Shown in pieces: positions 1 to 64,000 of a stretch of 64,000 nt of DNA (positions are counted from its first letter, which is position 1; each line of letters starts with the position of its first letter). The notes beneath the pieces are model-generated. The model made no database searches and was not told the DNA's origin. It saw only the letters and a list, made by a program, of their open reading frames with translations. The stretch is from Pseudophaeobacter sp. EL27 (GTDB lineage: Bacteria; Pseudomonadota; Alphaproteobacteria; Rhodobacterales; Rhodobacteraceae): NCBI RefSeq assembly GCF_900313025.1, contig NZ_OMPQ01000013.1, positions 1 through 64,000 of the forward strand, given 5' to 3'. The position numbers and the translations under genes were made by a program.

Positions 1-133
1 CCTGTGGCAATCGCCGTTGTGTGGACCGGTGTTGGCCCAGGACACGGCAAACGCGACGCTCGGAAACCTTCATCTTGCTGCGAATGAGGTCGATGCAGGC
101 ACGGCGGCGCGAGGGGCTCAGAAGTTTCCCTTT
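1..133 (-). CDS. IS3-family transposase OrfB, N-terminal fragment cut by window edge
   Basis: Reading the minus strand one base back from OrfA gives an open frame that runs to the window edge. It encodes a segment starting KLLSPSRRRACIDLIRSKMK, followed by a RRVCRVLGQHRST motif. This is the characteristic N-terminus of the integrase-type OrfB of IS3 elements, ahead of the DDE catalytic domain. No start codon of its own is needed, because the product is normally made as an OrfAB fusion. The catalytic region is outside the window, so activity cannot be judged. Confidence 0.7.
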
Positions 134-396
134 GCGGCCTCGGACAGGATCAATTTGTCCAGCGTCAGGTCCGTTACCGCCCTGCGCAGGCGCTCGTTTT
201 CCTTCTGGAGCCGCTTCAGTTCCTTAAGCTGCTCTGTGCCCATTCCACTGTACTTCTTCTTCCAGCGGTAATAGGTTTGCTCCGTCACGCCGATCTGACG
301 GATTGCATCAATCCGGGGCATCCCTTGCCCCATCAACACTTCAACCTGCCGTAACTTCACGACAATCTCTTCGGGCTTCGGTCTCTTAATAGCCAT
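118..396 (-). CDS. IS3-family transposase OrfA
   Basis: This 92-residue protein is the DNA-binding OrfA of an IS3-type element. The N-terminal half carries a helix-turn-helix of the transposase_8 type (the segment IGVTEQTYYRWKKKY). The C-terminal half is a heptad-like leucine zipper (LKRLQKENERLRRAV) that pairs OrfA with the OrfAB fusion. It ends within the A/G-rich stretch at 125-133 (minus-strand reading AAAGGGAAA), where the -1 frame of OrfB takes over, consistent with programmed frameshifting. It looks intact. Confidence 0.85.
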   Translation of the reverse strand: MAIKRPKPEEIVVKLRQVEVLMGQGMPRIDAIRQIGVTEQTYYRWKKKYSGMGTEQLKELKRLQKENERLRRAVTDLTLDKLILSEAAKGNF

Positions 397-456
397 CTAT
401 GGTCCTCCGCTTTTCTAAACATAGGGGCGGACCACTTCATTGGGGGAGGCTCAGGA

Positions 457-561
457 CGAAACAAGCGCCGCCGCGCCACCGATCTGCGCCTCGACTGCCC
501 CTACAACGGCCAGGGTCTCGCCCCTGCCAATCTGATGGAGAATGAAATTGGAAAAGGTTGA
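457..561 (+). pseudogene. Possible 3' remnant of a gene cut by the IS
   Basis: Immediately right of the IS tip, one frame stays open for 34 codons to a TGA and encodes a plausible protein tail (RNKRRRATDLRLDCPYNGQ, then a short end). The other two plus-strand frames read like non-coding translations. I infer that the IS inserted into a gene of the integrative element and left this tail. The parent family is not recognised. Confidence 0.3.
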
Positions 562-569
562 AACGTAAA

Positions 570-598
570 AGATCGGGCGCAGCACGCACACCCGATCT
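570..598. terminator. Hairpin, possible terminator
   Basis: A perfect 8-bp inverted repeat, AGATCGGG and CCCGATCT, is separated by 13 bases and lies 8 bases after the stop of the remnant at 457-561. No clear T-run follows, so it may be a weak terminator or an operator for the next gene. Confidence 0.35.
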
Positions 599-736
599 CT
601 ATGCCTGTGACAACAAGCTTGCGGCACCCTAATGGGCGGACGACCCGAGCGCCTACCAACACCTTTAGCGTGCATTTGTAGCCAAAACCTTAACCCCAGC
701 CCCGAAACTGCACCACAAAATGGAAAGCTTATCAGC

Positions 737-1390
737 ATGGCCAAAGTACTTATCGGATGCGAGACCAGCGGAGTCGTGAGAGAGGCATTTCTTGCCTTTG
801 GGCATGATGCTTGGTCTTGCGACCTGCTCCCATCTGACACGCCCACCAACCGCCACATTCAAGGTGACATTCTCGACGTGATGCAGGGGGATTGGGACCT
901 GATGGCCGTCATGCACCCACCTTGCACCCGTCTCTGCAATAGCGGCGTCCGCTGGCTCAGCAAGCCCCCTACAGGCCGCAGCCTGCAGGATATGTGGTTA
1001 GAACTAGACGACGGCGCTGCGCTGTTCTCAGCTGTCTGGAATGTGCCTCACATCCCCTGCGTGGCTGTTGAGAACCCCGTAATGCACAAACACGCCAAGG
1101 CGCGGATCCAAAACTATCAGCGCCCAGCGCAGACGGTGCAGCCTTGGCAGTTTGCGACAGACCCAAATGGCCCCGACAATGAGCGAAAGAGAACCTGTTT
1201 CTGGTTGCGCAACCTGCCGCCTCTGGCAGCTACAGGCTCCCTCGACGGTTCCACGTCCCGCGATAGCGTTCACAAAGCGAGCCCAGGCGCAGAGCGTTGG
1301 AAGTTGCGGAGCAAGTTCTTCCCCGGCATCGCTGCAGCAATGGCAGGCCAGTGGGGCAGCCACGCCTCTCAAATGGAGCGGGCGGCATGA
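737..1390 (+). CDS. C5-methyltransferase-like phage/island protein
   Basis: This 217-residue protein resembles small DNA cytosine methyltransferase-like proteins found in prophages and islands of Rhodobacterales. A degenerate SAM-binding N-terminus (VLIGCETSGVVREAF, residues 4-18) is followed by HPPCTRLCNSG around residue 60. That is the position of motif IV, with the catalytic cysteine after PP. A VENP segment further on stands where motif VI (ENV) sits. The ATG at 737 is preferred to the upstream in-frame ATG at 632 because homology-like sequence starts there and a GGAA lies just upstream. It is shorter than true C5 methylases and lacks an obvious target-recognition domain, so enzymatic activity is uncertain. 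It precedes the Xis-like and integrase genes on the same strand. Confidence 0.65.
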   Translation: MAKVLIGCETSGVVREAFLAFGHDAWSCDLLPSDTPTNRHIQGDILDVMQGDWDLMAVMHPPCTRLCNSGVRWLSKPPTGRSLQDMWLELDDGAALFSAVWNVPHIPCVAVENPVMHKHAKARIQNYQRPAQTVQPWQFATDPNGPDNERKRTCFWLRNLPPLAATGSLDGSTSRDSVHKASPGAERWKLRSKFFPGIAAAMAGQWGSHASQMERAA

Positions 1391-1429
1391 ACTCCCCCAA
1401 AACCGCTTCAAACCAACCCGGAGAGCCGC

Positions 1430-1636
1430 ATGGGACGCGTTGAACGAATAGCTGTCACTGAAAAGACCGCTGCAAAGCTTATGGATATGGCGCCAGTGGA
1501 ATTTCGCCAGCTCGTAAAATCCGGCTCCCTGCCTTCGCCTGTAAAGATTACGGGTAACTTTGAACGCTGGCGGGTTTCTGACCTTGAGGCAGTGCTCAAT
1601 GGTGACGCAATGAATGAAGATGATTTCTCATGGTAA
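1430..1636 (+). CDS. AlpA/excisionase-like DNA-binding protein
   Basis: This is a 68-residue protein with a winged-helix/MerR-like fold typical of AlpA and Xis proteins. The pattern 'VTEKTAAKLMDMAPVEFRQL' then 'LPSPVKI' then 'RWRVSDLEAVL' matches recognition helix, wing and final helix. Its last codons overlap the integrase start by 7 bases (the ATG of int lies inside the TCATGGTAA end), so the two genes are translationally coupled. By position it is the likely directionality factor or regulator of the adjacent integrase. It is not a recognised named gene. Confidence 0.7.
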   Translation: MGRVERIAVTEKTAAKLMDMAPVEFRQLVKSGSLPSPVKITGNFERWRVSDLEAVLNGDAMNEDDFSW

Positions 1637-2640
1637 AGAAAAACGCCAAGCCGTACCTCGCCTGCATCCGCCGCGATGGAAAGGACTATTGGTATTTTCG
1701 ACGGGGATACACCCGGATCAGGCTTCCTGACGATCCTGACAGCCCGGAATTTGATCGGGCCTATTGGAACATCCGAACGGGCAAGGCCAAGAAAGAAATT
1801 GCTACAACATTCGAGGCGGTGATCGTCAGCTACTATCAAACCCCGCGCTTCATGCGCCTGAAGGCTGGCACAAAAGCAGAATACCGCCGCACACTTGAAC
1901 TAATCCGCGAGAAAAACGGATCCAAGGATTTCACTAAACTGCGGCGACGCGATGTGATCGCTGCCCGTGACCAGTATGCAGACCAATGGCGCAAAGCGAA
2001 TGCAATGGTTGAACAGATATCAATCCTGGCTCGTCACGCAATCGATCTTGAATGGATCACCGCAAACCCCGCCCAGGGTGTGGAAAAGCTGAAAGGCGGC
2101 AGCTACGAGGCCTGGCCAGAGGTGAAACTTGCTGCCTATGAGCGCTACTGCAAAGATCACGGCCTGACAGTTGAGAGAACGATATTTGAACTCAGCATCG
2201 GAACCGGTCAGCGTATCGGTGACGTCGTTGCCATGGAGTGGGATCAGTTCAAAGGTGGCTATATGGAAGTAGTGCAGGAAAAGACAGGCGTCCGCCTATC
2301 CATCTTCTGCCCAGAGCGTCTACAATCCTATCTCGCACAATTGCCTAGAGCAGGTCGGCACCTCCTGGCGAAGAACCTCACCCAACACTTGAGCAAGCGC
2401 CGGGCGCAGTTTCTTGTGTCAGAGGTGCGGGAGGCAATTTCTGCCAAGGCTTATGTGATACACGGCTGGCGCTACACCGCAGCCAAGGAACTAGCGGAGG
2501 CGGGCTGTTCAGACACAGAGATTCAATCTGTCACCGGGCACAAATCTCTCGAAATGGTCAAGAAGTACCGCCAGCAGGCTCGCCAAAAACAGCTCTCGAA
2601 AACTGCACAGCTGCGTCGGAACAGAACGACAACGGAATAG
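1630..2640 (+). CDS. int: Tyrosine-type site-specific integrase
   Basis: This 336-residue phage-type integrase joins a mobile element to the chromosome by tyrosine recombination. The catalytic set is complete: Arg195 in TGQRIGD, Lys218 in QEKTGV, His278 and Arg281 in HGWR, His304 in TGHKS and nucleophile Tyr313 in VKKYR. The N-terminal part (about 1-60) looks like an arm-binding domain, and residues about 60-150 like the SAM-like core-binding domain. It reads toward, and ends 96 bases from, the 3' end of a tRNA-Leu gene, the classic arrangement for an element inserted in a tRNA. The element therefore extends leftwards out of the window. Confidence 0.9.
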   Translation: MVKKNAKPYLACIRRDGKDYWYFRRGYTRIRLPDDPDSPEFDRAYWNIRTGKAKKEIATTFEAVIVSYYQTPRFMRLKAGTKAEYRRTLELIREKNGSKDFTKLRRRDVIAARDQYADQWRKANAMVEQISILARHAIDLEWITANPAQGVEKLKGGSYEAWPEVKLAAYERYCKDHGLTVERTIFELSIGTGQRIGDVVAMEWDQFKGGYMEVVQEKTGVRLSIFCPERLQSYLAQLPRAGRHLLAKNLTQHLSKRRAQFLVSEVREAISAKAYVIHGWRYTAAKELAEAGCSDTEIQSVTGHKSLEMVKKYRQQARQKQLSKTAQLRRNRTTTE

Positions 2641-2736
2641 GAACAAGAATCAGAGTGTAAAAAGAAGTGTAAAACTTCAAAATCGCACCTGAACCATGAC
2701 CAAGAAAGAGTTGTGATTTTCCGTTTAAAATCAGAG

Positions 2737-2821
2737 TGGTGCGGGTGAAGGGACTCGAACCCCCACGCCTCGCGGCGCCAGAACCTAAATCTGGTGCGTC
2801 TACCAATTCCGCCACACCCGC
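2737..2821 (-). tRNA. tRNA-Leu (anticodon UAG)
   Basis: Read on the minus strand, the sequence folds as a type II tRNA. The acceptor stem GCGGGTG pairs with CACCCGC, followed by discriminator A and an encoded CCA (2737-2739). The anticodon arm is CCAGA-TTTAGGT-TCTGG with anticodon TAG. A variable arm, and the T loop GGTTCGAGTCC, follow. The 3' end faces the integrase gene, so this gene is the probable attachment site. The apparent protein reading frame over this locus is a shadow. Confidence 0.95.
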
Positions 2822-2984
2822 ACGTTTGGCAAATCACTGATTGCCTGCCGCGGTGGATAGCAAAGGTTGAAACCGGATGCGAGCGCTAATTTCACCAAAA
2901 CCTAACAATGCAGCGGCGCAACAATCGGGAAAAAATTAACTTATTATGCAGGTCTGAGCAAAAAATGGCGCGACCAGATCACTG

Positions 2985-3584
2985 TTGCCCCCTAAGCTAA
3001 GCAAAAAAGTTGAGGCAAAAGAGTTGAAACCAATAAATTCGCAAGCCCCCAGGCCTGCGGGGTTGGTGGTCCCCCCCCCGAGACCGAGCCCACGCCGCCG
3101 CACATTTCAGAGCGTCGACGATCAGGCCTCTTTTGTTGCGCTGCTCCCCGGTACCCTGCTGCACACCCGGCGTGGTGACTGCCGTGTCGAAACACTTCTC
3201 CCAGGTGATGATATCATCTCTCGCGATCAGGGGCTGGTCACCTGTAACGCGATACAACAACGCACTTGCAGGACCAATACTATCTGGTTTGCACCTGGTT
3301 CTCTTGGCGATAGCCGCCCGGAATGCGATGTAATCCTGCCCGCCGATCAGCAGATTTTGCTCCGAGATTGACGGGCCAAAGCCATCAATGGAAAACCGCA
3401 AGCTCTGGCCCGGGCCGCAACCCTGGTAGACGAAGAATTCATCTGTGATCTTGGCCCGCGCGAAATCACGCTGACCGTTCTGCACTTTGGCCGTCCCCAT
3501 ATCATCTATGCTGGGGGACTGGAGGTCGCAGCGGCCAGGCACTCCGCAGGCGCTCAATCAGGCAAGATCACTGCACTCGGCTAA
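2985..3584 (+). pseudogene. Hint-domain protein interrupted by an in-frame TGA
   Basis: A single frame runs 199 codons from a TTG at 2985 to TAA at 3582, broken only by TGA at 3369-3371 (codon 129). The reading before it (FVALLPGTLLHTRRGDCRVE, then LLPGDDIISRDQG and APGSLGDSRPE) and after it (RAKAINGKPQAL, LVDEEFICDLG, HIIYAGGLEV) is the continuous pattern of the Rhodobacterales Hint-domain family. The family typically has LLRDWRAQA at the break, so a TGG tryptophan codon has probably mutated to TGA. A run of nine C bases (3071-3079) lies in the 5' part. The start is uncertain. The last four bases overlap the 3' end of nnr on the other strand. Without readthrough the product is a 128-residue truncated protein. 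Confidence 0.75.
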
Positions 3585-5281
3585 CCTTCCGGCTCCAATC
3601 TGCGCAGCACAGCTGGGATCTGCTCAGGCAGATCTTCGGAGATCAGGCCCGGCCCAAAGGTGCGGGCAGATTCCACATGTAGCCAAGCTCCCATCTCTGC
3701 CGCTTGCATGGGGGAAAACCCGCGTGCCATGAGCCCCGTGATTATCCCGGCCAAAACATCCCCGGACCCCGCGGTCGCCAACCATGGCGCCGCCCGTTCG
3801 TAGTGAGCTGAATTCACCGAGCAACGCCCCGCTGGATCGGCGATCACTGTATCCGCTCCCTTGAACAGGATCACGCACCCGGCTCGCAAGGCCGCCTCTC
3901 GAGTGGCGTCTACCTTTGAATAGGCCGGGCCAGTTAGAGCAGGCGCTGCCAGCTTCGCCGCCAAATCCGGGAACAGCTTGGCAAACTCTCCGCCATGCGG
4001 CGTGAGCACGCAATCTTGATGAAGCAGATCAAACAGCACCTGCGGATCACGCTCAAACCGGGTGAGCGCGTCGGCATCCAGAACAGTGGCACGTCGCGCC
4101 TTCAAAGCAGCAATCACCACTGCCTGAGTATCCATTCCGCGCCCAAGGCCAGGCCCCAGACAGATCGCGTTGAACCGCTCGTCTTCCAGCAACTCAGAAA
4201 CACCATGGGCTCCATCAATCTGATGTAGCATAATCGCCGTCAATTGTGCGGCATTCTCATACATGGCTGATCGCGGCGACCCCAATGTCACCAACCCAGC
4301 CCCAATGCGCAGCGCGCCGCGTGCCGCTAGCCGCGCAGCCCCCGTCTTGCCATGTCCACCGGAGAGAACAAGGGCATGTCCGTGGGAATATTTGTGATTT
4401 TGTGATGCCTTCCCAAGGGACTGCCCCCTCCCGCACTCCACCAGAGTGACAAGCCCACCAGTCGGGTGACACCCGTCAATCGCCAGGGGCTTCACCACAG
4501 TTCTTCCGCAATACCGAGCCCCTGCCCCAAGGACATGCCCCAGCTTCATGCCATGAAAGGTGACCGTTAGATCAGCCTCAACAGCTCTTGTTGCCGCGAC
4601 GTTCTGTTCAAGCCCCTTAAACCCAGCCTCACAAAGAGCCCTACCACTGTCGCTACAGACACCGCTGGGCAGATCCACAGCAACTACCCTAGCGCTTGCC
4701 CCCTGGCGCTGCGCCGCCGGTGTGTACGATCCAACAGCGCGTTGTTCGCAAATGTCTAGCAACATCTGCCCCAGATCCAGAAGTGGGCGCGACAATCCAG
4801 TTCCAAACAAGGCATCCACAACCAGATCCGCCTCCATCGTAGAGGTCTCCAAGTTGTTCTCCAATGGCAGAACCGACCCAAACTCCAGCCACCGCTTGCA
4901 GTTCTGCTTTGCATCCGGCGGTAGCGTCTCTACATCACCATAGAGGAACACCTCCACTTCCCAGTCCCGTGCCTTCAACAGCCGCGCCACCACAAAGCCA
5001 TCGCCGCCATTATTGCCAGGACCACATAGAACCACGGCGCGCCTTGGTGCGACCTGCTTCTTCATTTGGCCAGAAATATCCCGGGGGGAAGCCGCAGGCT
5101 GGGGGGCAGAGCCCCCCTCTTTCTCACCCTCTTTCCCCGCAAGCTCCGGCCATTCCTCAAAAATGGCCTCAACCACCCCCTGCCCGGCGCGCTCCATCAA
5201 TTCCAGCCCGGTGATTTCCCCTGACTCGATGGCGACCAACTCAATGGCGCGCATTTGTGCAGAGGTCAGCAGTTCGGTCAT
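3581..5281 (-). CDS. nnr: Bifunctional NAD(P)H-hydrate epimerase/dehydratase
   Basis: This protein repairs hydrated NADH and NADPH. The N-terminal YjeF epimerase domain interconverts R and S hydrates, and the C-terminal ribokinase-like dehydratase restores the cofactor using ADP. Visible signatures are CGPGNNGGDGFVVARLL in the N domain, a nucleotide-binding LTPHGGEF segment, and AGSGDVLAGIITGLMARG near the end. The start at 5281 has AAGGAG 7 bases upstream; the ATG one codon earlier is possible. At about residues 48-77 the protein carries a Gly/Lys/Pro-rich segment absent from the domain pattern, encoded by a dispersed-repeat-like DNA sequence (see 5053-5138). Length is about 566 residues, larger than the usual 500 or so. 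Confidence 0.93.
   Translation of the reverse strand: MTELLTSAQMRAIELVAIESGEITGLELMERAGQGVVEAIFEEWPELAGKEGEKEGGSAPQPAASPRDISGQMKKQVAPRRAVVLCGPGNNGGDGFVVARLLKARDWEVEVFLYGDVETLPPDAKQNCKRWLEFGSVLPLENNLETSTMEADLVVDALFGTGLSRPLLDLGQMLLDICEQRAVGSYTPAAQRQGASARVVAVDLPSGVCSDSGRALCEAGFKGLEQNVAATRAVEADLTVTFHGMKLGHVLGAGARYCGRTVVKPLAIDGCHPTGGLVTLVECGRGQSLGKASQNHKYSHGHALVLSGGHGKTGAARLAARGALRIGAGLVTLGSPRSAMYENAAQLTAIMLHQIDGAHGVSELLEDERFNAICLGPGLGRGMDTQAVVIAALKARRATVLDADALTRFERDPQVLFDLLHQDCVLTPHGGEFAKLFPDLAAKLAAPALTGPAYSKVDATREAALRAGCVILFKGADTVIADPAGRCSVNSAHYERAAPWLATAGSGDVLAGIITGLMARGFSPMQAAEMGAWLHVESARTFGPGLISEDLPEQIPAVLRRLEPEG
5053..5138 (-). repeat. Dispersed palindromic repeat lying in frame inside nnr
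   Basis: On the minus strand this stretch has a hairpin GGGGGGCTCTGCCCCCC, then a G/C-rich spacer, then GGGATATTTCTGGCC and AAATGAAGAAG. As I recall, this layout matches a repeat common between genes of Rhodobacterales. Here it is read through as protein without a stop. No second copy was noticed in the window, so repeat status rests on memory of related genomes, not on a comparison. Confidence 0.5.
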
Positions 5282-5454
5282 CATGAGGCTCCTTCTTTTT
5301 CAAACTTGGCGATTCACTTCTGCATATTTTTGCAGCGCCTTGCCTAATTTTTAATCAAACACCTTCAAAACTGCCGTCCTCCCCCCCCTGAGACAGCACA
5401 GCGCATTGTCGTCATCATTAAGAAATGATCTGAGGGGCCTCGACAAGGTAGTGA

Positions 5455-5805
<351 letters not shown>

Positions 5806-5847
5806 ACATCAGAATTACCTGACATCAAAATCAGAAGGACCAAGGGA

Positions 5848-7254
5848 ATGAGCACAGACGCAGTTCTCCAGATGATCAAAGACGAAGAAGCGGCCTATGT
5901 GGATATCCGCTTCACAGATGTGCGCGGCAAGCTGCAGCACGTCACTGTGGACGTGGACATGGTTGACGAAGACTTCCTCGACGAAGGATTCATGTTTGAC
6001 GGCTCCTCGATCGCTGGCTGGAAATCGATCGAAAACTCCGACATGAAACTGATGGCGGACACAACTTCGGCCTATGTGGATCCTTTCTACGCTGAAAAAA
6101 CCGTCTGCATTCACTGCTCCATCGTTGAACCCGACACTGGCGAAGCCTACGGTCGCGACCCGCGCGGTACTGCCCAGAAAGCCGAAGCCTACCTGAAGGC
6201 CTCCGGTATTGGCGACGTGGCCTATATGGGCCCCGAAGCCGAATTCTTCCTGTTTGATGACGTGCGCTTCTCCAACTCGATCAACAAGGTCTCCTATGAG
6301 GTCGACGCCACCGACGCCTCCTGGAACACCGACACCGAGTATGAAATGGGCAACATGGGCCACCGCCCTGGCCTCAAAGGCGGCTACTTCCCGGTGAACC
6401 CCATCGACGAAGCTCAGGATCTGCGCTCCGAAATGCTCTCGACCATGAAGCGTCTGGGCATGAAAGTGGACAAGCACCACCACGAGGTTGCTTCCTGTCA
6501 GCACGAGCTGGGTCTGATCTTTGACAGCCTGACCAAACAGGCCGATGAGCTGCAGAAATACAAATATGTGATCCACAACGTGGCCCACGCCTATGGCAAA
6601 TCCGCTACCTTCATGCCCAAGCCGATCTACGGCGACAACGGCACCGGCATGCACGTGAACATGTCGATCTGGAAAGACGGCAAGCCGCTCTTTGCAGGTG
6701 ACAAATATGCGGACCTCAGCCAGGAAGCGCTCTACTTCATCGGCGGCATCCTGAAGCACTCCAAGACCCTGAACGCCTTCACCAACCCGGCGACCAACAG
6801 CTACAAGCGTCTGATCCCTGGTTTTGAAGCCCCCGTTCTGCGTGCCTACTCTGCCCGTAACCGTTCCGGCTGCGTGCGTATTCCATGGACCGAAAGCCCC
6901 AAAGCCAAGCGCGTTGAGGCCCGTTTCCCCGATCCGGCCGCAAACCCCTACCTGTGCTTTGCAGCACTCCTGATGGCTGGCCTGGACGGCATCAAGAACA
7001 AGATCGACCCCGGTGAGGCCATGGACAAGAACCTCTATGACCTGCCTGCCGAAGAGCTGGCCGATATCCCAACCGTTGCGGGCAGCTTGCGCGAAGCGCT
7101 GGAATGCCTGGAAGCCGATCACGACTTCCTGCTGCAGGGTGACGTCTTCACCAAAGATCAGATCGACGGCTATATCGCTCTGAAAATGGAAGAAGTTCAG
7201 ACCTATGAGCACACGCCGCACCCTGTTGAGTATGGCATGTACTACAGCTGCTAA
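5848..7254 (+). CDS. glnA: Glutamine synthetase type I
   Basis: This 468-residue GSI subunit forms a cytosolic dodecamer that makes glutamine from glutamate, ammonia and ATP. It is the main ammonium-assimilating enzyme. Visible signatures are FDGSSIAGW (residues about 51-59), the [14 protein letters not shown] region, the ATP-binding [10 protein letters not shown] segment and the adenylylation site at exactly Tyr397 in NLYDLP, so activity is expected to be controlled by GlnE through GlnB. It is cotranscribed with glnB and followed by a strong terminator at 7282. The long open frame on the opposite strand (5815-7347) is a codon-bias shadow. Confidence 0.98.
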
Positions 7255-7281
7255 TCCCGAGCGATTAGACTGAGTTAGAAA

Positions 7282-7307
7282 GGGCGCCCCATCTGGGCGT
7301 CCTTTTT
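7282..7307 (+). terminator. Rho-independent terminator of glnBA
   Basis: The arms GGGCGCCC and GGGCGTCC form an 8-bp stem with one G-U pair and a 5-base loop. Five T follow. It lies 28 bases after the glnA stop. Confidence 0.9.
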
Positions 7308-7382
7308 CCGTTTGAGTGTCGTTTTTCTCAGCATGGGCCGCCCGCAAGACGCGCAGCGCAATGCGGGTTAAGCTGCATCAGA

Positions 7383-7796
7383 TCAGTCCACAAATGGGGT
7401 CGAGCCGTCCCAACCAGCACTGTTGCCAGCCGTGGTTAACGGCACAGTTTGTACAGGCACTGTCTGTACTGGTGCTGTCTGCACTGGAACCGTTGCCCCC
7501 GTCGGGCTGGCCACCGCCCCTACCTCTCCGACACAGCGCCCTGAAAAAATTTTGTAATCCGGCTCCGAGGGCAATACCCTGACGGAGAAGTCCACCATGG
7601 TGCCACCGGGGCAGGCGTCGATTTCAACATGCATTTTGATCTGCTGAGGTGTGAAATCAGAACCTGCAATGCCACTGAACCGGCCATTTGCTTCCTTGTC
7701 GAGTTGCATTTCATTGCTGGCAGGCAACCCGCCACAGGCCGTAAGCACCGCGCAGCATGCAACAGACAACAAGAGTTTGGCAGATTTTGTGATCAT
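7383..7796 (-). CDS. Small lipoprotein of unknown function
   Basis: This 137-residue predicted lipoprotein has a hydrophobic signal ending in lipobox LTAC, with lipidated Cys21, and so sits in the inner or outer membrane facing the periplasm. Two further cysteines (in DACPGG and GRCVGE) could form a disulfide. The C-terminal third is a low-complexity run of PVQTVP-type units, clearly made by tandem duplication of 15-18 bases. No family is recognised. It stands alone between the glnA terminator and the upstream gap. Confidence 0.75.
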   Translation of the reverse strand: MITKSAKLLLSVACCAVLTACGGLPASNEMQLDKEANGRFSGIAGSDFTPQQIKMHVEIDACPGGTMVDFSVRVLPSEPDYKIFSGRCVGEVGAVASPTGATVPVQTAPVQTVPVQTVPLTTAGNSAGWDGSTPFVD

Positions 7797-7858
7797 GGGT
7801 TTTTCTCCTTTTCCGTGGCACTTTACCCAATGGCTCCCCTATGGCAAGAACCCAAACC

Positions 7859-7894
7859 CTTCACTTCAACTTGGCACTTCACTTCAACTTGGCA
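7859..7894. repeat. Perfect 18-bp tandem duplication
   Basis: The unit CTTCACTTCAACTTGGCA occurs twice head to tail in the gap between the divergent lipoprotein and Hsp70-like genes. It probably arose by slippage; it could also duplicate a regulator half-site. Confidence 0.85.
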
Positions 7895-7979
7895 AAATCC
7901 AACTCACCGTCTTCCTCTTGAAGCCCCATGGCGGCTCCTATAGGAAGGCGCGTTCCATCGCCCTACAGGAGCCCGCGCC

Positions 7980-9239
7980 ATGACCGCCCCAGCTATGCCC
8001 CCCAAAACTCTGGGTATCGATTTTGGCACCTCCAATTCCGCTGCGGGCATTGCGGTTGGAGATCAGCCCTTTCTGGTGCAGATGGAGCCCGGTGAAACCA
8101 CCCTGCCCACAGCGGTGTTCTTTGAACCCAAACGGCCGATGCGCATTGGGCGCGCGGCGACTCGCGCCCTGATCAATGGGGATGAGGGCCGCTTCATGCG
8201 CGCCCTCAAAAGCCTGCTGGGCACGCCCCTGTTGCGCGAAGAACGCCGGATCAATGGCGAGGTCACTGATTTCATCCGGATCATTGCGCGGTTTCTGGCA
8301 GAGGTAAAATCCCGCGCCGAGGCGGCCACCCATCAAACCTTCACCCATGCGCTGTCGGGGCGCCCGGTGCATTTTCACAGTGCGGATCCCGCCCGTGATG
8401 CCCAGGCAGAGGTAGATCTGTGCGATTGTTACCTGGCTGCGGGTTTCGAAGACGTGCGTTTTCTCTATGAACCCGAGGCCGCCGTGCGTTCTGCTGCGCC
8501 ATCCGCAGGGCTGGGACTGATCGTTGATATTGGCGGGGGCACCTCGGATTTCACCCTGTTTGAACAGGACAGTACCGGGAAGACGCATATTCTGGCCTCG
8601 CATGGGGTGCGCCTTGGCGGCACCGATTTTGACCGCCAAATCAGCATCGACCATGTGATGCCGCTCCTGGGACGGGGCAGCCAGATCCGCAATGCCTTTG
8701 GGCCTGAGACCCTGCCCGCGCCCAATCGGTTGTTCAACGATCTCGCCACCTGGCAGATGATCCCCTTTCTCTACGCCGCCGACAGTCGTCGGGCCGCGCG
8801 TGAACTGGCAAAATACGCGGTGGAACCGGTCAAACTCAACCGGTTGGTTTCCGTCCTTGAGGACGAGTTGGGCCATGATCTGGCCTTTGCAGTGGAGCGC
8901 GGCAAGATCCAGGCCAATGGTGAGACAGGAGCAGATCCCCGGATCGATTTGCGCATTCTGGAACGCGGCCTGTCAGCGCCACTGCCCCCAGAGCTGATGC
9001 ACCACAGCCTTGCCAAGATGATGGCACAGATTGCCCAATGTGCCGCTGAAACCCTGGCTCAGGCAGATGTGGCCCCCGGGCAAATCGACCGGTTGGTCAT
9101 GGTTGGGGGTTCCTCTTTGCTGAGCTCTTTAGAAACCGGCCTGCGCCAGCTCTGCCCCAATGCTGCGGTCGAGAACCGCAATGCCATGACGGCTGTTGCG
9201 GACGGTCTGGCGCTCTCGGCTGCTGATGCCTTTGCCTAA
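7980..9239 (+). CDS. yegD: Hsp70-family chaperone-like protein (YegD type)
   Basis: This 419-residue protein has the actin/Hsp70 ATPase fold. Phosphate-binding loops are visible as LGIDFGTSNSA near the N-terminus and IVDIGGGTSDFTLF about residue 181, and the adenosine motif as MVGGSSLLSSL near residue 378. It lacks the long substrate-binding and lid domains of DnaK, as in YegD. It is a cytosolic ATPase of uncertain client range. The start at ATG 7980 directly follows GGAGCCCGCGCC. It is a single gene, divergent from the lipoprotein at 7383. Confidence 0.85.
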   Translation: MTAPAMPPKTLGIDFGTSNSAAGIAVGDQPFLVQMEPGETTLPTAVFFEPKRPMRIGRAATRALINGDEGRFMRALKSLLGTPLLREERRINGEVTDFIRIIARFLAEVKSRAEAATHQTFTHALSGRPVHFHSADPARDAQAEVDLCDCYLAAGFEDVRFLYEPEAAVRSAAPSAGLGLIVDIGGGTSDFTLFEQDSTGKTHILASHGVRLGGTDFDRQISIDHVMPLLGRGSQIRNAFGPETLPAPNRLFNDLATWQMIPFLYAADSRRAARELAKYAVEPVKLNRLVSVLEDELGHDLAFAVERGKIQANGETGADPRIDLRILERGLSAPLPPELMHHSLAKMMAQIAQCAAETLAQADVAPGQIDRLVMVGGSSLLSSLETGLRQLCPNAAVENRNAMTAVADGLALSAADAFA

Positions 9240-9349
9240 AAGCGCCCGTCAGAAATGAGAAACAGGGGGCAGTTTTCCCGTTAGACTCCCTCTGTCGTCT
9301 CGTTACACTCTGATCGCAATTGCACCTCTTGCTTTCAGGATCTGATTAT

Positions 9350-10156
9350 ATGCGCCTTTTTGCCCCTGCCTCTCTTGCCCTCGCCCTAGCCGTCAGCAGC
9401 TTTGCCCTGCCCGCTTCCGCAGCCCCCTGCGGTAACACCTCTGCCAGGTTTAATGCCTGGAAAGCCGATTTTGCCAAGGCTGCGCGCCGGGCTGGCGTAA
9501 AATCCGCCGGGCTTCAGGCCTTGGCGCAGGCGCAATATGCCACCCGCACCATCGCCGCCGATCGCAACCAAAAGAGCTTTCGCTACAGTCTGGAGAAATT
9601 TATGCAGGTCCGCGGCTCGGCCACCATCGTGGCGCAGGGCCGCAAACGAAAGGCGCGCAATCCGGAGTTCTATGCGGCTCTTGAACGCAAATATGGTGTG
9701 CCTGCCGGGGTGCTGATTGCCATTCACGGCATGGAAACCGCCTTTGGAAACTATATGGGCGATAGCAAAATTGTCTCTGCTATTGTCACCCTGACCTATG
9801 ATTGCCGCCGCTCAGCGTTTTTTGAACCCCATGCCTTGGGTGCTTTGAAGCTGGTAGACAGGGGCGCCATAACCGGTGCCACCCTCGGGGCCAAACATGG
9901 TGAGCTGGGCCATACGCAGTTTCTACCCGGCAATGCCTTGAAATACGGTGTTGACTGGGATCGCGACGGGCAGGTCAATTTTTATGACCTGGAAGACGCC
10001 CTGGCCTCTACCGCGCGCTATCTGCAAAAGCGGGGCTGGAAACGCGGCAAGGGCTACCAGGAGGGTCAACCCAACTACCGTGTCCTAAAGGAATGGAACG
10101 CCGCGACGGTCTATCAGCAATCACTCGCCATCATGGGGCGTCAGATCGACAGGTAA
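9350..10156 (+). CDS. Lytic murein transglycosylase, MltB-type
   Basis: This 268-residue secreted enzyme cleaves peptidoglycan glycan strands to 1,6-anhydro products. A signal peptide ends at LPASAAPC. The SLT_2 catalytic domain shows the acid residue Glu129 in GMETAFGNYMG, then HGELGHTQFLPGNALKYGVD and YDLEDALASTARYL. The start at 9350 gives a clean signal sequence; the upstream ATG at 9320 would add ten unlikely residues. There is no EF-hand or peptidoglycan-binding extension. Confidence 0.85.
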   Translation: MRLFAPASLALALAVSSFALPASAAPCGNTSARFNAWKADFAKAARRAGVKSAGLQALAQAQYATRTIAADRNQKSFRYSLEKFMQVRGSATIVAQGRKRKARNPEFYAALERKYGVPAGVLIAIHGMETAFGNYMGDSKIVSAIVTLTYDCRRSAFFEPHALGALKLVDRGAITGATLGAKHGELGHTQFLPGNALKYGVDWDRDGQVNFYDLEDALASTARYLQKRGWKRGKGYQEGQPNYRVLKEWNAATVYQQSLAIMGRQIDR

Positions 10157-10494
10157 TTTGGCGGGCGCCAGCCCGGTCGGCACACTCCTGGCCACGGGCT
10201 CACTCCCCTCCTGTTTTGCACCTTGAAACAAAGATGTGAACAATCCCCCGCATCGCTGACAATTGTAGGGTATGGGGCATCAAAGTGGCGGTTGAGCGCC
10301 CACATATTGCCTAATTTACCCAAGAAAAATGCAACAGATCCCCCTAAATATCTGAAAATTAATAATTTTCACAAATTCATAATTTCAAAGTAAAATCTGA
10401 ATTTTTCTTCACCTATTGTCTCTCCCCGCCTCACTTTTGAGCCAGATCGCCCCCTATTGTTTATGCAGAGCAACCCGAACGGAGGACCCTGACG
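10157..10494. other. 338-bp intergenic stretch, AT-rich at its right
   Basis: No gene is seen. The first half is ordinary. From about 10300 to 10430 the sequence becomes strikingly AT-rich for this genome and holds the 19-bp palindrome at 10353-10371. It probably carries the promoter of the gene starting at 10495. Confidence 0.6.
10353..10371. promoter_or_regulatory. 19-bp AT-rich palindrome, candidate operator
   Basis: TGAAAATT and AATTTTCA are perfect inverted arms around AAT, inside an AT-rich island 124 bases upstream of the gene at 10495. It matches no regulator box I can name. A repressor or nucleoid-protein site is an inference. Confidence 0.35.
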
Positions 10495-11568
10495 GTGGCA
10501 CAGGTAGAGCAATACAAAGGCAAGCTGGGGTTTGAACACCGCAGCGAAGAGAAACTGACACTGGCGCTGACAGAGCTGCTGGATACGCTGGAAGAATTCG
10601 GCCATCCGACACTTCAGATCAATGCCCGCGATCCCCATCGGATCGGCTTGGACTGCGATCACTATAAGATTAGCCTGCGCCTGCGCCGTATTCCTTTGCG
10701 GCTTGGCGTACGGACGCCGCCGGGCGTTCCCGCCCCTGCTGCCTATATCGAGCTGGCATTGACCCCTTGTTTTCCTGACGCTTGCGATCAGGAGATCTCA
10801 GAAATTCTGCTCGCAATGATCCTGAAGCGGCTGACAGAGGCCCTGGATCCCCTGGTCATTTTTTGGCAGGAAACCAGTAAAGCTCTGACACCGAAGCAAT
10901 TCCTTGGTGCATTTGCCCCTCTTGAAGAACCCGTTGCAGAGGCGTTTTTTGACTCCCCTGCCATGGTGATCAAGGATGAAAAAGCAGCCATTGTGGCAGC
11001 GGATACTATGCTGGAACAGGCTCTGGCCGATGCCTCACCTGCGCTTAGCCCCCCCGAGCCTGCCTCTCTCTTGGAAGAGTTTCTCTCCAAAGAACGCCAC
11101 GTTGAGAAACCCGTCCCTTCGCAGGAGCAGTCTTCGGCAGCGCGGCCTGAGCCGGAAATGTCAGCCGCAGCAAAACGTCTTTGGATGGCGGACCAGGCCC
11201 GCGCTGATGCCGAGGCAGAACGCGCACGTGGTCAGGCCCGGTTTGGCTCTGCGGATGAGGCAACGCCAGTTCTGGAACAGCATTGTGACGAGATCCAGAG
11301 CCAGCCACGGCGCATCAAACCACGCAGCAAAATCCGGCGCAGACCCGCCGGGGCGGCGCCTCATGCCTCATATCAGACGGTCTTTGGAAAAAGCCGCCTC
11401 GGCTGGTTAATGGCACTTCCCCGCGCAGTTGCTTCGATGGTGACAAACTCCATCCGTAGCGTTGATCTGGTGCTGTCGGTGCGCGCCCTGCTGACCGGGA
11501 TGGTCATTTTGTTCCTGCATGGCTCCGGCATGGTACAGGCTGCGGCCAAGGTACTCTTGCCCCACTAA
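10495..11568 (+). CDS. Unrecognised protein with C-terminal membrane segment
   Basis: This 357-residue protein starts with GTG, preceded by GGAGG at good spacing (cggaggaccctgacg). Residues 1-130 look like a compact alpha/beta domain with regular strand patterns (YKISLRLRRIPLRLG, AAYIELALTP). Residues about 160-290 are acidic then basic, disordered and Ala/Glu/Pro-rich, with a basic RRIKPRSKIRRRPAG patch. A single hydrophobic helix near 325-345 probably anchors it in the membrane with the bulk in the cytosol. No family is recognised. It stands alone behind an unusually AT-rich upstream region. Confidence 0.75.
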   Translation: MAQVEQYKGKLGFEHRSEEKLTLALTELLDTLEEFGHPTLQINARDPHRIGLDCDHYKISLRLRRIPLRLGVRTPPGVPAPAAYIELALTPCFPDACDQEISEILLAMILKRLTEALDPLVIFWQETSKALTPKQFLGAFAPLEEPVAEAFFDSPAMVIKDEKAAIVAADTMLEQALADASPALSPPEPASLLEEFLSKERHVEKPVPSQEQSSAARPEPEMSAAAKRLWMADQARADAEAERARGQARFGSADEATPVLEQHCDEIQSQPRRIKPRSKIRRRPAGAAPHASYQTVFGKSRLGWLMALPRAVASMVTNSIRSVDLVLSVRALLTGMVILFLHGSGMVQAAAKVLLPH

Positions 11569-11573
11569 ATCTC

Positions 11574-11608
11574 TGCGCCCGGCTCACTGAATGGACCGGC
11601 TGGGCGCA
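11574..11608. terminator. Hairpin between convergent genes
   Basis: TGCGCCC and GGGCGCA form a 7-bp stem around a 21-base loop, with extra GGC/GC pairing possible. It lies between two convergent stop codons. There is no T-run, so termination is only inferred. Confidence 0.35.
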
Positions 11609-11629
11609 TTGGATGCCCCTGCAAAACAG

Positions 11630-12385
11630 CTATACAACTGCGTCAGTCTCCCCCCATTGCGCCATCACATCATCCTTGTGGACCATGAAGGTATGAATGG
11701 AAAAAACCACTGCACGGCTGACGGGCAGGCGCAGAATGGATTGTTTTTCACTGCGCATAAAGGGCGCATCCTTGCCGTGGCTGGTATCGCGGCGATCCTG
11801 CACACTGCGTGGCGCATGTAGATCCGACGACTGATACCATAGCGCATTGAACCGCCACAGCGGCCGTCCAACCTGCACCCCATCAAACAGCCGCTGCACC
11901 CGCGAGGCCATGCCGCCGTCATAGCTGTCGACCGTATCGTGAATAGCAATCAGAGGTCGCATGAATTTCTCGCTCAGCGTCCAGCTGGCCGGAAAGCACA
12001 ACACTGCCCCTGTCAAAACATGCTCGTCGCTGCCCTCCCGGCGTTCGAGTATACAAAAGTCTTCCTGAGAGATCAGACCCAGCGTCGCCAGTGGATCCTG
12101 CCAGTCGATATCCACGGTCACCCCATCGGGCCGATGAACCTTATCGCCCTGCCCCGGATATCTGTGATCGAGAACCATCTGCAACAGTTCCTGCGCGGGG
12201 GCCAAAGCACCAGGATCCATCTGCAAAACCTGCGTGCGTTGCTCTGCAAGCAGCGCGTCACGACAGGCCATCTGACCCGCAAAGGCATCATCGGGAACCA
12301 GCCAATCCTTCAAATCCAAGGGTTTGATACCCGGCAGTTTGACCGTTTCCAGGGGGTTATGCGGAATGGATTTTTGCAGAATCAT
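11630..12385 (-). CDS. HODM alpha-subunit-like protein (DUF3445)
   Basis: This 251-residue protein belongs to the DUF3445 family, now tied to heme-dependent oxidative N-demethylases acting on small methylated amines. Recognisable segments are the ISQEDFCILERREG core, LCFPASWTLSEKFMRPLIAIHDTVD and the late RSEKQSILRLPVSRAVVFSIHTFMV portion. No reductase or partner subunits lie beside it, so it may act alone, with unlinked partners, or on another substrate. It is divergent from dddP across 149 bases, suggesting shared control in methylated-osmolyte use. Confidence 0.8.
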   Translation of the reverse strand: MILQKSIPHNPLETVKLPGIKPLDLKDWLVPDDAFAGQMACRDALLAEQRTQVLQMDPGALAPAQELLQMVLDHRYPGQGDKVHRPDGVTVDIDWQDPLATLGLISQEDFCILERREGSDEHVLTGAVLCFPASWTLSEKFMRPLIAIHDTVDSYDGGMASRVQRLFDGVQVGRPLWRFNALWYQSSDLHAPRSVQDRRDTSHGKDAPFMRSEKQSILRLPVSRAVVFSIHTFMVHKDDVMAQWGETDAVV

Positions 12386-12534
12386 AGTTTGCCTTCATGT
12401 CTTTGCTACCCAAGATTACCAATCGAGCTGCCGTAAATCGCTCAAAAACGCCCAATCAACGGTCGCAATCAGAACGGAATCCCGGGAATGGCTGCACAAG
12501 ACTGGACAGACATGTTCAGAGAGAAAGGCCCACC

Positions 12535-13878
12535 ATGGACCTGCATTATCGAGACATCCGCAAGATTGACCCCACCCGTGGAACCCAGCTGGGGGATGGC
12601 AGCGAAAACAACAATGACCGGATCGAGATCGGCCCAACCCAACTGGCCTTCCAGGAATGGCAAGACGCTGGGCTGATCCTGCCTGACCTCACCCGCATGC
12701 GGGAGTTTCGCTGGAATCGGCTGGTGCAGGCCATCAATGCCCGTGACTATGGCGGCGTGTTGCTGTTTGATCCCTTAAACATTCGCTACGCCACCGACAG
12801 CACCAATATGCAGCTGTGGAACACCCATAACCCATTCCGTGCCCTGCTGGTCTGCGCCGATGGCTACATGGTGATCTGGGACTATAAAAACTCGCCGTTC
12901 CTTTCGAGTTTTAACCCTCTGGTCCGCGAACAGCGCTCGGGCGCCGATCTTTTCTACTTTGATCGCGGCGACAAGGTTGATGTGGCGGCTGATGCGCTCT
13001 CCAACGAGGTGCGGGAGCTGATCCAAGAACACGGCGGCGGCAATAAGCGGCTGGGGGTCGACAAGATCATGCTGCATGGGCTGCGCGCACTTGAGGCGCA
13101 GGGTTTTGAGATCATGGAGGGCGAGGAGCTCACCGAGAAAACCCGTGCCATCAAGGGGGAGGATGAGATCCGTGCCATGCGCTGCGCCAATCACGCCTGT
13201 GAAACCGCTGTGAAGGTAATGGAGGATTTTGCCCGCGCCAATGTCGGCGACGGCAAGACCAGCGAAGACGATATCTGGGCGGTGCTTCATGCGGAAAACA
13301 TTCGCCGTGGCGGTGAATGGATCGAAACCCGGCTGCTGGCATCAGGGCAGCGCACCAACCCCTGGTTTCAAGAATGTGGCCCCCGCATCACCCAACAAAA
13401 TGAGATCATCTCATTTGATACCGATCTAATCGGCTCTTATGGCATCTGTATCGATATCTCCCGCAGCTGGTGGATTGGTGATCAAAAACCCCGCCCAGAT
13501 ATGGTCTATGCCATGCAACACGCCCATGAGCACATCATGCAAAACATGGAGATGTTGAAGCCCGGCGTCATGATCCCCGAATTGACCGCCAATACCCATG
13601 TACTGGATGACAAATTCCAGGCGCAGAAATACGGTTGCTTGATGCATGGTGTTGGCCTTTGTGATGAATGGCCGCTGGTTGCCTACCCGGACAAGGCAGT
13701 GGCAGGTGCCTATGACTATCCACTGGAACCGGGCATGGTGCTCTGTGTCGAGGCCTGTGTCGGCGAGGTCGGAGGAGATTTCTCGATCAAGCTGGAGGAT
13801 CAGGTGCTGATCACAGAGGATGGGTTTGAAAACCTGACAACATATCCCTTTGATGCCGCTTTGATGGGGCAGCTGTAA
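12535..13878 (+). CDS. dddP: DMSP lyase DddP
   Basis: This cytosolic enzyme splits dimethylsulfoniopropionate into dimethyl sulfide and acrylate. It has the creatinase/M24 'pita-bread' fold but no peptidase activity. With the start at 12535 the metal ligands fall at Asp295, Asp297, Asp307, His371, Glu406 and Glu421, with Asp377 in HGVGLCDEWP. This is the same numbering as in characterised Roseobacter DddP, which supports both function and start. The RBS is AGAAAGG. The longer frame from 12397 adds non-conserved residues. It has 447 residues, an intact active site, and is divergent from the HODM-like gene. Confidence 0.97.
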   Translation: MDLHYRDIRKIDPTRGTQLGDGSENNNDRIEIGPTQLAFQEWQDAGLILPDLTRMREFRWNRLVQAINARDYGGVLLFDPLNIRYATDSTNMQLWNTHNPFRALLVCADGYMVIWDYKNSPFLSSFNPLVREQRSGADLFYFDRGDKVDVAADALSNEVRELIQEHGGGNKRLGVDKIMLHGLRALEAQGFEIMEGEELTEKTRAIKGEDEIRAMRCANHACETAVKVMEDFARANVGDGKTSEDDIWAVLHAENIRRGGEWIETRLLASGQRTNPWFQECGPRITQQNEIISFDTDLIGSYGICIDISRSWWIGDQKPRPDMVYAMQHAHEHIMQNMEMLKPGVMIPELTANTHVLDDKFQAQKYGCLMHGVGLCDEWPLVAYPDKAVAGAYDYPLEPGMVLCVEACVGEVGGDFSIKLEDQVLITEDGFENLTTYPFDAALMGQL

Positions 13879-13893
13879 CAGCGGTTCCTGAAC

Positions 13894-13922
13894 ATCCGGA
13901 GCCTCTCTCAAAGGCTCCGGAT
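13894..13922. terminator. Hairpin between convergent dddP and the NicO gene
   Basis: ATCCGGAGCC and GGCTCCGGAT form a perfect 10-bp stem around a 9-base loop, 16 bases after the dddP stop. The right arm includes the last codons of the convergent metal-exporter gene. There is no long T-run on either side. Confidence 0.55.
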
Positions 13923-14909
13923 CAGCAATCCTGAGGCAACCAACACAACCAAAAATCCGGCGCCGATCTCCAAAATCGGCACAAACTGCGCGGCCCGCCC
14001 TGAACGCGCAAACAAAGCCAGCGCACCGCCACGTAGCCCAAGAGCCGCGAGCCCTACGGTGATTGTCACCAGTGCGGTGCCAAGTGCCATGGCAAAGGCC
14101 CCGGCAATACCGGCCAGGGCAATGCCCATCTGCCATGTAATCACCAGAACAAAAAGCGCGCCAGTGCAGGGCCTTATGGCAATGCCCGCAATCAAAACCA
14201 GGGCTTCTTTCCAGTTTTGCAAGCCGCTGACTTCTTCAATGCTCGGGCCATGACGATGGCCACATTCGCTACAAACCTCCGATGTGCCATGGTCGTGATC
14301 ATGGGCAAGCGTGTGAGCGTGATCATGCCCATGGGAAGAGGCAGGGCTATGCTCATGCTCATGACTATGCGCGTGATCATGAGACACCTGCGAAGAGACG
14401 CTCGCGCTCCGCCAGAGTTTGCGCAGCCCCCGCAGCAGCAACCAAAAGCCAATGGCACCAATGGCCCCGTAGCTGATCGGTGCCATCGTTTTCTCAGCCA
14501 CCCCGATCAGACTGTCGCGACCAAGTTGCAGCAGGGTAATCGCGCCATAGACCAGCACCACCGCCGTGACCGCCTGACCAAGGCTGGACAATAGCGCCAC
14601 GCCGCTCAGACGGAGCCAGGGTGTTTTGCGCGCCAACCCATAGCCGCCAACCAGAACTTTGCCGTGGCCTGGGCCGATGGCGTGGAAAAACCCATAGGCA
14701 AAACACACCAGCATCAGGGCCATAATCGCCCCCGGCTCTCCGGCTCTCAGGGCCCGCAACGACCCTGCGATCTTGTTTTGGAAACTGCGCTGATGCCCGG
14801 CGGCCCAGTCCCCAAGGGGCGCAAGGAACCCCTGCGCCAGCCACCAGATGCTCAGACATAGTGCGATACAGCCCAGTGCCAGGGCCAGGGCTTTTAGGAT
14901 GCGGGGCAT
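13908..14909 (-). CDS. Nickel/cobalt exporter, NicO/RcnA family
   Basis: This 333-residue inner-membrane protein has about six to seven transmembrane helices. Family markers are HAIGPGHGK (residues 76-84), in a membrane helix, and a long cytoplasmic His/Asp-rich loop (about residues 176-220, with many HDHxH repeats plus CSECGHRH) that should bind divalent metal. The family exports or handles Ni/Co. It is translationally coupled to the DUF1007 gene just upstream (16-base overlap), a pairing seen repeatedly in proteobacteria. Substrate choice cannot be read from sequence. Confidence 0.82.
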   Translation of the reverse strand: MPRILKALALALGCIALCLSIWWLAQGFLAPLGDWAAGHQRSFQNKIAGSLRALRAGEPGAIMALMLVCFAYGFFHAIGPGHGKVLVGGYGLARKTPWLRLSGVALLSSLGQAVTAVVLVYGAITLLQLGRDSLIGVAEKTMAPISYGAIGAIGFWLLLRGLRKLWRSASVSSQVSHDHAHSHEHEHSPASSHGHDHAHTLAHDHDHGTSEVCSECGHRHGPSIEEVSGLQNWKEALVLIAGIAIRPCTGALFVLVITWQMGIALAGIAGAFAMALGTALVTITVGLAALGLRGGALALFARSGRAAQFVPILEIGAGFLVVLVASGLLIRSL

Positions 14910-15562
14910 GTGACCAGGATCTCAGTGGCAAATTCTCCGCCCATCAGCGGAATGTCATTTTCTTCCAGATCGGCATCGGCGTCCAACCTCAGCAGTTGCG
15001 CCTGCATGATGGCCAAGCCACCAACGATATCCGGCTCGATCCGCTCCAGCAGGCAGAGCCCCTGCAGATTGTCCGACAGTGTCACCGGCAGTATGATTTC
15101 ATAGGCCGTGTAAAAGGACGGATCAAAGGCCTTGATCGAAAAAGGACCCGCCTGCATCGCCATTGGTGTCTCCAGCTGGCGTATATGCGTGCTGACAATC
15201 CGCCCCTCAACCAGGTCCGTGGTCGGGTTCACCGGGCCTGACAGCGCCAGGAGATCACCCCCTGCGCGGATTTCCAGATCTCCGTTAAACCCCTCGTCCC
15301 AATTGGTGTCAAACCCAACCAAACGCTCGGCTTCGCTGGGGGTCAGTTTGCCGTCGCCATCATTGTCCAGAAACAGGTCTTCGGTAATCAAAAGAGAATA
15401 GAATTCATCATATTGCCAGGTGACTTTAATTTGAACCAATTGGTTGCTTTCATCAAATTCCAGCAAAAAACCGGTATCCACAAAGACATGCGGATGGGCA
15501 ACAAGTGATGCCGGAGCAGTCAGGCCACAGATCAGAGCAGGAAGGAGCAGCATAGGTTTCAT
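14894..15562 (-). CDS. DUF1007 periplasmic protein, partner of NicO transporter
   Basis: This 222-residue protein has a signal peptide (MKPMLLLPALICGLTAPASL) followed by the family's HPHVFVDTGF start. An EF-hand-like loop DNDGDGKLTPSEAERL may bind calcium or another metal. DUF1007 proteins are regularly encoded next to NicO-type exporters, and the stop of this gene overlaps the exporter start, so a periplasmic metal-binding or delivery role is inferred. An upstream in-frame start would add 12 residues; the chosen start gives a standard signal sequence. Confidence 0.8.
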   Translation of the reverse strand: MKPMLLLPALICGLTAPASLVAHPHVFVDTGFLLEFDESNQLVQIKVTWQYDEFYSLLITEDLFLDNDGDGKLTPSEAERLVGFDTNWDEGFNGDLEIRAGGDLLALSGPVNPTTDLVEGRIVSTHIRQLETPMAMQAGPFSIKAFDPSFYTAYEIILPVTLSDNLQGLCLLERIEPDIVGGLAIMQAQLLRLDADADLEENDIPLMGGEFATEILVTCPAS

Positions 15563-15806
15563 GCCCCGGACCTTAGGAGCTGTAACCCTGCTCTGCAATT
15601 GCTGCGCAACAGATAGATGCAGGTGATCGGCAATTTCACGCTAAACAATCGGGTCGGATTTGATAGCTTTTTGCACAGGGCGGAAGGCCTTCGGCTCCCT
15701 TTTTCATCTCTTTGCTTCACCTTCCCGTGACGTTTCCTACTGCCGCCTTGCCCTAGGTGCCCCGGCTGCGCAATCTAAGGCACCCCTAGCAACAAGGCCT
15801 TTCCCA

Positions 15807-17036
15807 ATGGCAACCGAACGCATCACCTTTCCCGGTCACTCCGGAGAACCGCTCTCAGCCCGACTAGATTTGCCCCCAGGCCCGGTGCTGGCAACAGCAC
15901 TTTTTGCGCATTGCTTTACCTGTTCAAAGGATATTCCGGCGGCGCGGCGCATTGCCGGACGTCTGTCTTCAATGGGGATTGCCGTGCTGCGTTTTGATTT
16001 CACCGGGCTTGGCCATTCCGAGGGTGAATTTGCCAATACCACCTTCAGCTCCAATGTTGCCGACCTGAACTCCGCCGCCCAATATCTCGCGGGCCGTGAC
16101 ATGGCACCTTCGCTACTGATTGGTCACTCCTTGGGGGGCGCTGCTGTCTTGCGCGCCCGCGCCGGCATCCCGACGATCAAAGGTGTTGTCACCCTCGGTG
16201 CGCCCTTTGATCCGGGCCATGTCTCGCATCACTTTGATGCTGCCCTGCCTGAGATCCAATCCAAAGGTCAGGCCGAGGTCTGCCTCGGCGGGCGCCCCTT
16301 TGTGATTGGGCGCGACTTTGTTGAGGACATAAGGGCAGAAGCGCTCACCCCTGCCATCAAAGAGCTGAATGCAGCCCTCCTGGTGATGCATGCGCCGCTT
16401 GATGACACCGTGAGCGTGGACAATGCTGCAGAGATCTTTACCGCTGCCAAACACCCCAAGAGCTTTGTCACCCTGGATGAGGCAGACCATCTGATCAGCA
16501 AGGCCCGGGATGCGGAATATGCCGCCGAAATGATCGCCGCCTGGGCCGGACGCTATATTGACCTCACCCCGCCCGCACCGCCCCCCGGTGCGCCCGAAGG
16601 TGTCTTGCGGATCACCGAGGCCGATCCGGCAGGTTTCTTGCAGGATATCCAATCCGGCCCCCATCATCACGCCTATGCGGATGAACCCCTGGCCTATGGT
16701 GGCACCAATCGCGGCATGTCCCCCTATGGCTTTGTTTCCGCCGGTCTGGGGGCCTGCACTTCGATGACCATTCGGATGTATGCGCGCCGCAAAGGCTGGC
16801 CGCTGGACAGCGTCAGCGTCGATGTCTCACATGACAAGGTCCACGCACAGGATGCGCTGCCCTCAGGGCCGGCCAAGATTGACCAGTTTATTCGAACCAT
16901 TCGCATCTGCGGCAGCTTGAGCGATGAGCAACGCGCCAAGCTGCTGGAAATCGCGGATAAATGCCCGGTGCATCGCACCTTAGAACACAGCTCTAAAGTT
17001 CTGACAACATTGGAAGAAGAGCACTCCATGATGTGA
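15807..17036 (+). CDS. Fused alpha/beta hydrolase-OsmC family protein
   Basis: This 409-residue two-domain protein has residues about 1-255 as an alpha/beta hydrolase with nucleophile elbow GHSLGG (106-111), RFDFTGLGHSEG and a late HLISKA histidine. Residues about 275-409 are an OsmC/Ohr-type domain with paired reactive cysteines in GACTSMT and DKCPVHRTL. OsmC proteins reduce organic hydroperoxides with thiols. The fusion is widespread in alphaproteobacteria, and a joint role such as hydrolysing then detoxifying peroxidised esters is only inferred. The ATG at 15807 is chosen because the hydrolase domain begins at once; the longer frame from 15660 adds unconserved sequence. Confidence 0.88.
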   Translation: MATERITFPGHSGEPLSARLDLPPGPVLATALFAHCFTCSKDIPAARRIAGRLSSMGIAVLRFDFTGLGHSEGEFANTTFSSNVADLNSAAQYLAGRDMAPSLLIGHSLGGAAVLRARAGIPTIKGVVTLGAPFDPGHVSHHFDAALPEIQSKGQAEVCLGGRPFVIGRDFVEDIRAEALTPAIKELNAALLVMHAPLDDTVSVDNAAEIFTAAKHPKSFVTLDEADHLISKARDAEYAAEMIAAWAGRYIDLTPPAPPPGAPEGVLRITEADPAGFLQDIQSGPHHHAYADEPLAYGGTNRGMSPYGFVSAGLGACTSMTIRMYARRKGWPLDSVSVDVSHDKVHAQDALPSGPAKIDQFIRTIRICGSLSDEQRAKLLEIADKCPVHRTLEHSSKVLTTLEEEHSMM

Positions 17037-17121
17037 GAACTACCGCCCGATCTCTGGCCCATGTCTTTGGAGCCAGAGAAAGGAACCTCTGTCACCAATC
17101 AAGCAATCTCAAGAAATGGTA

Positions 17122-17135
17122 TTGATACATATCAA
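17122..17135. promoter_or_regulatory. FNR/FnrL box
   Basis: TTGATACATATCAA is a perfect match to the FNR-type consensus TTGAT-N4-ATCAA. It lies 71 bases upstream of the DUF6455 gene start, a distance suited to activation near -41 of a promoter. It implies induction at low oxygen by FnrL or a related Crp/Fnr protein. Confidence 0.75.
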
Positions 17136-17206
17136 AGTCGACCTGAGGGATCCATGTCATCTTCGCCTCAACAATCTGGACATTCGTCCACACGGAGGAG
17201 ACGCGC

Positions 17207-17464
17207 ATGGGACTTTTTTCAAAACTCGGACGAAGCACCGAACTGGTTGAGGGCATGGCAGATCGCCTGGGAGTAGATTTTGCTGATAGCATTGCCGCCG
17301 ACCCAGAGGCCGAAGGCCGCAAGTTCAGACGTGCAGTCTTGAATTGCAGCCATTGTGGCAATCAGGCGGGCTGCGCTGACCTACAAGCTGAGAACGCCCA
17401 TCTGGACGAAGCCCCGAGCTATTGCCGCAACCGGGAAATGCTGGCCCATCGCCCCAAGGTCTGA
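17207..17464 (+). CDS. DUF6455 family small cysteine protein
   Basis: This 85-residue cytosolic protein has the DUF6455 pattern: MADRLGVDFAD, then NCSHCGNQAGC with three cysteines, then PSYCRN. The four cysteines could bind a metal or an Fe-S cluster; this is inferred. The RBS is GGAGGAG, close to the ATG. A perfect FNR box lies upstream and a strong terminator lies 26 bases downstream, making a compact monocistronic, probably oxygen-regulated unit. Function is unknown. Confidence 0.8.
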   Translation: MGLFSKLGRSTELVEGMADRLGVDFADSIAADPEAEGRKFRRAVLNCSHCGNQAGCADLQAENAHLDEAPSYCRNREMLAHRPKV

Positions 17465-17490
17465 AACAGATCTGCGGAACAATAGATTGA

Positions 17491-17519
17491 ACGGCGCCTT
17501 GAAACAGGTGCCGTTTTTT
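17491..17519 (+). terminator. Rho-independent terminator after DUF6455 gene
   Basis: ACGGCGCCT and AGGTGCCGT pair (one G-U) around a 6-base loop, and the right arm runs into a stretch of six T. Confidence 0.9.
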
Positions 17520-17667
17520 CGTTGGCAAGGGGTGTGACCAGTAGTCTTCGGACCCTTTCCTGTGCTGCGACATATTTCATATCGACCTTCCCGGACTTGC
17601 CCAATTGGCGCGCCTCCCGTATGACGCGCCCTATCAACTGGACAATCCCATAAAGGTGCTTTCGCCA

Positions 17668-18972
17668 ATGATCCCTCGCTATTCCCGCCCCGAAATGGTC
17701 GCCATTTGGTCGCCCGAGACCAAGTTCAAGATCTGGTACGAGATCGAGGCCCATGCCTGCGAAGCCATGGCCAATATTGGTGTCATCCCGCGCGAAAACG
17801 CCGATGCCGTCTGGAAAGCCAAGGACGTGGAATTCGACGTCGCCCGCATCGATGAAATCGAAGCCGTGACCAAACATGACGTCATCGCCTTTCTGACACA
17901 CCTGGCCGAACATGTCGGTTCCGAAGAGGCCCGTTTTGTGCACCAGGGCATGACCTCCTCGGATGTGCTGGACACCTGCCTCAACGTGCAGCTGGTACGG
18001 TCCGCCGATATTCTGATCAAGGACATGGAAGCCCTGCTGGCGGCGCTGAAAAAGCGCGCGCTGGAGCACAAAGACACGGTGCGTGTTGGCCGCTCTCATG
18101 GCATCCACGCGGAACCCACAACCATGGGTCTGACATTTGCGCGTTTCTACGCTGAGATGGACCGCAACATGGCGCGCCTGAAACTGGCACGGGAAGAAAT
18201 CGCCACCGGTGCGATCTCTGGCGCGGTTGGCACTTTCGCCAATATCGACCCTGCCATTGAAGAACACGTCTGCGCCGAGCTGGGCCTGAGCCCCGAACCG
18301 ATCTCCACACAGGTGATCCCGCGCGACCGTCACGCGATGTTCTTTGCCACTCTGGGCGTGATTGCATCCTCGATCGAGAATGTCGCCACTGAAATCCGCC
18401 ACATGCAGCGCACCGAAGTTCTGGAAGGCGCGGAATTCTTCTCGATGGGCCAAAAGGGTTCCTCGGCCATGCCGCACAAAAAGAACCCGGTCCTGACCGA
18501 AAACCTCACCGGTCTGGCCCGTCTGGTGCGTTCTGCCGTGATCCCGGCGATGGAGAACGTGGCACTGTGGCACGAGCGCGATATCTCGCATTCCTCCGTT
18601 GAGCGTGCCATCGGCCCTGATTGCTGCGTCACCTTGGATTTTGCCCTGGCGCGCCTCACCGGTGTTGTCGATAAGATGCTGGTCTTCCCCGAAAACATGC
18701 TCGACAACATGAACAAGTTCCCCGGCCTGGTGATGAGCCAACGGGTGCTTCTGGCGCTGACACAGGCTGGCGTGTCGCGCGAAGACGCCTATTCCATGGT
18801 GCAGCGTAATGCCTTGAAAGTTTGGGAAGAGCGCCTCGATTTCCGCGAACTGCTGCTGGCCGATGCCGAAGTGGTTGCCGCGCTGGGCACCGATGGTGTC
18901 GAAGAGAAATTCAACATGGACTACCACACCAAACACGTTGATACGATTTTCAAACGGGTTTTTGACGCCTAA
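17668..18972 (+). CDS. purB: Adenylosuccinate lyase
   Basis: This 434-residue homotetrameric enzyme acts twice in purine synthesis, releasing fumarate from SAICAR and from adenylosuccinate. Lyase-superfamily signatures are MTSSDVLDT, the H-containing GRSHGIHAEPTT and the flexible catalytic loop GSSAMPHKKNP. The ATG at 17668 begins MIPRYSRPEM, the normal family start; the frame open from 17605 only adds upstream leader. It is a single gene with its own terminator. Confidence 0.97.
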   Translation: MIPRYSRPEMVAIWSPETKFKIWYEIEAHACEAMANIGVIPRENADAVWKAKDVEFDVARIDEIEAVTKHDVIAFLTHLAEHVGSEEARFVHQGMTSSDVLDTCLNVQLVRSADILIKDMEALLAALKKRALEHKDTVRVGRSHGIHAEPTTMGLTFARFYAEMDRNMARLKLAREEIATGAISGAVGTFANIDPAIEEHVCAELGLSPEPISTQVIPRDRHAMFFATLGVIASSIENVATEIRHMQRTEVLEGAEFFSMGQKGSSAMPHKKNPVLTENLTGLARLVRSAVIPAMENVALWHERDISHSSVERAIGPDCCVTLDFALARLTGVVDKMLVFPENMLDNMNKFPGLVMSQRVLLALTQAGVSREDAYSMVQRNALKVWEERLDFRELLLADAEVVAALGTDGVEEKFNMDYHTKHVDTIFKRVFDA

Positions 18973-18999
18973 CCGGCAAACCACTTGTCGCAAATGATC

Positions 19000-19032
19000 A
19001 GGCGCTTCTCCACCGGAGAGGCGCCTTTTTTT
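19000..19032 (+). terminator. Rho-independent terminator of purB
   Basis: A 12-bp stem (AGGCGCTTCTCC with GGAGAGGCGCCT, one wobble pair) with a 3-base loop is followed by seven T, 28 bases after the stop. Confidence 0.93.
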
Positions 19033-19148
19033 GGGGATACTCTGCTGCTCTCTCACGACAAGGTGACCGGACCGTCAGTGGAGAGTTGTAAACAAAAGAA
19101 GGTTCTGCACTATACTGGCTCAAAGCCCCCATAATCCGGAGTTGATTA

Positions 19149-19682
19149 ATGCGTTACCTCGTTCTTGCAACCGCGCTGACCCTGCCTCTTCCCGCACTTT
19201 CGGCCGGAAGCGATACGCCGACACCCCCGACGCCCAGCGAGACAACCAAAACCTGCAAAGGCAAACGGGTTTGGGATGAAGCAAAGGGGCGTTGCGTGCG
19301 ACCAAAACAATCCTCTCTGAATCAGGATGGTTTATATGATGCGGCGCGTGAGTTGGCCTATGCCGGTCGCAATGAGGATGCTCAGGCAGTGCTTTCTGCG
19401 ATGGCGGACCAGGGCGATGCGCGGGTACTGACCTACTGGGGCTTCACCCATCGCAAGCTGGGCAACCGCGCCCTTGCCCAGGCCTTTTATGATCAAGCAA
19501 TTGCCCAGGACCCCAATAATCTGTTGGCGCGGTCCTATATGGGGCAAGGCTTTGTCGAGGAAGGTCAATTTGGCCTGGCCCTGGCTGAGTGGAAAGAAAT
19601 CCGCGCCCGTGGCGGTGAAGGAACCTGGCCAGAGACCTCTCTGCGTCAGGCCCTGGAAACCGGCGCCACAACCAGCTACTAA
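19149..19682 (+). CDS. Secreted TPR protein
   Basis: This 177-residue protein has a signal peptide (about residues 1-18, ending ALSAGS). A short Thr/Pro-rich linker is followed by a KTCKGKRVWDEAKGRCVRP element with two cysteines. Then come at least two TPR units (residues about 60-160; YWGFTHRKLGNRALAQAFYDQAIAQDP is a clear repeat, given here as a description of its span). TPRs bind partner proteins, and a periplasmic location is expected. No specific family name is certain. It is followed on the same strand by fliG after 76 bases. Confidence 0.75.
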   Translation: MRYLVLATALTLPLPALSAGSDTPTPPTPSETTKTCKGKRVWDEAKGRCVRPKQSSLNQDGLYDAARELAYAGRNEDAQAVLSAMADQGDARVLTYWGFTHRKLGNRALAQAFYDQAIAQDPNNLLARSYMGQGFVEEGQFGLALAEWKEIRARGGEGTWPETSLRQALETGATTSY

Positions 19683-19758
19683 ACTTCAGCTTTTCTTTAC
19701 CGCTTCTGAGGTAGCTTAGACCTGACCGAAAAAGAATCTTTTTGGCTAGGGTGCTAGA

Positions 19759-20868
19759 ATGCTGCAAGACGATATGTTGGCTCTACCGATGACCACTGAT
19801 GGTGGTGGAATGGGCGATTTCTCCGCTCCGGCTCCGGTTGGACTAGGCGGAGGCTCTTTGTCTGCTCCAAAGCTAAGCGGTAAGGCCAAAGCAGCCATCG
19901 TTGTGCGCCTTTTGCTCAATGAAGGCGCTGATATTCCCATCGAAGAGCTGCCAGATGAGTTGCAGATGGAATTGACTCAGCAGATGGGCAAGATGCGCCT
20001 TGTTGACCGCGATACGCTCTATGCCGTTGCAGCCGAATTTGCCGAAATGCTCGACAATGTGGGCCTCACGTTTCCCAATGGCCTGGCCGGAGCGCTGACC
20101 GCGATGGATGGGCGCATCAGCCGCCAGACTGCCAGCCGATTGCGCAAAGAGGCTGGTGTGCGCCAGTTTGGCGACCCTTGGGAACGTCTCAAGGCCCTGC
20201 CCCCGGAAGATCTCGCCTCTTTGGCAGAGGCCGAAAGCATCGAGGTTGCAGCAGTTCTGTTGTCAAAACTGGACACCGCAAAAGCAGCACAGATGCTGGT
20301 TCATCTGCCCGGCAAGGTGGCGCGTCAGATCACCTATGCCGTCAGCCACACCAGTAACGTCACCCCAGATACCGTTGATCGCATTGGGCTTTCTCTTGCC
20401 GGCCAAGTCGAGGCCCGCCCTGATCTTGCCTTTGAAACCACCCCTGGCCAGCGTGTTGGCGCCATTCTGACCGAGGCCGCAGCCGCCAAACGGGAAGAGG
20501 TTCTGATCGCACTGGAGGAAGAAGACGAAGATTTTGCCACCGACGTACGCCGAGCCATCTTCACCTATGGTCTGTTGGCGCAGCGCATGCAGCCGCTGGA
20601 CGTGCCCAAACTAATGCGTGTACTGGCGCAGCCGGAACTGGTCACCGCTATTGCCTTTGCAACCACCGAAGAAGACATCGCCACCAATGACTTCCTGCTC
20701 GACAATATGTCCAGCCGGATGGCCACCAATATCCGCGAAGAAGTGGCGGAGCGCGGTAAGGTCAAGCGCAGCGATGGGGAGGCCGCCTTTGGTCTGATCG
20801 TCTCGGCGATGCGTGACCTTGTGACAACCGGCGAGATTGAGCTGACCGCCGACGAAGAAGAAGAGTAG
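19759..20868 (+). CDS. fliG: Flagellar motor switch protein FliG, stand-alone gene
   Basis: This 369-residue protein follows the FliG domain order. Residues about 40-110 are an N-terminal helical domain. The middle region contains VAAVLLSKLDTAKAAQMLVHLPG. The C-terminal region contains EEVLIALEEEDEDFATDVRRAIFTYG, MSSRMATNIREEVAERG and a final GEIEL. FliG forms the rotor ring under the flagellar MS ring and meets the stator. No other flagellar gene is in this window, so the gene is an orphan here. The glycine-rich N-terminal 35 residues and acidic tail are unusual. A diverged FliG-fold paralogue is the alternative. Confidence 0.75.
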   Translation: MLQDDMLALPMTTDGGGMGDFSAPAPVGLGGGSLSAPKLSGKAKAAIVVRLLLNEGADIPIEELPDELQMELTQQMGKMRLVDRDTLYAVAAEFAEMLDNVGLTFPNGLAGALTAMDGRISRQTASRLRKEAGVRQFGDPWERLKALPPEDLASLAEAESIEVAAVLLSKLDTAKAAQMLVHLPGKVARQITYAVSHTSNVTPDTVDRIGLSLAGQVEARPDLAFETTPGQRVGAILTEAAAAKREEVLIALEEEDEDFATDVRRAIFTYGLLAQRMQPLDVPKLMRVLAQPELVTAIAFATTEEDIATNDFLLDNMSSRMATNIREEVAERGKVKRSDGEAAFGLIVSAMRDLVTTGEIELTADEEEE

Positions 20869-20885
20869 CCCCCAGGGCTATTTAT
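20866..20885 (+). terminator. Weak terminator at the fliG stop
   Basis: TAGCCC and GGGCTA form a 6-bp stem with a 3-base loop, beginning at the stop codon and followed by TTTAT. Confidence 0.4.
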
Positions 20886-21008
20886 ACTGGTACGCTGTTA
20901 TTGGGTTGCAGCTGCCCTTGCAGTCTCTGAAGGGCTCTTTGGTTGTGCCTTTGTTCACCAAAGGTTATGATCTTTTTCTGATCCATCTCCCTGCAGGCCC
21001 TCCCCCTT

Positions 21009-21935
21009 ATGCCCCTAGATCCATCGCAACTGACGGCCAGGCAACGCGCCTCCTATTATGTCGAAAATATTGCCCTGCGCGGGGTCCTGGGTTTGGCCGG
21101 TCTTGTGCCCTATCAATGGCGCATTCCCCTGATTGGCAAGCTGGTCAGCGCCCTGGGGCCTGTTGTGGGATTTGATCGTAGAATTCGCGAAAACTTGGCC
21201 CTGACCTGCCCAGAATTGACGGCGCCGGACGTGGACCAGATGTGCCGCGACGTCAGCAATAATGCAGGCCGGACCATTGCTGAGCTTTACGCTGGAGCGC
21301 CCTTTATTGAGCGTGCCAAGGCCGCCCCCATCAGCGGCGAAGGTCTAAAAGCCCTTGAAGAAGCACGCGCCGCCGGGCGACCCGTCATTCTGGTTACCGG
21401 GCATTTTGGCAATTACGATGCGGCCCGTGCTGGGTTGATCTCTCGGGGCTATTCAATGGGGGCGCTGTACCGGCGAATGGCAAACCCATATTTCAACAAC
21501 CACTATGTACGCACCATTAGCCAGATTGGCACCCCAATGTTCGAACAGGGCAAACGTGGCATGGTAGAGATGGTGAGGCACCTCAAAAAAGGTGGAATAA
21601 TCGCAATCGTCGCGGACCTCCACGTGCACAATGGAGAGCTGATTGACTTCTTTGGCAAGCCCGCAGTCACCTCAACTGTACCGGCGGAGCTGGCCTTGAA
21701 ATATGGCGCAGCTTTGATACCGATCTATGGGGTCCGGCAGGAAAATGGGCTGGATTTCCAGGTCATTCTAAACGCCGAAATCCCTGCTTCTGACCCTATC
21801 ACCATGACCCGGGAGATCTGCGATGACTTAGAAAATATCGTGCGTCGCCACATGGGCCAATGGTTCTGGATCCACCGGCGCTGGAAGCCATTTGAGTCCA
21901 ACAAGCCACCCAGGAAAGATCCTGAGGCCTCTTAG
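21009..21935 (+). CDS. LpxL/HtrB-type lysophospholipid/lipid A acyltransferase
   Basis: This 308-residue inner-membrane-associated acyltransferase has its HX4D catalytic motif as GHFGNYDAA (about residues 133-141). It is followed by ALYRRMANPYFN, a GTPMFEQGKRGM segment and the late WFWIHRRWKP typical of HtrB/LpxL late acyltransferases. The family adds secondary acyl chains to lipid A precursors; some alphaproteobacterial members act on other lipids, such as ornithine lipids. It follows fliG after 140 bases and is probably transcribed on its own. Confidence 0.82.
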   Translation: MPLDPSQLTARQRASYYVENIALRGVLGLAGLVPYQWRIPLIGKLVSALGPVVGFDRRIRENLALTCPELTAPDVDQMCRDVSNNAGRTIAELYAGAPFIERAKAAPISGEGLKALEEARAAGRPVILVTGHFGNYDAARAGLISRGYSMGALYRRMANPYFNNHYVRTISQIGTPMFEQGKRGMVEMVRHLKKGGIIAIVADLHVHNGELIDFFGKPAVTSTVPAELALKYGAALIPIYGVRQENGLDFQVILNAEIPASDPITMTREICDDLENIVRRHMGQWFWIHRRWKPFESNKPPRKDPEAS

Positions 21936-22003
21936 AAGTCGCAAGACGGGGTGCGGCTCGGAAACTTCTGACTCTCAAGGCCCAACTTCAAATCCGGTGG
22001 CCT

Positions 22004-22723
22004 TCACTGCAGCCGAGCAGCAGCCAGAACGGCCCCAAAGGGCCCCTGTTGCACCACAATGGCCGCAGGCTGCATACCGTCATACTCAACAGTATAGTCA
22101 GCCGCCTCGCGCCCATCCCAGATCGCAACCTGCTGTATATCATTCACAATATTGGCATAGCCGATCCGATGACCTGCCAGCTCTCCACGTGTGATATCCA
22201 CGGTTTCCGAGTGGGTGTATCGCACGATCTGGATCAAAACAGGCCCATCCGGCAGGGACTTCTGCGGCGAGACCGACAGCGTTAGACGCCCGTCTTGGCG
22301 CTGCACGTCCAGAACCACTGGCCGGGGAAGGGCCTGATAGGCTGAAATCGCATCCGCAAGCCCCATCGCATCAACACCTGATACATCCTGCTGCCCCATG
22401 ACAATCATCTGCGGCGTATAGATCATCTTGCGCCCCCCCACCTGCGCATAGCCTTTTTGCCTATTGGTGTGGGCGGGGCTGGCAAAGCTGTCTTTCCAAC
22501 CGATGTAGTCCCAATAATCCACATGCAGAGCAAGAGCGATCACGTCAGAGCGCTGCGCCAGTTGCTTTAACAGGGCGTCTGCTGGTGGACAGGAGGAACA
22601 GCCTTGCGAGGTAAACAGCTCCACCACCACGGGCTGCGGCTGAGCCGTATCAACCTGCTGCGCCACCGCCCCTCCTGCGAGGGCAAGGTACAAAGCAGTG
22701 GCAAGGGCTGTGATGGATCGCAT
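22004..22723 (-). CDS. DUF1223 secreted thioredoxin-like protein
   Basis: This 239-residue protein has a signal peptide (ending AGGAVAQ) and a thioredoxin-like fold of the DUF1223 family. The CxxC is in FTSQGCSSCPPADALL (about residues 38-53), followed by HVDYWDYIGWKDSFASP. The periplasmic location and CSSC suggest redox or metal chemistry, but no substrate is known. It is convergent with the acyltransferase gene. Confidence 0.85.
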   Translation of the reverse strand: MRSITALATALYLALAGGAVAQQVDTAQPQPVVVELFTSQGCSSCPPADALLKQLAQRSDVIALALHVDYWDYIGWKDSFASPAHTNRQKGYAQVGGRKMIYTPQMIVMGQQDVSGVDAMGLADAISAYQALPRPVVLDVQRQDGRLTLSVSPQKSLPDGPVLIQIVRYTHSETVDITRGELAGHRIGYANIVNDIQQVAIWDGREAADYTVEYDGMQPAAIVVQQGPFGAVLAAARLQ

Positions 22724-23231
22724 GGGTCGTTCTTTCTGCTTCTTGCCGCAACTCGGCAGTCTGGTTAAGGAGCCTCTATCTTTTCAGATTTACTGCGCCC
22801 TGCCCTGCAACACCAATCAATCATTCTTGAGCCTGGCGCGAGAACCACCTCGCGGACCGTGTCATGCATCACTTCGGTGTGAGGACAGCTACAGTATTCG
22901 CCCGGTATGCGGATTGTTGCAGGAACGTCTCGGCGTTCCACTCCCAATGTTTCTGGTCAAGATCTGCATTGAATTGCCGAGCAAAGTGATGCGGCCAAGA
23001 TCCGCCCTATGCTCCCGGCATGCGGACAAGATCCAGGCACAAATTGAAAACCTTCAGGGTCGCCAGCAAGCCGGCTCTACCGCTAAACGATCTGTACAAT
23101 TATGCCGAGAATTATCTGAATGAATTCAGGTTGTGCGACCCGCTCTTGCCATGCAAACCTAACTATCAGATACATCTATAGAGCCTAAGGCTCTGAAGTC
23201 CGACACCAAAAGAAAGGCTGGATGCCCCAAT
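22724..23231. other. 508-bp stretch without a convincing gene
   Basis: No reading frame here looks like a maintained gene. On the minus strand a frame with HWEWNAETFLQQSAYRAN near 22900-22970 faintly recalls the C-terminal region of alpha/beta hydrolases and breaks soon after. On the plus strand MFLVKICIELPSKV (from 22948) starts like a small ferredoxin-fold protein and also degrades. A small hairpin GGAACG-CGTTCC lies at 22922-22939. I read it as decayed coding DNA plus the promoter of the gene at 23232. Confidence 0.45.
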
Positions 23232-23534
23232 ATGAAAGAGGCTGCGTTTGCGATTGTCTACCCCACTCCTCAAACCTTTAAAGAACACTACCAAGCAGTC
23301 TTGGCCATGCTCCCTGAAACCCGCTCTTTTCCGGGATGCTTGCAAGCCTGCGTGGGTATCAATCAAAGTCGCGTTGAAATATCAGTGTTTCACCTGTGGG
23401 AGTCCTCGGAACATCTGGATGACTATATGACCTGGCGGGCAGAGCGCGGCGATCTGGATGCACGCAGTGCCACGATGCGCCGTGAACAAGAGTTTCGCAC
23501 CTATTCCGTGCCAGACCCCCTCCCCTCTCCCTGA
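23232..23534 (+). CDS. Antibiotic biosynthesis monooxygenase (ABM) domain protein
   Basis: This 100-residue cytosolic protein has the dimeric alpha-beta-barrel ABM pattern: AAFAIVYPTPQTFKEHYQAV, the GCLQACVGINQSRVEISVFHLW strand pair (described, not a single motif) and a final FRTYSVPDP. Relatives include small quinol monooxygenases and stress-related proteins. The substrate is unknown. A hairpin directly after its stop separates it from the DOPA-dioxygenase-like gene. Confidence 0.7.
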   Translation: MKEAAFAIVYPTPQTFKEHYQAVLAMLPETRSFPGCLQACVGINQSRVEISVFHLWESSEHLDDYMTWRAERGDLDARSATMRREQEFRTYSVPDPLPSP

Positions 23535-23562
23535 AACTCCGCACAACATCTGTGCGGTTTCA
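23533..23562 (+). terminator. Hairpin after the ABM gene
   Basis: CCGCACA and TGTGCGG form a 7-bp stem around ACATC, extended by GAAAC/TTTC pairing across one bulged base. A T-rich tail follows but no pure T-run. Confidence 0.5.
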
Positions 23563-23602
23563 CTTTCTTGCAGGCCATAGCATCTCGGGTGACAATGGCT
23601 TC

Positions 23603-23941
23603 ATGAAACAGATCACCACAATTCAGAGCTATCATGCTCATGTCTATTTCGACGCTGAGAGCGTTGCAGAGGCAAGAACCCTATGTGAAACCGCCGCCGC
23701 CGAATTTGGTGTTCCAATGGGCCGTGTCCATGAAAAGCCCGTCGGCCCGCACCCGATGTGGTCCTGTCAACTGGCAGCGACGCCCGAACAGTTTGCCAAA
23801 TTGCTGCCCTGGCTGGCGCTGAACCGGGGCGAGCTTATCATCTTTGCCCACCCCGAAACCGGAAACGAGCTAGAAGATCACCGCGACCACGGTATCTGGT
23901 TGGGCACTGGCCTGGATCTCGACCTAACAATCTTTTCCTGA
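23603..23941 (+). CDS. DOPA 4,5-dioxygenase-like protein
   Basis: This 112-residue protein belongs to the DOPA-dioxygenase-like family. Conserved histidines appear in SYHAHVYFD, GPHPMWSCQ, AHPETGNE and HRDHGIWLG. In fungal and plant relatives these histidines bind iron for extradiol ring cleavage. Bacterial members are mostly uncharacterised, so the ring-cleaving role is inferred. The ATG at 23603 begins the family pattern; an earlier in-frame start at 23552 adds unrelated residues. Confidence 0.75.
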   Translation: MKQITTIQSYHAHVYFDAESVAEARTLCETAAAEFGVPMGRVHEKPVGPHPMWSCQLAATPEQFAKLLPWLALNRGELIIFAHPETGNELEDHRDHGIWLGTGLDLDLTIFS

Positions 23942-23985
23942 TGCCGCTGCGTCAGACCTGAGGTATCATTGACGGCAAGGCGGGC

Positions 23986-24525
23986 TCAGTTCCCGCGCGC
24001 CTTGTCTAATGCCGGACGCAGCGTGGTTTCGATCACCCGCTCTGTTATCGGCCCGGCAAAGCGCAGAACGATCTTGCCGCTGCCATCCACCACATAGGTT
24101 TCCGGCACGCCGTATACGCCCCAGTCCAGCGCCATACGGCCCTTTTCATCGCGGCCAATGGCGGCATAGGGGTCGCCCAGCTCCTGCAGGAAGGATGCGG
24201 CATTGCCCTGCTGGTCCTTGTAGTTCACCCCGTAGATCTTGATGCCCTCTTGCGCCAGCGCTTCGAGGCTCGGGTGTTCCACCCTGCAAGGCGCACACCA
24301 GCTGGCCCAGTAGTTCACCAACTTGACCTCACCATCGCGCAGGTTGGCATCGTCAAACAGCTCTTTACCGACAAATTCTGTCAGCACTACCGCAGGCGCG
24401 GGCTGGCCTTCGCGCGCCGAGGGCAGGGCTTCGGGATCATCGCGGTACATGCCGGTGACGGCAAGACCAACAAAACTGGCAAAGACCACAATTGGCAGCG
24501 CCATCAGCGGAGAAAACTTAGCCAT
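23986..24525 (-). CDS. ccmG: Cytochrome c maturation thioredoxin CcmG/DsbE
   Basis: This 179-residue periplasmic thiol reductase is anchored by an N-terminal helix (about residues 7-25). The active site is WASWCAPCRVEHP and the family's GVYGVPETYVVDGSG follows. It keeps the heme-binding cysteines of apocytochrome c reduced for ligation. The start at 24525 overlaps the ccmD stop (ATGGCTAA), showing coupling; a longer reading from 24579 would run over ccmD. It is the last gene of ccmABCDG. Confidence 0.95.
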   Translation of the reverse strand: MAKFSPLMALPIVVFASFVGLAVTGMYRDDPEALPSAREGQPAPAVVLTEFVGKELFDDANLRDGEVKLVNYWASWCAPCRVEHPSLEALAQEGIKIYGVNYKDQQGNAASFLQELGDPYAAIGRDEKGRMALDWGVYGVPETYVVDGSGKIVLRFAGPITERVIETTLRPALDKARGN

Positions 24526-24676
24526 CCCGGCGCATCCTTTGCTCCAGCGTCTCCATCTCGCGTCGTACCCGGCGACCACGCCACAGAGTAAACGCCACCA
24601 AAAGCGCCAACAGGATCAGCGAGGCGGCATAGGCGCTCAGCACCGTGTCACTGTATTTCCCAAGATCCGGCAACAT
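24518..24676 (-). CDS. ccmD: Heme exporter protein D
   Basis: This is a 52-residue single-pass membrane protein (MLPDLGKYSDTVLSAYAAS, then a hydrophobic helix, then a basic tail RRVRREMETLEQRM). CcmD binds the CcmABC complex and helps release holo-CcmE. It starts 3 bases after the ccmC stop, with AGGAGG upstream, and overlaps ccmG by 8 bases. It is easily missed because of its size. Confidence 0.92.
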   Translation of the reverse strand: MLPDLGKYSDTVLSAYAASLILLALLVAFTLWRGRRVRREMETLEQRMRRDG

Positions 24677-24679
24677 GGG

Positions 24680-25411
24680 TTACGCCTCCTGCCGTTCGCG
24701 CGCCATCAGCGCCTTGATCCGCCGGGCCCGAATTTCGGTGCCGGTGCGGTAGAATACCATAGCCACAAAGAACAGGCCAAAACCCACCATGCAGACATAG
24801 AGCGGGTTAGAAAAGGCATCCGCCACGTTTTCCTTTTCATCCAGGCTTAGTGAAGCCCCCTGATGCAGCCCCTGGTTCCAGAAATTCACCGCATAACGGC
24901 TGAGCACCGCAAAAACAGTGCCCACCAGACAGAGGATCGCGGTCAGATCTGCAGCGGTGTCGGGGTTATCAATGGCTTCCCAGAGGGCGACATAGCCGAG
25001 GTAAAACAGGAACAATACCAGAAACGAGGTCAGCCGTGGATCCCAGGCCCACCAGGTGCCCCACATCGGCTGCCCCCAGATTGCGCCTGTGGCCAGGGCG
25101 ATCAGCGTCATCACGATACCAACCGGGGCGGCGGCCTTGGCGGCGAGCGCCGAGACATGGTGACGGCGGATCACCCAGATCAACGAAGCCACCAACATCA
25201 TAAACCAGGCATTGATCGCCATCAGCGCTGCCGGAACATGCAAAAAGATGATCTTGACGGTCGAGCCCTGCCGATAGTCATCCGGCGTAAAGAAAAAACC
25301 CCAGATCAGCCCCACGGCCATCAACAGGCCCGAGCTCACCCAGAGCACCGGCATCACCCGTTCAGAGGTGTGCAGGAACTTTCGCGGATTGGCATATTCC
25401 CAGATCGACAT
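24680..25411 (-). CDS. ccmC: Heme exporter protein C
   Basis: This 243-residue inner-membrane protein has six helices. The tryptophan-rich heme-handling motif WGTWWAWD is at residues 117-124, with flanking periplasmic histidines, one in FLHVP (His58) and one in QGLHQGAS. CcmC loads heme onto CcmE. It lies between ccmB and ccmD on the same strand. Confidence 0.97.
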   Translation of the reverse strand: MSIWEYANPRKFLHTSERVMPVLWVSSGLLMAVGLIWGFFFTPDDYRQGSTVKIIFLHVPAALMAINAWFMMLVASLIWVIRRHHVSALAAKAAAPVGIVMTLIALATGAIWGQPMWGTWWAWDPRLTSFLVLFLFYLGYVALWEAIDNPDTAADLTAILCLVGTVFAVLSRYAVNFWNQGLHQGASLSLDEKENVADAFSNPLYVCMVGFGLFFVAMVFYRTGTEIRARRIKALMARERQEA

Positions 25412-25450
25412 TTTGGCTCTCTCGTTCCCGTGGTTTCGTTTACTAAATAG

Positions 25451-26107
25451 CTAGCGCAGATTGATACGCAATACGGCGGCGCTGGCAAAGGGCATCAGCG
25501 CAATAACGCCGGCAGAAATCCCCGCCAACATCAGTAGTGGTGTTTCAACCTGCATGCCCATGGCACCGCGCCGTGCGGCCTCGGCGCCAAAAATCAGCGT
25601 TGGCACGTAGAGTGGCATCACCAGAAGGGACAAAAGTAACCCGCCCCGTTTTAACCCCACCGTCAGCGCCGCGCCAAAGGTTCCGATCACCGACAGGGCT
25701 GGCGTACCCAGCAGCAGCGAGATCACCACCCATTTGAAGCCCTCAAGCGGCAGGTTCAGCAACACGCCCAGAACAGGTGCTGCCAGAACCAGCGGCAGGC
25801 CAGTAGTGATCCAATGGGCCAGCGCCTTGATGCTGACCACGGCTTCCAGTGGCAGCGGCGCAGTGGCAAGCAGATCCAGTGAGCCATCTTCCCAGTCCAG
25901 CGCCAGCAGACGATCCAGCGACAACAGGCAGGAGAGCAGCGCGCCAAGCCACAGAACCCCCGGCGCGATCCGCGCCAAGAGGTCGGATTCCGGACCGACG
26001 GAAAAGGGCACCATAACGGTGACAATCAGGAAAAACGCCAGCCCGAGGCCAAAGCCGCCCCCCGCCCGCACCGCAAGGCGCAGATCCCGCATCAATAGCG
26101 CAATCAC
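25451..26107 (-). CDS. ccmB: Heme exporter protein B
   Basis: This 218-residue membrane subunit of the CcmABC transporter has six hydrophobic segments. The conserved region [20 protein letters not shown] precedes [15 protein letters not shown], both typical of CcmB. It overlaps the end of ccmA by 4 bases, and ccmC follows after a 39-base gap. It works with CcmA in release of holo-CcmE. Confidence 0.95.
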
Positions 26108-26718
26108 AGGAAGCCTCCGTCAAAATCATCAAACTCTAGTGGCGCCGCCTTATAGGGGCCGACATCCAGCACCGATGCCTCCAATCCAAGGTCGATATGG
26201 GTGGCAATCAGCGCCGATCCCCCGGCCTTCAGATGGGCTTGTACCGCATTGGCAAACAGAGTGACCGAGGCCTGATCCAGGCTCACCGTGGGTTCATCCA
26301 TCACCCAGATGGGGCGTCCGGTGACCAGCATCCGTGACAGGCCCAAACGCCGTTTCTGCCCCGCCGACAGTGCCCCTGCCGGACGGTCGCGCAGCCCGGT
26401 GAGGTTATAGGCCTCCAGCGCGGGTTCGATGCCTTGGCTGCCAAACACACTGGCCCAAAAATTGAGGTTCTCGGTCACGGTCAGGGCGGATTTCAACCCG
26501 TCAGAATGTGCAGCATAGGCAATCTGATCCTCGCCACCGCTGACAGTGCCCCCCAGCGGCGGTTGCAGCCCGGCAATGGTGCGCAACAGGGTTGTCTTGC
26601 CGCTCCCATTGGGGCCACGCAGGATCAGGGCCTGGCCGGGGGTCAGCTCAAAACTGATCCCCTCCAATACCGGCAAGCCGCCGCGAGCTATGCGCAGATC
26701 TGATACATTCAGTGACAT
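26104..26718 (-). CDS. ccmA: Heme exporter ATPase CcmA
   Basis: This 204-residue ABC ATPase has Walker [10 protein letters not shown] (about 35-43), signature [11 protein letters not shown], Walker [11 protein letters not shown] and a late switch histidine ATHIDLG. ATP hydrolysis drives release of heme-loaded CcmE from CcmC. It is the first gene of the ccm set; the 132-base gap upstream may hold its promoter, although readthrough from the Mth938-like gene is possible. Confidence 0.96.
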
Positions 26719-26850
26719 GAATACAGGCTTATCTCATTGTTTGCTCGCACTAAAGAGCGAAAGCCAAAAGCCTGACATTGCGGCAGGTCAATTCTCTTCG
26801 GTTTGGGGTGAAAAATCAGAACCATTGGGGCAGGTTTCAGCAAGGGAGCC

Positions 26851-27204
26851 TCAAACCGGCAAAACCGCCAATGCTACCCGGCGCCCCTCAGACAGCAGCA
26901 CATTGTAGGTTCGGCAGGCCGCAGGTGAGTTCATCACCTCAACCCCCAGTCCGGCTTCTTCCAGCTTATTGCGCAGCTCTTTGGGGATATGGGTGATCTC
27001 TGAGCCGGTTCCGACAAAGATCACATCTACCTGTCCGGCCAGCGCCAGAAGGCCTGCAGCATCATCGTAGCCGCCCCAGGGGCTTAATCCAGTTGCGGTG
27101 ATCAACAGGGCCCCCTGATGGACGTCACCGCCAACACGAAAGAAACCGGGGCCATAGCCATCAACCGGCTGGGCCTCGCTAAATGTCACCTCATTGAGCT
27201 GCAT
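26851..27204 (-). CDS. Mth938-like domain protein
   Basis: This 117-residue protein of the Mth938/NDUFAF3-like fold (DUF498) has VDGYGPGFFRVGGDVHQGALL, a core VDVIFVGTGSEI and late VMNSPAACRTYNVLLSEGRRVALAVLP, described here by their order. The family is commonly encoded beside secDF in alphaproteobacteria, and mitochondrial relatives assist complex I assembly. Its bacterial role is unknown. It lies downstream of the secF terminator and upstream of ccmA. Confidence 0.85.
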   Translation of the reverse strand: MQLNEVTFSEAQPVDGYGPGFFRVGGDVHQGALLITATGLSPWGGYDDAAGLLALAGQVDVIFVGTGSEITHIPKELRNKLEEAGLGVEVMNSPAACRTYNVLLSEGRRVALAVLPV

Positions 27205-27280
27205 CGGCTCTCCAATCTCTCTTGCGCTGTACAGGCCGACCTCAAACAGGAGCGATCCCTGCCTTGTGGCTTCTCGTCTG

Positions 27281-27316
27281 TAAAAACAAATGAAGCTGCG
27301 GGAAGATCCCGCAGCT
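27281..27316 (-). terminator. Rho-independent terminator of yajC-secDF
   Basis: AGCTGCGGGA and TCCCGCAGCT form a perfect 10-bp stem with a 3-base loop, 37 bases after the secF stop. On the minus strand a T-rich tail (TCATTTGTTTTTA) follows. Confidence 0.75.
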
Positions 27317-27352
27317 CCGTCTTTACTCTCTCAAAGGCTTGGATTGAAGCCG

Positions 27353-28321
27353 TCAGGCATCAATATTGCCAAATTGGTTGCCGGCAGTATTGGCCTGCTT
27401 GCTCCAGTCTCGTTTCACGCCCAGCCACAAAAGTATGGTGGAAGCCACAAAGACCGAGGAATAGGTACCAACAATCACGCCCCAGATCATCGCAAAGACA
27501 AATCCGCGAATCACGTCGCCACCCAGCACATAGAGCGAGATCAGCGCCAAAAGCGTGGTGACCGAGGTCATCACCGTCCGGCTGAGGGTCTCGTTGATGG
27601 AAACGTTCAGAACCTCCGCCAGGGCCTTTTTCTTGTAGCGGCGCAGGTTTTCCCGCACCCGGTCAAAAACCACCACCGTATCGTTGAGCGAGTAGCCAAC
27701 GATGGTCAGAAGGGCCGCGATGATGGCCAGATCAAATTTGATCTGCAGGGCCGAGAAGATACCAATGGTCAGCACCACGTCATGCACAAGAGCGGCAACC
27801 GCACCAAGCGCGAACTGCCACTCAAAGCGTAGCCAGATGTAGATAAGCACCGCGCCGATCGCCAGGACCACGGCCAGGATCGCCGTTTGCACCAGTTCAC
27901 CCGAGACCTTGGGGCCAACGGATTCAACCGAGACAAACTTGATCCCCGGCGAGACAACGTCCAAGGCCTGTTGCAGGTTTTGGATTACCTCACCTGAAAT
28001 CGCCTCTCCGCTTGCCTGAGCCTGGATACGGATCATGGCAACGTGCTGATCTTCTTCAAAACTGGGGTCAAAGACCTCGGTAATCGAAATATCGCCCAAC
28101 TCAAGCGGCGCAATCGTATCGCGGTAGACCCCGACGTCGATCGCCGTTGTGCTTTCGGTCCGCACCGTGGTGCCGCCGCGGAAATCGATACCAAAGTTCA
28201 ACCCCTGCAGACCAAAGGACGCCAGCCCAACAACCATCATGAGGGCGGAAATACCCAGCCAGACCTTCCACTTGCTGAAAAAGTCGAAGGAGGTTTCCTG
28301 AGGAACAAGTCTCAATCGCAT
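27353..28321 (-). CDS. secF: Protein translocase subunit SecF
   Basis: This 322-residue inner-membrane protein has six predicted helices. The signature GIDFRGGTTVRTES follows the first helix, and GYSLNDTVVVFDRVRENLRR lies in the membrane core. With SecD it pulls proteins out of SecYEG using the proton motive force. It starts 2 bases after the secD stop. Confidence 0.97.
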   Translation of the reverse strand: MRLRLVPQETSFDFFSKWKVWLGISALMMVVGLASFGLQGLNFGIDFRGGTTVRTESTTAIDVGVYRDTIAPLELGDISITEVFDPSFEEDQHVAMIRIQAQASGEAISGEVIQNLQQALDVVSPGIKFVSVESVGPKVSGELVQTAILAVVLAIGAVLIYIWLRFEWQFALGAVAALVHDVVLTIGIFSALQIKFDLAIIAALLTIVGYSLNDTVVVFDRVRENLRRYKKKALAEVLNVSINETLSRTVMTSVTTLLALISLYVLGGDVIRGFVFAMIWGVIVGTYSSVFVASTILLWLGVKRDWSKQANTAGNQFGNIDA

Positions 28322-28323
28322 GA

Positions 28324-29988
28324 TTACACCTCAATCTTTTTGGGACGACGACGTTCAAACCACATCACGATCATCAGGCGGGTGACAAAGATCGCGGTAA
28401 AGACCGAGGTCAAAATGCCAAGCCCAAGAGTGATCGCAAAGCCGCGCACCGGACCAGAGCCCATGGCGAAGAGGATCACTGCGGTGATGAATGTGGTGAT
28501 ATTAGCGTCCAGAATGGCGCTCAGCGCCTTGGAGTAGCCCTCGTCAATGGCCCGTGCAGGCCCACGACCGGATTTGATCTCTTCGCGGATCCGCTCAAAG
28601 ATCAGCACATTGGCATCCACCGCCATACCGACGGTCAGAACGATACCGGCAATGCCCGGCAGAGTCAGCGTTGCGCCAATAAGGCTGAGGAAACCAAAGA
28701 TCAGGGCGACGTTCAGGATAAGGGCCACATTGGCAAAAAGACCAAACAGCCCATAGCTCAGCGCCATAAAGACCAGCACCGCGACAAAGGCCACGATGGT
28801 GGCGATCTTACCAGCATCAATGCTGTCCTGACCCAATTCTGGGCCAATGGTACGCTCCTCCAGGAACTCCAGCCCCGCAGGCAGGGCACCGGCACGCAGC
28901 AGGATCGCCAGTTTTGTGCTTTCCTCAATGCTGAAGTTTCCGGTGATAATGCCAGAGCCACCGGGGATATGTGACTGGATCACTGGTGCAGAGATCACCT
29001 CGTCATCCAGTACAATGGCAAAGGGAGAGCCGATATTGTCAGCAGTGTAATCGCCAAATTTGCGCGCACCGGAGGTATTGAAGCGGAAGTTCACCGCCGG
29101 GCGGCCATTTTGGTCAAAGGACGGCTGCGCGTCGACCAGCTCTTCACCGGTGACAACCGGGGCGGCCTCAATTGTGTAAAAGGCACCGGGTTCATCCACC
29201 GAAGGGATCACCTTATTGCCCACACCCGCAGGGGCGTCCGGGTCAGAGGCTCGGCCCACCACCGGGCTAAAGGTCAGCTGCGCCGTGGTGCCGATGATGG
29301 CTTTCAGCTCAGAGGCCGAGCCAATACCCGGAACCTGGATCAGAATGCGATCGGCGCCCTGACGCTGAATGGTGGGTTCGCGGGTGCCGACTTCATCGAT
29401 CCGGCGGCGAATGATCTCAAGCGATTGGCGCACGGTACGGTCATTGGACGCCAACTTTTCCGCCTCAGAGAGCTCAATGGTTATAATGTCTCCCTCACCA
29501 GTGACAGTAATGTCAGAAGCACCAGCCCCGGACAGCGAGGTGATCGGATTGGCCAGCCCGCGGATTATTTCCATAGCCTCTGGCATGGCTTCCGGACGGG
29601 ATTTTAGCCGCAACCGAATCTGCTCACCAGCCCTTGGCAATGGGCTAAACGTGCCGATCGTTTTTCGCTCCTGTGCCAGGGCTGTACGCACCTCAGGCCA
29701 GAGCGCATCCATGCGGGCGGCATAAACATCCTCGACCTTCACTTCGGCCAGCAGATGCGCACCACCGCGCAGATCAAGCCCGAGGTTGACCAGCCCGGAG
29801 GGCAGATAGGAGGGCCATTGTTCGACCAGCGCTTGGCGCTCTGGCGTGTCGCCCATGGTGAGGATTTCGGCTGCAGCATCGTTGGACTGCTCAACCCGGG
29901 TGTAAAACCCATTTGGCAGGGCAAGCAAAAGGCCGGTCACACAGACCAGCCAGATGAGAACCCTTTTCCAGAGATCAATTTGAAGCAT
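28324..29988 (-). CDS. secD: Protein translocase subunit SecD
   Basis: This 554-residue partner of SecF has a first helix at residues 10-26 and the P1 periplasmic head including GLDLRGGAHLLAEV. Five C-terminal helices follow, with GMAVDANVLIFERIREE in the membrane. Together these complete the RND-like export motor. It is preceded by yajC after 33 bases and is of normal length. Confidence 0.97.
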   Translation of the reverse strand: MLQIDLWKRVLIWLVCVTGLLLALPNGFYTRVEQSNDAAAEILTMGDTPERQALVEQWPSYLPSGLVNLGLDLRGGAHLLAEVKVEDVYAARMDALWPEVRTALAQERKTIGTFSPLPRAGEQIRLRLKSRPEAMPEAMEIIRGLANPITSLSGAGASDITVTGEGDIITIELSEAEKLASNDRTVRQSLEIIRRRIDEVGTREPTIQRQGADRILIQVPGIGSASELKAIIGTTAQLTFSPVVGRASDPDAPAGVGNKVIPSVDEPGAFYTIEAAPVVTGEELVDAQPSFDQNGRPAVNFRFNTSGARKFGDYTADNIGSPFAIVLDDEVISAPVIQSHIPGGSGIITGNFSIEESTKLAILLRAGALPAGLEFLEERTIGPELGQDSIDAGKIATIVAFVAVLVFMALSYGLFGLFANVALILNVALIFGFLSLIGATLTLPGIAGIVLTVGMAVDANVLIFERIREEIKSGRGPARAIDEGYSKALSAILDANITTFITAVILFAMGSGPVRGFAITLGLGILTSVFTAIFVTRLMIVMWFERRRPKKIEV

Positions 29989-30021
29989 TGCCCTGCCTTT
30001 TCAGTTTGTTAAAGGGGGCTA

Positions 30022-30300
30022 TTAAGCTGCCGGCTCGGTTTTGGTCAGCACCTGCGCGATGGTGGATTTCACCACCCGTACCTTGACGCCTTCGGCCAGT
30101 TCGACTTCAACTTCGTTGTCATCCTTGACCTTGGCAATCTTGCCGATCAGACCACCCTGAGTGACCACCTGGTCACCACGACGGACATTGTTCACCATGT
30201 TCTGGTGCTCTTTCATCTTTTTCTGCTGCGGACGGATCAGCAGGAAATACATGATCGCAAAGATCAGGATGAGCGGGAGAAACTGGCCAATCTGGTTCAT
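30022..30300 (-). CDS. yajC: Preprotein translocase subunit YajC
   Basis: This 92-residue protein has a single membrane anchor (LPLILIFAIMYFLLIRPQQKK) and a cytosolic beta domain (VRRGDQVVTQGGLIGKIAKV). It associates with SecDF. The start at 30300 gives the standard MNQIGQFLPL N-terminus; a longer frame upstream overlaps the leader and is unlikely. It is first in the operon. Confidence 0.96.
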   Translation of the reverse strand: MNQIGQFLPLILIFAIMYFLLIRPQQKKMKEHQNMVNNVRRGDQVVTQGGLIGKIAKVKDDNEVEVELAEGVKVRVVKSTIAQVLTKTEPAA

Positions 30301-30692
30301 ATCCAAGGGGGTCTTCCTTCTGTCTATTCGGCACCCTCTTGGCGAGGTGCCGTGAATTTGCGGCGAACCTATGCGTTGCACCCCAGCATTGCAAGGCAAG
30401 CGCGGGTCTTGGTCCTGAAAACCTGAGGAAAAGGGGTCGCAATGTGAGCGCGGAATCGGCCATGCCAGCCCTTGCCCCTAGCAGGGAATGAAACCCCCTC
30501 TCATTTTATTAAGTGACAATCTCTGATCTGACGGGTGGGTCGGGCGCAGGCCTGGCTGCAACCGACCAGACAACTTCCATAGGCGGGCTACGCTACAACA
30601 ATTGCCAGCTTTTGCCCCTGCCCCCTTCCTCTTTGGCACCCCTTGCGGCATAGGTTGCCTATTGATTCAAAAACCGTCGAGGAGACGACACC
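30301..30692. other. 392-bp divergent promoter region, yajC and serS
   Basis: No gene is seen. It should contain both promoters. Near yajC it holds a hairpin (30329-30352). The serS side has GAGGAG 9 bases before its ATG. Confidence 0.6.
30329..30352 (-). promoter_or_regulatory. Leader hairpin upstream of yajC
   Basis: CGGCACC and GGTGCCG form a perfect 7-bp inverted repeat with a 10-base spacer, 29 bases before the yajC start on the minus strand. It could be a leader structure or an operator; there is no T-run to suggest termination. Confidence 0.35.
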
Positions 30693-31985
30693 ATGCATGA
30701 CATCCGTGCAATCCGCGAAAATCCTGCTGCTTTTGACGCCGCTTTGGCGCGGCGTGGGGATGCGGGCGTGTCTTCAGACATTCTGGCGCTGGACGAGGCG
30801 CGCCGCGCCAAGATCCAGGAAGCCGAGGCCGCGCAGGCCGCCCAGAACAAGGCCGCCAAGGAAATTGGTGCCGCCAAGGCCAAAGGCGACAATGAAACAT
30901 TCGAGCGCCTGCGCGCGGAAGTGGCCGAGAAGAAGGCCCAGGTGGCCGCCCTGCAGACCGAAGCCAAGGAGCTGGACGCCAAGCAGACCGATATGCTGGC
31001 GCGGATCGCCAACCTGCCGGCCGAGGATGTGCCAGAGGGCGCCGATGAGGATGACAATGTCGAGGTCAACCGCTGGGGCACCCCGCGTGAGCTGGATTTT
31101 GACGCCAAGGAGCATTTTGAAATCCAGGGCGTGGCCCAGGCGATGGATTTTGAAACTGCCGCCAAAACCTCCGGCGCGCGTTTTGTCTTCCTCAAAGGTG
31201 GCGTGGCTCGCATCCACCGTGCTCTGGCGCAGTTCATGGTCGACACTCATGTAGACGAGAACGGCCTTACCGAGGTACAGACCCCGGTTCTGGTCCGGGA
31301 CGAGGCGATGTATGGCACCGATAAGCTGCCAAAATTCGGTGATGACAGCTATCAGACCACCAATGGCTGGTGGCTGGTGCCCACCTCTGAGGTGACGCTG
31401 ACCTATTCGGTGGCCGGTGACGTTTTGGAGGCCGCCGAGCTGCCTATCCGCATGACCGCCCATACCCAGTGTTTCCGCTCTGAGGCAGGCTCGGCCGGGC
31501 GCGATACCTCGGGCATGCTACGCCAGCACCAGTTTGAAAAGGTCGAAATGGTTTCGATCACCCACCCTGACGAGTCAGACGCGGAGCAAAAGCGTATGCT
31601 GCGCTGTGCCGAAGGCCTGCTGGAGCAACTGGGCGTGCCCTACCGCACCGTGGTGCTTTGCACTGGGGATATGGGTTTTGGGGCGCGGCGCACCTTTGAC
31701 ATCGAGGCCTGGCTGCCCGGCCAGAACACTTACCGCGAGATTTCCTCTGTCTCCACCACGGGCGCCTTTCAGGCCCGCCGCATGAATGCGCGGTTCCGCC
31801 CTGCCGATGGTGGCAAGCCAGAGTTTGTCCATAGCCTCAACGGGTCCGGCCTGGCGGTTGGGCGTTGCCTGATTGCGGTTCTGGAGAACGGCCAACAGGC
31901 AGATGGCTCGGTCACCCTGCCCGAGGTTCTCGGCCCTTATCTGAAAGGCAAACTGACACTTACTGCCGAGGGCGATTTGGTCTAA
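30693..31985 (+). CDS. serS: Seryl-tRNA synthetase
   Basis: This 430-residue class II synthetase charges tRNA-Ser. Residues about 1-105 form the long antiparallel coiled coil that reads the tRNA-Ser variable arm (Ala/Glu/Lys heptads). The catalytic domain follows, with motif 2 [20 protein letters not shown] and motif 3 [18 protein letters not shown]. The RBS is GAGGAG. It ends 36 bases before a perfect terminator. Confidence 0.98.
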
Positions 31986-32021
31986 ACGGTGTAGCCCCCA
32001 TTTGGATGTCCAATATTTGTG

Positions 32022-32057
32022 AAAAGGCGGCGCTCAACATTGAGCGCCGCCTTTTTT
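32022..32057. terminator. Bidirectional terminator, serS and the HhH protein gene
   Basis: AAAAGGCGGCGCTCAA and TTGAGCGCCGCCTTTT form a perfect 16-bp stem with a 2-base loop. T-runs lie on both strands, and it sits between the two convergent stop codons. Confidence 0.95.
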
Positions 32058-32096
32058 AAGGACCCGAACTTTGGCCAACCGGACGCAGGACAAGCC

Positions 32097-32822
32097 CTAG
32101 GCCTTGTCTGTCTTCTTGGCTTTCTTCTTTTCAGGTGTTTTGGAGCTGGAAGATTTGGAAGCCGATTTGGGCTTTTTGTTCTTGCTCTTTTTCTTGTCTT
32201 TTTCCTTACCCTCGTCCTTGGACTTCTGCGCCAGGTCTTCCAGGATCGCCTTGGCTTTCGCCTTTTCACGATCAATGGCGCGGCGCGCCTCGGCCTTCAT
32301 CTTCTTAGCCTTGATACGGGCCTTTTCTTTGGCCTTGGCAAATTCTTCCATCAGGGCCTCGGCCTGACGCGCCGATTTCTTGGCTTTGGCCTTGGCCTTG
32401 GCGGCCTTCTGTTCCGCCGCTTTGCGTGCGGCTTCGGCTGCGGCCAGTGCGGTGCTCAGGGCTTCTTCGGTCTCGGACACCAGCGGTTTTTCCGCCTCCC
32501 TCACCTTACTGCGCAGAGCTTTATCAACAGATTTGGCTTTGGACTTTGCAGCCAGGCTCTTTTTTGCTCCCCCTGCGGTTCCGGCCTTTGCAGGTCGCGG
32601 CGCGGATGATTTGGCAGAAGCGGAGGCGGGTTTTGCATCGGCAGCACCTTCACCGGCTGCGGCCTGTTTCAAGCGCATGGCGCGGGCTGCACCGATACCG
32701 GGAATGGCTTTCAGATCATCAAGGGAGGCCGCAGCCACAGCCTCGGATGTGGTCAGTCCTTGATCCTTGAGTATCTTGGCCAATGCCGGCCCCACGCCAC
32801 TCAGTTCAATAATATCGGTCAT
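32097..32822 (-). CDS. Helix-hairpin-helix protein with histone H1-like tail
   Basis: This is a 241-residue protein. Residues 1-55 form a (HhH)2-type domain (ELSGVGPALAKILKDQGL, then LKAIPGIGAARAMRLKQAA) that contacts nucleic acid backbone. From about 60 to the end it is Lys/Ala/Ser-rich, with KAKAKAKK and KKKSKNKKPK repeats resembling histone H1 or bacterial Hc1-like tails, and a long helical middle. I infer a nucleoid or RNA-associated protein. The start at 32822 has AAGGCAGGA just upstream; starts at 32843 or 32888 are possible. It may be cotranscribed with nothing, since the desaturase upstream is 70 bases away on the same strand. Confidence 0.72.
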   Translation of the reverse strand: MTDIIELSGVGPALAKILKDQGLTTSEAVAAASLDDLKAIPGIGAARAMRLKQAAAGEGAADAKPASASAKSSAPRPAKAGTAGGAKKSLAAKSKAKSVDKALRSKVREAEKPLVSETEEALSTALAAAEAARKAAEQKAAKAKAKAKKSARQAEALMEEFAKAKEKARIKAKKMKAEARRAIDREKAKAKAILEDLAQKSKDEGKEKDKKKSKNKKPKSASKSSSSKTPEKKKAKKTDKA

Positions 32823-32891
32823 TCCTGCCTTACTCCTATTCATTTCTCCGCTGCGCGTCGGTTCCTGCGGGAAATTATTGCACGTCATGCG

Positions 32892-33845
32892 TTACTCAGG
32901 AAAGGGCACAAGTCGCTTTTTGTCTTCATCCCATAGCTTTAGCGACAGAGCGCCCAGGGCTTCACCAAATTTGATGCGCCGCAGGGCAATGTCCGCAGGC
33001 AGGTTGTAGTGACACTGACGCAACCGATAGCTTGGGATGCGAGCATTAAAGTGATGGATGTCGTGCAGAGTGATATTGGCAACGGCAAAATCGAAGAACC
33101 AGCCAAAATCCAAACAAGAAGAACCCCGCAATGCGGCCTCGGCGGGTTGAAGATCAGGGCGCCGGTCCCAATAGGTGTCTTCAAAATTATGCTGAAGATA
33201 GACCAAAAACACGCCGATCATGCCGCCCAGAAAGGAAAAGCCCAACCAGATCAAAAACCCTTGCCAGCCTGCCAGGCGGTACAAGAGCCAAAGCATGCAG
33301 AGAATGGAGAGATTGTGGAGGATCACCCCAAGCGCTCCAAACCTCACGCTGTTCTTTGGCCAGCGATATCGGACAAAATAGGTAAACGCGGCCCCGAGTG
33401 GGACAAAGATCGCTGGATTGCGGTACAGACGGTAATAGAGCCGCTGCCAAAACCCGGCCTCTTGCCACTCTTGCAGGGTCATGGTGTGGATCTCACCGGT
33501 TTCGCGGTGATCCAGGTTGCCGATGTTTGCGTGATGCAGATTGTGGTTTTGCTTCATCACTTCAAAGGGCGCAAAGGTGAAGGGAGACAGCAGATGGCCG
33601 GCCAGCTCGTTCTGAAGACGGGTTTCAAACAGGGAATGGTGGCCAGTGTCGTGCTGCAACACGTAAAGCCGCACTGAGGCAAAGGCAAAAACCACCCCGG
33701 CCAAAACCAGGACGTACCAGTTTTCCGCAGAGGAGATAGCCAGGTAAAGGGTCAGGAAATAGACCGCAAAAGTTCCAAAATAGCTCAATACCGCCAGTCT
33801 GTTATCCTGAATGGCATAGTGCCGAGTATAGCGCCTGAGATCCAT
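32892..33845 (-). CDS. Membrane fatty acid desaturase
   Basis: This 317-residue di-iron membrane desaturase carries three histidine boxes: HDTGHHS (about residues 84-90), HNLHHA and late HDIHHFN. Four or more hydrophobic segments surround them. It introduces a double bond into acyl chains using O2; the position and donor cannot be read from sequence, but the boxes fit the omega-6/delta-12 type. The start at 33845 (MDLRRYTRHY) is chosen over an upstream in-frame codon 57 bases away that adds a non-conserved leader. Confidence 0.85.
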   Translation of the reverse strand: MDLRRYTRHYAIQDNRLAVLSYFGTFAVYFLTLYLAISSAENWYVLVLAGVVFAFASVRLYVLQHDTGHHSLFETRLQNELAGHLLSPFTFAPFEVMKQNHNLHHANIGNLDHRETGEIHTMTLQEWQEAGFWQRLYYRLYRNPAIFVPLGAAFTYFVRYRWPKNSVRFGALGVILHNLSILCMLWLLYRLAGWQGFLIWLGFSFLGGMIGVFLVYLQHNFEDTYWDRRPDLQPAEAALRGSSCLDFGWFFDFAVANITLHDIHHFNARIPSYRLRQCHYNLPADIALRRIKFGEALGALSLKLWDEDKKRLVPFPE

Positions 33846-34036
33846 GAAAATTATCCTAGATTGGCTCTGTAACACCCTCTTGAAAACCGGAGGGGCAAGC
33901 ACATTGAAGTAATAAGCCCTGACTACCGAAGTCTCTCTGTGTTGGGCCGCATATTCGTTAAAGTTAATAAAAACTTAGCAAGCTTCCTGAAAATTTCAAT
34001 CAACCTGAGGAGGTTTCTTATCGCAAGATGTCGCTC

Positions 34037-34071
34037 AAAAAAAATCCCCACTGCACTGGGCAGAGGGGATT
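34037..34071 (-). terminator. Rho-independent terminator of der
   Basis: AATCCCCACTGC and GCAGAGGGGATT form a 12-bp stem with one mismatch. On the minus strand the stem is followed by eight T. It lies 32 bases after the der stop. Confidence 0.9.
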
Positions 34072-34102
34072 GATGGTTCTCAATACTGGCTTTGGCCTGT
34101 CC

Positions 34103-35572
34103 CTAGACACGCCGCCCAGAGATATGTTTGCGCAGCTTGGAAGGCGGCGCCTTCTTGCGTCCCTTAAAGGGGTTCTGATCATTTTGACCACGCATGGTCA
34201 AACGAATGGGCGTGCCCGGCATGTCAAAGTCCTGCCGCAGTCCATTAACCAGATAGCGGGTATAGCTCGCCGGGATTTTGTCAGGGTGCGAACACATCAC
34301 CACAAAGCCCGGCGGGCGGGTTTTGGCCTGTGTCATATAGCGCAGCTTGATCCGCTTGCCCTGCGGTGCGGGGGGCGGGTGCTGCTCCAACATCCCCGTG
34401 AGCCAGCGATTCAGCGCCGCCGTGGGAACGCGCCGGTTCCAGACATCATGGGCGCGCATGACGGCTGCATGCAAACGATCCAGCCCCTTGCCGGTTTTGG
34501 CTGAAACCGTAACCAATGGGGCGCCGCGCAGTTGCGGCAAAAGCCGGGCAAAACTCTCTTTGAGAGCTGCCAGTTTTTCCTGTTTGTTGTCCTCGACATC
34601 CCATTTGTTGACCGCAACAACAACGGCGCGGCCTTCACGTTCTGCCAGGTCGGCAATCCTCAGGTCCTGCTGTTCAAAGGGAATTTCCGCGTCCAGCAGA
34701 ATGACCACAACCTCGGCGAACTTCACCGCCCGCAGACCATCAGAAACAGAGAGCTTTTCAAGCTTCTCCTGCACCTTTGCCTTTTTGCGCATGCCCGCAG
34801 TGTCAAAGATCCGCATCGGGGTGCCAGACCAGTCAATCTGCAGGGAGATCGCATCGCGGGTGATGCCTGCCTCTGGTCCGGTGAGCAGACGGTCCTCGCC
34901 CAGGATCTTGTTGATCAGGGTCGATTTACCCGCGTTGGGACGACCAACCACGGCCACCTGCAGAGGTTTTTCACGGGTTGGCACCGGCACAGGGGGGGCG
35001 CTCTCTTCGTCCCAGTCGTCATCCTCATCCACATCGAGGTCAACAACGGGGGAGTGATCCACGGCCTCTTCAGCAAACTGATCCGCCAGGGGCGCCAGTT
35101 CAGAAAACAGATCCGCCATGCCTTCGCCGTGTTCGCCGGACAGGCGCAAAGGCTCGCCCAGCCCCAGTCCGTAGGCCTCCAGAACGCCAGCGTCGGCCGC
35201 ATTGCCCTCGGCCTTGTTGGCCGCAAGGATAACATGGGCCGATTTGCGGCGCAGGATATCGGCAAACATTTCATCAACCGGAGTGACCCCGGTGCGCGCG
35301 TCGATCATGAACAGGCAGATATCAGCCATATCCACAGCGCGTTCGGTCAAACGCCGCATGCGCCCTTCAAGCGAATTGTCGGTGACATCTTCCAGACCGG
35401 CTGTGTCAATCACAGTAAAGCGTAGATCGCCAAGGCGCGCCTCGCCCTCGCGCAGATCGCGCGTCACACCGGGCTGGTCATCAACCAGCGCCAGCTTTTT
35501 GCCTACAAGGCGATTGAACAGGGTGGACTTGCCCACATTTGGACGGCCAACAATAGCGAGGGTAAAAGACAT
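34103..35572 (-). CDS. der: Ribosome assembly GTPase Der (EngA)
   Basis: This 489-residue protein has two tandem GTPase domains: G1 motifs GRPNVGKST (near the N-terminus) and GRPNAGKST (about residue 210), each followed by DTAG and NKxD (AANKAE is degenerate in the first, VNKWD in the second). A C-terminal KH-like domain contains the [14 protein letters not shown] segment. An acidic linker ([13 protein letters not shown]) joins the two G domains. Der is needed for 50S subunit assembly. It is the last gene of yfgM-bamB-der. Confidence 0.97.
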
Positions 35573-35645
35573 CGGACCCAACTTTCAGCGTTTGAGACGC
35601 GCCCCATAGCGCATCTATGCGGTCACGGCCAGAGCCGATTGCGCC

Positions 35646-36968
35646 TTAGCGGAAGGCGAGAAGGTTCCCCTTGCTCGACACCACGTAAAGAGTATTGCCT
35701 GCCACCACCGGCGCGGCAGTCGCCCCGCCCGGGATTTCGATGCTCTGCGACAGGCTGCCATCGCGGGGATCAAACAGCCGCAACAGCCCATCATTGGAGG
35801 CAATCAGCACCTGCCCACCAGTCACGATCGGCCCGTAATGCGCAACAACGGCGCTGCGCTTGCCGGGCTTATCCTTCAGGTAACCTGGCAGATCAACAGC
35901 CCAAATCACCTCACCACTTTTGGCATCGAGACGCAGCAGTTGATTGCGGTCACTGATCTGGAACAGGCTGTTGCCTGCAGGCCAGACCGGACCAATCGCG
36001 CCTTCTTGCGCGGTCCAGATACGGTCGCCGTTGGTCGTATCAAAGGCCACGGTTCGCCCGGAATGGTTTCCGACATAGGCGCGCTCGCCTACAAGAACCG
36101 GCTCGCCTGTTACGTCGCTGATCCGCGCCAGGGTGGATCCCACACGTTGCCCGGCCACCGAGGCACTCCAACGACGCAGCCCGCCACGGCGGAAGGTGGC
36201 GACCAAATCACCAGAACCAAAAGCAAAAATCACCAGATCCTTGGTCAAGACAGGTGCAGGGGCGCCCAAAACATTCGAGGGGCTTGGCGCGCCCTCGATC
36301 TGCCAGGCAATACGGCCATCTTTGGCGTGAATTGCCCAGCCGGTATCATCTCCGGCCACCAGGTAGATCAGCCCATCGCGTATCGTCGGCACCCCGGATC
36401 CGGTGGCATCCAATTCCTGTCGCCAGACCTGTTTACCGGTCTTGGCGTCCAGCGCAGTCAACACCCCATAGCCCGAGGAGACATAGAGAACCCCATCCGC
36501 ATAGGCCATACCACCACCGGTGGCCTGGCCTTCGTCGTCACGCGCGGGCAACAGATCGCTGTGCCACAGGGGCTGCCCAGCAGGAGAAACCGCCGAGACC
36601 CGCGCTGCACTATCCAGCGTGAAAATTTTACCATCTGCTACAACAGGCCGGGTGTTGATCCGTTGTTTGCGGCCGTCTCCGGCACCGATGGGCACTGACC
36701 AGGCCAACCGTGGAGTCGCGCTCAAGGCCGGATGCGCTGTACGATGCGCTGGATTACCGTGGCTCTGGGCCCAGGTTGTATTGGCAACCTGTCCGGCCAG
36801 CGCAATTGCCGCAGACTGGTTCACCGTTTCAGTGTCTGCGTCAGGCCGGATCGCTTCACGCTTGCCGGGGAGAATCACTTCTGGCTCGGTGCAGGCAGAA
36901 AGCCCCAGTGCCAGAGCGCTGCTGCATAGCAAGATCCGTACCAAAGAAAAGGAATTAGCTGCCGTCAT
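35646..36968 (-). CDS. bamB: Outer-membrane assembly lipoprotein BamB-like
   Basis: This 440-residue lipoprotein (lipobox LSAC, Cys26) carries an eight-bladed PQQ-type beta-propeller, shown by repeated units such as LYVSSGYGVLTALDAKTGKQ (one blade). BamB supports BamA in folding outer-membrane proteins. The gene lies between yfgM-like and der, the conserved neighbourhood of bamB. The start at 36968 is chosen for a proper signal peptide. Confidence 0.92.
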   Translation of the reverse strand: MTAANSFSLVRILLCSSALALGLSACTEPEVILPGKREAIRPDADTETVNQSAAIALAGQVANTTWAQSHGNPAHRTAHPALSATPRLAWSVPIGAGDGRKQRINTRPVVADGKIFTLDSAARVSAVSPAGQPLWHSDLLPARDDEGQATGGGMAYADGVLYVSSGYGVLTALDAKTGKQVWRQELDATGSGVPTIRDGLIYLVAGDDTGWAIHAKDGRIAWQIEGAPSPSNVLGAPAPVLTKDLVIFAFGSGDLVATFRRGGLRRWSASVAGQRVGSTLARISDVTGEPVLVGERAYVGNHSGRTVAFDTTNGDRIWTAQEGAIGPVWPAGNSLFQISDRNQLLRLDAKSGEVIWAVDLPGYLKDKPGKRSAVVAHYGPIVTGGQVLIASNDGLLRLFDPRDGSLSQSIEIPGGATAAPVVAGNTLYVVSSKGNLLAFR

Positions 36969-37021
36969 GACCCTGCCCCGTACCCGTTGTAGTTTTCCGC
37001 AGCTTGGCACTGCGGTTGTTG

Positions 37022-37693
37022 TTAACCTTCGGAGGTAACTGCCTCGTCCAGCTTGCCCCCCAGGGCTACAATCACTTGCGTGGCCCGTTCTTTCAAGTCC
37101 GCAGTGACACCCGCATCTTCGACAATTGTCTTCAGGCGATCAATTGCCGCATTCACGTCACCATCTTCAATATCCAAAAGCGCCATCTGCTCTGTGGCCA
37201 GCAGCGCCAGCGGAGCGCCCGGCTGTGCCAGCGCCTCAAACTGCAACCGTCGATCGGCGCTACTCAGGCTGTCCTGCTGCAGGCCCAGGGCCTTGAAGCT
37301 GGCGATATGGCGGTAAACCAGCGGCAATTCAGCATTCAGCGACACTGTTTGCAACCGTGCTACGGCCTCGTCCAGCTTATCCGCATCGGCCAGGGCTCCA
37401 GCCTGCAACATCGCCAATACAGCTGCGCCACCCGGCGTTTCAGCAGAGATCGCAGACAACTCAGCCGCACGGGCACTCTCATCCTCAGAAGAAAGTGCCG
37501 CAATCATCTCATCGCCCAGCTTTTGAGAGGCCGCGAGTTCTTTGGACTTGTTGTATTCGTTGAAAGCAGCACCGCCGACGATCAGTACAACCGCCAGACC
37601 GCCAATCCAGCCATAGCGCTTCAACATCACGAACAAACGGTCGCGGCGCACCTCTTCCGTGACTTCGTCGATAAAGCTGTCAGTGTCGCTCAT
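37022..37693 (-). CDS. YfgM-like membrane-anchored TPR protein
   Basis: This 223-residue protein has a cytosolic N-terminus and one helix (LKRYGWIGGLAVVLIVGGAAFNEY, about residues 24-47). A periplasmic TPR-like helical domain follows. It matches the YfgM/TPR_21 family, which assists proteins leaving SecYEG. It is first in the operon with bamB and der, and its ATG is at 37693. Confidence 0.87.
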   Translation of the reverse strand: MSDTDSFIDEVTEEVRRDRLFVMLKRYGWIGGLAVVLIVGGAAFNEYNKSKELAASQKLGDEMIAALSSEDESARAAELSAISAETPGGAAVLAMLQAGALADADKLDEAVARLQTVSLNAELPLVYRHIASFKALGLQQDSLSSADRRLQFEALAQPGAPLALLATEQMALLDIEDGDVNAAIDRLKTIVEDAGVTADLKERATQVIVALGGKLDEAVTSEG

Positions 37694-37925
37694 GGTATTT
37701 GTCCCTGAAGTGCCATCCCCGCCACAAAAGCGACGCGAGACGAATTATCCTCTTTTGCCCCTCATATCCTGCCTGCTGCACCAAGCCAAGTGCCCCATTG
37801 CAGGGGAAATTTGGCGGAACCACCCCTTTTTTTCAATAAATATGAGCTGAACTGTTCCGTTTAGTGTGGACAATACTTAGATCGCAACTATCAATTCGCA
37901 GCAGATCTGGCGGGATCTCCGGTGT

Positions 37926-37950
37926 GTTTGGTCACCTGCGTTTACCAAAC
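37926..37950. promoter_or_regulatory. Inverted repeat, candidate operator of the RND operon
   Basis: GTTTGGT and ACCAAAC are perfect 7-bp arms separated by 11 bases, ending 23 bases before the adaptor gene start. The size fits a TetR- or LysR-type site. No regulator gene is adjacent in the window. Confidence 0.45.
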
Positions 37951-37973
37951 GAAAAGCTTTTGAAAGGCCTGAG

Positions 37974-39239
37974 ATGAGACTGATCCCCCTTATTACTGCC
38001 ATTTTGGTATCCCTTGGCCTGTATTATCTGGTCATCGAACGTGAGACCCTACTGGCCTTTGCCCGGGGCGAAGAGGCGCAAGATATCGCCTCATCAGATC
38101 CCGCCACTACGCCGGACGCAGACACAACCGTCCGGGCTGAGACCGCTGAACTGGTGGCAGAAAACCGCGTAGGTGTGGTCGCCCTGCACAGTCAGGCGCA
38201 GGTGTTTGACCGGGCGGTGATCCTGCGCGGTATGACCCAGGCGGTGCGTCAGGTCGAGTTGCGCGCTGAGACCTCCTCTACCGTAATCTCGGAACCTCTG
38301 CGCAAGGGGGTGCAGGTCCACGAGGGCGATGTGCTGTGTCGTCTTGATCCCGGCACCCGCCCGGCAACTCTGCTGGAAGCCCAGGCGAGGCTTACTGAGG
38401 CCCGTGCCAATATGCCCGTTTCTGAGGCGCGCCTTGATGAGGCCAACGCAAAGCTGAGCGAAGCGATTATCAATCTCACTGCGGCGGAAAAACTCTCTGA
38501 GGGCGGATATACCTCGGAAACAAAACTGGCCGCCTCCAAGGCGGCGGAACGCTCTGCTGTGGCAGGTGTTGCCAGCGCCAAGGGAGGGCTGGAAACCGCA
38601 AAAGCAGGAATTGAATCCGCTATCGCAGCCGTTGGGGCGGCTCAAAAAGAAATCGAACGGCTGACCATCGTGGCGCCCTTTGACGGCCTGCTGGAAAGCG
38701 ACAGCGCAGAACTGGGCAGTCTGGTTCTGCCCGGTGACCCCTGCGCCACCGTTATCCAGCTCGATACCATCAAGGTTGTCGGCTTTGTTCCTGAGACACA
38801 GGTCAACCGTGTTGGCCTCGGCGCACCTGCACGGGCGGAACTGGCCACTGGCGATCTGGTCGAAGGCCTGGTGAGCTTTGTCAGCCGTTCCGCCGATCAG
38901 GCAACCCGGACCTTTGAGGTAGAGATCACCGTGGCCAACCCCGATCTGGCCATCCGCGATGGTCAGACTGCGGATATTGCAATTGCCGCCCAGGGGGCGA
39001 CCGCGCATAAGTTGCCGCAATCGGCTCTGACCCTGAACAAGGATGGACAGCTGGGCGTCAGAATCGTCAACGACGACCAAACCGCCGGATTTGTCGCGGT
39101 TGAACTGTTGCGTGACGAAGCCGACGGGATCTGGGTTGGGGGCCTGCCAGAGCAAGCCGATGTGATCATTACCGGGCAGGATTTTGTCACCAGCGGCGTC
39201 GCCGTCGCCCCGCGCTATCAGAATGAGGCCACCCAATGA
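37974..39239 (+). CDS. RND efflux periplasmic adaptor
   Basis: This 421-residue membrane-fusion protein has an N-terminal anchor (residues 5-22) and a lipoyl-like half (VISEPLRKGVQVHEGDVLCRLDPG). A long coiled-coil hairpin follows (about 140-225, repeats of EARLDEANAKLSEA type), then the second lipoyl half (IVAPFDGLLESDSAELGSLV) and a beta-barrel. It links the inner-membrane pump to an outer-membrane channel not encoded here. Its TGA overlaps the permease ATG (ATGA). Confidence 0.92.
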   Translation: MRLIPLITAILVSLGLYYLVIERETLLAFARGEEAQDIASSDPATTPDADTTVRAETAELVAENRVGVVALHSQAQVFDRAVILRGMTQAVRQVELRAETSSTVISEPLRKGVQVHEGDVLCRLDPGTRPATLLEAQARLTEARANMPVSEARLDEANAKLSEAIINLTAAEKLSEGGYTSETKLAASKAAERSAVAGVASAKGGLETAKAGIESAIAAVGAAQKEIERLTIVAPFDGLLESDSAELGSLVLPGDPCATVIQLDTIKVVGFVPETQVNRVGLGAPARAELATGDLVEGLVSFVSRSADQATRTFEVEITVANPDLAIRDGQTADIAIAAQGATAHKLPQSALTLNKDGQLGVRIVNDDQTAGFVAVELLRDEADGIWVGGLPEQADVIITGQDFVTSGVAVAPRYQNEATQ

Positions 39240-42200
39240 TCGGCGTCGTCTCCTGGGCCGCTGACCGAGCCCGAATGGTTATCGCCTTCATCATGATCTC
39301 GATCCTGGTGGGGGGCTTTGCCTATTCCAGCCTACCCAAAGAGGGCGAGCCGGATATCGAGATCCCTGCCCTGTTCATTTCAGTCTCTTTCCCCGGCATT
39401 TCTGCCGAGGATGCCGAAAGCCTGCTGGTCAAGGTCATGGAGACCGAACTGGCCGATCTCGACGGGCTCGACAAGATGAGCGCGACTGCGGCGGAAAATT
39501 ATGCCGGGGTGGCGCTGGAATTCGACTTTGGCTGGGACAAGACTGCCGTGATGGCGGATGTACGCGATGCGATGACCCGGGCCGAGGCTGATTTCCCTGA
39601 TGGGGCTGAGACTTACAGCCTGACGGAGATCAACTTTTCCGAGTTCCCCATTGTTATTGTCAACCTGACCGGCGCGGTGCCGGAACGCACCATGGCCCGC
39701 ATTGCCAAGGACCTGCAGGACGATATTGAGGCGCTGGATGCGGTTCTGGAAGCGGGCATTGCCGGCAACAGGGATGAAATGGTCGAAGTCATCATCGACC
39801 CTCTGCGCCTGGAATCCTACAACATCACCGCGGTGGAGCTGATCAATGTTGTACAGAACAACAACCAGCTGATCGCTGCCGGTGAGGTCGAGACGGAGCA
39901 AGGCACTTTCTCGGTCAAAATTCCGTCTTCCTTTAATGACGTGAACGACATCTATGGGCTGCCGGTAAAAACCAACGGCGACCGTATCGTCACCCTGGGT
40001 GAGCTGGCTGAAATCAACTTCACCTTTGAAGACCGTGCCGGCACCGCCCGGTTTGATGGCGCTGATACGGTTGCTCTACAGGTGGTGAAACGCAAAGGCT
40101 TCAACCTGATCGATACCGTTGATCTGGTGAAGGAGACCCTGGCCAAGGCCCAGACCAAGTGGCCCGCAGAACTGAAGGCCTCTGTCACCCTTGGCACTTC
40201 CAATGACCAAAGCCGGGTTGTCGGCTCCATGGTGAGCCAGCTTGAGGGCTCGGTTCTGACTGCCGTTGCCCTGGTGATGATTGTGGTTCTGGCCTCCCTT
40301 GGCAGCCGTGCAGCGCTGCTGGTGGGTTTTGCCATTCCCACATCCTTCCTCCTGTGTTTTGCCTTCCTCGCCCTCATGGGGGTGTCGATCTCCAACATCG
40401 TGATGTTTGGTCTGATCCTGGCTGTTGGGATGTTGGTGGATGGGGCCATCGTGGTGGTGGAATATGCCGACAAACGCATCAAGGAGGGCACCGGCCCGAT
40501 GCATGCCTATGTCGAGGCTGCCCAGCGGATGTTCTGGCCCATTGTGTCTTCTACAGCGACCACGCTCTGTGCCTTTTTGCCCATGTTGTTCTGGCCCGGT
40601 GTGCCCGGCCAGTTCATGGGGATGTTGCCAGTCACTCTGATCTTTGTCCTATCCGCATCGCTGGTGGTAGCCCTGATCTATCTGCCCGTTATGGGCGGCC
40701 TGTCCGGACGCATCAGTCGAGTATTTGAACAAACCTCCAATGGGCTGCGTGCCGTTGCCCCCTGGTGGCTGCGGGCTCTTTTGGTTCCTCCTGCCCTTTG
40801 GGGGATGTTTGCCGGCGCCATGCAGATGCTCAACCCCAGCTATCTGATGCCTACGGGCACAGCCCCTATGGCAGGGCTCGCTATTGGCGGCTTGGTGTTC
40901 ATCGGCTCGGCCTTTGCAGCTTCGATCACCCTTGGGGCGACCAAGATCACCCGCAAGGAACGCAGCGTCCAGGCCGGTTATCATCACACGGCCTTTGGCT
41001 ATGTGATTAAATTCATCGCCGGCAACCCGGTGATGCCACTGGTCACCCTAGCTGGCGTTGCCTTCTGCATCATGACCGTTTTCACCATGTTTGGCGAAAA
41101 CAACTACGGTGTGGAGTTCTTTGTTGAATCCGAACCTGAGCAAGCCACTGCCTATGTACGCGCCCGTGGCAACCTAAGCCTGCATGAACAGGACCAGATG
41201 GTGCAGGCCGCCGAACAGGCCATTATGGCCCATCCCGCAGTGATCAATGTCTTCTCCTTTGCCGGTGAAGGCGGGTTGTCGACTGGTGGTCCCAGTAACA
41301 ACCAGGCTCCCGCGGATACTGTGGGTCAGGTCCAGTTTGAGATCATCCCCTGGGAGGATCGTCCCACTCAGACCGAAACCTGGTTCTTTGACCTGCTGAC
41401 GCGCGAAGTCAGCGCGACCAAGTTTGACGGCAACACGGTGATTGAAGAGCTGAACACCGAACTGGCAAAAATTCCTGGGTTCTATGTTGAAATCAACGCG
41501 CTGGAACAGGGACCCGGATCCGGCAAGCCGCTGCACCTGCGTATTCGCGGCGACAGTTGGGAGGCGCTGACCTCCTCCACCCTCGCTGCCCGTGCCCAGT
41601 TTGACAGCACGCCGGGTCTCACCCTCACCGAGGACAGTCTGCCCCTGCCCGGCATCGACTGGCAGATTGACGTGAATGTTGAAAAAGCCGGCCGATATGG
41701 CGCGGATGTGGCCACGGTTGGCGCCATGGTACAGCTGGTTACCCGTGGGATCCTGCTGGACACCATGCGGGTCGACAGCTCGGATGAGGAAATCGAGATC
41801 CGTGTCCGCCTGCCTGACGAAGACAGGGTTCTGGCAACACTGGATACGCTGAAGGTGCGTACCACCGATGGCCTAGTGCCTTTGTCGAACTTCATCACCC
41901 GCAAGCCGGTGCCCAAGCTGGCGCAGATCAACCGGGTTGATCAGGAACGCTATTATGATGTCAAAGCCGATGTTGAGAGCGGTCTACATAGCCTGTCTAT
42001 CGACAATCCCCATGGTGAAGGTCAGCTCAACCTCGCTCTGTTAAAGACAGTTCCCGACGGGCTGCCGCCAAAAGGCGAGGTCGTTACGGATGCGGGTGGC
42101 ACAGAATACACCATCTATCAGTATGTTGCCTTCGAGAGCAGAGACGCCGTGCAGCAGGCCCTTGATGGTGGTGCCAAGATCGCTTTGATCAACGCAAATG

Positions 42201-43054
42201 AGCGCATTGCAAAGATCACCGAATGGCTCGAAACCAGCCCACTCGACCCTCGGGTGACCTGGGAATGGACCGGGGATCAAGACGAACAGGCCGAATCCGG
42301 CGCCTTCCTCTCCAAGGCCTTTGCCGGGGCGCTGGCCTTGATGTTTGTGATCCTGCTGGCGCAGTTCAACTCGTTTTACAACTCGGTGCTGGTGCTGCTG
42401 GCGGTGGTCCTGTCGACCACAGGTGTGCTGATCGGCATGATGGTGATGCAGCAGCCCTTCTCGATCATCATGACGGGTACCGGTATTGTGGCTCTGGCGG
42501 GGATTGTGGTGAACAACAATATTGTTCTGATCGACACCTATCAGGAGTTTAACCAGCATATGCCGCGGATCGAGGCGATCATCCGCACCGCCGAGGCCCG
42601 GATCCGCCCGGTGCTGCTGACCACCGTCACCACCATGGCCGGGCTTGCGCCGATGATGTTTGGCATCAGCCTCGACTTTATCGGCGGTGGTTATTCCATC
42701 GACAGCCCAACAGCGCTGTGGTGGAAACAGCTGGCAACGGCTGTGGTCTTTGGCCTTGGCATTGCCACGGTACTGACGCTGGTGGTGACCCCCTCGCTCT
42801 TGGCGATCCGGGTCTGGCTCTCAACCTATATGAGCTGGATGGGACGCCTGCTGGCCCGGGTGACCGGTGGCCGCTCCAGCCGGATTGCCAGAGACATGCG
42901 TCTTGCCAAAAAGGCGCGTAAGCTGCCCACCAGTGAAATCCTTTGGGATGATCTGATCGGTGCGGATCCCATGGGGAATTCTGCGCGCCACGAGGCCAGT
43001 GAAACACCAGATGCAAAACCCGGTGGCAGCGGCACCCTGCGCGCAGCAGAATAG
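39236..43054 (+). CDS. RND efflux permease, enlarged
   Basis: This 1272-residue proton-driven exporter of the AcrB/HAE superfamily has GMLVDGAIVVVEYADKRIKEG (helix 4 region), late GIVVNNNIVLIDTYQEF and GLAPMMFGISLDFIGGG. Family members are usually about 1020-1050 residues. The extra length includes two added hydrophobic helices (about residues 509-532 and 541-567) between the helix 6 and helix 7 regions, and a C-terminal extension after the last helix. Substrates are unknown. It is cotranscribed with the adaptor and followed by a strong terminator. Confidence 0.92.
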   Translation: MIGVVSWAADRARMVIAFIMISILVGGFAYSSLPKEGEPDIEIPALFISVSFPGISAEDAESLLVKVMETELADLDGLDKMSATAAENYAGVALEFDFGWDKTAVMADVRDAMTRAEADFPDGAETYSLTEINFSEFPIVIVNLTGAVPERTMARIAKDLQDDIEALDAVLEAGIAGNRDEMVEVIIDPLRLESYNITAVELINVVQNNNQLIAAGEVETEQGTFSVKIPSSFNDVNDIYGLPVKTNGDRIVTLGELAEINFTFEDRAGTARFDGADTVALQVVKRKGFNLIDTVDLVKETLAKAQTKWPAELKASVTLGTSNDQSRVVGSMVSQLEGSVLTAVALVMIVVLASLGSRAALLVGFAIPTSFLLCFAFLALMGVSISNIVMFGLILAVGMLVDGAIVVVEYADKRIKEGTGPMHAYVEAAQRMFWPIVSSTATTLCAFLPMLFWPGVPGQFMGMLPVTLIFVLSASLVVALIYLPVMGGLSGRISRVFEQTSNGLRAVAPWWLRALLVPPALWGMFAGAMQMLNPSYLMPTGTAPMAGLAIGGLVFIGSAFAASITLGATKITRKERSVQAGYHHTAFGYVIKFIAGNPVMPLVTLAGVAFCIMTVFTMFGENNYGVEFFVESEPEQATAYVRARGNLSLHEQDQMVQAAEQAIMAHPAVINVFSFAGEGGLSTGGPSNNQAPADTVGQVQFEIIPWEDRPTQTETWFFDLLTREVSATKFDGNTVIEELNTELAKIPGFYVEINALEQGPGSGKPLHLRIRGDSWEALTSSTLAARAQFDSTPGLTLTEDSLPLPGIDWQIDVNVEKAGRYGADVATVGAMVQLVTRGILLDTMRVDSSDEEIEIRVRLPDEDRVLATLDTLKVRTTDGLVPLSNFITRKPVPKLAQINRVDQERYYDVKADVESGLHSLSIDNPHGEGQLNLALLKTVPDGLPPKGEVVTDAGGTEYTIYQYVAFESRDAVQQALDGGAKIALINANERIAKITEWLETSPLDPRVTWEWTGDQDEQAESGAFLSKAFAGALALMFVILLAQFNSFYNSVLVLLAVVLSTTGVLIGMMVMQQPFSIIMTGTGIVALAGIVVNNNIVLIDTYQEFNQHMPRIEAIIRTAEARIRPVLLTTVTTMAGLAPMMFGISLDFIGGGYSIDSPTALWWKQLATAVVFGLGIATVLTLVVTPSLLAIRVWLSTYMSWMGRLLARVTGGRSSRIARDMRLAKKARKLPTSEILWDDLIGADPMGNSARHEASETPDAKPGGSGTLRAAE

Positions 43055-43100
43055 CTCGCCACCTCCTACGGGAGCAGCCTCTGCCCCGAAACAAATCTTG

Positions 43101-43135
43101 AAAACGCTGTCAGATACCCTCTGACAGCGTTTTTT
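43101..43135 (+). terminator. Rho-independent terminator of the RND operon
   Basis: AAAACGCTGTCAGA and TCTGACAGCGTTTT form a perfect 14-bp stem with a 5-base loop, running into T. Confidence 0.95.
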
Positions 43136-43244
43136 CTTTGCCCCAACATTCCCGACCCTGAGGGGGCATTCTTTTACGATTTCTTAGACAGCCATGGTGA
43201 ATATGCAATCAGTAGCATTTGCTTCAAATAGGGAAATCTAAAAG

Positions 43245-44462
43245 TTGTTGAAAACATCACTGCCCGATCAGAGCCAAGCCGTTCCAAACGCCACCGCAGA
43301 AGGCCTTGTGCAGCGCGCCCAATCCGAACCTCTGACAGATGGCGGTTTAAAAACATCGCAGCTTTTGGCACAGGCGCTTTCCCTCGATCCCCATCATCAT
43401 GCAGCACAGGTGCTGCAGGAGCGGCTGCATCAGATGCTTGTGCCGCGTTGGCATTTCCCGATGCTGGCTGATACAGCCCGCAACCAAGCCTATGCCAAGG
43501 CCATCGCCGCCAAGGTCAAACCCGGAGATATCGTGCTGGACATCGGCTGCGGGGCGGGACTGACAGCGATGCTGGCGGCGCGCGCCGGGGCAAAACACGT
43601 CTATACCTGCGAACAGCAGCCGCTGATCGCCCAGGCCGCCCGACAGGTTATCCAAGACAACGGGCTGAGCGAGCGCATCACGGTTCTGCAGAAATGGTCC
43701 CATGACATTGTTGTCGGCGTGGATATTCCGGAACCGGCGGATCTGGTGCTGTCAGAAATTGTTGATACCGTATTGCTGGGCGAAGGCGCTCTTGCGACAC
43801 TGACCCATGCGATGTCCGCGCTGGCCAAGCCCGATGCCCGTGCGATCCCCGAGCGCGGTGTGCTGAAGGCGCAACTGATCGAAAGCCCCCAACTGCTGAA
43901 TCAGTGGCAGCCACAACAGGCAGAAGGTTTTGACCTTAGCGCCTTCAACCGCCTCGCCAATCTAGCCCAGATCACACCAAGCGATTTTGCCGCCTGCAGC
44001 ATGCGTCCCTTGGGGGCTGCAACTGACCTGTTCCAGTTTGACTTTGCCAATCCCAGCATAGATCCCGGACGCATCACAACTGGGCTGAGCTGCGCCTCCC
44101 CTGGCAAGATTCACGCGGTGCTTGTCAGTTTCGAAATGGAGCTGGCACCTGGTGTTTCGGTCAATAACAACCTGCAATCAGAGGGCCATTGGGGACGCAC
44201 GGCCTTTCTGCTTGATGACCCCAAGGCGGCACAACCCGGCGATCAAATGACAGTTACAGCACAGCATGACGCAGCTCATCTGAGCCTCTCTGTGCATGAG
44301 GCAGAGTTCACCTCGCAGGCTGCCGTTCCAGCCATGATCTGGGCAAAGCAAACCTTGAGCCTTCCCCATCAGCAGGGGAGCAGCGTTGCTACATCCAGCA
44401 GCCCCAAATGGCACCAACGCAAAGTCACGCCTGCGGAAAACCGCGGCCAAGCCGTTCACTAA
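43245..44462 (+). CDS. PRMT7-like SAM-dependent methyltransferase
   Basis: This 405-residue protein has the layout of protein arginine methyltransferases. WHFPMLADTARNQAY (69-83) matches the N-terminal signature of PRMT7. SAM motif I is VLDIGCGAGLTAML (97-110). SEIVDTVLLGEG (170-181) fits the 'double-E' loop, with glutamates 171 and 180, that holds the target arginine. A beta-barrel-like half follows. PRMT7 makes monomethylarginine. An N-terminal TPR-like helical part (1-65) is extra. The start is TTG at 43245 (43248 is also possible) with a poor RBS, so translation may be weak. Annotation as an L11 methyltransferase is an alternative. Confidence 0.72.
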   Translation: MLKTSLPDQSQAVPNATAEGLVQRAQSEPLTDGGLKTSQLLAQALSLDPHHHAAQVLQERLHQMLVPRWHFPMLADTARNQAYAKAIAAKVKPGDIVLDIGCGAGLTAMLAARAGAKHVYTCEQQPLIAQAARQVIQDNGLSERITVLQKWSHDIVVGVDIPEPADLVLSEIVDTVLLGEGALATLTHAMSALAKPDARAIPERGVLKAQLIESPQLLNQWQPQQAEGFDLSAFNRLANLAQITPSDFAACSMRPLGAATDLFQFDFANPSIDPGRITTGLSCASPGKIHAVLVSFEMELAPGVSVNNNLQSEGHWGRTAFLLDDPKAAQPGDQMTVTAQHDAAHLSLSVHEAEFTSQAAVPAMIWAKQTLSLPHQQGSSVATSSSPKWHQRKVTPAENRGQAVH

Positions 44463-44488
44463 CGCAGCGATCGGTGCAAAACACCCTA

Positions 44489-44525
44489 CCCCTAAATCTC
44501 AGTAAAACTATTGCAGATTTAGGGG
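44489..44525. terminator. Inverted repeat after the PRMT-like gene
   Basis: CCCCTAAATCT and AGATTTAGGGG are perfect 11-bp arms around a 15-base loop, 26 bases past the stop. There is no T-run; it could be a factor-assisted terminator or an operator for the SDR gene at 44665. Confidence 0.5.
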
Positions 44526-44664
44526 CAGTTTGCCCCTCCGCTTAAACCTTTACCCCCGCCGCCAAAAAGCGAGGTCAGCATTGGTTCCCGAATGTCCGGG
44601 GTTGCAAGCCTGGATAGATTGCCCTTTTCTCTGGTCATTCTTCGCGCGGACAAAAGGCAGTGTA

Positions 44665-45372
44665 ATGCAGCTCAAAAACAAAGTGGTCGTTGTCACCGGT
44701 GGCAGCGATGGGATTGGCAAGCATATCTGCCTCAAACTCGCGGCTGAGGGCTGCCGTCTGGCCATTCTGGGCCGGGATGAAGCCAGGCTGAACCTGGTCT
44801 GTAAAGCGGCTGTGTCCGAGGGCGCCACAGAGGCGCGCAGCTATGCCATGGATCTGATGGATGCCCAGACGATTGCTGCCATTGCAGCGCAGATCCTGGC
44901 GGATTTTGGCGGCATCGATATCCTGATCAACAATGCCGGCATCTGGCACAAGGCCGGGCCACTGGACACAATTCCACCTGCACTGCTCAGTGAGACGGTT
45001 CAAACCAACCTCACCGGGTTGATGCAACTCACCCAGGCCTTTTTGCCAAGCCTGCGCACCGCAGAAGAAGCCGCCATTTTGAACGTGGTCTCGAAATCCG
45101 GCGTTGTGGCCCAGGCCGGTCAGTCGGTCTATACAGCCACCAAATACGGGGTGCGCGGCTTTAGCGATGTGCTGAAACAGGATGAGGCGGAAACCGGCGT
45201 ACGGGTGGCCGCATTGTACCAAAGCGGCACCAACACAGGCATGTTTGCCAAGGCCGGTGAAGAGGTCCCCAACCACATTTTTACCGAGCCTGATGATCTG
45301 GCCGATGTGGTGGTCTTTATGCTGTCACGCCCGGCAAAGCTGTGGATGCATGAGGTCCGCGTCGAACTCTAG
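44665..45372 (+). CDS. Short-chain dehydrogenase/reductase
   Basis: This 235-residue cytosolic NAD(P)-dependent oxidoreductase of the classical SDR family has cofactor motif TGGSDGIG (11-18), NNAG, catalytic Ser in VVSKSG and YTATK with the Tyr and Lys. Substrate is unknown. The start at 44665 begins the Rossmann fold at once; the frame upstream to 44530 lacks conservation. Confidence 0.88.
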   Translation: MQLKNKVVVVTGGSDGIGKHICLKLAAEGCRLAILGRDEARLNLVCKAAVSEGATEARSYAMDLMDAQTIAAIAAQILADFGGIDILINNAGIWHKAGPLDTIPPALLSETVQTNLTGLMQLTQAFLPSLRTAEEAAILNVVSKSGVVAQAGQSVYTATKYGVRGFSDVLKQDEAETGVRVAALYQSGTNTGMFAKAGEEVPNHIFTEPDDLADVVVFMLSRPAKLWMHEVRVEL

Positions 45373-45387
45373 ACTGTGCAAAAACAG

Positions 45388-45417
45388 TGGGCGGATCTTG
45401 CGACCCGCCCTAATTTT
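45388..45417 (+). terminator. Probable terminator of the SDR gene
   Basis: GGGCGG and CCGCCC form a stem around about 10 bases, followed by TAATTTT, just before the convergent ABC gene ends. Confidence 0.5.
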
Positions 45418-45431
45418 CTTACCAACCTCTT

Positions 45432-47243
45432 TTAGGCAACCGCCTGGTCATCTGCTTGCTGACGATGCCACAGATGCGCATAGCGACCCTCACGAGCCAG
45501 TAACTCGTCATGGCTGCCCTGCTCTACCACCTCGCCCTGCTCCAGCACCACGATGGTATCGGCCTCGGCCACAGTGGACAAACGATGTGCGATGGTCAGC
45601 ACTGTGCGCCCCTGAGCTGCGCGTTCCAGCGCATCTTTGATCTCCTGCTCGGTATCTGTGTCCAGCGCTGAGGTGGCCTCGTCCAGCAGCAGGATCGGTG
45701 GATTCTTCAGCAGGGTTCGGGCAATGCCCACCCGCTGCTTTTCACCGCCCGAAAGCTTCAGCCCACGTTCCCCGACCTGAGTGTCATAGCCCTCTGGCAG
45801 GCTGGTGATGAAATCATGGATCTGCGCATCCCGTGCCGCCTGCTCCACTGCGGCCTGATCGGCGCCTGCTTTGCCATAGGCGATGTTGTAGCGGATGGTA
45901 TCGTTGAAAAGCACCGTGTCCTGCGGCACCACGCCAATGGCGGCGTGCAGGCTCTCCTGTGTGACCTGGCGCACATCCTGGCCATCAATGGTCAGCGCCC
46001 CGCCGGTGACATCATAAAAGCGGAACAACAACCGCCCGATGGTGGATTTGCCCGATCCGGTGGAGCCCACAATGGCAACCGTTTGCCCCGCCCCCGCCAC
46101 CAGATCGACCCCTTTGAGGATCTCGCGGTCGCTGTCATAGCCAAAGCGCACATCCTTCAGCCGGATCTCCCCGCCAGTGACCTTCAGCGACTTGGCATCG
46201 CTGGCGTCAGAGACATCGGCTGGTTGCTCCAACAGATCAAACATCTCGCCCATATCCACCAGGCTTTGGCGGATTTCGCGATAGACCGTGCCCAGAAAAT
46301 TCAGCGGCACGGTAATCTGGATCATATAGGCGTTGACCATGACAAAATCGCCAACTGTCAGCTCCCCATTCTGCACCCCCATGGCCGCCATCACCATCAC
46401 GGACACCAACCCGGCGGTGATGAACAGGCTTTGACCAAAGTTCAAAAAGGCCAGGGAATAGGCGGTTTTGAGGGCCGCCTGCGCATAGGCCCGCATGGCG
46501 CCGTCATAACGCTCTGCCTCGCGCTTTTCCGCGCCAAAGTACTTTACGGTCTCATAGTTGAGCAGGCTGTCGATGGCCTTTTGATTGGCATCAGTGTCCT
46601 GCTTGTTCATCTCGCGGCGCAGTTTCACCCGCCATTCGGTGATGGCAAAGGTGAACCAGACATAGAGCCCGATGGTCACAACAACCGCCGCCAGATACCA
46701 GGCGTCAAACAGCACGGTCAGGACAATTGCCACCAGGGTCAGCTCCAGCACCAATGGGCCGATTGAGAACAGCATGAACCGCAGCAGGAACTCGACGCCC
46801 TTGACGCCCCGCTCAATGATCCGCGACAGGCCCCCAGTTTTGCGGGTGATGTGATAGCGCATCGACAGGCGGTGAATATGGGTAAAGGTCTCCAGCGCCA
46901 GATGGCGCAGGGCGCGTTGACCCACCGGGGCAAAGATCACATCCCGAAGCTGTTGAAACCCGGTGGTAAAGATCCGCGCCATACCATAGGCGATGGTCAG
47001 CCCAACCGCCCCCAGCGCCAGCGGCGGAACGCCCTCTGCCGCCAGGCTGTCTACCGCGCCTTTGTAGAGCATTGGCGTATAGACCGCGATCAGCTTGGCC
47101 AGCACCAGCACCGCGATGGCCAGCACCACTCGCTGTTTCACCCAGAGATGTTTGCTCGGCCACAGATAGGGCCCCATCCGGCGCAGGGTCCGCAGGCCAG
47201 AGCGACGCTCGTCACTGGCAATAGAAGTCTCGGCTGGGGGCAT
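45432..47243 (-). CDS. Atm1-type ABC half-transporter
   Basis: This 603-residue protein fuses a six-helix exporter domain (about 1-330) to an ATPase. Walker A is GSTGSGKST (about residue 393), with signature LSGGEKQRVGIAR, Walker B ILLLDEATSALD and the H-loop AHRLST. The N-terminal region with YTPMLYKGAVDSL and the pre-Walker FGYDSDREILKGVDL matches the Atm1/ABCB7 group, which exports glutathione-linked sulfur species or metal-glutathione complexes. It acts as a homodimer in the inner membrane. Confidence 0.9.
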   Translation of the reverse strand: MPPAETSIASDERRSGLRTLRRMGPYLWPSKHLWVKQRVVLAIAVLVLAKLIAVYTPMLYKGAVDSLAAEGVPPLALGAVGLTIAYGMARIFTTGFQQLRDVIFAPVGQRALRHLALETFTHIHRLSMRYHITRKTGGLSRIIERGVKGVEFLLRFMLFSIGPLVLELTLVAIVLTVLFDAWYLAAVVVTIGLYVWFTFAITEWRVKLRREMNKQDTDANQKAIDSLLNYETVKYFGAEKREAERYDGAMRAYAQAALKTAYSLAFLNFGQSLFITAGLVSVMVMAAMGVQNGELTVGDFVMVNAYMIQITVPLNFLGTVYREIRQSLVDMGEMFDLLEQPADVSDASDAKSLKVTGGEIRLKDVRFGYDSDREILKGVDLVAGAGQTVAIVGSTGSGKSTIGRLLFRFYDVTGGALTIDGQDVRQVTQESLHAAIGVVPQDTVLFNDTIRYNIAYGKAGADQAAVEQAARDAQIHDFITSLPEGYDTQVGERGLKLSGGEKQRVGIARTLLKNPPILLLDEATSALDTDTEQEIKDALERAAQGRTVLTIAHRLSTVAEADTIVVLEQGEVVEQGSHDELLAREGRYAHLWHRQQADDQAVA

Positions 47244-47311
47244 TTGTGGCGCTTTCCTGGCTCAATGCATGACAGATAGGGTGCCGCTGGTGCCACCACC
47301 AGTAGCCGCGG

Positions 47312-47340
47312 AAAAAACGTGCCCCGGTGAGGCGCGTTTT
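47312..47340 (-). terminator. Terminator of the LysM gene
   Basis: Arms AACGTGCC and GGCGCGTT (one G-U pair) with a 7-base loop. On the minus strand six T follow. It separates the LysM gene from the ABC transporter gene. Confidence 0.7.
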
Positions 47341-47357
47341 CCGTAATGGTTCATAGG

Positions 47358-49181
47358 TTATTCCGGAAGCGTAAAGACCTGGCCGGGGTAGATCAGATCC
47401 GGGTCGCGGATGGCGGAATTGTTGGCCTCAAAGACCCGCACGTAGAGATAGCCGCTGCCATATCGCTGTTGCGAGATCGCCCAGAGCGTATCCCCCTCCT
47501 GCACGGTCACGGCCCGCACCAATGGTGCGGCCTCCCCTGTTGCCCCTTCGGAGACGGGGGGCTGCAAGACCTCTGGGGCCTCCCGTTTGAACGGGGTTTC
47601 CAAGCGGCTCAGCACCTTGCCTGCGGTGTCTACCTCATCCAGGCGCAGGGTGTAGACACCAGGGGTCACTGCCTCCAGGCGCCCGCCCCAGCTGCCATTT
47701 TCGGCAGCGGCAAACTGCCCAGCAGGGGCATTGTCGAGATAGACCAGTACGTTAGAGGCCGCGCCAGCACGACCCGCCAATTGCACCTCGCCACTGTCCG
47801 AATAGCTGATGGTGTCCAGAACCACCTTGCCCTGAGGTTTTTGCGCGATGGGCTGCACCAAAGTCACCCCTTCGGCATCTGCACGCAGAACCGCAACCTG
47901 CGCAGGTTGGGGCTGGGGGGCCGGTTTGGTCTCGAGTTCTGTAACCTCCTCAGCCTGGCCCGGCGTGGTCGCCTCCGGTTCTGCCAAATCCGTTGTCGCA
48001 TCTGCCACAAGCGTGGTTTCCGGCGCGGCAAGCACAGCAGCAGGCGCAGTGGTCTCTGGTGCCACCGAGGCGACACCTTCAGGCACATTCGACAGTGGTG
48101 TTTCCGCCACCGCTTCAGACGCTGTGGTCAGCTCTGCGGCGCTCTCTGTTTCAGAAACCTGTGCTCCCGCGATCTCAGCTGCATCGCTGCTTTGCGGTTC
48201 TGCCTCAGCAATCACCTCTTCTGTGGGCATAGAAACGGCGGCATCACTGGTAGTACTGGCGAGCTGCACAGTGTCATCAGAGGATTTCTCTGCGTCAGGA
48301 CTGCCCGCCTCAGTGGTTGCGACCTCTTCTGAAGCTGAGGTTTCAGCTGTGTTCGGAGTTTCCACCTCCGAGGTCGCCTGCGCCAGATCCGTTGCCTCAG
48401 GCTGTGCAGAACTCGCCACGGGGGTTGCAGGCGCGACGATAAAACTACTGTCTGACAAACGAACCTGCCCTTCGGCGCTGGCCCGCAAAGAGATCACCCG
48501 GGCCTGGCGACTGGGGGACAGATCGGTGAAGGCCACAAAATCTCCGCCAGCGGGAACTTCAACCTGCTCGACCACCTCGCCATCCAGCAGCACCTCCACC
48601 AACACCCCTGCTGTTGCACGGCCCGCAATGACTGTTTCGCCTGTTGGTCCAACGCGCACCAAATCAAGCAGGGGCGCATCAAACAAGGGAGCCTCGGACG
48701 CGGTATCCTCTTCCTGCGGCACCGCCAGCGCTGCGACCTGAGCGGCCTCGCTGTCATCGACAGAACCATCGCTCGGGCTCGCTGCAGGCGCCGTCTCGGC
48801 AACGATCTCGCCCGCCTCTGCCTCGACTGCAGGCGTGTCACTGGTAGCGTCTGCCGCGACTTCCGGCTCCGAAGCGCTCGCACTTGGTGTCTCTTGTTGC
48901 GGCTCTACCTGAGTGTCCTCTTGCTGGGCCTGCACAACTGCTTCGGCTTGGCTTTCTACCGGGTCGGGTTCTTGCGAAACGCCTTGGATCACCTTTGGCG
49001 GATTGGCCGATGGGGAAATGGCAATGGTATTTGAAACCTCGTCGCGCGTCGCAGCGTCGCTTTCGTTTCCATCAAAAACGCCGAGCCAAGCCATGGTCGC
49101 CCCGCCAACCACGACAACCGTCGCAACAGCACCCCCCAGAGCCAAACCACTCAGCCCACCTGCTACACCTGTCCCAGCCAT
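47358..49181 (-). CDS. LysM-domain envelope protein with long acidic linker
   Basis: This 607-residue protein has one N-terminal helix (about 5-33) and a very long Ala/Glu/Ser/Thr/Val-rich disordered stretch (about 40-400). Two beta-rich repeats are recognisable: VIAGRATAGVLVEVLLDGEV with a following VPAGGDFVAF, and VQLAGRAGAASNVLVYLDN with GSWGGRLEAV. A C-terminal LysM domain (VTVQEGDTLWAISQQRYG) binds peptidoglycan. I infer an anchored periplasmic protein spanning to the cell wall. The start at 49181 is preferred; an upstream TTG-like start adds 25 residues. Confidence 0.85.
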   Translation of the reverse strand: MAGTGVAGGLSGLALGGAVATVVVVGGATMAWLGVFDGNESDAATRDEVSNTIAISPSANPPKVIQGVSQEPDPVESQAEAVVQAQQEDTQVEPQQETPSASASEPEVAADATSDTPAVEAEAGEIVAETAPAASPSDGSVDDSEAAQVAALAVPQEEDTASEAPLFDAPLLDLVRVGPTGETVIAGRATAGVLVEVLLDGEVVEQVEVPAGGDFVAFTDLSPSRQARVISLRASAEGQVRLSDSSFIVAPATPVASSAQPEATDLAQATSEVETPNTAETSASEEVATTEAGSPDAEKSSDDTVQLASTTSDAAVSMPTEEVIAEAEPQSSDAAEIAGAQVSETESAAELTTASEAVAETPLSNVPEGVASVAPETTAPAAVLAAPETTLVADATTDLAEPEATTPGQAEEVTELETKPAPQPQPAQVAVLRADAEGVTLVQPIAQKPQGKVVLDTISYSDSGEVQLAGRAGAASNVLVYLDNAPAGQFAAAENGSWGGRLEAVTPGVYTLRLDEVDTAGKVLSRLETPFKREAPEVLQPPVSEGATGEAAPLVRAVTVQEGDTLWAISQQRYGSGYLYVRVFEANNSAIRDPDLIYPGQVFTLPE

Positions 49182-49321
49182 CTTTTCCCTTCCTTCAGCG
49201 CCAGACGGGTTTCCCGTTGAAACCCCGCCATGCACCTGGTTGAGGCAGCCTATCAATCACGCTATCAAGGGTCAAAACAGCTTTTGTTCTTCTCCTTGAA
49301 ATCCCAGTGAAAGGCCCTCTC

Positions 49322-49864
49322 ATGAGCATAAAATCCGTCTGTGTGTATTGCGGATCCCGGTCTGGGGCAATGCCCGCCTATGAAAGCGCCGCCAAAAGCC
49401 TAGGCGTGATGCTTGCAGCACGCGGATTGCGACTGGTCTATGGTGCTGGTGATGTGGGGTTGATGGGCGTGGTGGCCCGCGCCACCCAGCAGGCCGGCGG
49501 CGAAACCTTTGGCGTTATCCCGGAACATCTGGTGAAACGGGAAGTGGGTAAATCGGATCTCAACACCTATGTGGTGACCGAGACCATGCATGAGCGCAAA
49601 AAGGTCATGCTCTATAACGCCGATGCAGTGGTAGTGCTGCCCGGCGGGCCAGGCTCGCTGGATGAGCTGTTTGAGGCCCTGACCTGGCGGCAACTGGGCC
49701 TGCATTCCAAACCCATCGTTATCCTGAACGTCGAAGGCTACTGGGACAAGCTGCGCGATCTGGTGGAACACATGTTGGCCCAGGGTTTTGCCGATGCCTC
49801 GCTGGGCGAGTTCCTGACCTGGGTCGAAACACCAGAGCAGGTACTTTTAGCCTTGGAGATCTAA
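49322..49864 (+). CDS. LOG-family protein (TIGR00730)
   Basis: This 180-residue cytosolic Rossmann-like protein matches the 'lonely guy' cytokinin-riboside-monophosphate phosphoribohydrolase family: SVCVYCGSRSG at the start, YGAGDVGLMG, and TMHERKKVM followed by LPGGPGSLDELFE. The family motif is PGGxGTxxE; here Thr is replaced by Ser. Bacterial members can cleave AMP or related nucleotides, and the natural role is unsettled. It is divergent from the LysM gene. Confidence 0.88.
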   Translation: MSIKSVCVYCGSRSGAMPAYESAAKSLGVMLAARGLRLVYGAGDVGLMGVVARATQQAGGETFGVIPEHLVKREVGKSDLNTYVVTETMHERKKVMLYNADAVVVLPGGPGSLDELFEALTWRQLGLHSKPIVILNVEGYWDKLRDLVEHMLAQGFADASLGEFLTWVETPEQVLLALEI

Positions 49865-49956
49865 ACCTTAACCGACCAAAGCGCATTCACTGAACACCAC
49901 GAGACACCCGGCTACTTAGTTCTCAAAGGCAAAACGCGGTATCAAAGCAAGAGTCA

Positions 49957-50967
49957 CTAATTACCGTGAGCTGCGATCAGCGCGTTGACTGTTTGCAAAG
50001 TGTTCTTAGCGGTATCGACCGCCTTCACGGTGACTTCTGCATTCGGTGCCGCCCCTCTCACAAGCACATCGTCCCATACGACCGAACAGCCCGTGTAGTT
50101 CTCATCATCCACCTTTGCGATGGCCTCAAGCTTTCTGCAAGCCCTGTTTACATTTTGCAACAGAGCCACGACCTGCCATTGCTCCAGCTTCCAATCGAGC
50201 CCAGCGGCAATGGCCGCTTTTGAAGTGGAATAGATGTCGTGGATTGGTCTTTGCGCCGTCACCTGCTCAAGACTTTCGTCTGCGGGCCGGTTGATCAGGT
50301 TAACAAAGCTCTTGGTTACAGGGCTGCAAGCCGGGATTACGTTGTTAGAGCATGAGCTCACGACTGACTGTCCAAAGACGATTGTAACGTCTCGGAAGGT
50401 GGCAAGATAATCCATCAAGATTGGTATAAGCCTGCGCGCCCCCAGCACTGCCCGCAGTATCTCAGAAGGATCCAGGGCAATAATACGTTTTACATTTGCC
50501 TTGATCTCAAGATTGTCAAAAGCCTGTTTCAAAGCATCCCCCAGAGAGTTTGCCACTTCAAAAGACAGGGATTCAAAATTCAGAGCCGTATTTGCATTAT
50601 CTTTCACAGTGTTCGCAGTGCAATCTATAGTGACCTCATCAGGTTTGGGGTCGCCAGAAACTGGCTTGGTAGGGAACTTGCACAAGGAAGCCGCCGCTTT
50701 CAATTTGGCGATGTTCCCATACAAAAGCTCTATTGCAGAAGATGATAGCTTTGCCTCGGTGCCGGTACGGGCGGTTTCAGCGACCAGCGGCGCAATCAGT
50801 GCCAGGCTAACCAAGTAGCGATTTACGCGCTGTTCCTGACCCTTGGCAAATAATGTGTTGCGGTCTGCCAGATAGCCCAGATTACCCCCAGGATACCCCA
50901 CCTCGCGTTCGATCAACGAGCAGGACGCCAAAGCAAAAAGCAAAATCAAACCAAAAGTGAAACGCAT
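49957..50967 (-). CDS. Unrecognised lipoprotein
   Basis: This 336-residue predicted lipoprotein has a signal ending LASC, with lipidated Cys16. The mature part is mainly helical, with five further cysteines after residue 90 (for example in LCKFPTK, TIDCTANTV, SSCSNNVIPACSP, NRACRKLE, TGCSVVW). Codon usage is less G+C-rich than its neighbours, which suggests a different history. No domain is recognised. It is monocistronic, with about 90 bases downstream to the LOG gene. Confidence 0.7.
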   Translation of the reverse strand: MRFTFGLILLFALASCSLIEREVGYPGGNLGYLADRNTLFAKGQEQRVNRYLVSLALIAPLVAETARTGTEAKLSSSAIELLYGNIAKLKAAASLCKFPTKPVSGDPKPDEVTIDCTANTVKDNANTALNFESLSFEVANSLGDALKQAFDNLEIKANVKRIIALDPSEILRAVLGARRLIPILMDYLATFRDVTIVFGQSVVSSCSNNVIPACSPVTKSFVNLINRPADESLEQVTAQRPIHDIYSTSKAAIAAGLDWKLEQWQVVALLQNVNRACRKLEAIAKVDDENYTGCSVVWDDVLVRGAAPNAEVTVKAVDTAKNTLQTVNALIAAHGN

Positions 50968-51100
50968 AAGAATCCCTCAATCAAAAGCAGATCTTACAAT
51001 TCTTGGTTGAAGTCCCCCCACACAGCAACTTATTTCCACCTCCAAAAGCCCTGCCATTTCCGGTTGGGCTTCATGGTTTTGAAAACTAACGAAACTTTAT

Positions 51101-52006
51101 TTAAGATCTTTCGGGCGTCTTTACAGCTTGAGCGTCTCTTGTCTCTTGATGTGATTTTTGCAAAGCACTGAGCGAAAAAATAATCACTGCCCCCCAGATC
51201 AAACCAAAGGCCGCGCCATGCCAAGGGGTGAACAGTTCCCCAAAAACCACTGTTGCCACAAGCGCTTGTAGTGTTGGATTAATGTATTGCAACACGCCAA
51301 TACTGCCCAGTGCCACACGCCGCGCGGCATAGCTGAACAGGATCAAGGGCGCGCCTGTCAGTGGTCCTGACAGCATCAAAAGCCCGGCATCCCGCCAGCT
51401 GCCCTGGATCCCACCACCACCGGTCAGTAAGATCACCAGAATTGCAATGGGAAACAGCAACCAGACTTCGGCGGTGACAGAGACCACCGGACCAATATCC
51501 AGCCCCTTCTTGACCACACCATAAATGGCAAAACTAAAGCCGAGCACCAGGGCAATCCAGGGCGCAACACCCAGACCATAGGTCAGCAGGGCAACGGCGA
51601 AGGTGGCAAGACCAATCGCCAAGCCCTGGGCTCGGCTCAAATGCTCGCCAAAGAACACCCGCCCCAAAACCACGCTTACCAGCGGGAAGATATAGTAACC
51701 CAGAGAGGACTCAGTCGCGCGTTCAATCTGAACCGAAGTGATGAATATGAACCAGTTCAGCGAGATCATCGCCGTGGCCAGCATCAGGACCCGCACCCGC
51801 CGCCACTGGGTGAGAGCTGCCACCAGCTGATCCACCCGCCCCTGCACAGCCAGGATACAGGCAAAGAACACCCCGGACCAAAGGATCCGATGAGAGAGGA
51901 CTTGCTCCGGCGGGATATGCGCCAGTAGCTTGTAAAAAATCCCCGAGAGCCCCCAGATCGTGCAGGTAACAATCATGGCAATAACGCCCTTGGTGCCCTC
52001 AGTCAT
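51101..52006 (-). CDS. rarD: RarD-type EamA-family transporter
   Basis: This roughly 301-residue inner-membrane protein has ten predicted helices in two EamA halves. RarD features are TCTIWGLSGIFYKLL near the start, SHRILWSGVFF, SLNWFIFITSVQ and LGSIGVLQYINPTLQ. Substrates are unknown; the family was first tied to chloramphenicol sensitivity. An upstream in-frame TTG at 52018 is possible. Confidence 0.9.
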   Translation of the reverse strand: MTEGTKGVIAMIVTCTIWGLSGIFYKLLAHIPPEQVLSHRILWSGVFFACILAVQGRVDQLVAALTQWRRVRVLMLATAMISLNWFIFITSVQIERATESSLGYYIFPLVSVVLGRVFFGEHLSRAQGLAIGLATFAVALLTYGLGVAPWIALVLGFSFAIYGVVKKGLDIGPVVSVTAEVWLLFPIAILVILLTGGGGIQGSWRDAGLLMLSGPLTGAPLILFSYAARRVALGSIGVLQYINPTLQALVATVVFGELFTPWHGAAFGLIWGAVIIFSLSALQKSHQETRDAQAVKTPERS

Positions 52007-52063
52007 CACTGAAGCCAATCAAAGCACCTGTTCTCATCCCGCACCTTTTTGTTTCTAAAACCA

Positions 52064-52093
52064 ACAACGCCCGGCCATCGGGCCGGGCGTTGT
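52064..52093 (-). terminator. Terminator of sodB
   Basis: ACAACGCCCGGCC and GGCCGGGCGTTGT form a perfect 13-bp stem with a 4-base loop, 26 bases past the sodB stop on the minus strand. Confidence 0.9.
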
Positions 52094-52119
52094 CAAAAGG
52101 ATTGCAAATCTGGAGAGGG

Positions 52120-52722
52120 TTAGCCCAGACGCGATGCAACGTTTTCCCAGTTCACCAGGTTGTCGAGGAAGTTCGACAGGTAGGCTGGGCGTTTGTTGCG
52201 GAAATCGATGTAGTAGGAGTGCTCCCATACGTCGCAGCCCAACAGCGCGGTCTGGTTAAAGCACAGTGGGTTTACACCGTTTTCGGTCTTGGTCACGGCC
52301 AGCGAGCCGTCAGCGTTTTTCACCAGCCAGGCCCAGCCAGAGCCAAACTGGCCAGCGCCAGCGGCAGAAAACTGCGATTTGAATTCGTCAACCGAGCCAA
52401 AGCTCTCAACCAGTGCTTTTTCCAGATCACCAGGCATGGCGGATGCGCCAGGGCCCATCATTTCCCAGAACTGGTTGTGGTTCCACAGCTGGGAGATGTT
52501 GTTGAAGATACCGTTCTGCGCCACAGAGGAGGCGTCATAGGTGCCTTTGATGATCTCTTCCAGCGACTTGCCGTCCCACTCGGTGCCGGCGATCAGCTTG
52601 TTGCCGTTGTCGACATAGGCTTTGTGGTGCAGGTCGTGGTGGTATTCCAGAGTTTCTGCGGACATGCCCTTGGCTGCCAGCGCGTCATGTGCATAAGGAA
52701 GATCGGGAAGTTCAAAAGCCAT
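52120..52722 (-). CDS. sodB: Superoxide dismutase, Fe type
   Basis: This 200-residue cytosolic enzyme converts superoxide to O2 and H2O2. Metal ligands are in LEYHHDLHHKAYVDN (first His), NHNQFWEMM and DVWEHSYYIDFRNKRPAYL (Asp and His). The iron form is judged from the overall length and the GSGWAWLVKN/AALLGC-type context; Mn or cambialistic use cannot be excluded. It is divergent from the FkbM gene. Confidence 0.95.
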   Translation of the reverse strand: MAFELPDLPYAHDALAAKGMSAETLEYHHDLHHKAYVDNGNKLIAGTEWDGKSLEEIIKGTYDASSVAQNGIFNNISQLWNHNQFWEMMGPGASAMPGDLEKALVESFGSVDEFKSQFSAAGAGQFGSGWAWLVKNADGSLAVTKTENGVNPLCFNQTALLGCDVWEHSYYIDFRNKRPAYLSNFLDNLVNWENVASRLG

Positions 52723-52846
52723 GATGGACCCCTGTCAAATTAGTGTTGCGTTCCTGTGCAGATACATGCGGCGCGGGGGGCAGCAGGTCAAGTACCAAGA
52801 CAATAAAACCGCGCATGTCTTATGTGCAAAAGTGAGGGAATTTGAG

Positions 52847-53623
52847 ATGATCGCAGAGACTTGGATCGCCGCGCGCAAAATGTTTTACCGCGCCCGAGGC
52901 CATTATGCGGGCTCTCTCAACAGCATTCCCTTTCGCCTCGACCCCTATCACTCCAAATTCTGGCGCAAGGCCTCTGCGGGAACCTGGGAGCCCGAGACCT
53001 TTGCGGTGCTGGACGAACATCTGGACGCGGATCACGACTATCTCGACATTGGGGCCTGGATTGGCCCCACCGTGTTATACGGCGCCAGCCTGGCCCGGCG
53101 GGTCTATTGTTTTGAGCCAGATCCGGTTGCTTTTCGCTACCTCGCCTGGAACCTTGAACTCAACGCGGTACAGAATGTCTCTGCCTTTTCAGCGGCGCTG
53201 AGCCAGGGGGTCGGCATCGCCCGCATGGCCTCCTTTGGCGGCGAGGCCGGCGACAGTATGACCAGCCTGCTCAACGATGGGGAGCATGGCTCTGATGTGA
53301 TCACCCTGGGCTGGGAGGATTTTGCCAAATCAGCGGATCTGAGCCGTGTCTCCCTGGTCAAAATGGATATTGAGGGGGCAGAGTTCGACGTGCTTCCCAG
53401 CCTGATCCCCTGGCTGAAAGAACACCGCCCTGCCCTCTATCTCTCCACTCATGCACCGTTCCTAGATCCGCAGATCCGCAAGCAGCGGATGCAAGAACTC
53501 GCCGACAGCCTGTCCTTCTACAGCACCTGCCTAGAGGACAATGGCCAGGCATCGGGGTTTGATACCCTCACACAAGAGCGCGCCTTAACCCGATTCCCGA
53601 CATTCTTGTTCAGTGACAAATAG
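52847..53623 (+). CDS. FkbM-family methyltransferase
   Basis: This 258-residue SAM-dependent O-methyltransferase-like protein has a Rossmann core with YLDIGAWIGPTVLYGA (motif I), VYCFEPDPVAF, and VSLVKMDIEGAEFDVLPSL, the FkbM hallmark. Targets are usually sugars or polyketides; none can be named. The ATG at 52847 has GAGGGA upstream; the earlier in-frame ATG at 52721 overlaps the sodB start and is unlikely. Confidence 0.85.
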   Translation: MIAETWIAARKMFYRARGHYAGSLNSIPFRLDPYHSKFWRKASAGTWEPETFAVLDEHLDADHDYLDIGAWIGPTVLYGASLARRVYCFEPDPVAFRYLAWNLELNAVQNVSAFSAALSQGVGIARMASFGGEAGDSMTSLLNDGEHGSDVITLGWEDFAKSADLSRVSLVKMDIEGAEFDVLPSLIPWLKEHRPALYLSTHAPFLDPQIRKQRMQELADSLSFYSTCLEDNGQASGFDTLTQERALTRFPTFLFSDK

Positions 53624-53648
53624 TTGACAGCAAGTGCCATTAGTCAGG

Positions 53649-54056
53649 CTATTTGCAAAATAGGGTTCCAGGGCCGTCCCGCGCCCCACCTGAAGGGATT
53701 GCGACCCACATCTGCCCTGCTTTTGTTTCAGGCTTGAAATCTACTCTGTAGCCAATCGACATGATGGTCCCTTCCGTGGTGCGCAGCCCAATCCTCCACT
53801 TGAAGCGCAGGGTCTCGTTATCTCTGCGTTTGAGCTTGACCGTCACAGGCCCCTCTTCCCCAGGCGTCTCCATCCCATGGTCAACCAGAACCGTCCCGTC
53901 TTCCTCGTTAATGGAGAACTTTATACCATAGGGGGTCCAGCCCCCCGTCCGCTTCGCTTCGATACGGCAATCATAGTCAAATTTCGCCTCCTGTGCGGCC
54001 TGAACCACTGAGCCGAATACAGCCAAGACCAGAGCTGCTGAAAGAAGTGCCTTCAC
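53649..54056 (-). CDS. Small secreted two-cysteine protein, tandem paralogue 1
   Basis: This 135-residue protein has a signal peptide (ending VVQA) and only two mature cysteines, Cys30 near the N-terminus (FDYDC) and Cys134 at the end (TLFCK). A central FKWRIG and alternating beta-strand patterns (VTVKLKRRD, YRVDFKP) lie between. The same layout recurs in the next three genes on this strand, so these are diverged paralogues, probably single disulfide-closed beta domains in the periplasm or outside. Function is unknown. It is last in the row and convergent with the FkbM gene. Confidence 0.7.
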   Translation of the reverse strand: MKALLSAALVLAVFGSVVQAAQEAKFDYDCRIEAKRTGGWTPYGIKFSINEEDGTVLVDHGMETPGEEGPVTVKLKRRDNETLRFKWRIGLRTTEGTIMSIGYRVDFKPETKAGQMWVAIPSGGARDGPGTLFCK

Positions 54057-54146
54057 GTGATATCCTTTTGGTGTTCATTCACTTCATGTTTCTCAAATCT
54101 TCGTTTTCATCCCAATCAGTTAGCCCTGAATTTTCAGTTGGTTTAT

Positions 54147-54560
54147 TCACGTGCCCCCAACCTTGGTACAGGTTCCTGCGCCGCGTGGAGACCGTACGCC
54201 GGGAAAACTCTCTGACAGAACCTGGAGCGAGACTTTCAAATTGCCCAGATTCAAAACAGCCCTGTAGCGATCATTGCTCAGTTCTGTGGCTTTTGCGGCC
54301 AGGGCGCGGCTAGGGGTCCAATCCAACAGGTAGGAATGACTGCTGCGCTGTTTCAGAACCACAGGCACTGGCCAGCTGTCCTCAGATATCCGAATCGAGA
54401 CGGTCTCGCGGTTTCCCTTAAATTGCACCGCTACCCGTTCTGGTATCCATCCGGCTTTGGTCACGGGCCTTAGGGTACAGATAAAACTATCTGCCGCAAC
54501 AGCGCTGCTGCCAAACAGGAAGATCGTCGAAAACAACAAACTGTTTACGTAATTCACCAT
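54147..54560 (-). CDS. Small secreted two-cysteine protein, tandem paralogue 2
   Basis: This 137-residue protein has a start at 54560, with GAGGATCTG before the ATG. A signal peptide ends AVAA. Cysteines lie at 28 (SFICTL) and 131 (GAGTC). It aligns clearly with paralogue 3: F-x-C, then GxxPxxVxxQFxxNR, a central LDW, the RAVLNLGNLKVSL strand and G-x-G-x-C. No catalytic residues stand out. Upstream in-frame starts are less likely. Confidence 0.7.
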   Translation of the reverse strand: MVNYVNSLLFSTIFLFGSSAVAADSFICTLRPVTKAGWIPERVAVQFKGNRETVSIRISEDSWPVPVVLKQRSSHSYLLDWTPSRALAAKATELSNDRYRAVLNLGNLKVSLQVLSESFPGVRSPRGAGTCTKVGGT

Positions 54561-54755
54561 CAGATCCTCAAGACACCCATTTTTCGCCAATGTGTTTCGA
54601 TAATATCAAATACTACTAAAGATTGAATTTAACAATAATCAAATTCGTCAGGGGTGAACGTTGCGGCAACTGCCTGATAAGAGGAAAAATTACATCCTTT
54701 CACGATACAGGTGACGCTCGCAATTTCGCTGGAATAGAGGCAAGTGACTCTCCTT

Positions 54756-55169
54756 CTAGGAAACCGGTCGACATTTTCCACTTCCACGCGCGTGATTGGC
54801 ATATCCACCCAGGTAGCCTGTGAACGTTGCTGTCATCTCATTGAGGTTCAGCCGCAGAATACTCTGTGAACTGGCAGTGGTATTGCCATTCACCGGCAGG
54901 TTTTCAATCCCCCAGGAAATTGTGTAGCGAGAAGCCCCGACCTCCTCCAACACAGCGGCAATTGGCTTGCCATAGACCTCGTGAATATGCCCATCATAGG
55001 CCAGAACGGACCCGCGGTTTTTGCCAAACTGGATAAGCACCTTTGGCGGCACCAGGCCAAATCTCGTATGCGCGGCCAATTCACACATGAAGCGTTCCGC
55101 GGCCTGCGTTTGGGTGCCAAGGCAAAGGCCTGCAACCAGGGCAAGGCCCAGGTTTCTGAGCTGTTTCAT
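54756..55169 (-). CDS. Small secreted two-cysteine protein, tandem paralogue 3
   Basis: This 137-residue protein has a signal peptide (MKQLRNLGLALVAGL, ending TQAA) with cysteines at 29 (RFMCEL) and 133 (GSGKC). The central TISW and LRLNLNEMTATFTG correspond to the same positions in paralogue 2. It starts 28 bases after the stop of paralogue 4 and is probably cotranscribed with it. A 195-base gap separates it from paralogue 2. Confidence 0.7.
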   Translation of the reverse strand: MKQLRNLGLALVAGLCLGTQTQAAERFMCELAAHTRFGLVPPKVLIQFGKNRGSVLAYDGHIHEVYGKPIAAVLEEVGASRYTISWGIENLPVNGNTTASSQSILRLNLNEMTATFTGYLGGYANHARGSGKCRPVS

Positions 55170-55197
55170 TCTACACCCCTGCTCTTTCATTTTTCTC

Positions 55198-55656
55198 TCA
55201 AATTTTCCCGCACTTACCAGTCACAAAGGCAGGCGCAGTTCCATGAGGTCGGTCATCACCAACCCTCAGAAAAACCTTATTCAATGTCAGGTCCAACGAA
55301 GCCTGAAATTTGTAAAACCCGGACATTCCGCGCTCCACCGCTCGAAGGCCGGGCATAGTCCAACGAAATTTGACCTTGTTACCCTCCTCAGAGGTCACAA
55401 CTGCGACAATTGGATTTTTGGAAATGGTCCGCGTCAAAGGCCCCTGCACGCGCACGGTGTTTCGTGCTTCGTTCAGAAAAATATCCAAGGTCCAAGGGTG
55501 CTGTTTGAGCGGTGCGACGATCCGCCTTCCCTGAGCCAAATCGGTCATCTCACATCGAATTTGGGTGTCTTTTGCCATGGCAGGCAGCGCGTGAAAACCA
55601 AAACACATCCCCGTCATGGCGACCAGTGGCACTAGTCTACAAAATCGCAAAATCAA
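55198..55656 (-). CDS. Small secreted two-cysteine protein, tandem paralogue 4
   Basis: This 152-residue protein has a signal peptide ending PAMA. Cys35 (QIRCEM) and Cys149 (TGKC) frame a domain with the same central aromatic position (KFRWTMP) and LDLTLNKVFLRV strand. It is the most distant of the four; paralogy is inferred from spacing and pattern rather than close identity. It is first in the row and divides the group from the sox operon. Confidence 0.65.
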   Translation of the reverse strand: MILRFCRLVPLVAMTGMCFGFHALPAMAKDTQIRCEMTDLAQGRRIVAPLKQHPWTLDIFLNEARNTVRVQGPLTRTISKNPIVAVVTSEEGNKVKFRWTMPGLRAVERGMSGFYKFQASLDLTLNKVFLRVGDDRPHGTAPAFVTGKCGKI

Positions 55657-55724
55657 AACCCGTCACTGCTCTACTCGTCCAATCTGTTACAGCTTCAACA
55701 AATGCAAAAACACAAATGGCAAAC

Positions 55725-55756
55725 GAAAAAATGCCCTCAAAATTGCTTTGAGGGCA
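55725..55756 (-). terminator. Terminator of soxBDAG
   Basis: TGCCCTCAAA and TTTGAGGGCA form a perfect 10-bp stem with a 5-base loop. On the minus strand six T follow. Confidence 0.92.
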
Positions 55757-55804
55757 CCCTAGTTTCACAGTTTTGACAATTCAACCTTAAAAGGAATGCG
55801 CCCC

Positions 55805-56371
55805 TCAGTAAACGTCCACAGAGGATTGTGGATGGGCGGCATTCGACAAGAGATTGAACATATAGGCGCCAACCGAGCGGAAGCAGACCAAGCGGAAGCT
55901 GCCGTCTTCTTCCATCCAGAAAGCCGCTGCCACCTGTGCCGTCCGGCTGCGACGGAAGTCACCTGCAGCAAAGGCTTCGGGTGACAGATCCACCGGAGCG
56001 ATCTTGGCCAGTGTCTCGCGCGCACCTGCGCCCGAGATGCTGAAGTAGGACCGTGCGTCGGACACATTGGCCGCAAGCGCATGTTCACCCGACAGGGCCT
56101 CGGCCAGCGCGGCAGTTTTGGCCACAGCTTCGCCGTAGGGGACCAGCAGCAGCAGCTCATCCGGGGACATCCAGGCCGCAGCGCCGCTCTCAACCACCGA
56201 GACCTTGCCCTGCGCGGGCACCTCGGCGCCGGTGGCCGCCTTGACGGCAGCCCCCAGAACAGATGAGGAAAGATCGCCGCGCAAGGTGATCATCCCCTGC
56301 AGACCAGCGTCCTTGACGGTTGCGATGCCGGTGAACTCGGCGCCATTGGTTGCGGTGACAGGATTAGACAT
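55805..56371 (-). CDS. soxG: Sarcosine oxidase gamma subunit
   Basis: This 188-residue smallest catalytic-complex partner of heterotetrameric sarcosine oxidase resembles a truncated GcvT/folate-binding fold. Signatures are AAWMSPDELLLLVP, VSDARSYFSISG and late FRSVGAYMFNLL. It overlaps soxA by 8 bases (start at 56371), so the two are coupled. It is last in the operon. Confidence 0.93.
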   Translation of the reverse strand: MSNPVTATNGAEFTGIATVKDAGLQGMITLRGDLSSSVLGAAVKAATGAEVPAQGKVSVVESGAAAWMSPDELLLLVPYGEAVAKTAALAEALSGEHALAANVSDARSYFSISGAGARETLAKIAPVDLSPEAFAAGDFRRSRTAQVAAAFWMEEDGSFRLVCFRSVGAYMFNLLSNAAHPQSSVDVY

Positions 56372-59300
56372 TCTGCTTCTCCCCTTCCTTGTCATAGAAG
56401 ACCGGGTCGACGATCTTGGCTTGGTAGATCTTGCCATCGGTTCCGGGGAACTCGATCACCTCGCCCATGCGTTTTGGTCCGTGTTTGACCAGCCCCATGG
56501 CAATGCCACGGCCCAGCGTGGCGGAGTAATAGGTCGAGGTCACCCGGCCGATCACGTTCTGCTGGCCATTGGCATTGATGCCATTGCCACGCGCATAGGC
56601 GCCATCGGGCAGTACTGACCCATCGACGGTTTCCAGACCAACCAGTTTCCAGCGGTCGGGATCGGCCATATGCGAGCGCAGATGGGCGCGTTTGCCAAGG
56701 TAGTCCTCTTTCTTCTTGGACAGGGCCCACTGCAGGTTGAGATCCTGCGGGATCACGGTACCGTCGGTTTCATCACCAATCATGATGAAACCTTTTTCGG
56801 CCCGCAGAATGTGCAGAGTTTCAGTGCCATAGGGCATGACATTGAATTCCTTGCCCGCTTCCATCAGCGCGTCCCAGAAAGCCTGACCTTCGGAGGCCGC
56901 AACTGCGATCTCGTAGGACAGCTCACCCGAGAAGGAGATCCGATAGGCGCGCGCATTGAAGCCGCCGATCTGACCATCACGCCATTCCATGAAGGGCAGC
57001 GCGTCCTTGCTGAGGTCCATGCCGCCACCGGCTTTGTTGTTGAGCTTTTCCAGCACCTTGCGGGCCTTGGGGCCAACAACCGCCACCTGCGCATATTGCT
57101 CGGTCACATTGGCGACATAGACTTTCCAGTCCCACCATTCGGTCTGCAGCCATTCTTCCATGTGACCATGGATGCTTTCGGCACCGCCAGTGGTGGTGTG
57201 GCACAGCCAGGTGTCTTCATCGATGCGGGCAACAACGCCGTCATCAGACAGGAAGCCGTTCTCGGAACACATCAAGCCGTATCGGCATTTGCCAATCTTC
57301 AGGTTCGACATCATGTTGGTATACATCATGTCGAGGAATTTACCTGCATCCGGGCCTTTGACGATCAGCTTACCCAGGGTCGAGGCATCCAGCAGCCCGA
57401 GGTTCTCGCGGGTGTTCTTGACCTCGCGGTTCACCGCGTCATGACGGCTTTCGCCGCTGCGGGTATAGGCAAAGGGACGGCGCCACTGGCCAACCGGCTC
57501 CCAATCCGCGCCATTGGCGTCATTCCAGTCATAGATCGGTGTCTTGCGTACCGGCTGGAAGATCTCACCACGGGCCTCGCCGCCAATCGCCCCCATGGAA
57601 ATGGGGTGGTAGGGTGGACGGAAGGTGGTGGTGCCGACCTGCGGGATTTCCGAGTTCAGACTGTCAGCAAGGATCGCCAGACCGTTGATGTTGCTGAGCT
57701 TGCCCTGATCGGTCGCCATGCCCAGCGTGGTATAGCGCTTGGTATGCTCAACGCTTTCATAGCCTTCGCGGGCCGCCAGCTGCACGTCAGAGACTTTGAC
57801 GTCGTTCTGATAATCGAGCCAGGTCTTCATCCGCAGCTTGATATCTGCCTTGGCAGGCATCAGCCAAACAGGTTCCATCAGGCTCTCGTCTTCGGAAACA
57901 CCTTTTGGGGCCTGTGTGGTTTTGGCAGGGAAGCCAGCAGCCTCGGAGGCCTGCGCACCAGCGGCGGCAGCATCTTCCAGCACCGCAGCCAGCCCCAGGT
58001 TGCCATTGGCCGAGCCACTGGCAATCACAAAGCCTGCGCCATTATCGCCCAGTGGTGGGCGCGCGGGGTCAGGGCGGAAGAAGGCGTTTTCCTTGTCCCA
58101 GTTCAGCTTGCCACCGCAGTGCGACCACAGGTGCACCACCGGGGACCAGCCACCAGACATGGCAACCGCATCGGCTTCGACCTCTTCACGTGCACCACCT
58201 TCGCCATTCTGCGCACAGATCGCCACTTTGGTGACACGCGGGCCATCCTTGACCTTGGCAATGGCGCGGCCGAGCTCAACCCGGATACCTTTTTCGCGCA
58301 CGGCCTCCATCAGAGCACCGCCGCCGGTTTCGCGGGCATCAACGACGCGCACCACTTCGACGCCCGCCTCATGCAGGCACAGCGCTGTGCGATAGGCATC
58401 GTCATTATTGGTGGCAACCACGACCTTTTGGCCAGGGTTCACGCCCCAGTTCACCACATAGTCACGCATCGAGGCCGCCAGCATTACGCCCGGCACATCA
58501 TTGCCAGCAAAGGACAGCGGACGCTCAATGGCTCCGGTAGCGGTGACGATCTGTTTGGCACGGATCCGCCACAACCGGTGGCGCGGACCACCCTGTCCGG
58601 GGACGTGGTCGGTCAGACGCTCATAGCCCAGCACATAGCCGTGGTCATAGACGCCTGAGCTCATGCAGCGATCACGCAGCGTGACGTTTTTCATGCCGCG
58701 CAGCTCTTCCAGGGTCTTTTCAATCCAGACCTCAGGTGCTTCGCCGTCAATTGTGCCGCCATCGACGGGCGCACGACCGCCCCAATGATTGTTCTGCTCC
58801 AGAACCAGCACCTTGGCACCGCTTGCCGCAGCCGCCTTGGCGGATTGCAGACCAGCAACACCGCCACCAACAACAACCACATCGGCAAAGAAGTAGAAGT
58901 GTTCATAGGTGTCGGGGTCTTTCAGCTCTGCCTCAGGGGCGGCGCCCAGACCTGCCGATTTGCGGATGATGGGTTCATAGACGTGCTTCCACAGCGGCCG
59001 TGGGTGGATGAACATCTTGTAGTAGAAACCAGCCGTCAGAAAGCGCGACAGCTTGTTGTTGATCGACAAGACGTCGAATTCCAGGCTGGGCCAGTGGTTC
59101 TGCGAAGCCGCCGACAGCCCCGAAAACAGCTCGGTTGTGGTGGCGCGCTGGTTGGGCTCGTAACGATCCCCGGTGCCCAGCTGCATCAGCGCATTGGGCT
59201 CTTCCGAACCCGCAGCAACAACGCCACGCGGGCGGTGGTATTTGAACGACCGGCCCATCATCACCTGATCATTGGCCAGCAGCGCCGAGGCCAGGCTATC

Positions 59301-59396
59301 ACCGGCATAGCCCTGCATGCGTTTGCCGTTGAAGGTAAAGTCGATCTTTTTGGACCGGTCAATCAGCCGGCCCTGTTTGGCGAGACGCGTGCTCAT
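56364..59396 (-). CDS. soxA: Sarcosine oxidase alpha subunit
   Basis: This 1010-residue large subunit has an N-terminal 2Fe-2S-like domain (MQGYAGDSLASALLAN). The NAD-binding Rossmann domain includes VVVGGGVAGLQSAKAAAAS (about residue 175), followed by a pyridine-redox region. A C-terminal GcvT-like domain (about 600-1000) takes the methylene group to tetrahydrofolate, forming 5,10-methylene-THF. The complex turns sarcosine into glycine. The long open frame opposite (56670-58658) is a shadow. Confidence 0.97.
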   Translation of the reverse strand: MSTRLAKQGRLIDRSKKIDFTFNGKRMQGYAGDSLASALLANDQVMMGRSFKYHRPRGVVAAGSEEPNALMQLGTGDRYEPNQRATTTELFSGLSAASQNHWPSLEFDVLSINNKLSRFLTAGFYYKMFIHPRPLWKHVYEPIIRKSAGLGAAPEAELKDPDTYEHFYFFADVVVVGGGVAGLQSAKAAAASGAKVLVLEQNNHWGGRAPVDGGTIDGEAPEVWIEKTLEELRGMKNVTLRDRCMSSGVYDHGYVLGYERLTDHVPGQGGPRHRLWRIRAKQIVTATGAIERPLSFAGNDVPGVMLAASMRDYVVNWGVNPGQKVVVATNNDDAYRTALCLHEAGVEVVRVVDARETGGGALMEAVREKGIRVELGRAIAKVKDGPRVTKVAICAQNGEGGAREEVEADAVAMSGGWSPVVHLWSHCGGKLNWDKENAFFRPDPARPPLGDNGAGFVIASGSANGNLGLAAVLEDAAAAGAQASEAAGFPAKTTQAPKGVSEDESLMEPVWLMPAKADIKLRMKTWLDYQNDVKVSDVQLAAREGYESVEHTKRYTTLGMATDQGKLSNINGLAILADSLNSEIPQVGTTTFRPPYHPISMGAIGGEARGEIFQPVRKTPIYDWNDANGADWEPVGQWRRPFAYTRSGESRHDAVNREVKNTRENLGLLDASTLGKLIVKGPDAGKFLDMMYTNMMSNLKIGKCRYGLMCSENGFLSDDGVVARIDEDTWLCHTTTGGAESIHGHMEEWLQTEWWDWKVYVANVTEQYAQVAVVGPKARKVLEKLNNKAGGGMDLSKDALPFMEWRDGQIGGFNARAYRISFSGELSYEIAVAASEGQAFWDALMEAGKEFNVMPYGTETLHILRAEKGFIMIGDETDGTVIPQDLNLQWALSKKKEDYLGKRAHLRSHMADPDRWKLVGLETVDGSVLPDGAYARGNGINANGQQNVIGRVTSTYYSATLGRGIAMGLVKHGPKRMGEVIEFPGTDGKIYQAKIVDPVFYDKEGEKQNV

Positions 59397-59442
59397 GTGC
59401 TCAGACCTTTCAAAGTAAAGGCGAAGATTTCAGGGAGGCGGA

Positions 59443-59784
59443 TCATTCGGAAGCATCCGAATACTCGCGCCAGCTCCAACCGGGGCGTTTTGCGGTGATC
59501 TTGTCCTTGATCTCCTGCGGCGGTTCATAGGTCTGCGCCGAGTAGGTGCCAAAGACCTCCATAGTCATGGTGCAGCGCGCGGCATGGAACCACTTGCCGC
59601 AGCCATTGGCATGGCGCCAGCGTTCAAAATGCACACCCTTGGGGTTTTCGCGCATGAACAGATAATCATGAAACTCGTCATCATTTGAACCAGGGCCATA
59701 GCGCTTCAGATGCGCTTCGCCACCAGCGGAGAGTTCAGTTTCTTCGGCTTTGACGCCGCAATAGGGGCATTCAAGGATCAGCAT
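59443..59784 (-). CDS. soxD: Sarcosine oxidase delta subunit
   Basis: This 113-residue zinc-binding subunit has ligands visible as ILECPYCGVK at the start and a late HANGCGKWFHAARC. It is the standard delta subunit that stabilises the complex. It lies 34 bases after soxB and 46 bases before soxA. Confidence 0.95.
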   Translation of the reverse strand: MLILECPYCGVKAEETELSAGGEAHLKRYGPGSNDDEFHDYLFMRENPKGVHFERWRHANGCGKWFHAARCTMTMEVFGTYSAQTYEPPQEIKDKITAKRPGWSWREYSDASE

Positions 59785-59817
59785 GGTGCTTGCTCCGTAA
59801 TGTTGAATTTTGCGGCG

Positions 59818-61062
59818 TTAGTGCGCCACACCAGCGGCGACGCTCTCGTCGATGAACTTGCCTTCTTTGAAGCGATCGATCGTGAACTCTTCGGTCAGCG
59901 GCGAATGGCCTGTGGCCATCAGCTCTGCCATGGCCCAGCCGGATCCCGGGATCGACTTAAAGCCACCGGTGCCCCAACCACAGTTGATAAAGCAGTTGCC
60001 CACAGGCGTCTTGGAGATCAGCGGCGAGCGGTCACCGGTCACATCCACAATACCGCCCCACTGGCGCAGCATCTTCAGGCGGCTGACCATAGGGAAGGTC
60101 TCAACCAGTGCGCGCACGGTTTCCTCGATATGATGGAAAGAGCCACGCTGGGTGTAGTTGTTGGCCGCATCCGTGCCGCCACCAATCACCATCTCGCCCT
60201 TGTCAGATTGGGACATATAGCCGTGTACGGTATTGGCCATCACCACCACATCCATGCAGGGTTTGATCGGCTCTGACACCAGCGCCTGCAGCGCCACAGA
60301 TTCCATTGGCAGGCGGAAGCCAGCCATTTCAGACAGATGCGAGGCATTGCCTGCAACCAACATACCCATCTTGTCGCAATCAATCGGACCTTTGGAGGTC
60401 TCAACACCCGCAACGCGGCCGTTTTCAACCCGCACACCGGTGACTTCGCATTTCTGGATGATGTCCATGCCCATGTCGGAACAGGCACGCGCGTAACCCC
60501 AGGCCACGGCATCGTGACGGGCGGTGCCGCCGCGTTCCTGCCACAACCCGCCCAAGACAGGGTAGCGCGGACCATGCAGGTTGATGATCGGCACGATCTC
60601 TTTCACCCGCTCGGGGCTGATCCATTCGGTCTGCACACCCTGCAAAGCATTGGCATGGGCGGTCCGCTTGTAGCCGCGGATCTCATGCTCGGTCTGCGCC
60701 AGCATGATGACGCCACGGGGGCTGAACATCACGTTGTAGTTCAGATCCTGAGACATGGTCTCATAGAGGCTGCGGGCCTTTTCATAGATCGCAGCCGAAG
60801 GATCCTGCAGATAGTTCGAGCGAATAATGGTGGTGTTACGACCGGTATTACCGCCGCCCAACCAGCCTTTTTCGATAATCGCGACATTGGTAATGCCGTA
60901 ATTCTTGCCAAGGTAATAGGCGGTGGCCAGACCATGGCCGCCAGCCCCCACGATGATCACATCGTAATGGCGTTTCGGTTCCGGCGAGCGCCATGCGCGC
61001 TCCCATCCGGTATGATAGCGCAGGGCTTCCCGCGCGACAGCAAAGGCTGAATAGCGTTTCAT
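59818..61062 (-). CDS. soxB: Sarcosine oxidase beta subunit
   Basis: This 414-residue flavoprotein subunit carries out sarcosine oxidation. FAD-binding VIIVGAGGHGLATAYYLG (about residues 35-52) is followed by GNTGRNTTIIRSNYL. The histidine in GGTARHDAVAWGYAR is the family's covalent FMN attachment site. The late NCGWGTGGFKSIPGSGW is conserved around the active site. It is first in soxBDAG; upstream lies a region with possible operator repeats. Confidence 0.97.
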   Translation of the reverse strand: MKRYSAFAVAREALRYHTGWERAWRSPEPKRHYDVIIVGAGGHGLATAYYLGKNYGITNVAIIEKGWLGGGNTGRNTTIIRSNYLQDPSAAIYEKARSLYETMSQDLNYNVMFSPRGVIMLAQTEHEIRGYKRTAHANALQGVQTEWISPERVKEIVPIINLHGPRYPVLGGLWQERGGTARHDAVAWGYARACSDMGMDIIQKCEVTGVRVENGRVAGVETSKGPIDCDKMGMLVAGNASHLSEMAGFRLPMESVALQALVSEPIKPCMDVVVMANTVHGYMSQSDKGEMVIGGGTDAANNYTQRGSFHHIEETVRALVETFPMVSRLKMLRQWGGIVDVTGDRSPLISKTPVGNCFINCGWGTGGFKSIPGSGWAMAELMATGHSPLTEEFTIDRFKEGKFIDESVAAGVAH

Positions 61063-61106
61063 GGGCGAATCCGATTGGTTCGAGACTGTTTACAAGATGC
61101 CTTAGA

Positions 61107-61156
61107 GGCACCTGCAAGCGGTGCCGTTTATCGTCGCATTTTTGCACTCTTGCGAC
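61107..61156 (-). promoter_or_regulatory. Repeats upstream of soxB, candidate leader or operator
   Basis: Two inverted repeats lie 45-95 bases upstream of soxB: GGCACC/GGTGCC with a 7-base spacer (61107-61125) and GTCGCA/TGCGAC with a 12-base spacer (61133-61156). The second suits an AraC/GlxA-type activator, common for sarcosine genes, but no regulator is adjacent. Confidence 0.35.
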
Positions 61157-61291
61157 ATGCGGCCAATCAGGCCCTGGCGGGACAGGAGCGCGCAGCCATC
61201 CAGTTAGGTCTTTTTTCCTGTGTCTCGCATCTATAGATGGGGTCTAGTGGCGACCCTGCCCAAGACATGAGACCTATGAGGCTGCGTAACT

Positions 61292-62539
61292 ATGGTATTC
61301 TGGATCCTGATTTCCTTTGTGGCTCTGGCAATGACCACCCTGTTGGGGCTTGTCCTGTTGCGCGCCCACAGCGTCGGAGAGCCCCCAGCCGCCTATGATC
61401 TGCGGGTCTATCGCCAGCAATTGAGCGATGTCGACAAGGATCTGCTGCGCGGTGTGATCAATGAATCCGATGCCCAGCGTGTGCGCACCGAGATCTCGCG
61501 CCGCATTCTGGCCGCTGACGCCCAGTTGCAAAAGCAAAGCACTGGCAACACCCAGCCCAAAGGGTTTAGCCGCCTGACGGTCTTGCTAACCGCAGCCCTG
61601 CTGATCGGTGGTACTCTAGCAACCTATGCCGTGCTTGGCGCACCTGGTTATGTCGATATGGGACTTGCCTCGCGCATCGAGGCTGCAGACCAGTATGCTC
61701 AGTCCCGCCCCAATCAGGCCGAGGCCGAGAGCAAAGTTCCAGCTTTGCCCAGCCCTGATCTGGAGCCCGGCTACGAAGAGCTGGTGGCGCAACTGCGCCA
61801 AACCGCAGGGGAGCGACCTGATGACGCCCAGGGTCAGGCGCTTTTGGCACAGCACGAGGCTAACCTCGGCAATTTTGTCGCCGCCTATCAGGCAAAAGAG
61901 AATTACATCCGCATCATGAGCGGCGATATAGTGGCTCAGGATTTCGGTGAGCAGGCAGAACTGATGATCATGGCCGCTGGCGGATATGTCTCCCCCGAGG
62001 CCGAAGAACTGCTGGATGGCACCCTCACGCTGGATCCCCGCAATGGTCCCGCCCGGTATTACTACGGTTTGCTGCAGGGGCAACTCAACCGTCCCGACAT
62101 TGCCTTCAAGGTCTGGGCTGATACCCTGCGTCAGGGGCCCAAAGGTGCGCCCTGGATCAACGGCATCGAGGCGCAGATCGCAGAAATGGCCTTCCGCGCT
62201 GGCGTCGATTACACCCCCATTGCCCCGCCTGCGGCCCCAGGCGCCGCCGCTCCTGCCCTTGCCGGTCCCAGCGCCGAAGACCTGTCGGCAGCGCAGGAAT
62301 TGACTGTCGATGAGCGCCAGGAAATGATCCGGGGCATGGTCTCACGCCTGTCCGATCGCCTGGCCACCGAAGGCGGCTCGGCGCCGGAATGGGCACAGCT
62401 GATTGGTGCTCTGGGCGTTCTGGGTGAACGGGACCGGGCCCAGGCCATCTATACCGAGGCCAAAACCCGTTTCTCGACAGATGCAGAGGCTCTGGCGGGT
62501 CTTGAAGCCGCTGCAAAACAGGCAGGGTTAACGCCATGA
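61292..62539 (+). CDS. ccmI: Cytochrome c biogenesis protein CcmI
   Basis: This 415-residue protein has an N-terminal helix (1-23), a cytosolic loop with DLRVYRQQLSDVDKDLLRG and ISRRIL, and a second helix (about 95-115). A periplasmic TPR domain (about 170-280, with EANLGNFVAAYQAKENY) follows. CcmI chaperones apocytochrome c to CcmFH. It is separated by 35 kb from the ccmABCDG genes and overlaps ruvX by 4 bases. Confidence 0.94.
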   Translation: MVFWILISFVALAMTTLLGLVLLRAHSVGEPPAAYDLRVYRQQLSDVDKDLLRGVINESDAQRVRTEISRRILAADAQLQKQSTGNTQPKGFSRLTVLLTAALLIGGTLATYAVLGAPGYVDMGLASRIEAADQYAQSRPNQAEAESKVPALPSPDLEPGYEELVAQLRQTAGERPDDAQGQALLAQHEANLGNFVAAYQAKENYIRIMSGDIVAQDFGEQAELMIMAAGGYVSPEAEELLDGTLTLDPRNGPARYYYGLLQGQLNRPDIAFKVWADTLRQGPKGAPWINGIEAQIAEMAFRAGVDYTPIAPPAAPGAAAPALAGPSAEDLSAAQELTVDERQEMIRGMVSRLSDRLATEGGSAPEWAQLIGALGVLGERDRAQAIYTEAKTRFSTDAEALAGLEAAAKQAGLTP

Positions 62540-63009
62540 TCTATGAAGATTTCGAGGAATTCGCAAAAGCAGCCCCCGGCTTTACCGCGCTTGCGGGTCT
62601 GGACTTTGGCGACAAAACCGTTGGCGTTGCGATCTCGGACCGAATGGGGACGGTTGCGACTCCGCTGGAAACCATCCGGCGCAAGAAATTCACGCTGGAT
62701 GCCGAACATCTGTTTGAGATCGTCAAGAAGCGCGAGGTCGGCGGGCTGGTGCTTGGGCTGCCGCGCAATATGGACGGCTCCGAGGGGCCGCGCTGTCAGA
62801 AAACCCGCGCCTTTGCCCGCAACCTGTCCCGCCTGACAGAGCTGCCTATCGGGTTTTGGGACGAACGTCTCAGCACCGTGGCCGCTGAAAGAGCGCTATT
62901 AGAGGCAGATACGTCACGCAAACGTCGCGCAGAGGTTATCGATCATGTGGCGGCTTCCTATATCCTGCAGGGAGCACTTGACCGTATGAGGCACCTGAAG
63001 AATGACTAA
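62536..63009 (+). CDS. ruvX: Holliday junction resolvase-like RuvX
   Basis: This 157-residue RNase H-fold protein (YqgF) has the conserved acidic residues in AGLDFGDKTVGVAISD and late RAEVIDHVAASYIL. The FWDERLSTV segment is the family hallmark. YqgF also processes pre-16S rRNA. It starts within the ccmI stop (ATGA) and ends overlapping the DUF1289 gene by 8 bases. Confidence 0.93.
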   Translation: MIYEDFEEFAKAAPGFTALAGLDFGDKTVGVAISDRMGTVATPLETIRRKKFTLDAEHLFEIVKKREVGGLVLGLPRNMDGSEGPRCQKTRAFARNLSRLTELPIGFWDERLSTVAAERALLEADTSRKRRAEVIDHVAASYILQGALDRMRHLKND

Positions 63010-63244
63010 GAGCGACGGCAAAGAGGTTTGGCAGCGGGATGAGATCCAATCTCCCTGCATCAACATATGCGTGGTCCACCCCGAGGCCCGCATCTGCACT
63101 GGCTGCTATCGCTCGATTGATGAGATCACCAGCTGGTCAAAGATGAGCAACGCGGAACGCGCTGATGTCATGGCAGACCTGCCGGGCCGCGCAGGCAACC
63201 TGACCAAACGACGCGGTGGTCGCTCCGCCCGGCTCAAACGCTGA
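63002..63244 (+). CDS. DUF1289 small cysteine protein
   Basis: This 80-residue cytosolic protein has the DUF1289 pattern SPCINICVVHPEARICTGC followed by YRSIDEITSW. Four cysteines could bind a metal (inferred). The tail is Arg/Lys-rich. It overlaps ruvX, so it belongs to the ccmI-ruvX transcript. Function is unknown. Confidence 0.88.
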   Translation: MTKSDGKEVWQRDEIQSPCINICVVHPEARICTGCYRSIDEITSWSKMSNAERADVMADLPGRAGNLTKRRGGRSARLKR

Positions 63245-63253
63245 TCACCCCCG

Positions 63254-64000
63254 CTAGGCCTCATTGATCCAGGCAGACACCCCGCCAATCAGATCAGGGC
63301 GGAAATAGGCGATGGCGCGCCCCTGCCCCGTTGCATCAGCCCCTGGTGTCTTCTCCCAAGCAGCGACACCGTGCAGGCAGAGCCTATGCATCAGATAGGC
63401 CTCACCGGGCCGCGCATGAACGGCGACCTTTGCACAGGTTTCAAACACCTCGGCACGCGCTGTCTTATAGGCCTCGGTCACGTCAACCTGATGCCAGGTC
63501 TCAGGCGCATGTCCATGAAAGGCCGCAGCAAAACCGCGACGCATCACCTCGTGACTGCCCTCCCAGATCACTAGGGGGGCGGCCTCAGCCGGGCTTGGGT
63601 TGAGCGGAATGCCCAGCACCCAGGCATGTGGCTCTTCGACCCGGCGATTGCGGGTGGTACCAAACATCTTTACCCCATCAACATGGGCCGCATCGCGACG
63701 GGACCGGTAGCGGAAAGCGGCCTCATTTTCGCCGAAGCGCGGACGTGGGTAGCCGGGATAGACCACGGAAACCTGAGCCTTATGCAAATCCGCGATGCCA
63801 CCAAAATGCTGCGCAATGAAATCCAAGGGCGCACCGCGCAAAGCTGGACCTCCCGGCAGGGTTCCGCGCAGATCATTGTCTAAGGCGTCAACGCCAATGA
63901 ACCAGGTGCCCTCACAATCGAGCCACTCCGCATGGATCGGATCCTGCGCCGCCTTTTGGGCCAGTGGCCGCGCATAGGCTGCCCACTCCGCCAAGGCGCT
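63254..64000 (-). CDS. Possible Fe(II)/2-oxoglutarate-type protein, 5' end beyond window
   Basis: An open frame of 249 codons reaches the window edge. It has a metal-ligand-like HVDG in RRDAAHVDGVKMFG (about the middle) and a later RLCLHGVAAW then GRAIAYFRP, the order H-x-D...H...R of phytanoyl-CoA-type and related non-heme iron dioxygenases. It is similar in outline to uncharacterised Rhodobacterales proteins. No substrate can be named. It is convergent with the DUF1289 gene with a 9-base gap. Confidence 0.6.
   Translation of the reverse strand, partial: SALAEWAAYARPLAQKAAQDPIHAEWLDCEGTWFIGVDALDNDLRGTLPGGPALRGAPLDFIAQHFGGIADLHKAQVSVVYPGYPRPRFGENEAAFRYRSRRDAAHVDGVKMFGTTRNRRVEEPHAWVLGIPLNPSPAEAAPLVIWEGSHEVMRRGFAAAFHGHAPETWHQVDVTEAYKTARAEVFETCAKVAVHARPGEAYLMHRLCLHGVAAWEKTPGADATGQGRAIAYFRPDLIGGVSAWINEA

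Follow-up and report, generated by a model that had tools for sequence, protein, structure and literature searches.

An exported two-cysteine protein family with a predicted eight-stranded barrel fold at the soxG-sodB site of the Roseobacter group

Four consecutive minus-strand genes in a 64,000-nucleotide stretch of DNA from Pseudophaeobacter sp. EL27 (the window, by which we mean the whole stretch analysed) encode exported two-cysteine proteins that, judged by profile searches, belong to one diverged family. The family, which is absent from Pfam and NCBIfam, is now defined together with a confident predicted fold, and in many genera belonging to one bacterial family it maps to a single syntenic site. 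Support is good for the family and its fold but not for the function. The reading we prefer, with a probability of about 0.35, is that the proteins are lipocalin-, YceI- or avidin-like barrels that would hold a small ligand in the periplasm, encoded by a birth-and-death cluster at a fixed site.

The genes of the row and their common family

The row consists of P1 (53649–54056, 135 residues, GTG start), P2 (54147–54560, 137 residues), P3 (54756–55169, 137 residues), and P4 (55198–55656, 152 residues, TTG start). A preliminary description of this DNA had listed four minus-strand open reading frames of these lengths, each with a signal peptide, two cysteines, and a central tryptophan, and all of these features are present. 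Each N-terminus is hydrophobic and closes on an A-x-A-like site, and export is predicted for all four proteins. A single cysteine follows soon after this site, a hydrophobic-x-W motif lies mid-protein, and G-x-G-x-C, or a relaxed version of it, stands near the C-terminus. The first cysteine is several residues past the A-x-A-like site, and the sequence around it contains no lipobox. When P2 is read from its ATG at 54560, no positively charged residue precedes the hydrophobic stretch; an in-frame TTG at 54590 is an alternative start that would supply one. The ratio of nonsynonymous to synonymous change (dN/dS) between orthologue pairs is well under 1, which identifies the four reading frames as coding, and P1–P4 are real genes. 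The gap between P4 and P3 is only ~30 bases, suggesting that these two genes share one transcript.

An iterated profile search seeded by P3 alone gathered P1–P4 and their counterparts in related genomes. Because an iterated search can feed on itself, each subfamily was also removed in turn and a profile was built from the remaining members. These leave-one-subfamily-out profiles recovered P1 at an E-value of 1.9e-14, P2 at 1.3e-10, P3 at 1.7e-24, and P4 at 4.9e-9, and on these scores the four proteins are homologous members of a single diverged family, as had been proposed. The preliminary description had found paralogues 2 and 3 to align clearly, which stands, and had fitted 1 and 4 by pattern only; the latter two are now linked by profile as well. 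In an alignment of 104 members, both cysteines are invariant (104/104 each), and the central tryptophan is kept in 100, with tyrosine in the remaining four. A glycine two residues before the last cysteine is found in 98 of the 104, while a Tyr/Phe 17 residues after the tryptophan, a proline, and an aspartate are also among the next most conserved positions. As a feature of the sequences, the pattern shared by P1–P4 is far beyond chance.

Searches of Pfam returned no match for P1–P4 up to an E-value of 10, and the Pfam, NCBIfam, PHROGs, PADLOC, and PDB sequence searches together gave only isolated, chance-level matches to unrelated families. No profile library places any of the four proteins, in agreement with the earlier statement that they could be assigned to no known family, and the profile-library searches did not scatter them among unrelated known families either. 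No account of the family turned up in literature searches. Identity between members falls to about 20% at a constant address, and a sequence search alone would call them orphans. Two weak P0003 matches (G030 and G085) were dropped as unrelated proteins, by sequence a UbiE-like methyltransferase and an acetyltransferase.

The soxG-sodB site and the history of the row

A 34-row profile matched 95 of 395 genomes sampled from the bacterial family to which the window belongs (the Roseobacter group), while a class-wide sample of 289 genomes gave matches only inside that same family. Some three in four of the genomes sampled from this bacterial family thus carry no detected member, which implies that the role is not essential. 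Within the window's own genus, one to four copies are present in 11 of the 12 genomes, including G010, whose diverged copy was overlooked by a single-protein search. The preliminary description had proposed looking for the same row in other Roseobacter genomes, and it is indeed present in related ones. A plasmid search gave no match.

In the window, the upstream neighbour of the row is soxG, encoding the sarcosine oxidase gamma subunit (55805–56437, minus strand; PF04268, E 3.5e-16) and forming the final gene of soxBDAG. The downstream neighbour is sodB, encoding an Fe/Mn superoxide dismutase (52120–52722, minus strand; PF02777 and PF00081). Among 96 fetched loci, 75 are flanked by soxG and sodB on opposite sides, 13 adjoin just one of these genes, and 8 adjoin neither under the neighbour rule used; at least one of the pair therefore adjoins in 88 of the 96, as it does in the window. 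The exceptional loci that have neither sox nor sod neighbours share no other neighbour. One of them adjoins a bacterioferritin-like open reading frame. A 303-residue relative (L136:5805-6716) also lies off the usual site, beside TadE/TadG-like open reading frames; past its family domain comes a further stretch, also with two cysteines, that may be a diverged second domain. The sodB region was also read in 28 genomes with no detected member, and soxG still stands beside sodB in 13 of them. In nine of these 13 empty sites the two genes are 66–223 bases apart, too short for a family gene.

Two features bear on how the row is transcribed. A terminator-like hairpin (55728–55760, minus strand; 15 pairs followed by a T-rich stretch) lies between soxG and P4 and suggests that transcription of the row is separate from that of the sox genes; such hairpin sites are no more numerous in the region than in shuffled sequence, but of the three present this 15-pair stem is much the longest. 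On the other side, a gene for an FkbM-domain methyltransferase (52721–53623, plus strand; PF05050, E 5.2e-9) separates the row from sodB on the opposite strand, which makes a common transcript with sodB unlikely in the window. Of the 85 loci adjacent to sodB, 19 have an FkbM gene nearby. Farther along the minus strand, 49957–50967 encodes a 336-residue protein with a lipoprotein-like N-terminus and no Pfam match, and matches to it near sodB were found in only part of the related loci.

A maximum-likelihood tree places P1–P4 in separate groups, each with orthologues from sister species, and support is good for the P1, P3, and P4 groups and for a wider P2 group. Orthologues of P1 were found in G008, G002, and G347, and within the genus no subfamily is kept more widely than P2. 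Proteins of other genera also fall in the P1 and P2 groups, which implies that these copies predate the genus, while a very long branch leads to the P4 group, whose placement is unsure. Other lineages have acquired tandem copies of their own. Over the 96 loci, the copy number is one in 67 and two to five in 29. Three copies look broken, and assembly error is possible in each: P4 in G006 is split over two frames, a copy in G049 has an internal TGA, and one in G004 has a frame shift before the last cysteine. The row is a birth-and-death cluster at one address, and the window's copies are mostly old paralogues that have been kept or lost species by species.

Orthologue dN/dS (Nei-Gojobori) is 0.12–0.23 for P1, P2, and P3 and 0.19–0.44 for P4, compared with 0.01–0.04 for sodB, 0.03–0.06 for soxA, and 0.10–0.15 for soxG; all of these values are rough because synonymous distances are large and partly saturated. 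A nearby minus-strand gene for a 632-residue protein with a C-terminal LysM domain (47358–49256) evolves at about the pace of the row, with a dN/dS of about 0.2. The pairwise orthologue comparisons gave no sign of positive selection across whole genes. The row genes are fast-evolving yet constrained, and the "diversifying use" suggested earlier is not supported, given dN/dS values of 0.12–0.44, one fixed housekeeping site, and a single copy at most loci. The P4 orthologues in G003 and G004 have a synonymous divergence (pS) of 0.20–0.40, against 0.56–0.71 for P2 and P3 orthologues over overlapping species sets; the lower P4 value might reflect later transfer or recombination.

Predicted fold and possible functions

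AlphaFold2 was run with the family alignment on P3 (mean pLDDT 95.6, pTM 0.88) and on P4 (mean pLDDT 83.9, pTM 0.78). The proposal of a single family had been set against differing folds among its members, and the P3 and P4 models share one fold, agreeing in the order of their main elements (three strands, a helix, and five strands). Both mature proteins are predicted with good confidence to be small antiparallel barrels of eight strands, the helix lying between strands 3 and 4. The hydrophobic alternation fits a closed barrel whose inward-pointing alignment positions (consensus residues, P3 mature numbering) would include 7 (Tyr), 9 (Cys), 66 (Trp), 83 (Tyr), and 113 (Cys). One cysteine would be in the first strand and the other in the last; since strands 1 and 8 are antiparallel neighbours in a barrel of this kind and counting puts the cysteines opposite each other, a disulfide that closes the barrel is likely. 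The inward Tyr, Trp, and Tyr are faced by Ala and Gly, an arrangement that may leave little cavity. Loops at one end of the barrel are better conserved than at the other by a modest gap (mean information 1.33 versus 0.96 bits). All of the better conserved ones (G-W-I-P linking strands 1 and 2, D...P around the helix, and G-Y-x-N linking strands 7 and 8) would fall at this one end of a meander barrel. A Foldseek search found no PDB match at E ≤ 0.001 for either model. The solved folds that come nearest are closed eight-stranded barrels (avidins, lipocalins, fatty-acid-binding proteins, and phenolic acid decarboxylases), and many of these bind ligands.

Predicted export, the likely disulfide, a fold of the ligand-binder type, and conserved loops at one end together favour a periplasmic binder. 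The Sec-type signal would take the mature protein to the periplasm, which is the simplest reading of its location, and the facing invariant cysteines of the first and last strands would form a disulfide that locks the barrel. The least certain step is that the barrel would then hold a small molecule there in the manner of lipocalins, YceI, or avidins, with the conserved loops possibly forming the mouth of the binding site. The differences among the copies would give them different ligands. In its fullest form, a set of binding barrels specific to one bacterial family, born and lost at a single site, with each copy taking a different small molecule, the proposal is improbable; if true, it would amount to an unrecognised periplasmic binding repertoire beside a superoxide defence gene. 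Protection of the envelope from oxidative damage is possible given the adjoining sodB, and the adjacency may be no more than inheritance. The position is weak evidence for function, as an FkbM gene lies between the row and sodB in the window and soxG and sodB are not obviously related.

Such neighbours could also mean that the proteins act as accessories of superoxide dismutase or sarcosine oxidase, being required alongside them and sharing regulation with sodB or soxBDAG. The family genes lie on the same strand as both, adjacent to sodB in 85 and to soxG in 78 of the 96 loci, separated from sodB by a median of 116 bases where FkbM is absent and from soxG by a median of 109. However, no export signal is seen in SodB, and the Sox subunits are enzymes of the cytoplasm, which makes an exported protein an unlikely physical partner. 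Many genomes hold soxG-sodB with no family gene between them, the hairpin follows soxG in the window, and FkbM is often interposed before sodB; we therefore regard an accessory role as rather improbable. We think it even less probable that the barrels are sensors or adaptors paired with a membrane protein, like the co-component barrels VtrC and ToxS. That superfamily shares with the present family a lipocalin-like fold and fast evolution (PMC9214523), but no VtrA/ToxR-like membrane regulator was noticed adjoining the family genes in a non-systematic look at the loci.

Two further readings were considered. An exported inhibitor or shield would use its small disulfide-closed barrel to block, in the periplasm, an enzyme of foreign origin, with different copies meeting different enzymes. 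MliC-type lysozyme inhibitors are small exported barrels with a cysteine at each end, and the size, export, and one cysteine at each barrel end of the present family recall them, which we take as a lead only; copy number and sequence change fast as well. Against this, no MliC profile match was obtained, the whole-gene comparisons lack positive selection, and no conserved protruding inhibitory loop was identified, making this reading unlikely. The surface or interbacterial role raised in the preliminary description, such as an immunity protein or a surface antigen under diversifying selection, we judge quite unlikely. The tandem copies are diverged, and the C-terminal barrel of NHBA tops the P4 Foldseek matches with TbpB lobes further down, but the TM-scores to NHBA and TbpB are only 0.45–0.50 and the first cysteine lies outside any lipobox. 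The dN/dS range of 0.12–0.44 also speaks against it, and the fixed housekeeping site with vertical inheritance disfavours an interbacterial weapon. Nothing positive emerged for such a role: no effector, toxin, secretion, or defence gene was seen linked in the loci, and PADLOC gave no match. The definition of the family, its site, and its predicted fold allow knock-outs, ligand tests, and structural work to be aimed.

Relation to known barrel proteins

The highest VIA-align score for both models was to 5hal, a putative beta-lactamase of Burkholderia vietnamiensis with 103 residues (Z 10.1 and 9.4, the better over 93 residues at 3.0 Å), at 6–14% identity. The avidin-like barrels rhizavidin, bradavidin, and agroavidin resemble the family in their closed eight-stranded antiparallel barrel and similar length, with VIA-align Z of 8.4–9.0 over 96–97 residues. 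However, Z of 8.4–9.1 across avidins, like the 10.1 for 5hal, is only slightly above the level of unrelated barrels, and for avidins identity is 5–10% and Foldseek E-values exceed 0.1. Unlike avidins, the family carries its cysteine pair on the terminal strands, and no avidin is among the Pfam families listed for its members.

The C-terminal barrels of NHBA, TbpB, and factor H binding protein are likewise eight-stranded and belong to bacterial envelope proteins. The Neisseria surface protein NHBA gave the best Foldseek match to P4 (E 1.9e-3). These three are surface lipoproteins, whereas the family lacks a lipobox. With Slam-dependent surface lipoproteins and hemophilins in view, a genome search for Slam (PF04575) gave no match, but its control search matched nowhere either. 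For MliC (PF09864), Pfam gave no match to P1–P4 up to an E-value of 10, and it does not appear in the 25-family list obtained for the 104 members; its absence from the VIA-align lists proves nothing either way.

Lipocalins and the YceI/BcnA proteins are exported ligand-binding barrels, like the predicted build of the family. Lipocalin Foldseek matches to the family model reach only an E-value of about 0.1, and neither YceI (PF04264) nor lipocalin profiles matched P1–P4 up to an E-value of 10 or appear among those 25 families. In contrast to YceI/BcnA loci, no linked cytochrome b561 gene was noticed. BcnA, a secreted lipocalin of Burkholderia, is induced by superoxide and limits lipid peroxidation (PMC9113575), and this precedent gives a mechanism of oxidative protection by the present family a parallel.
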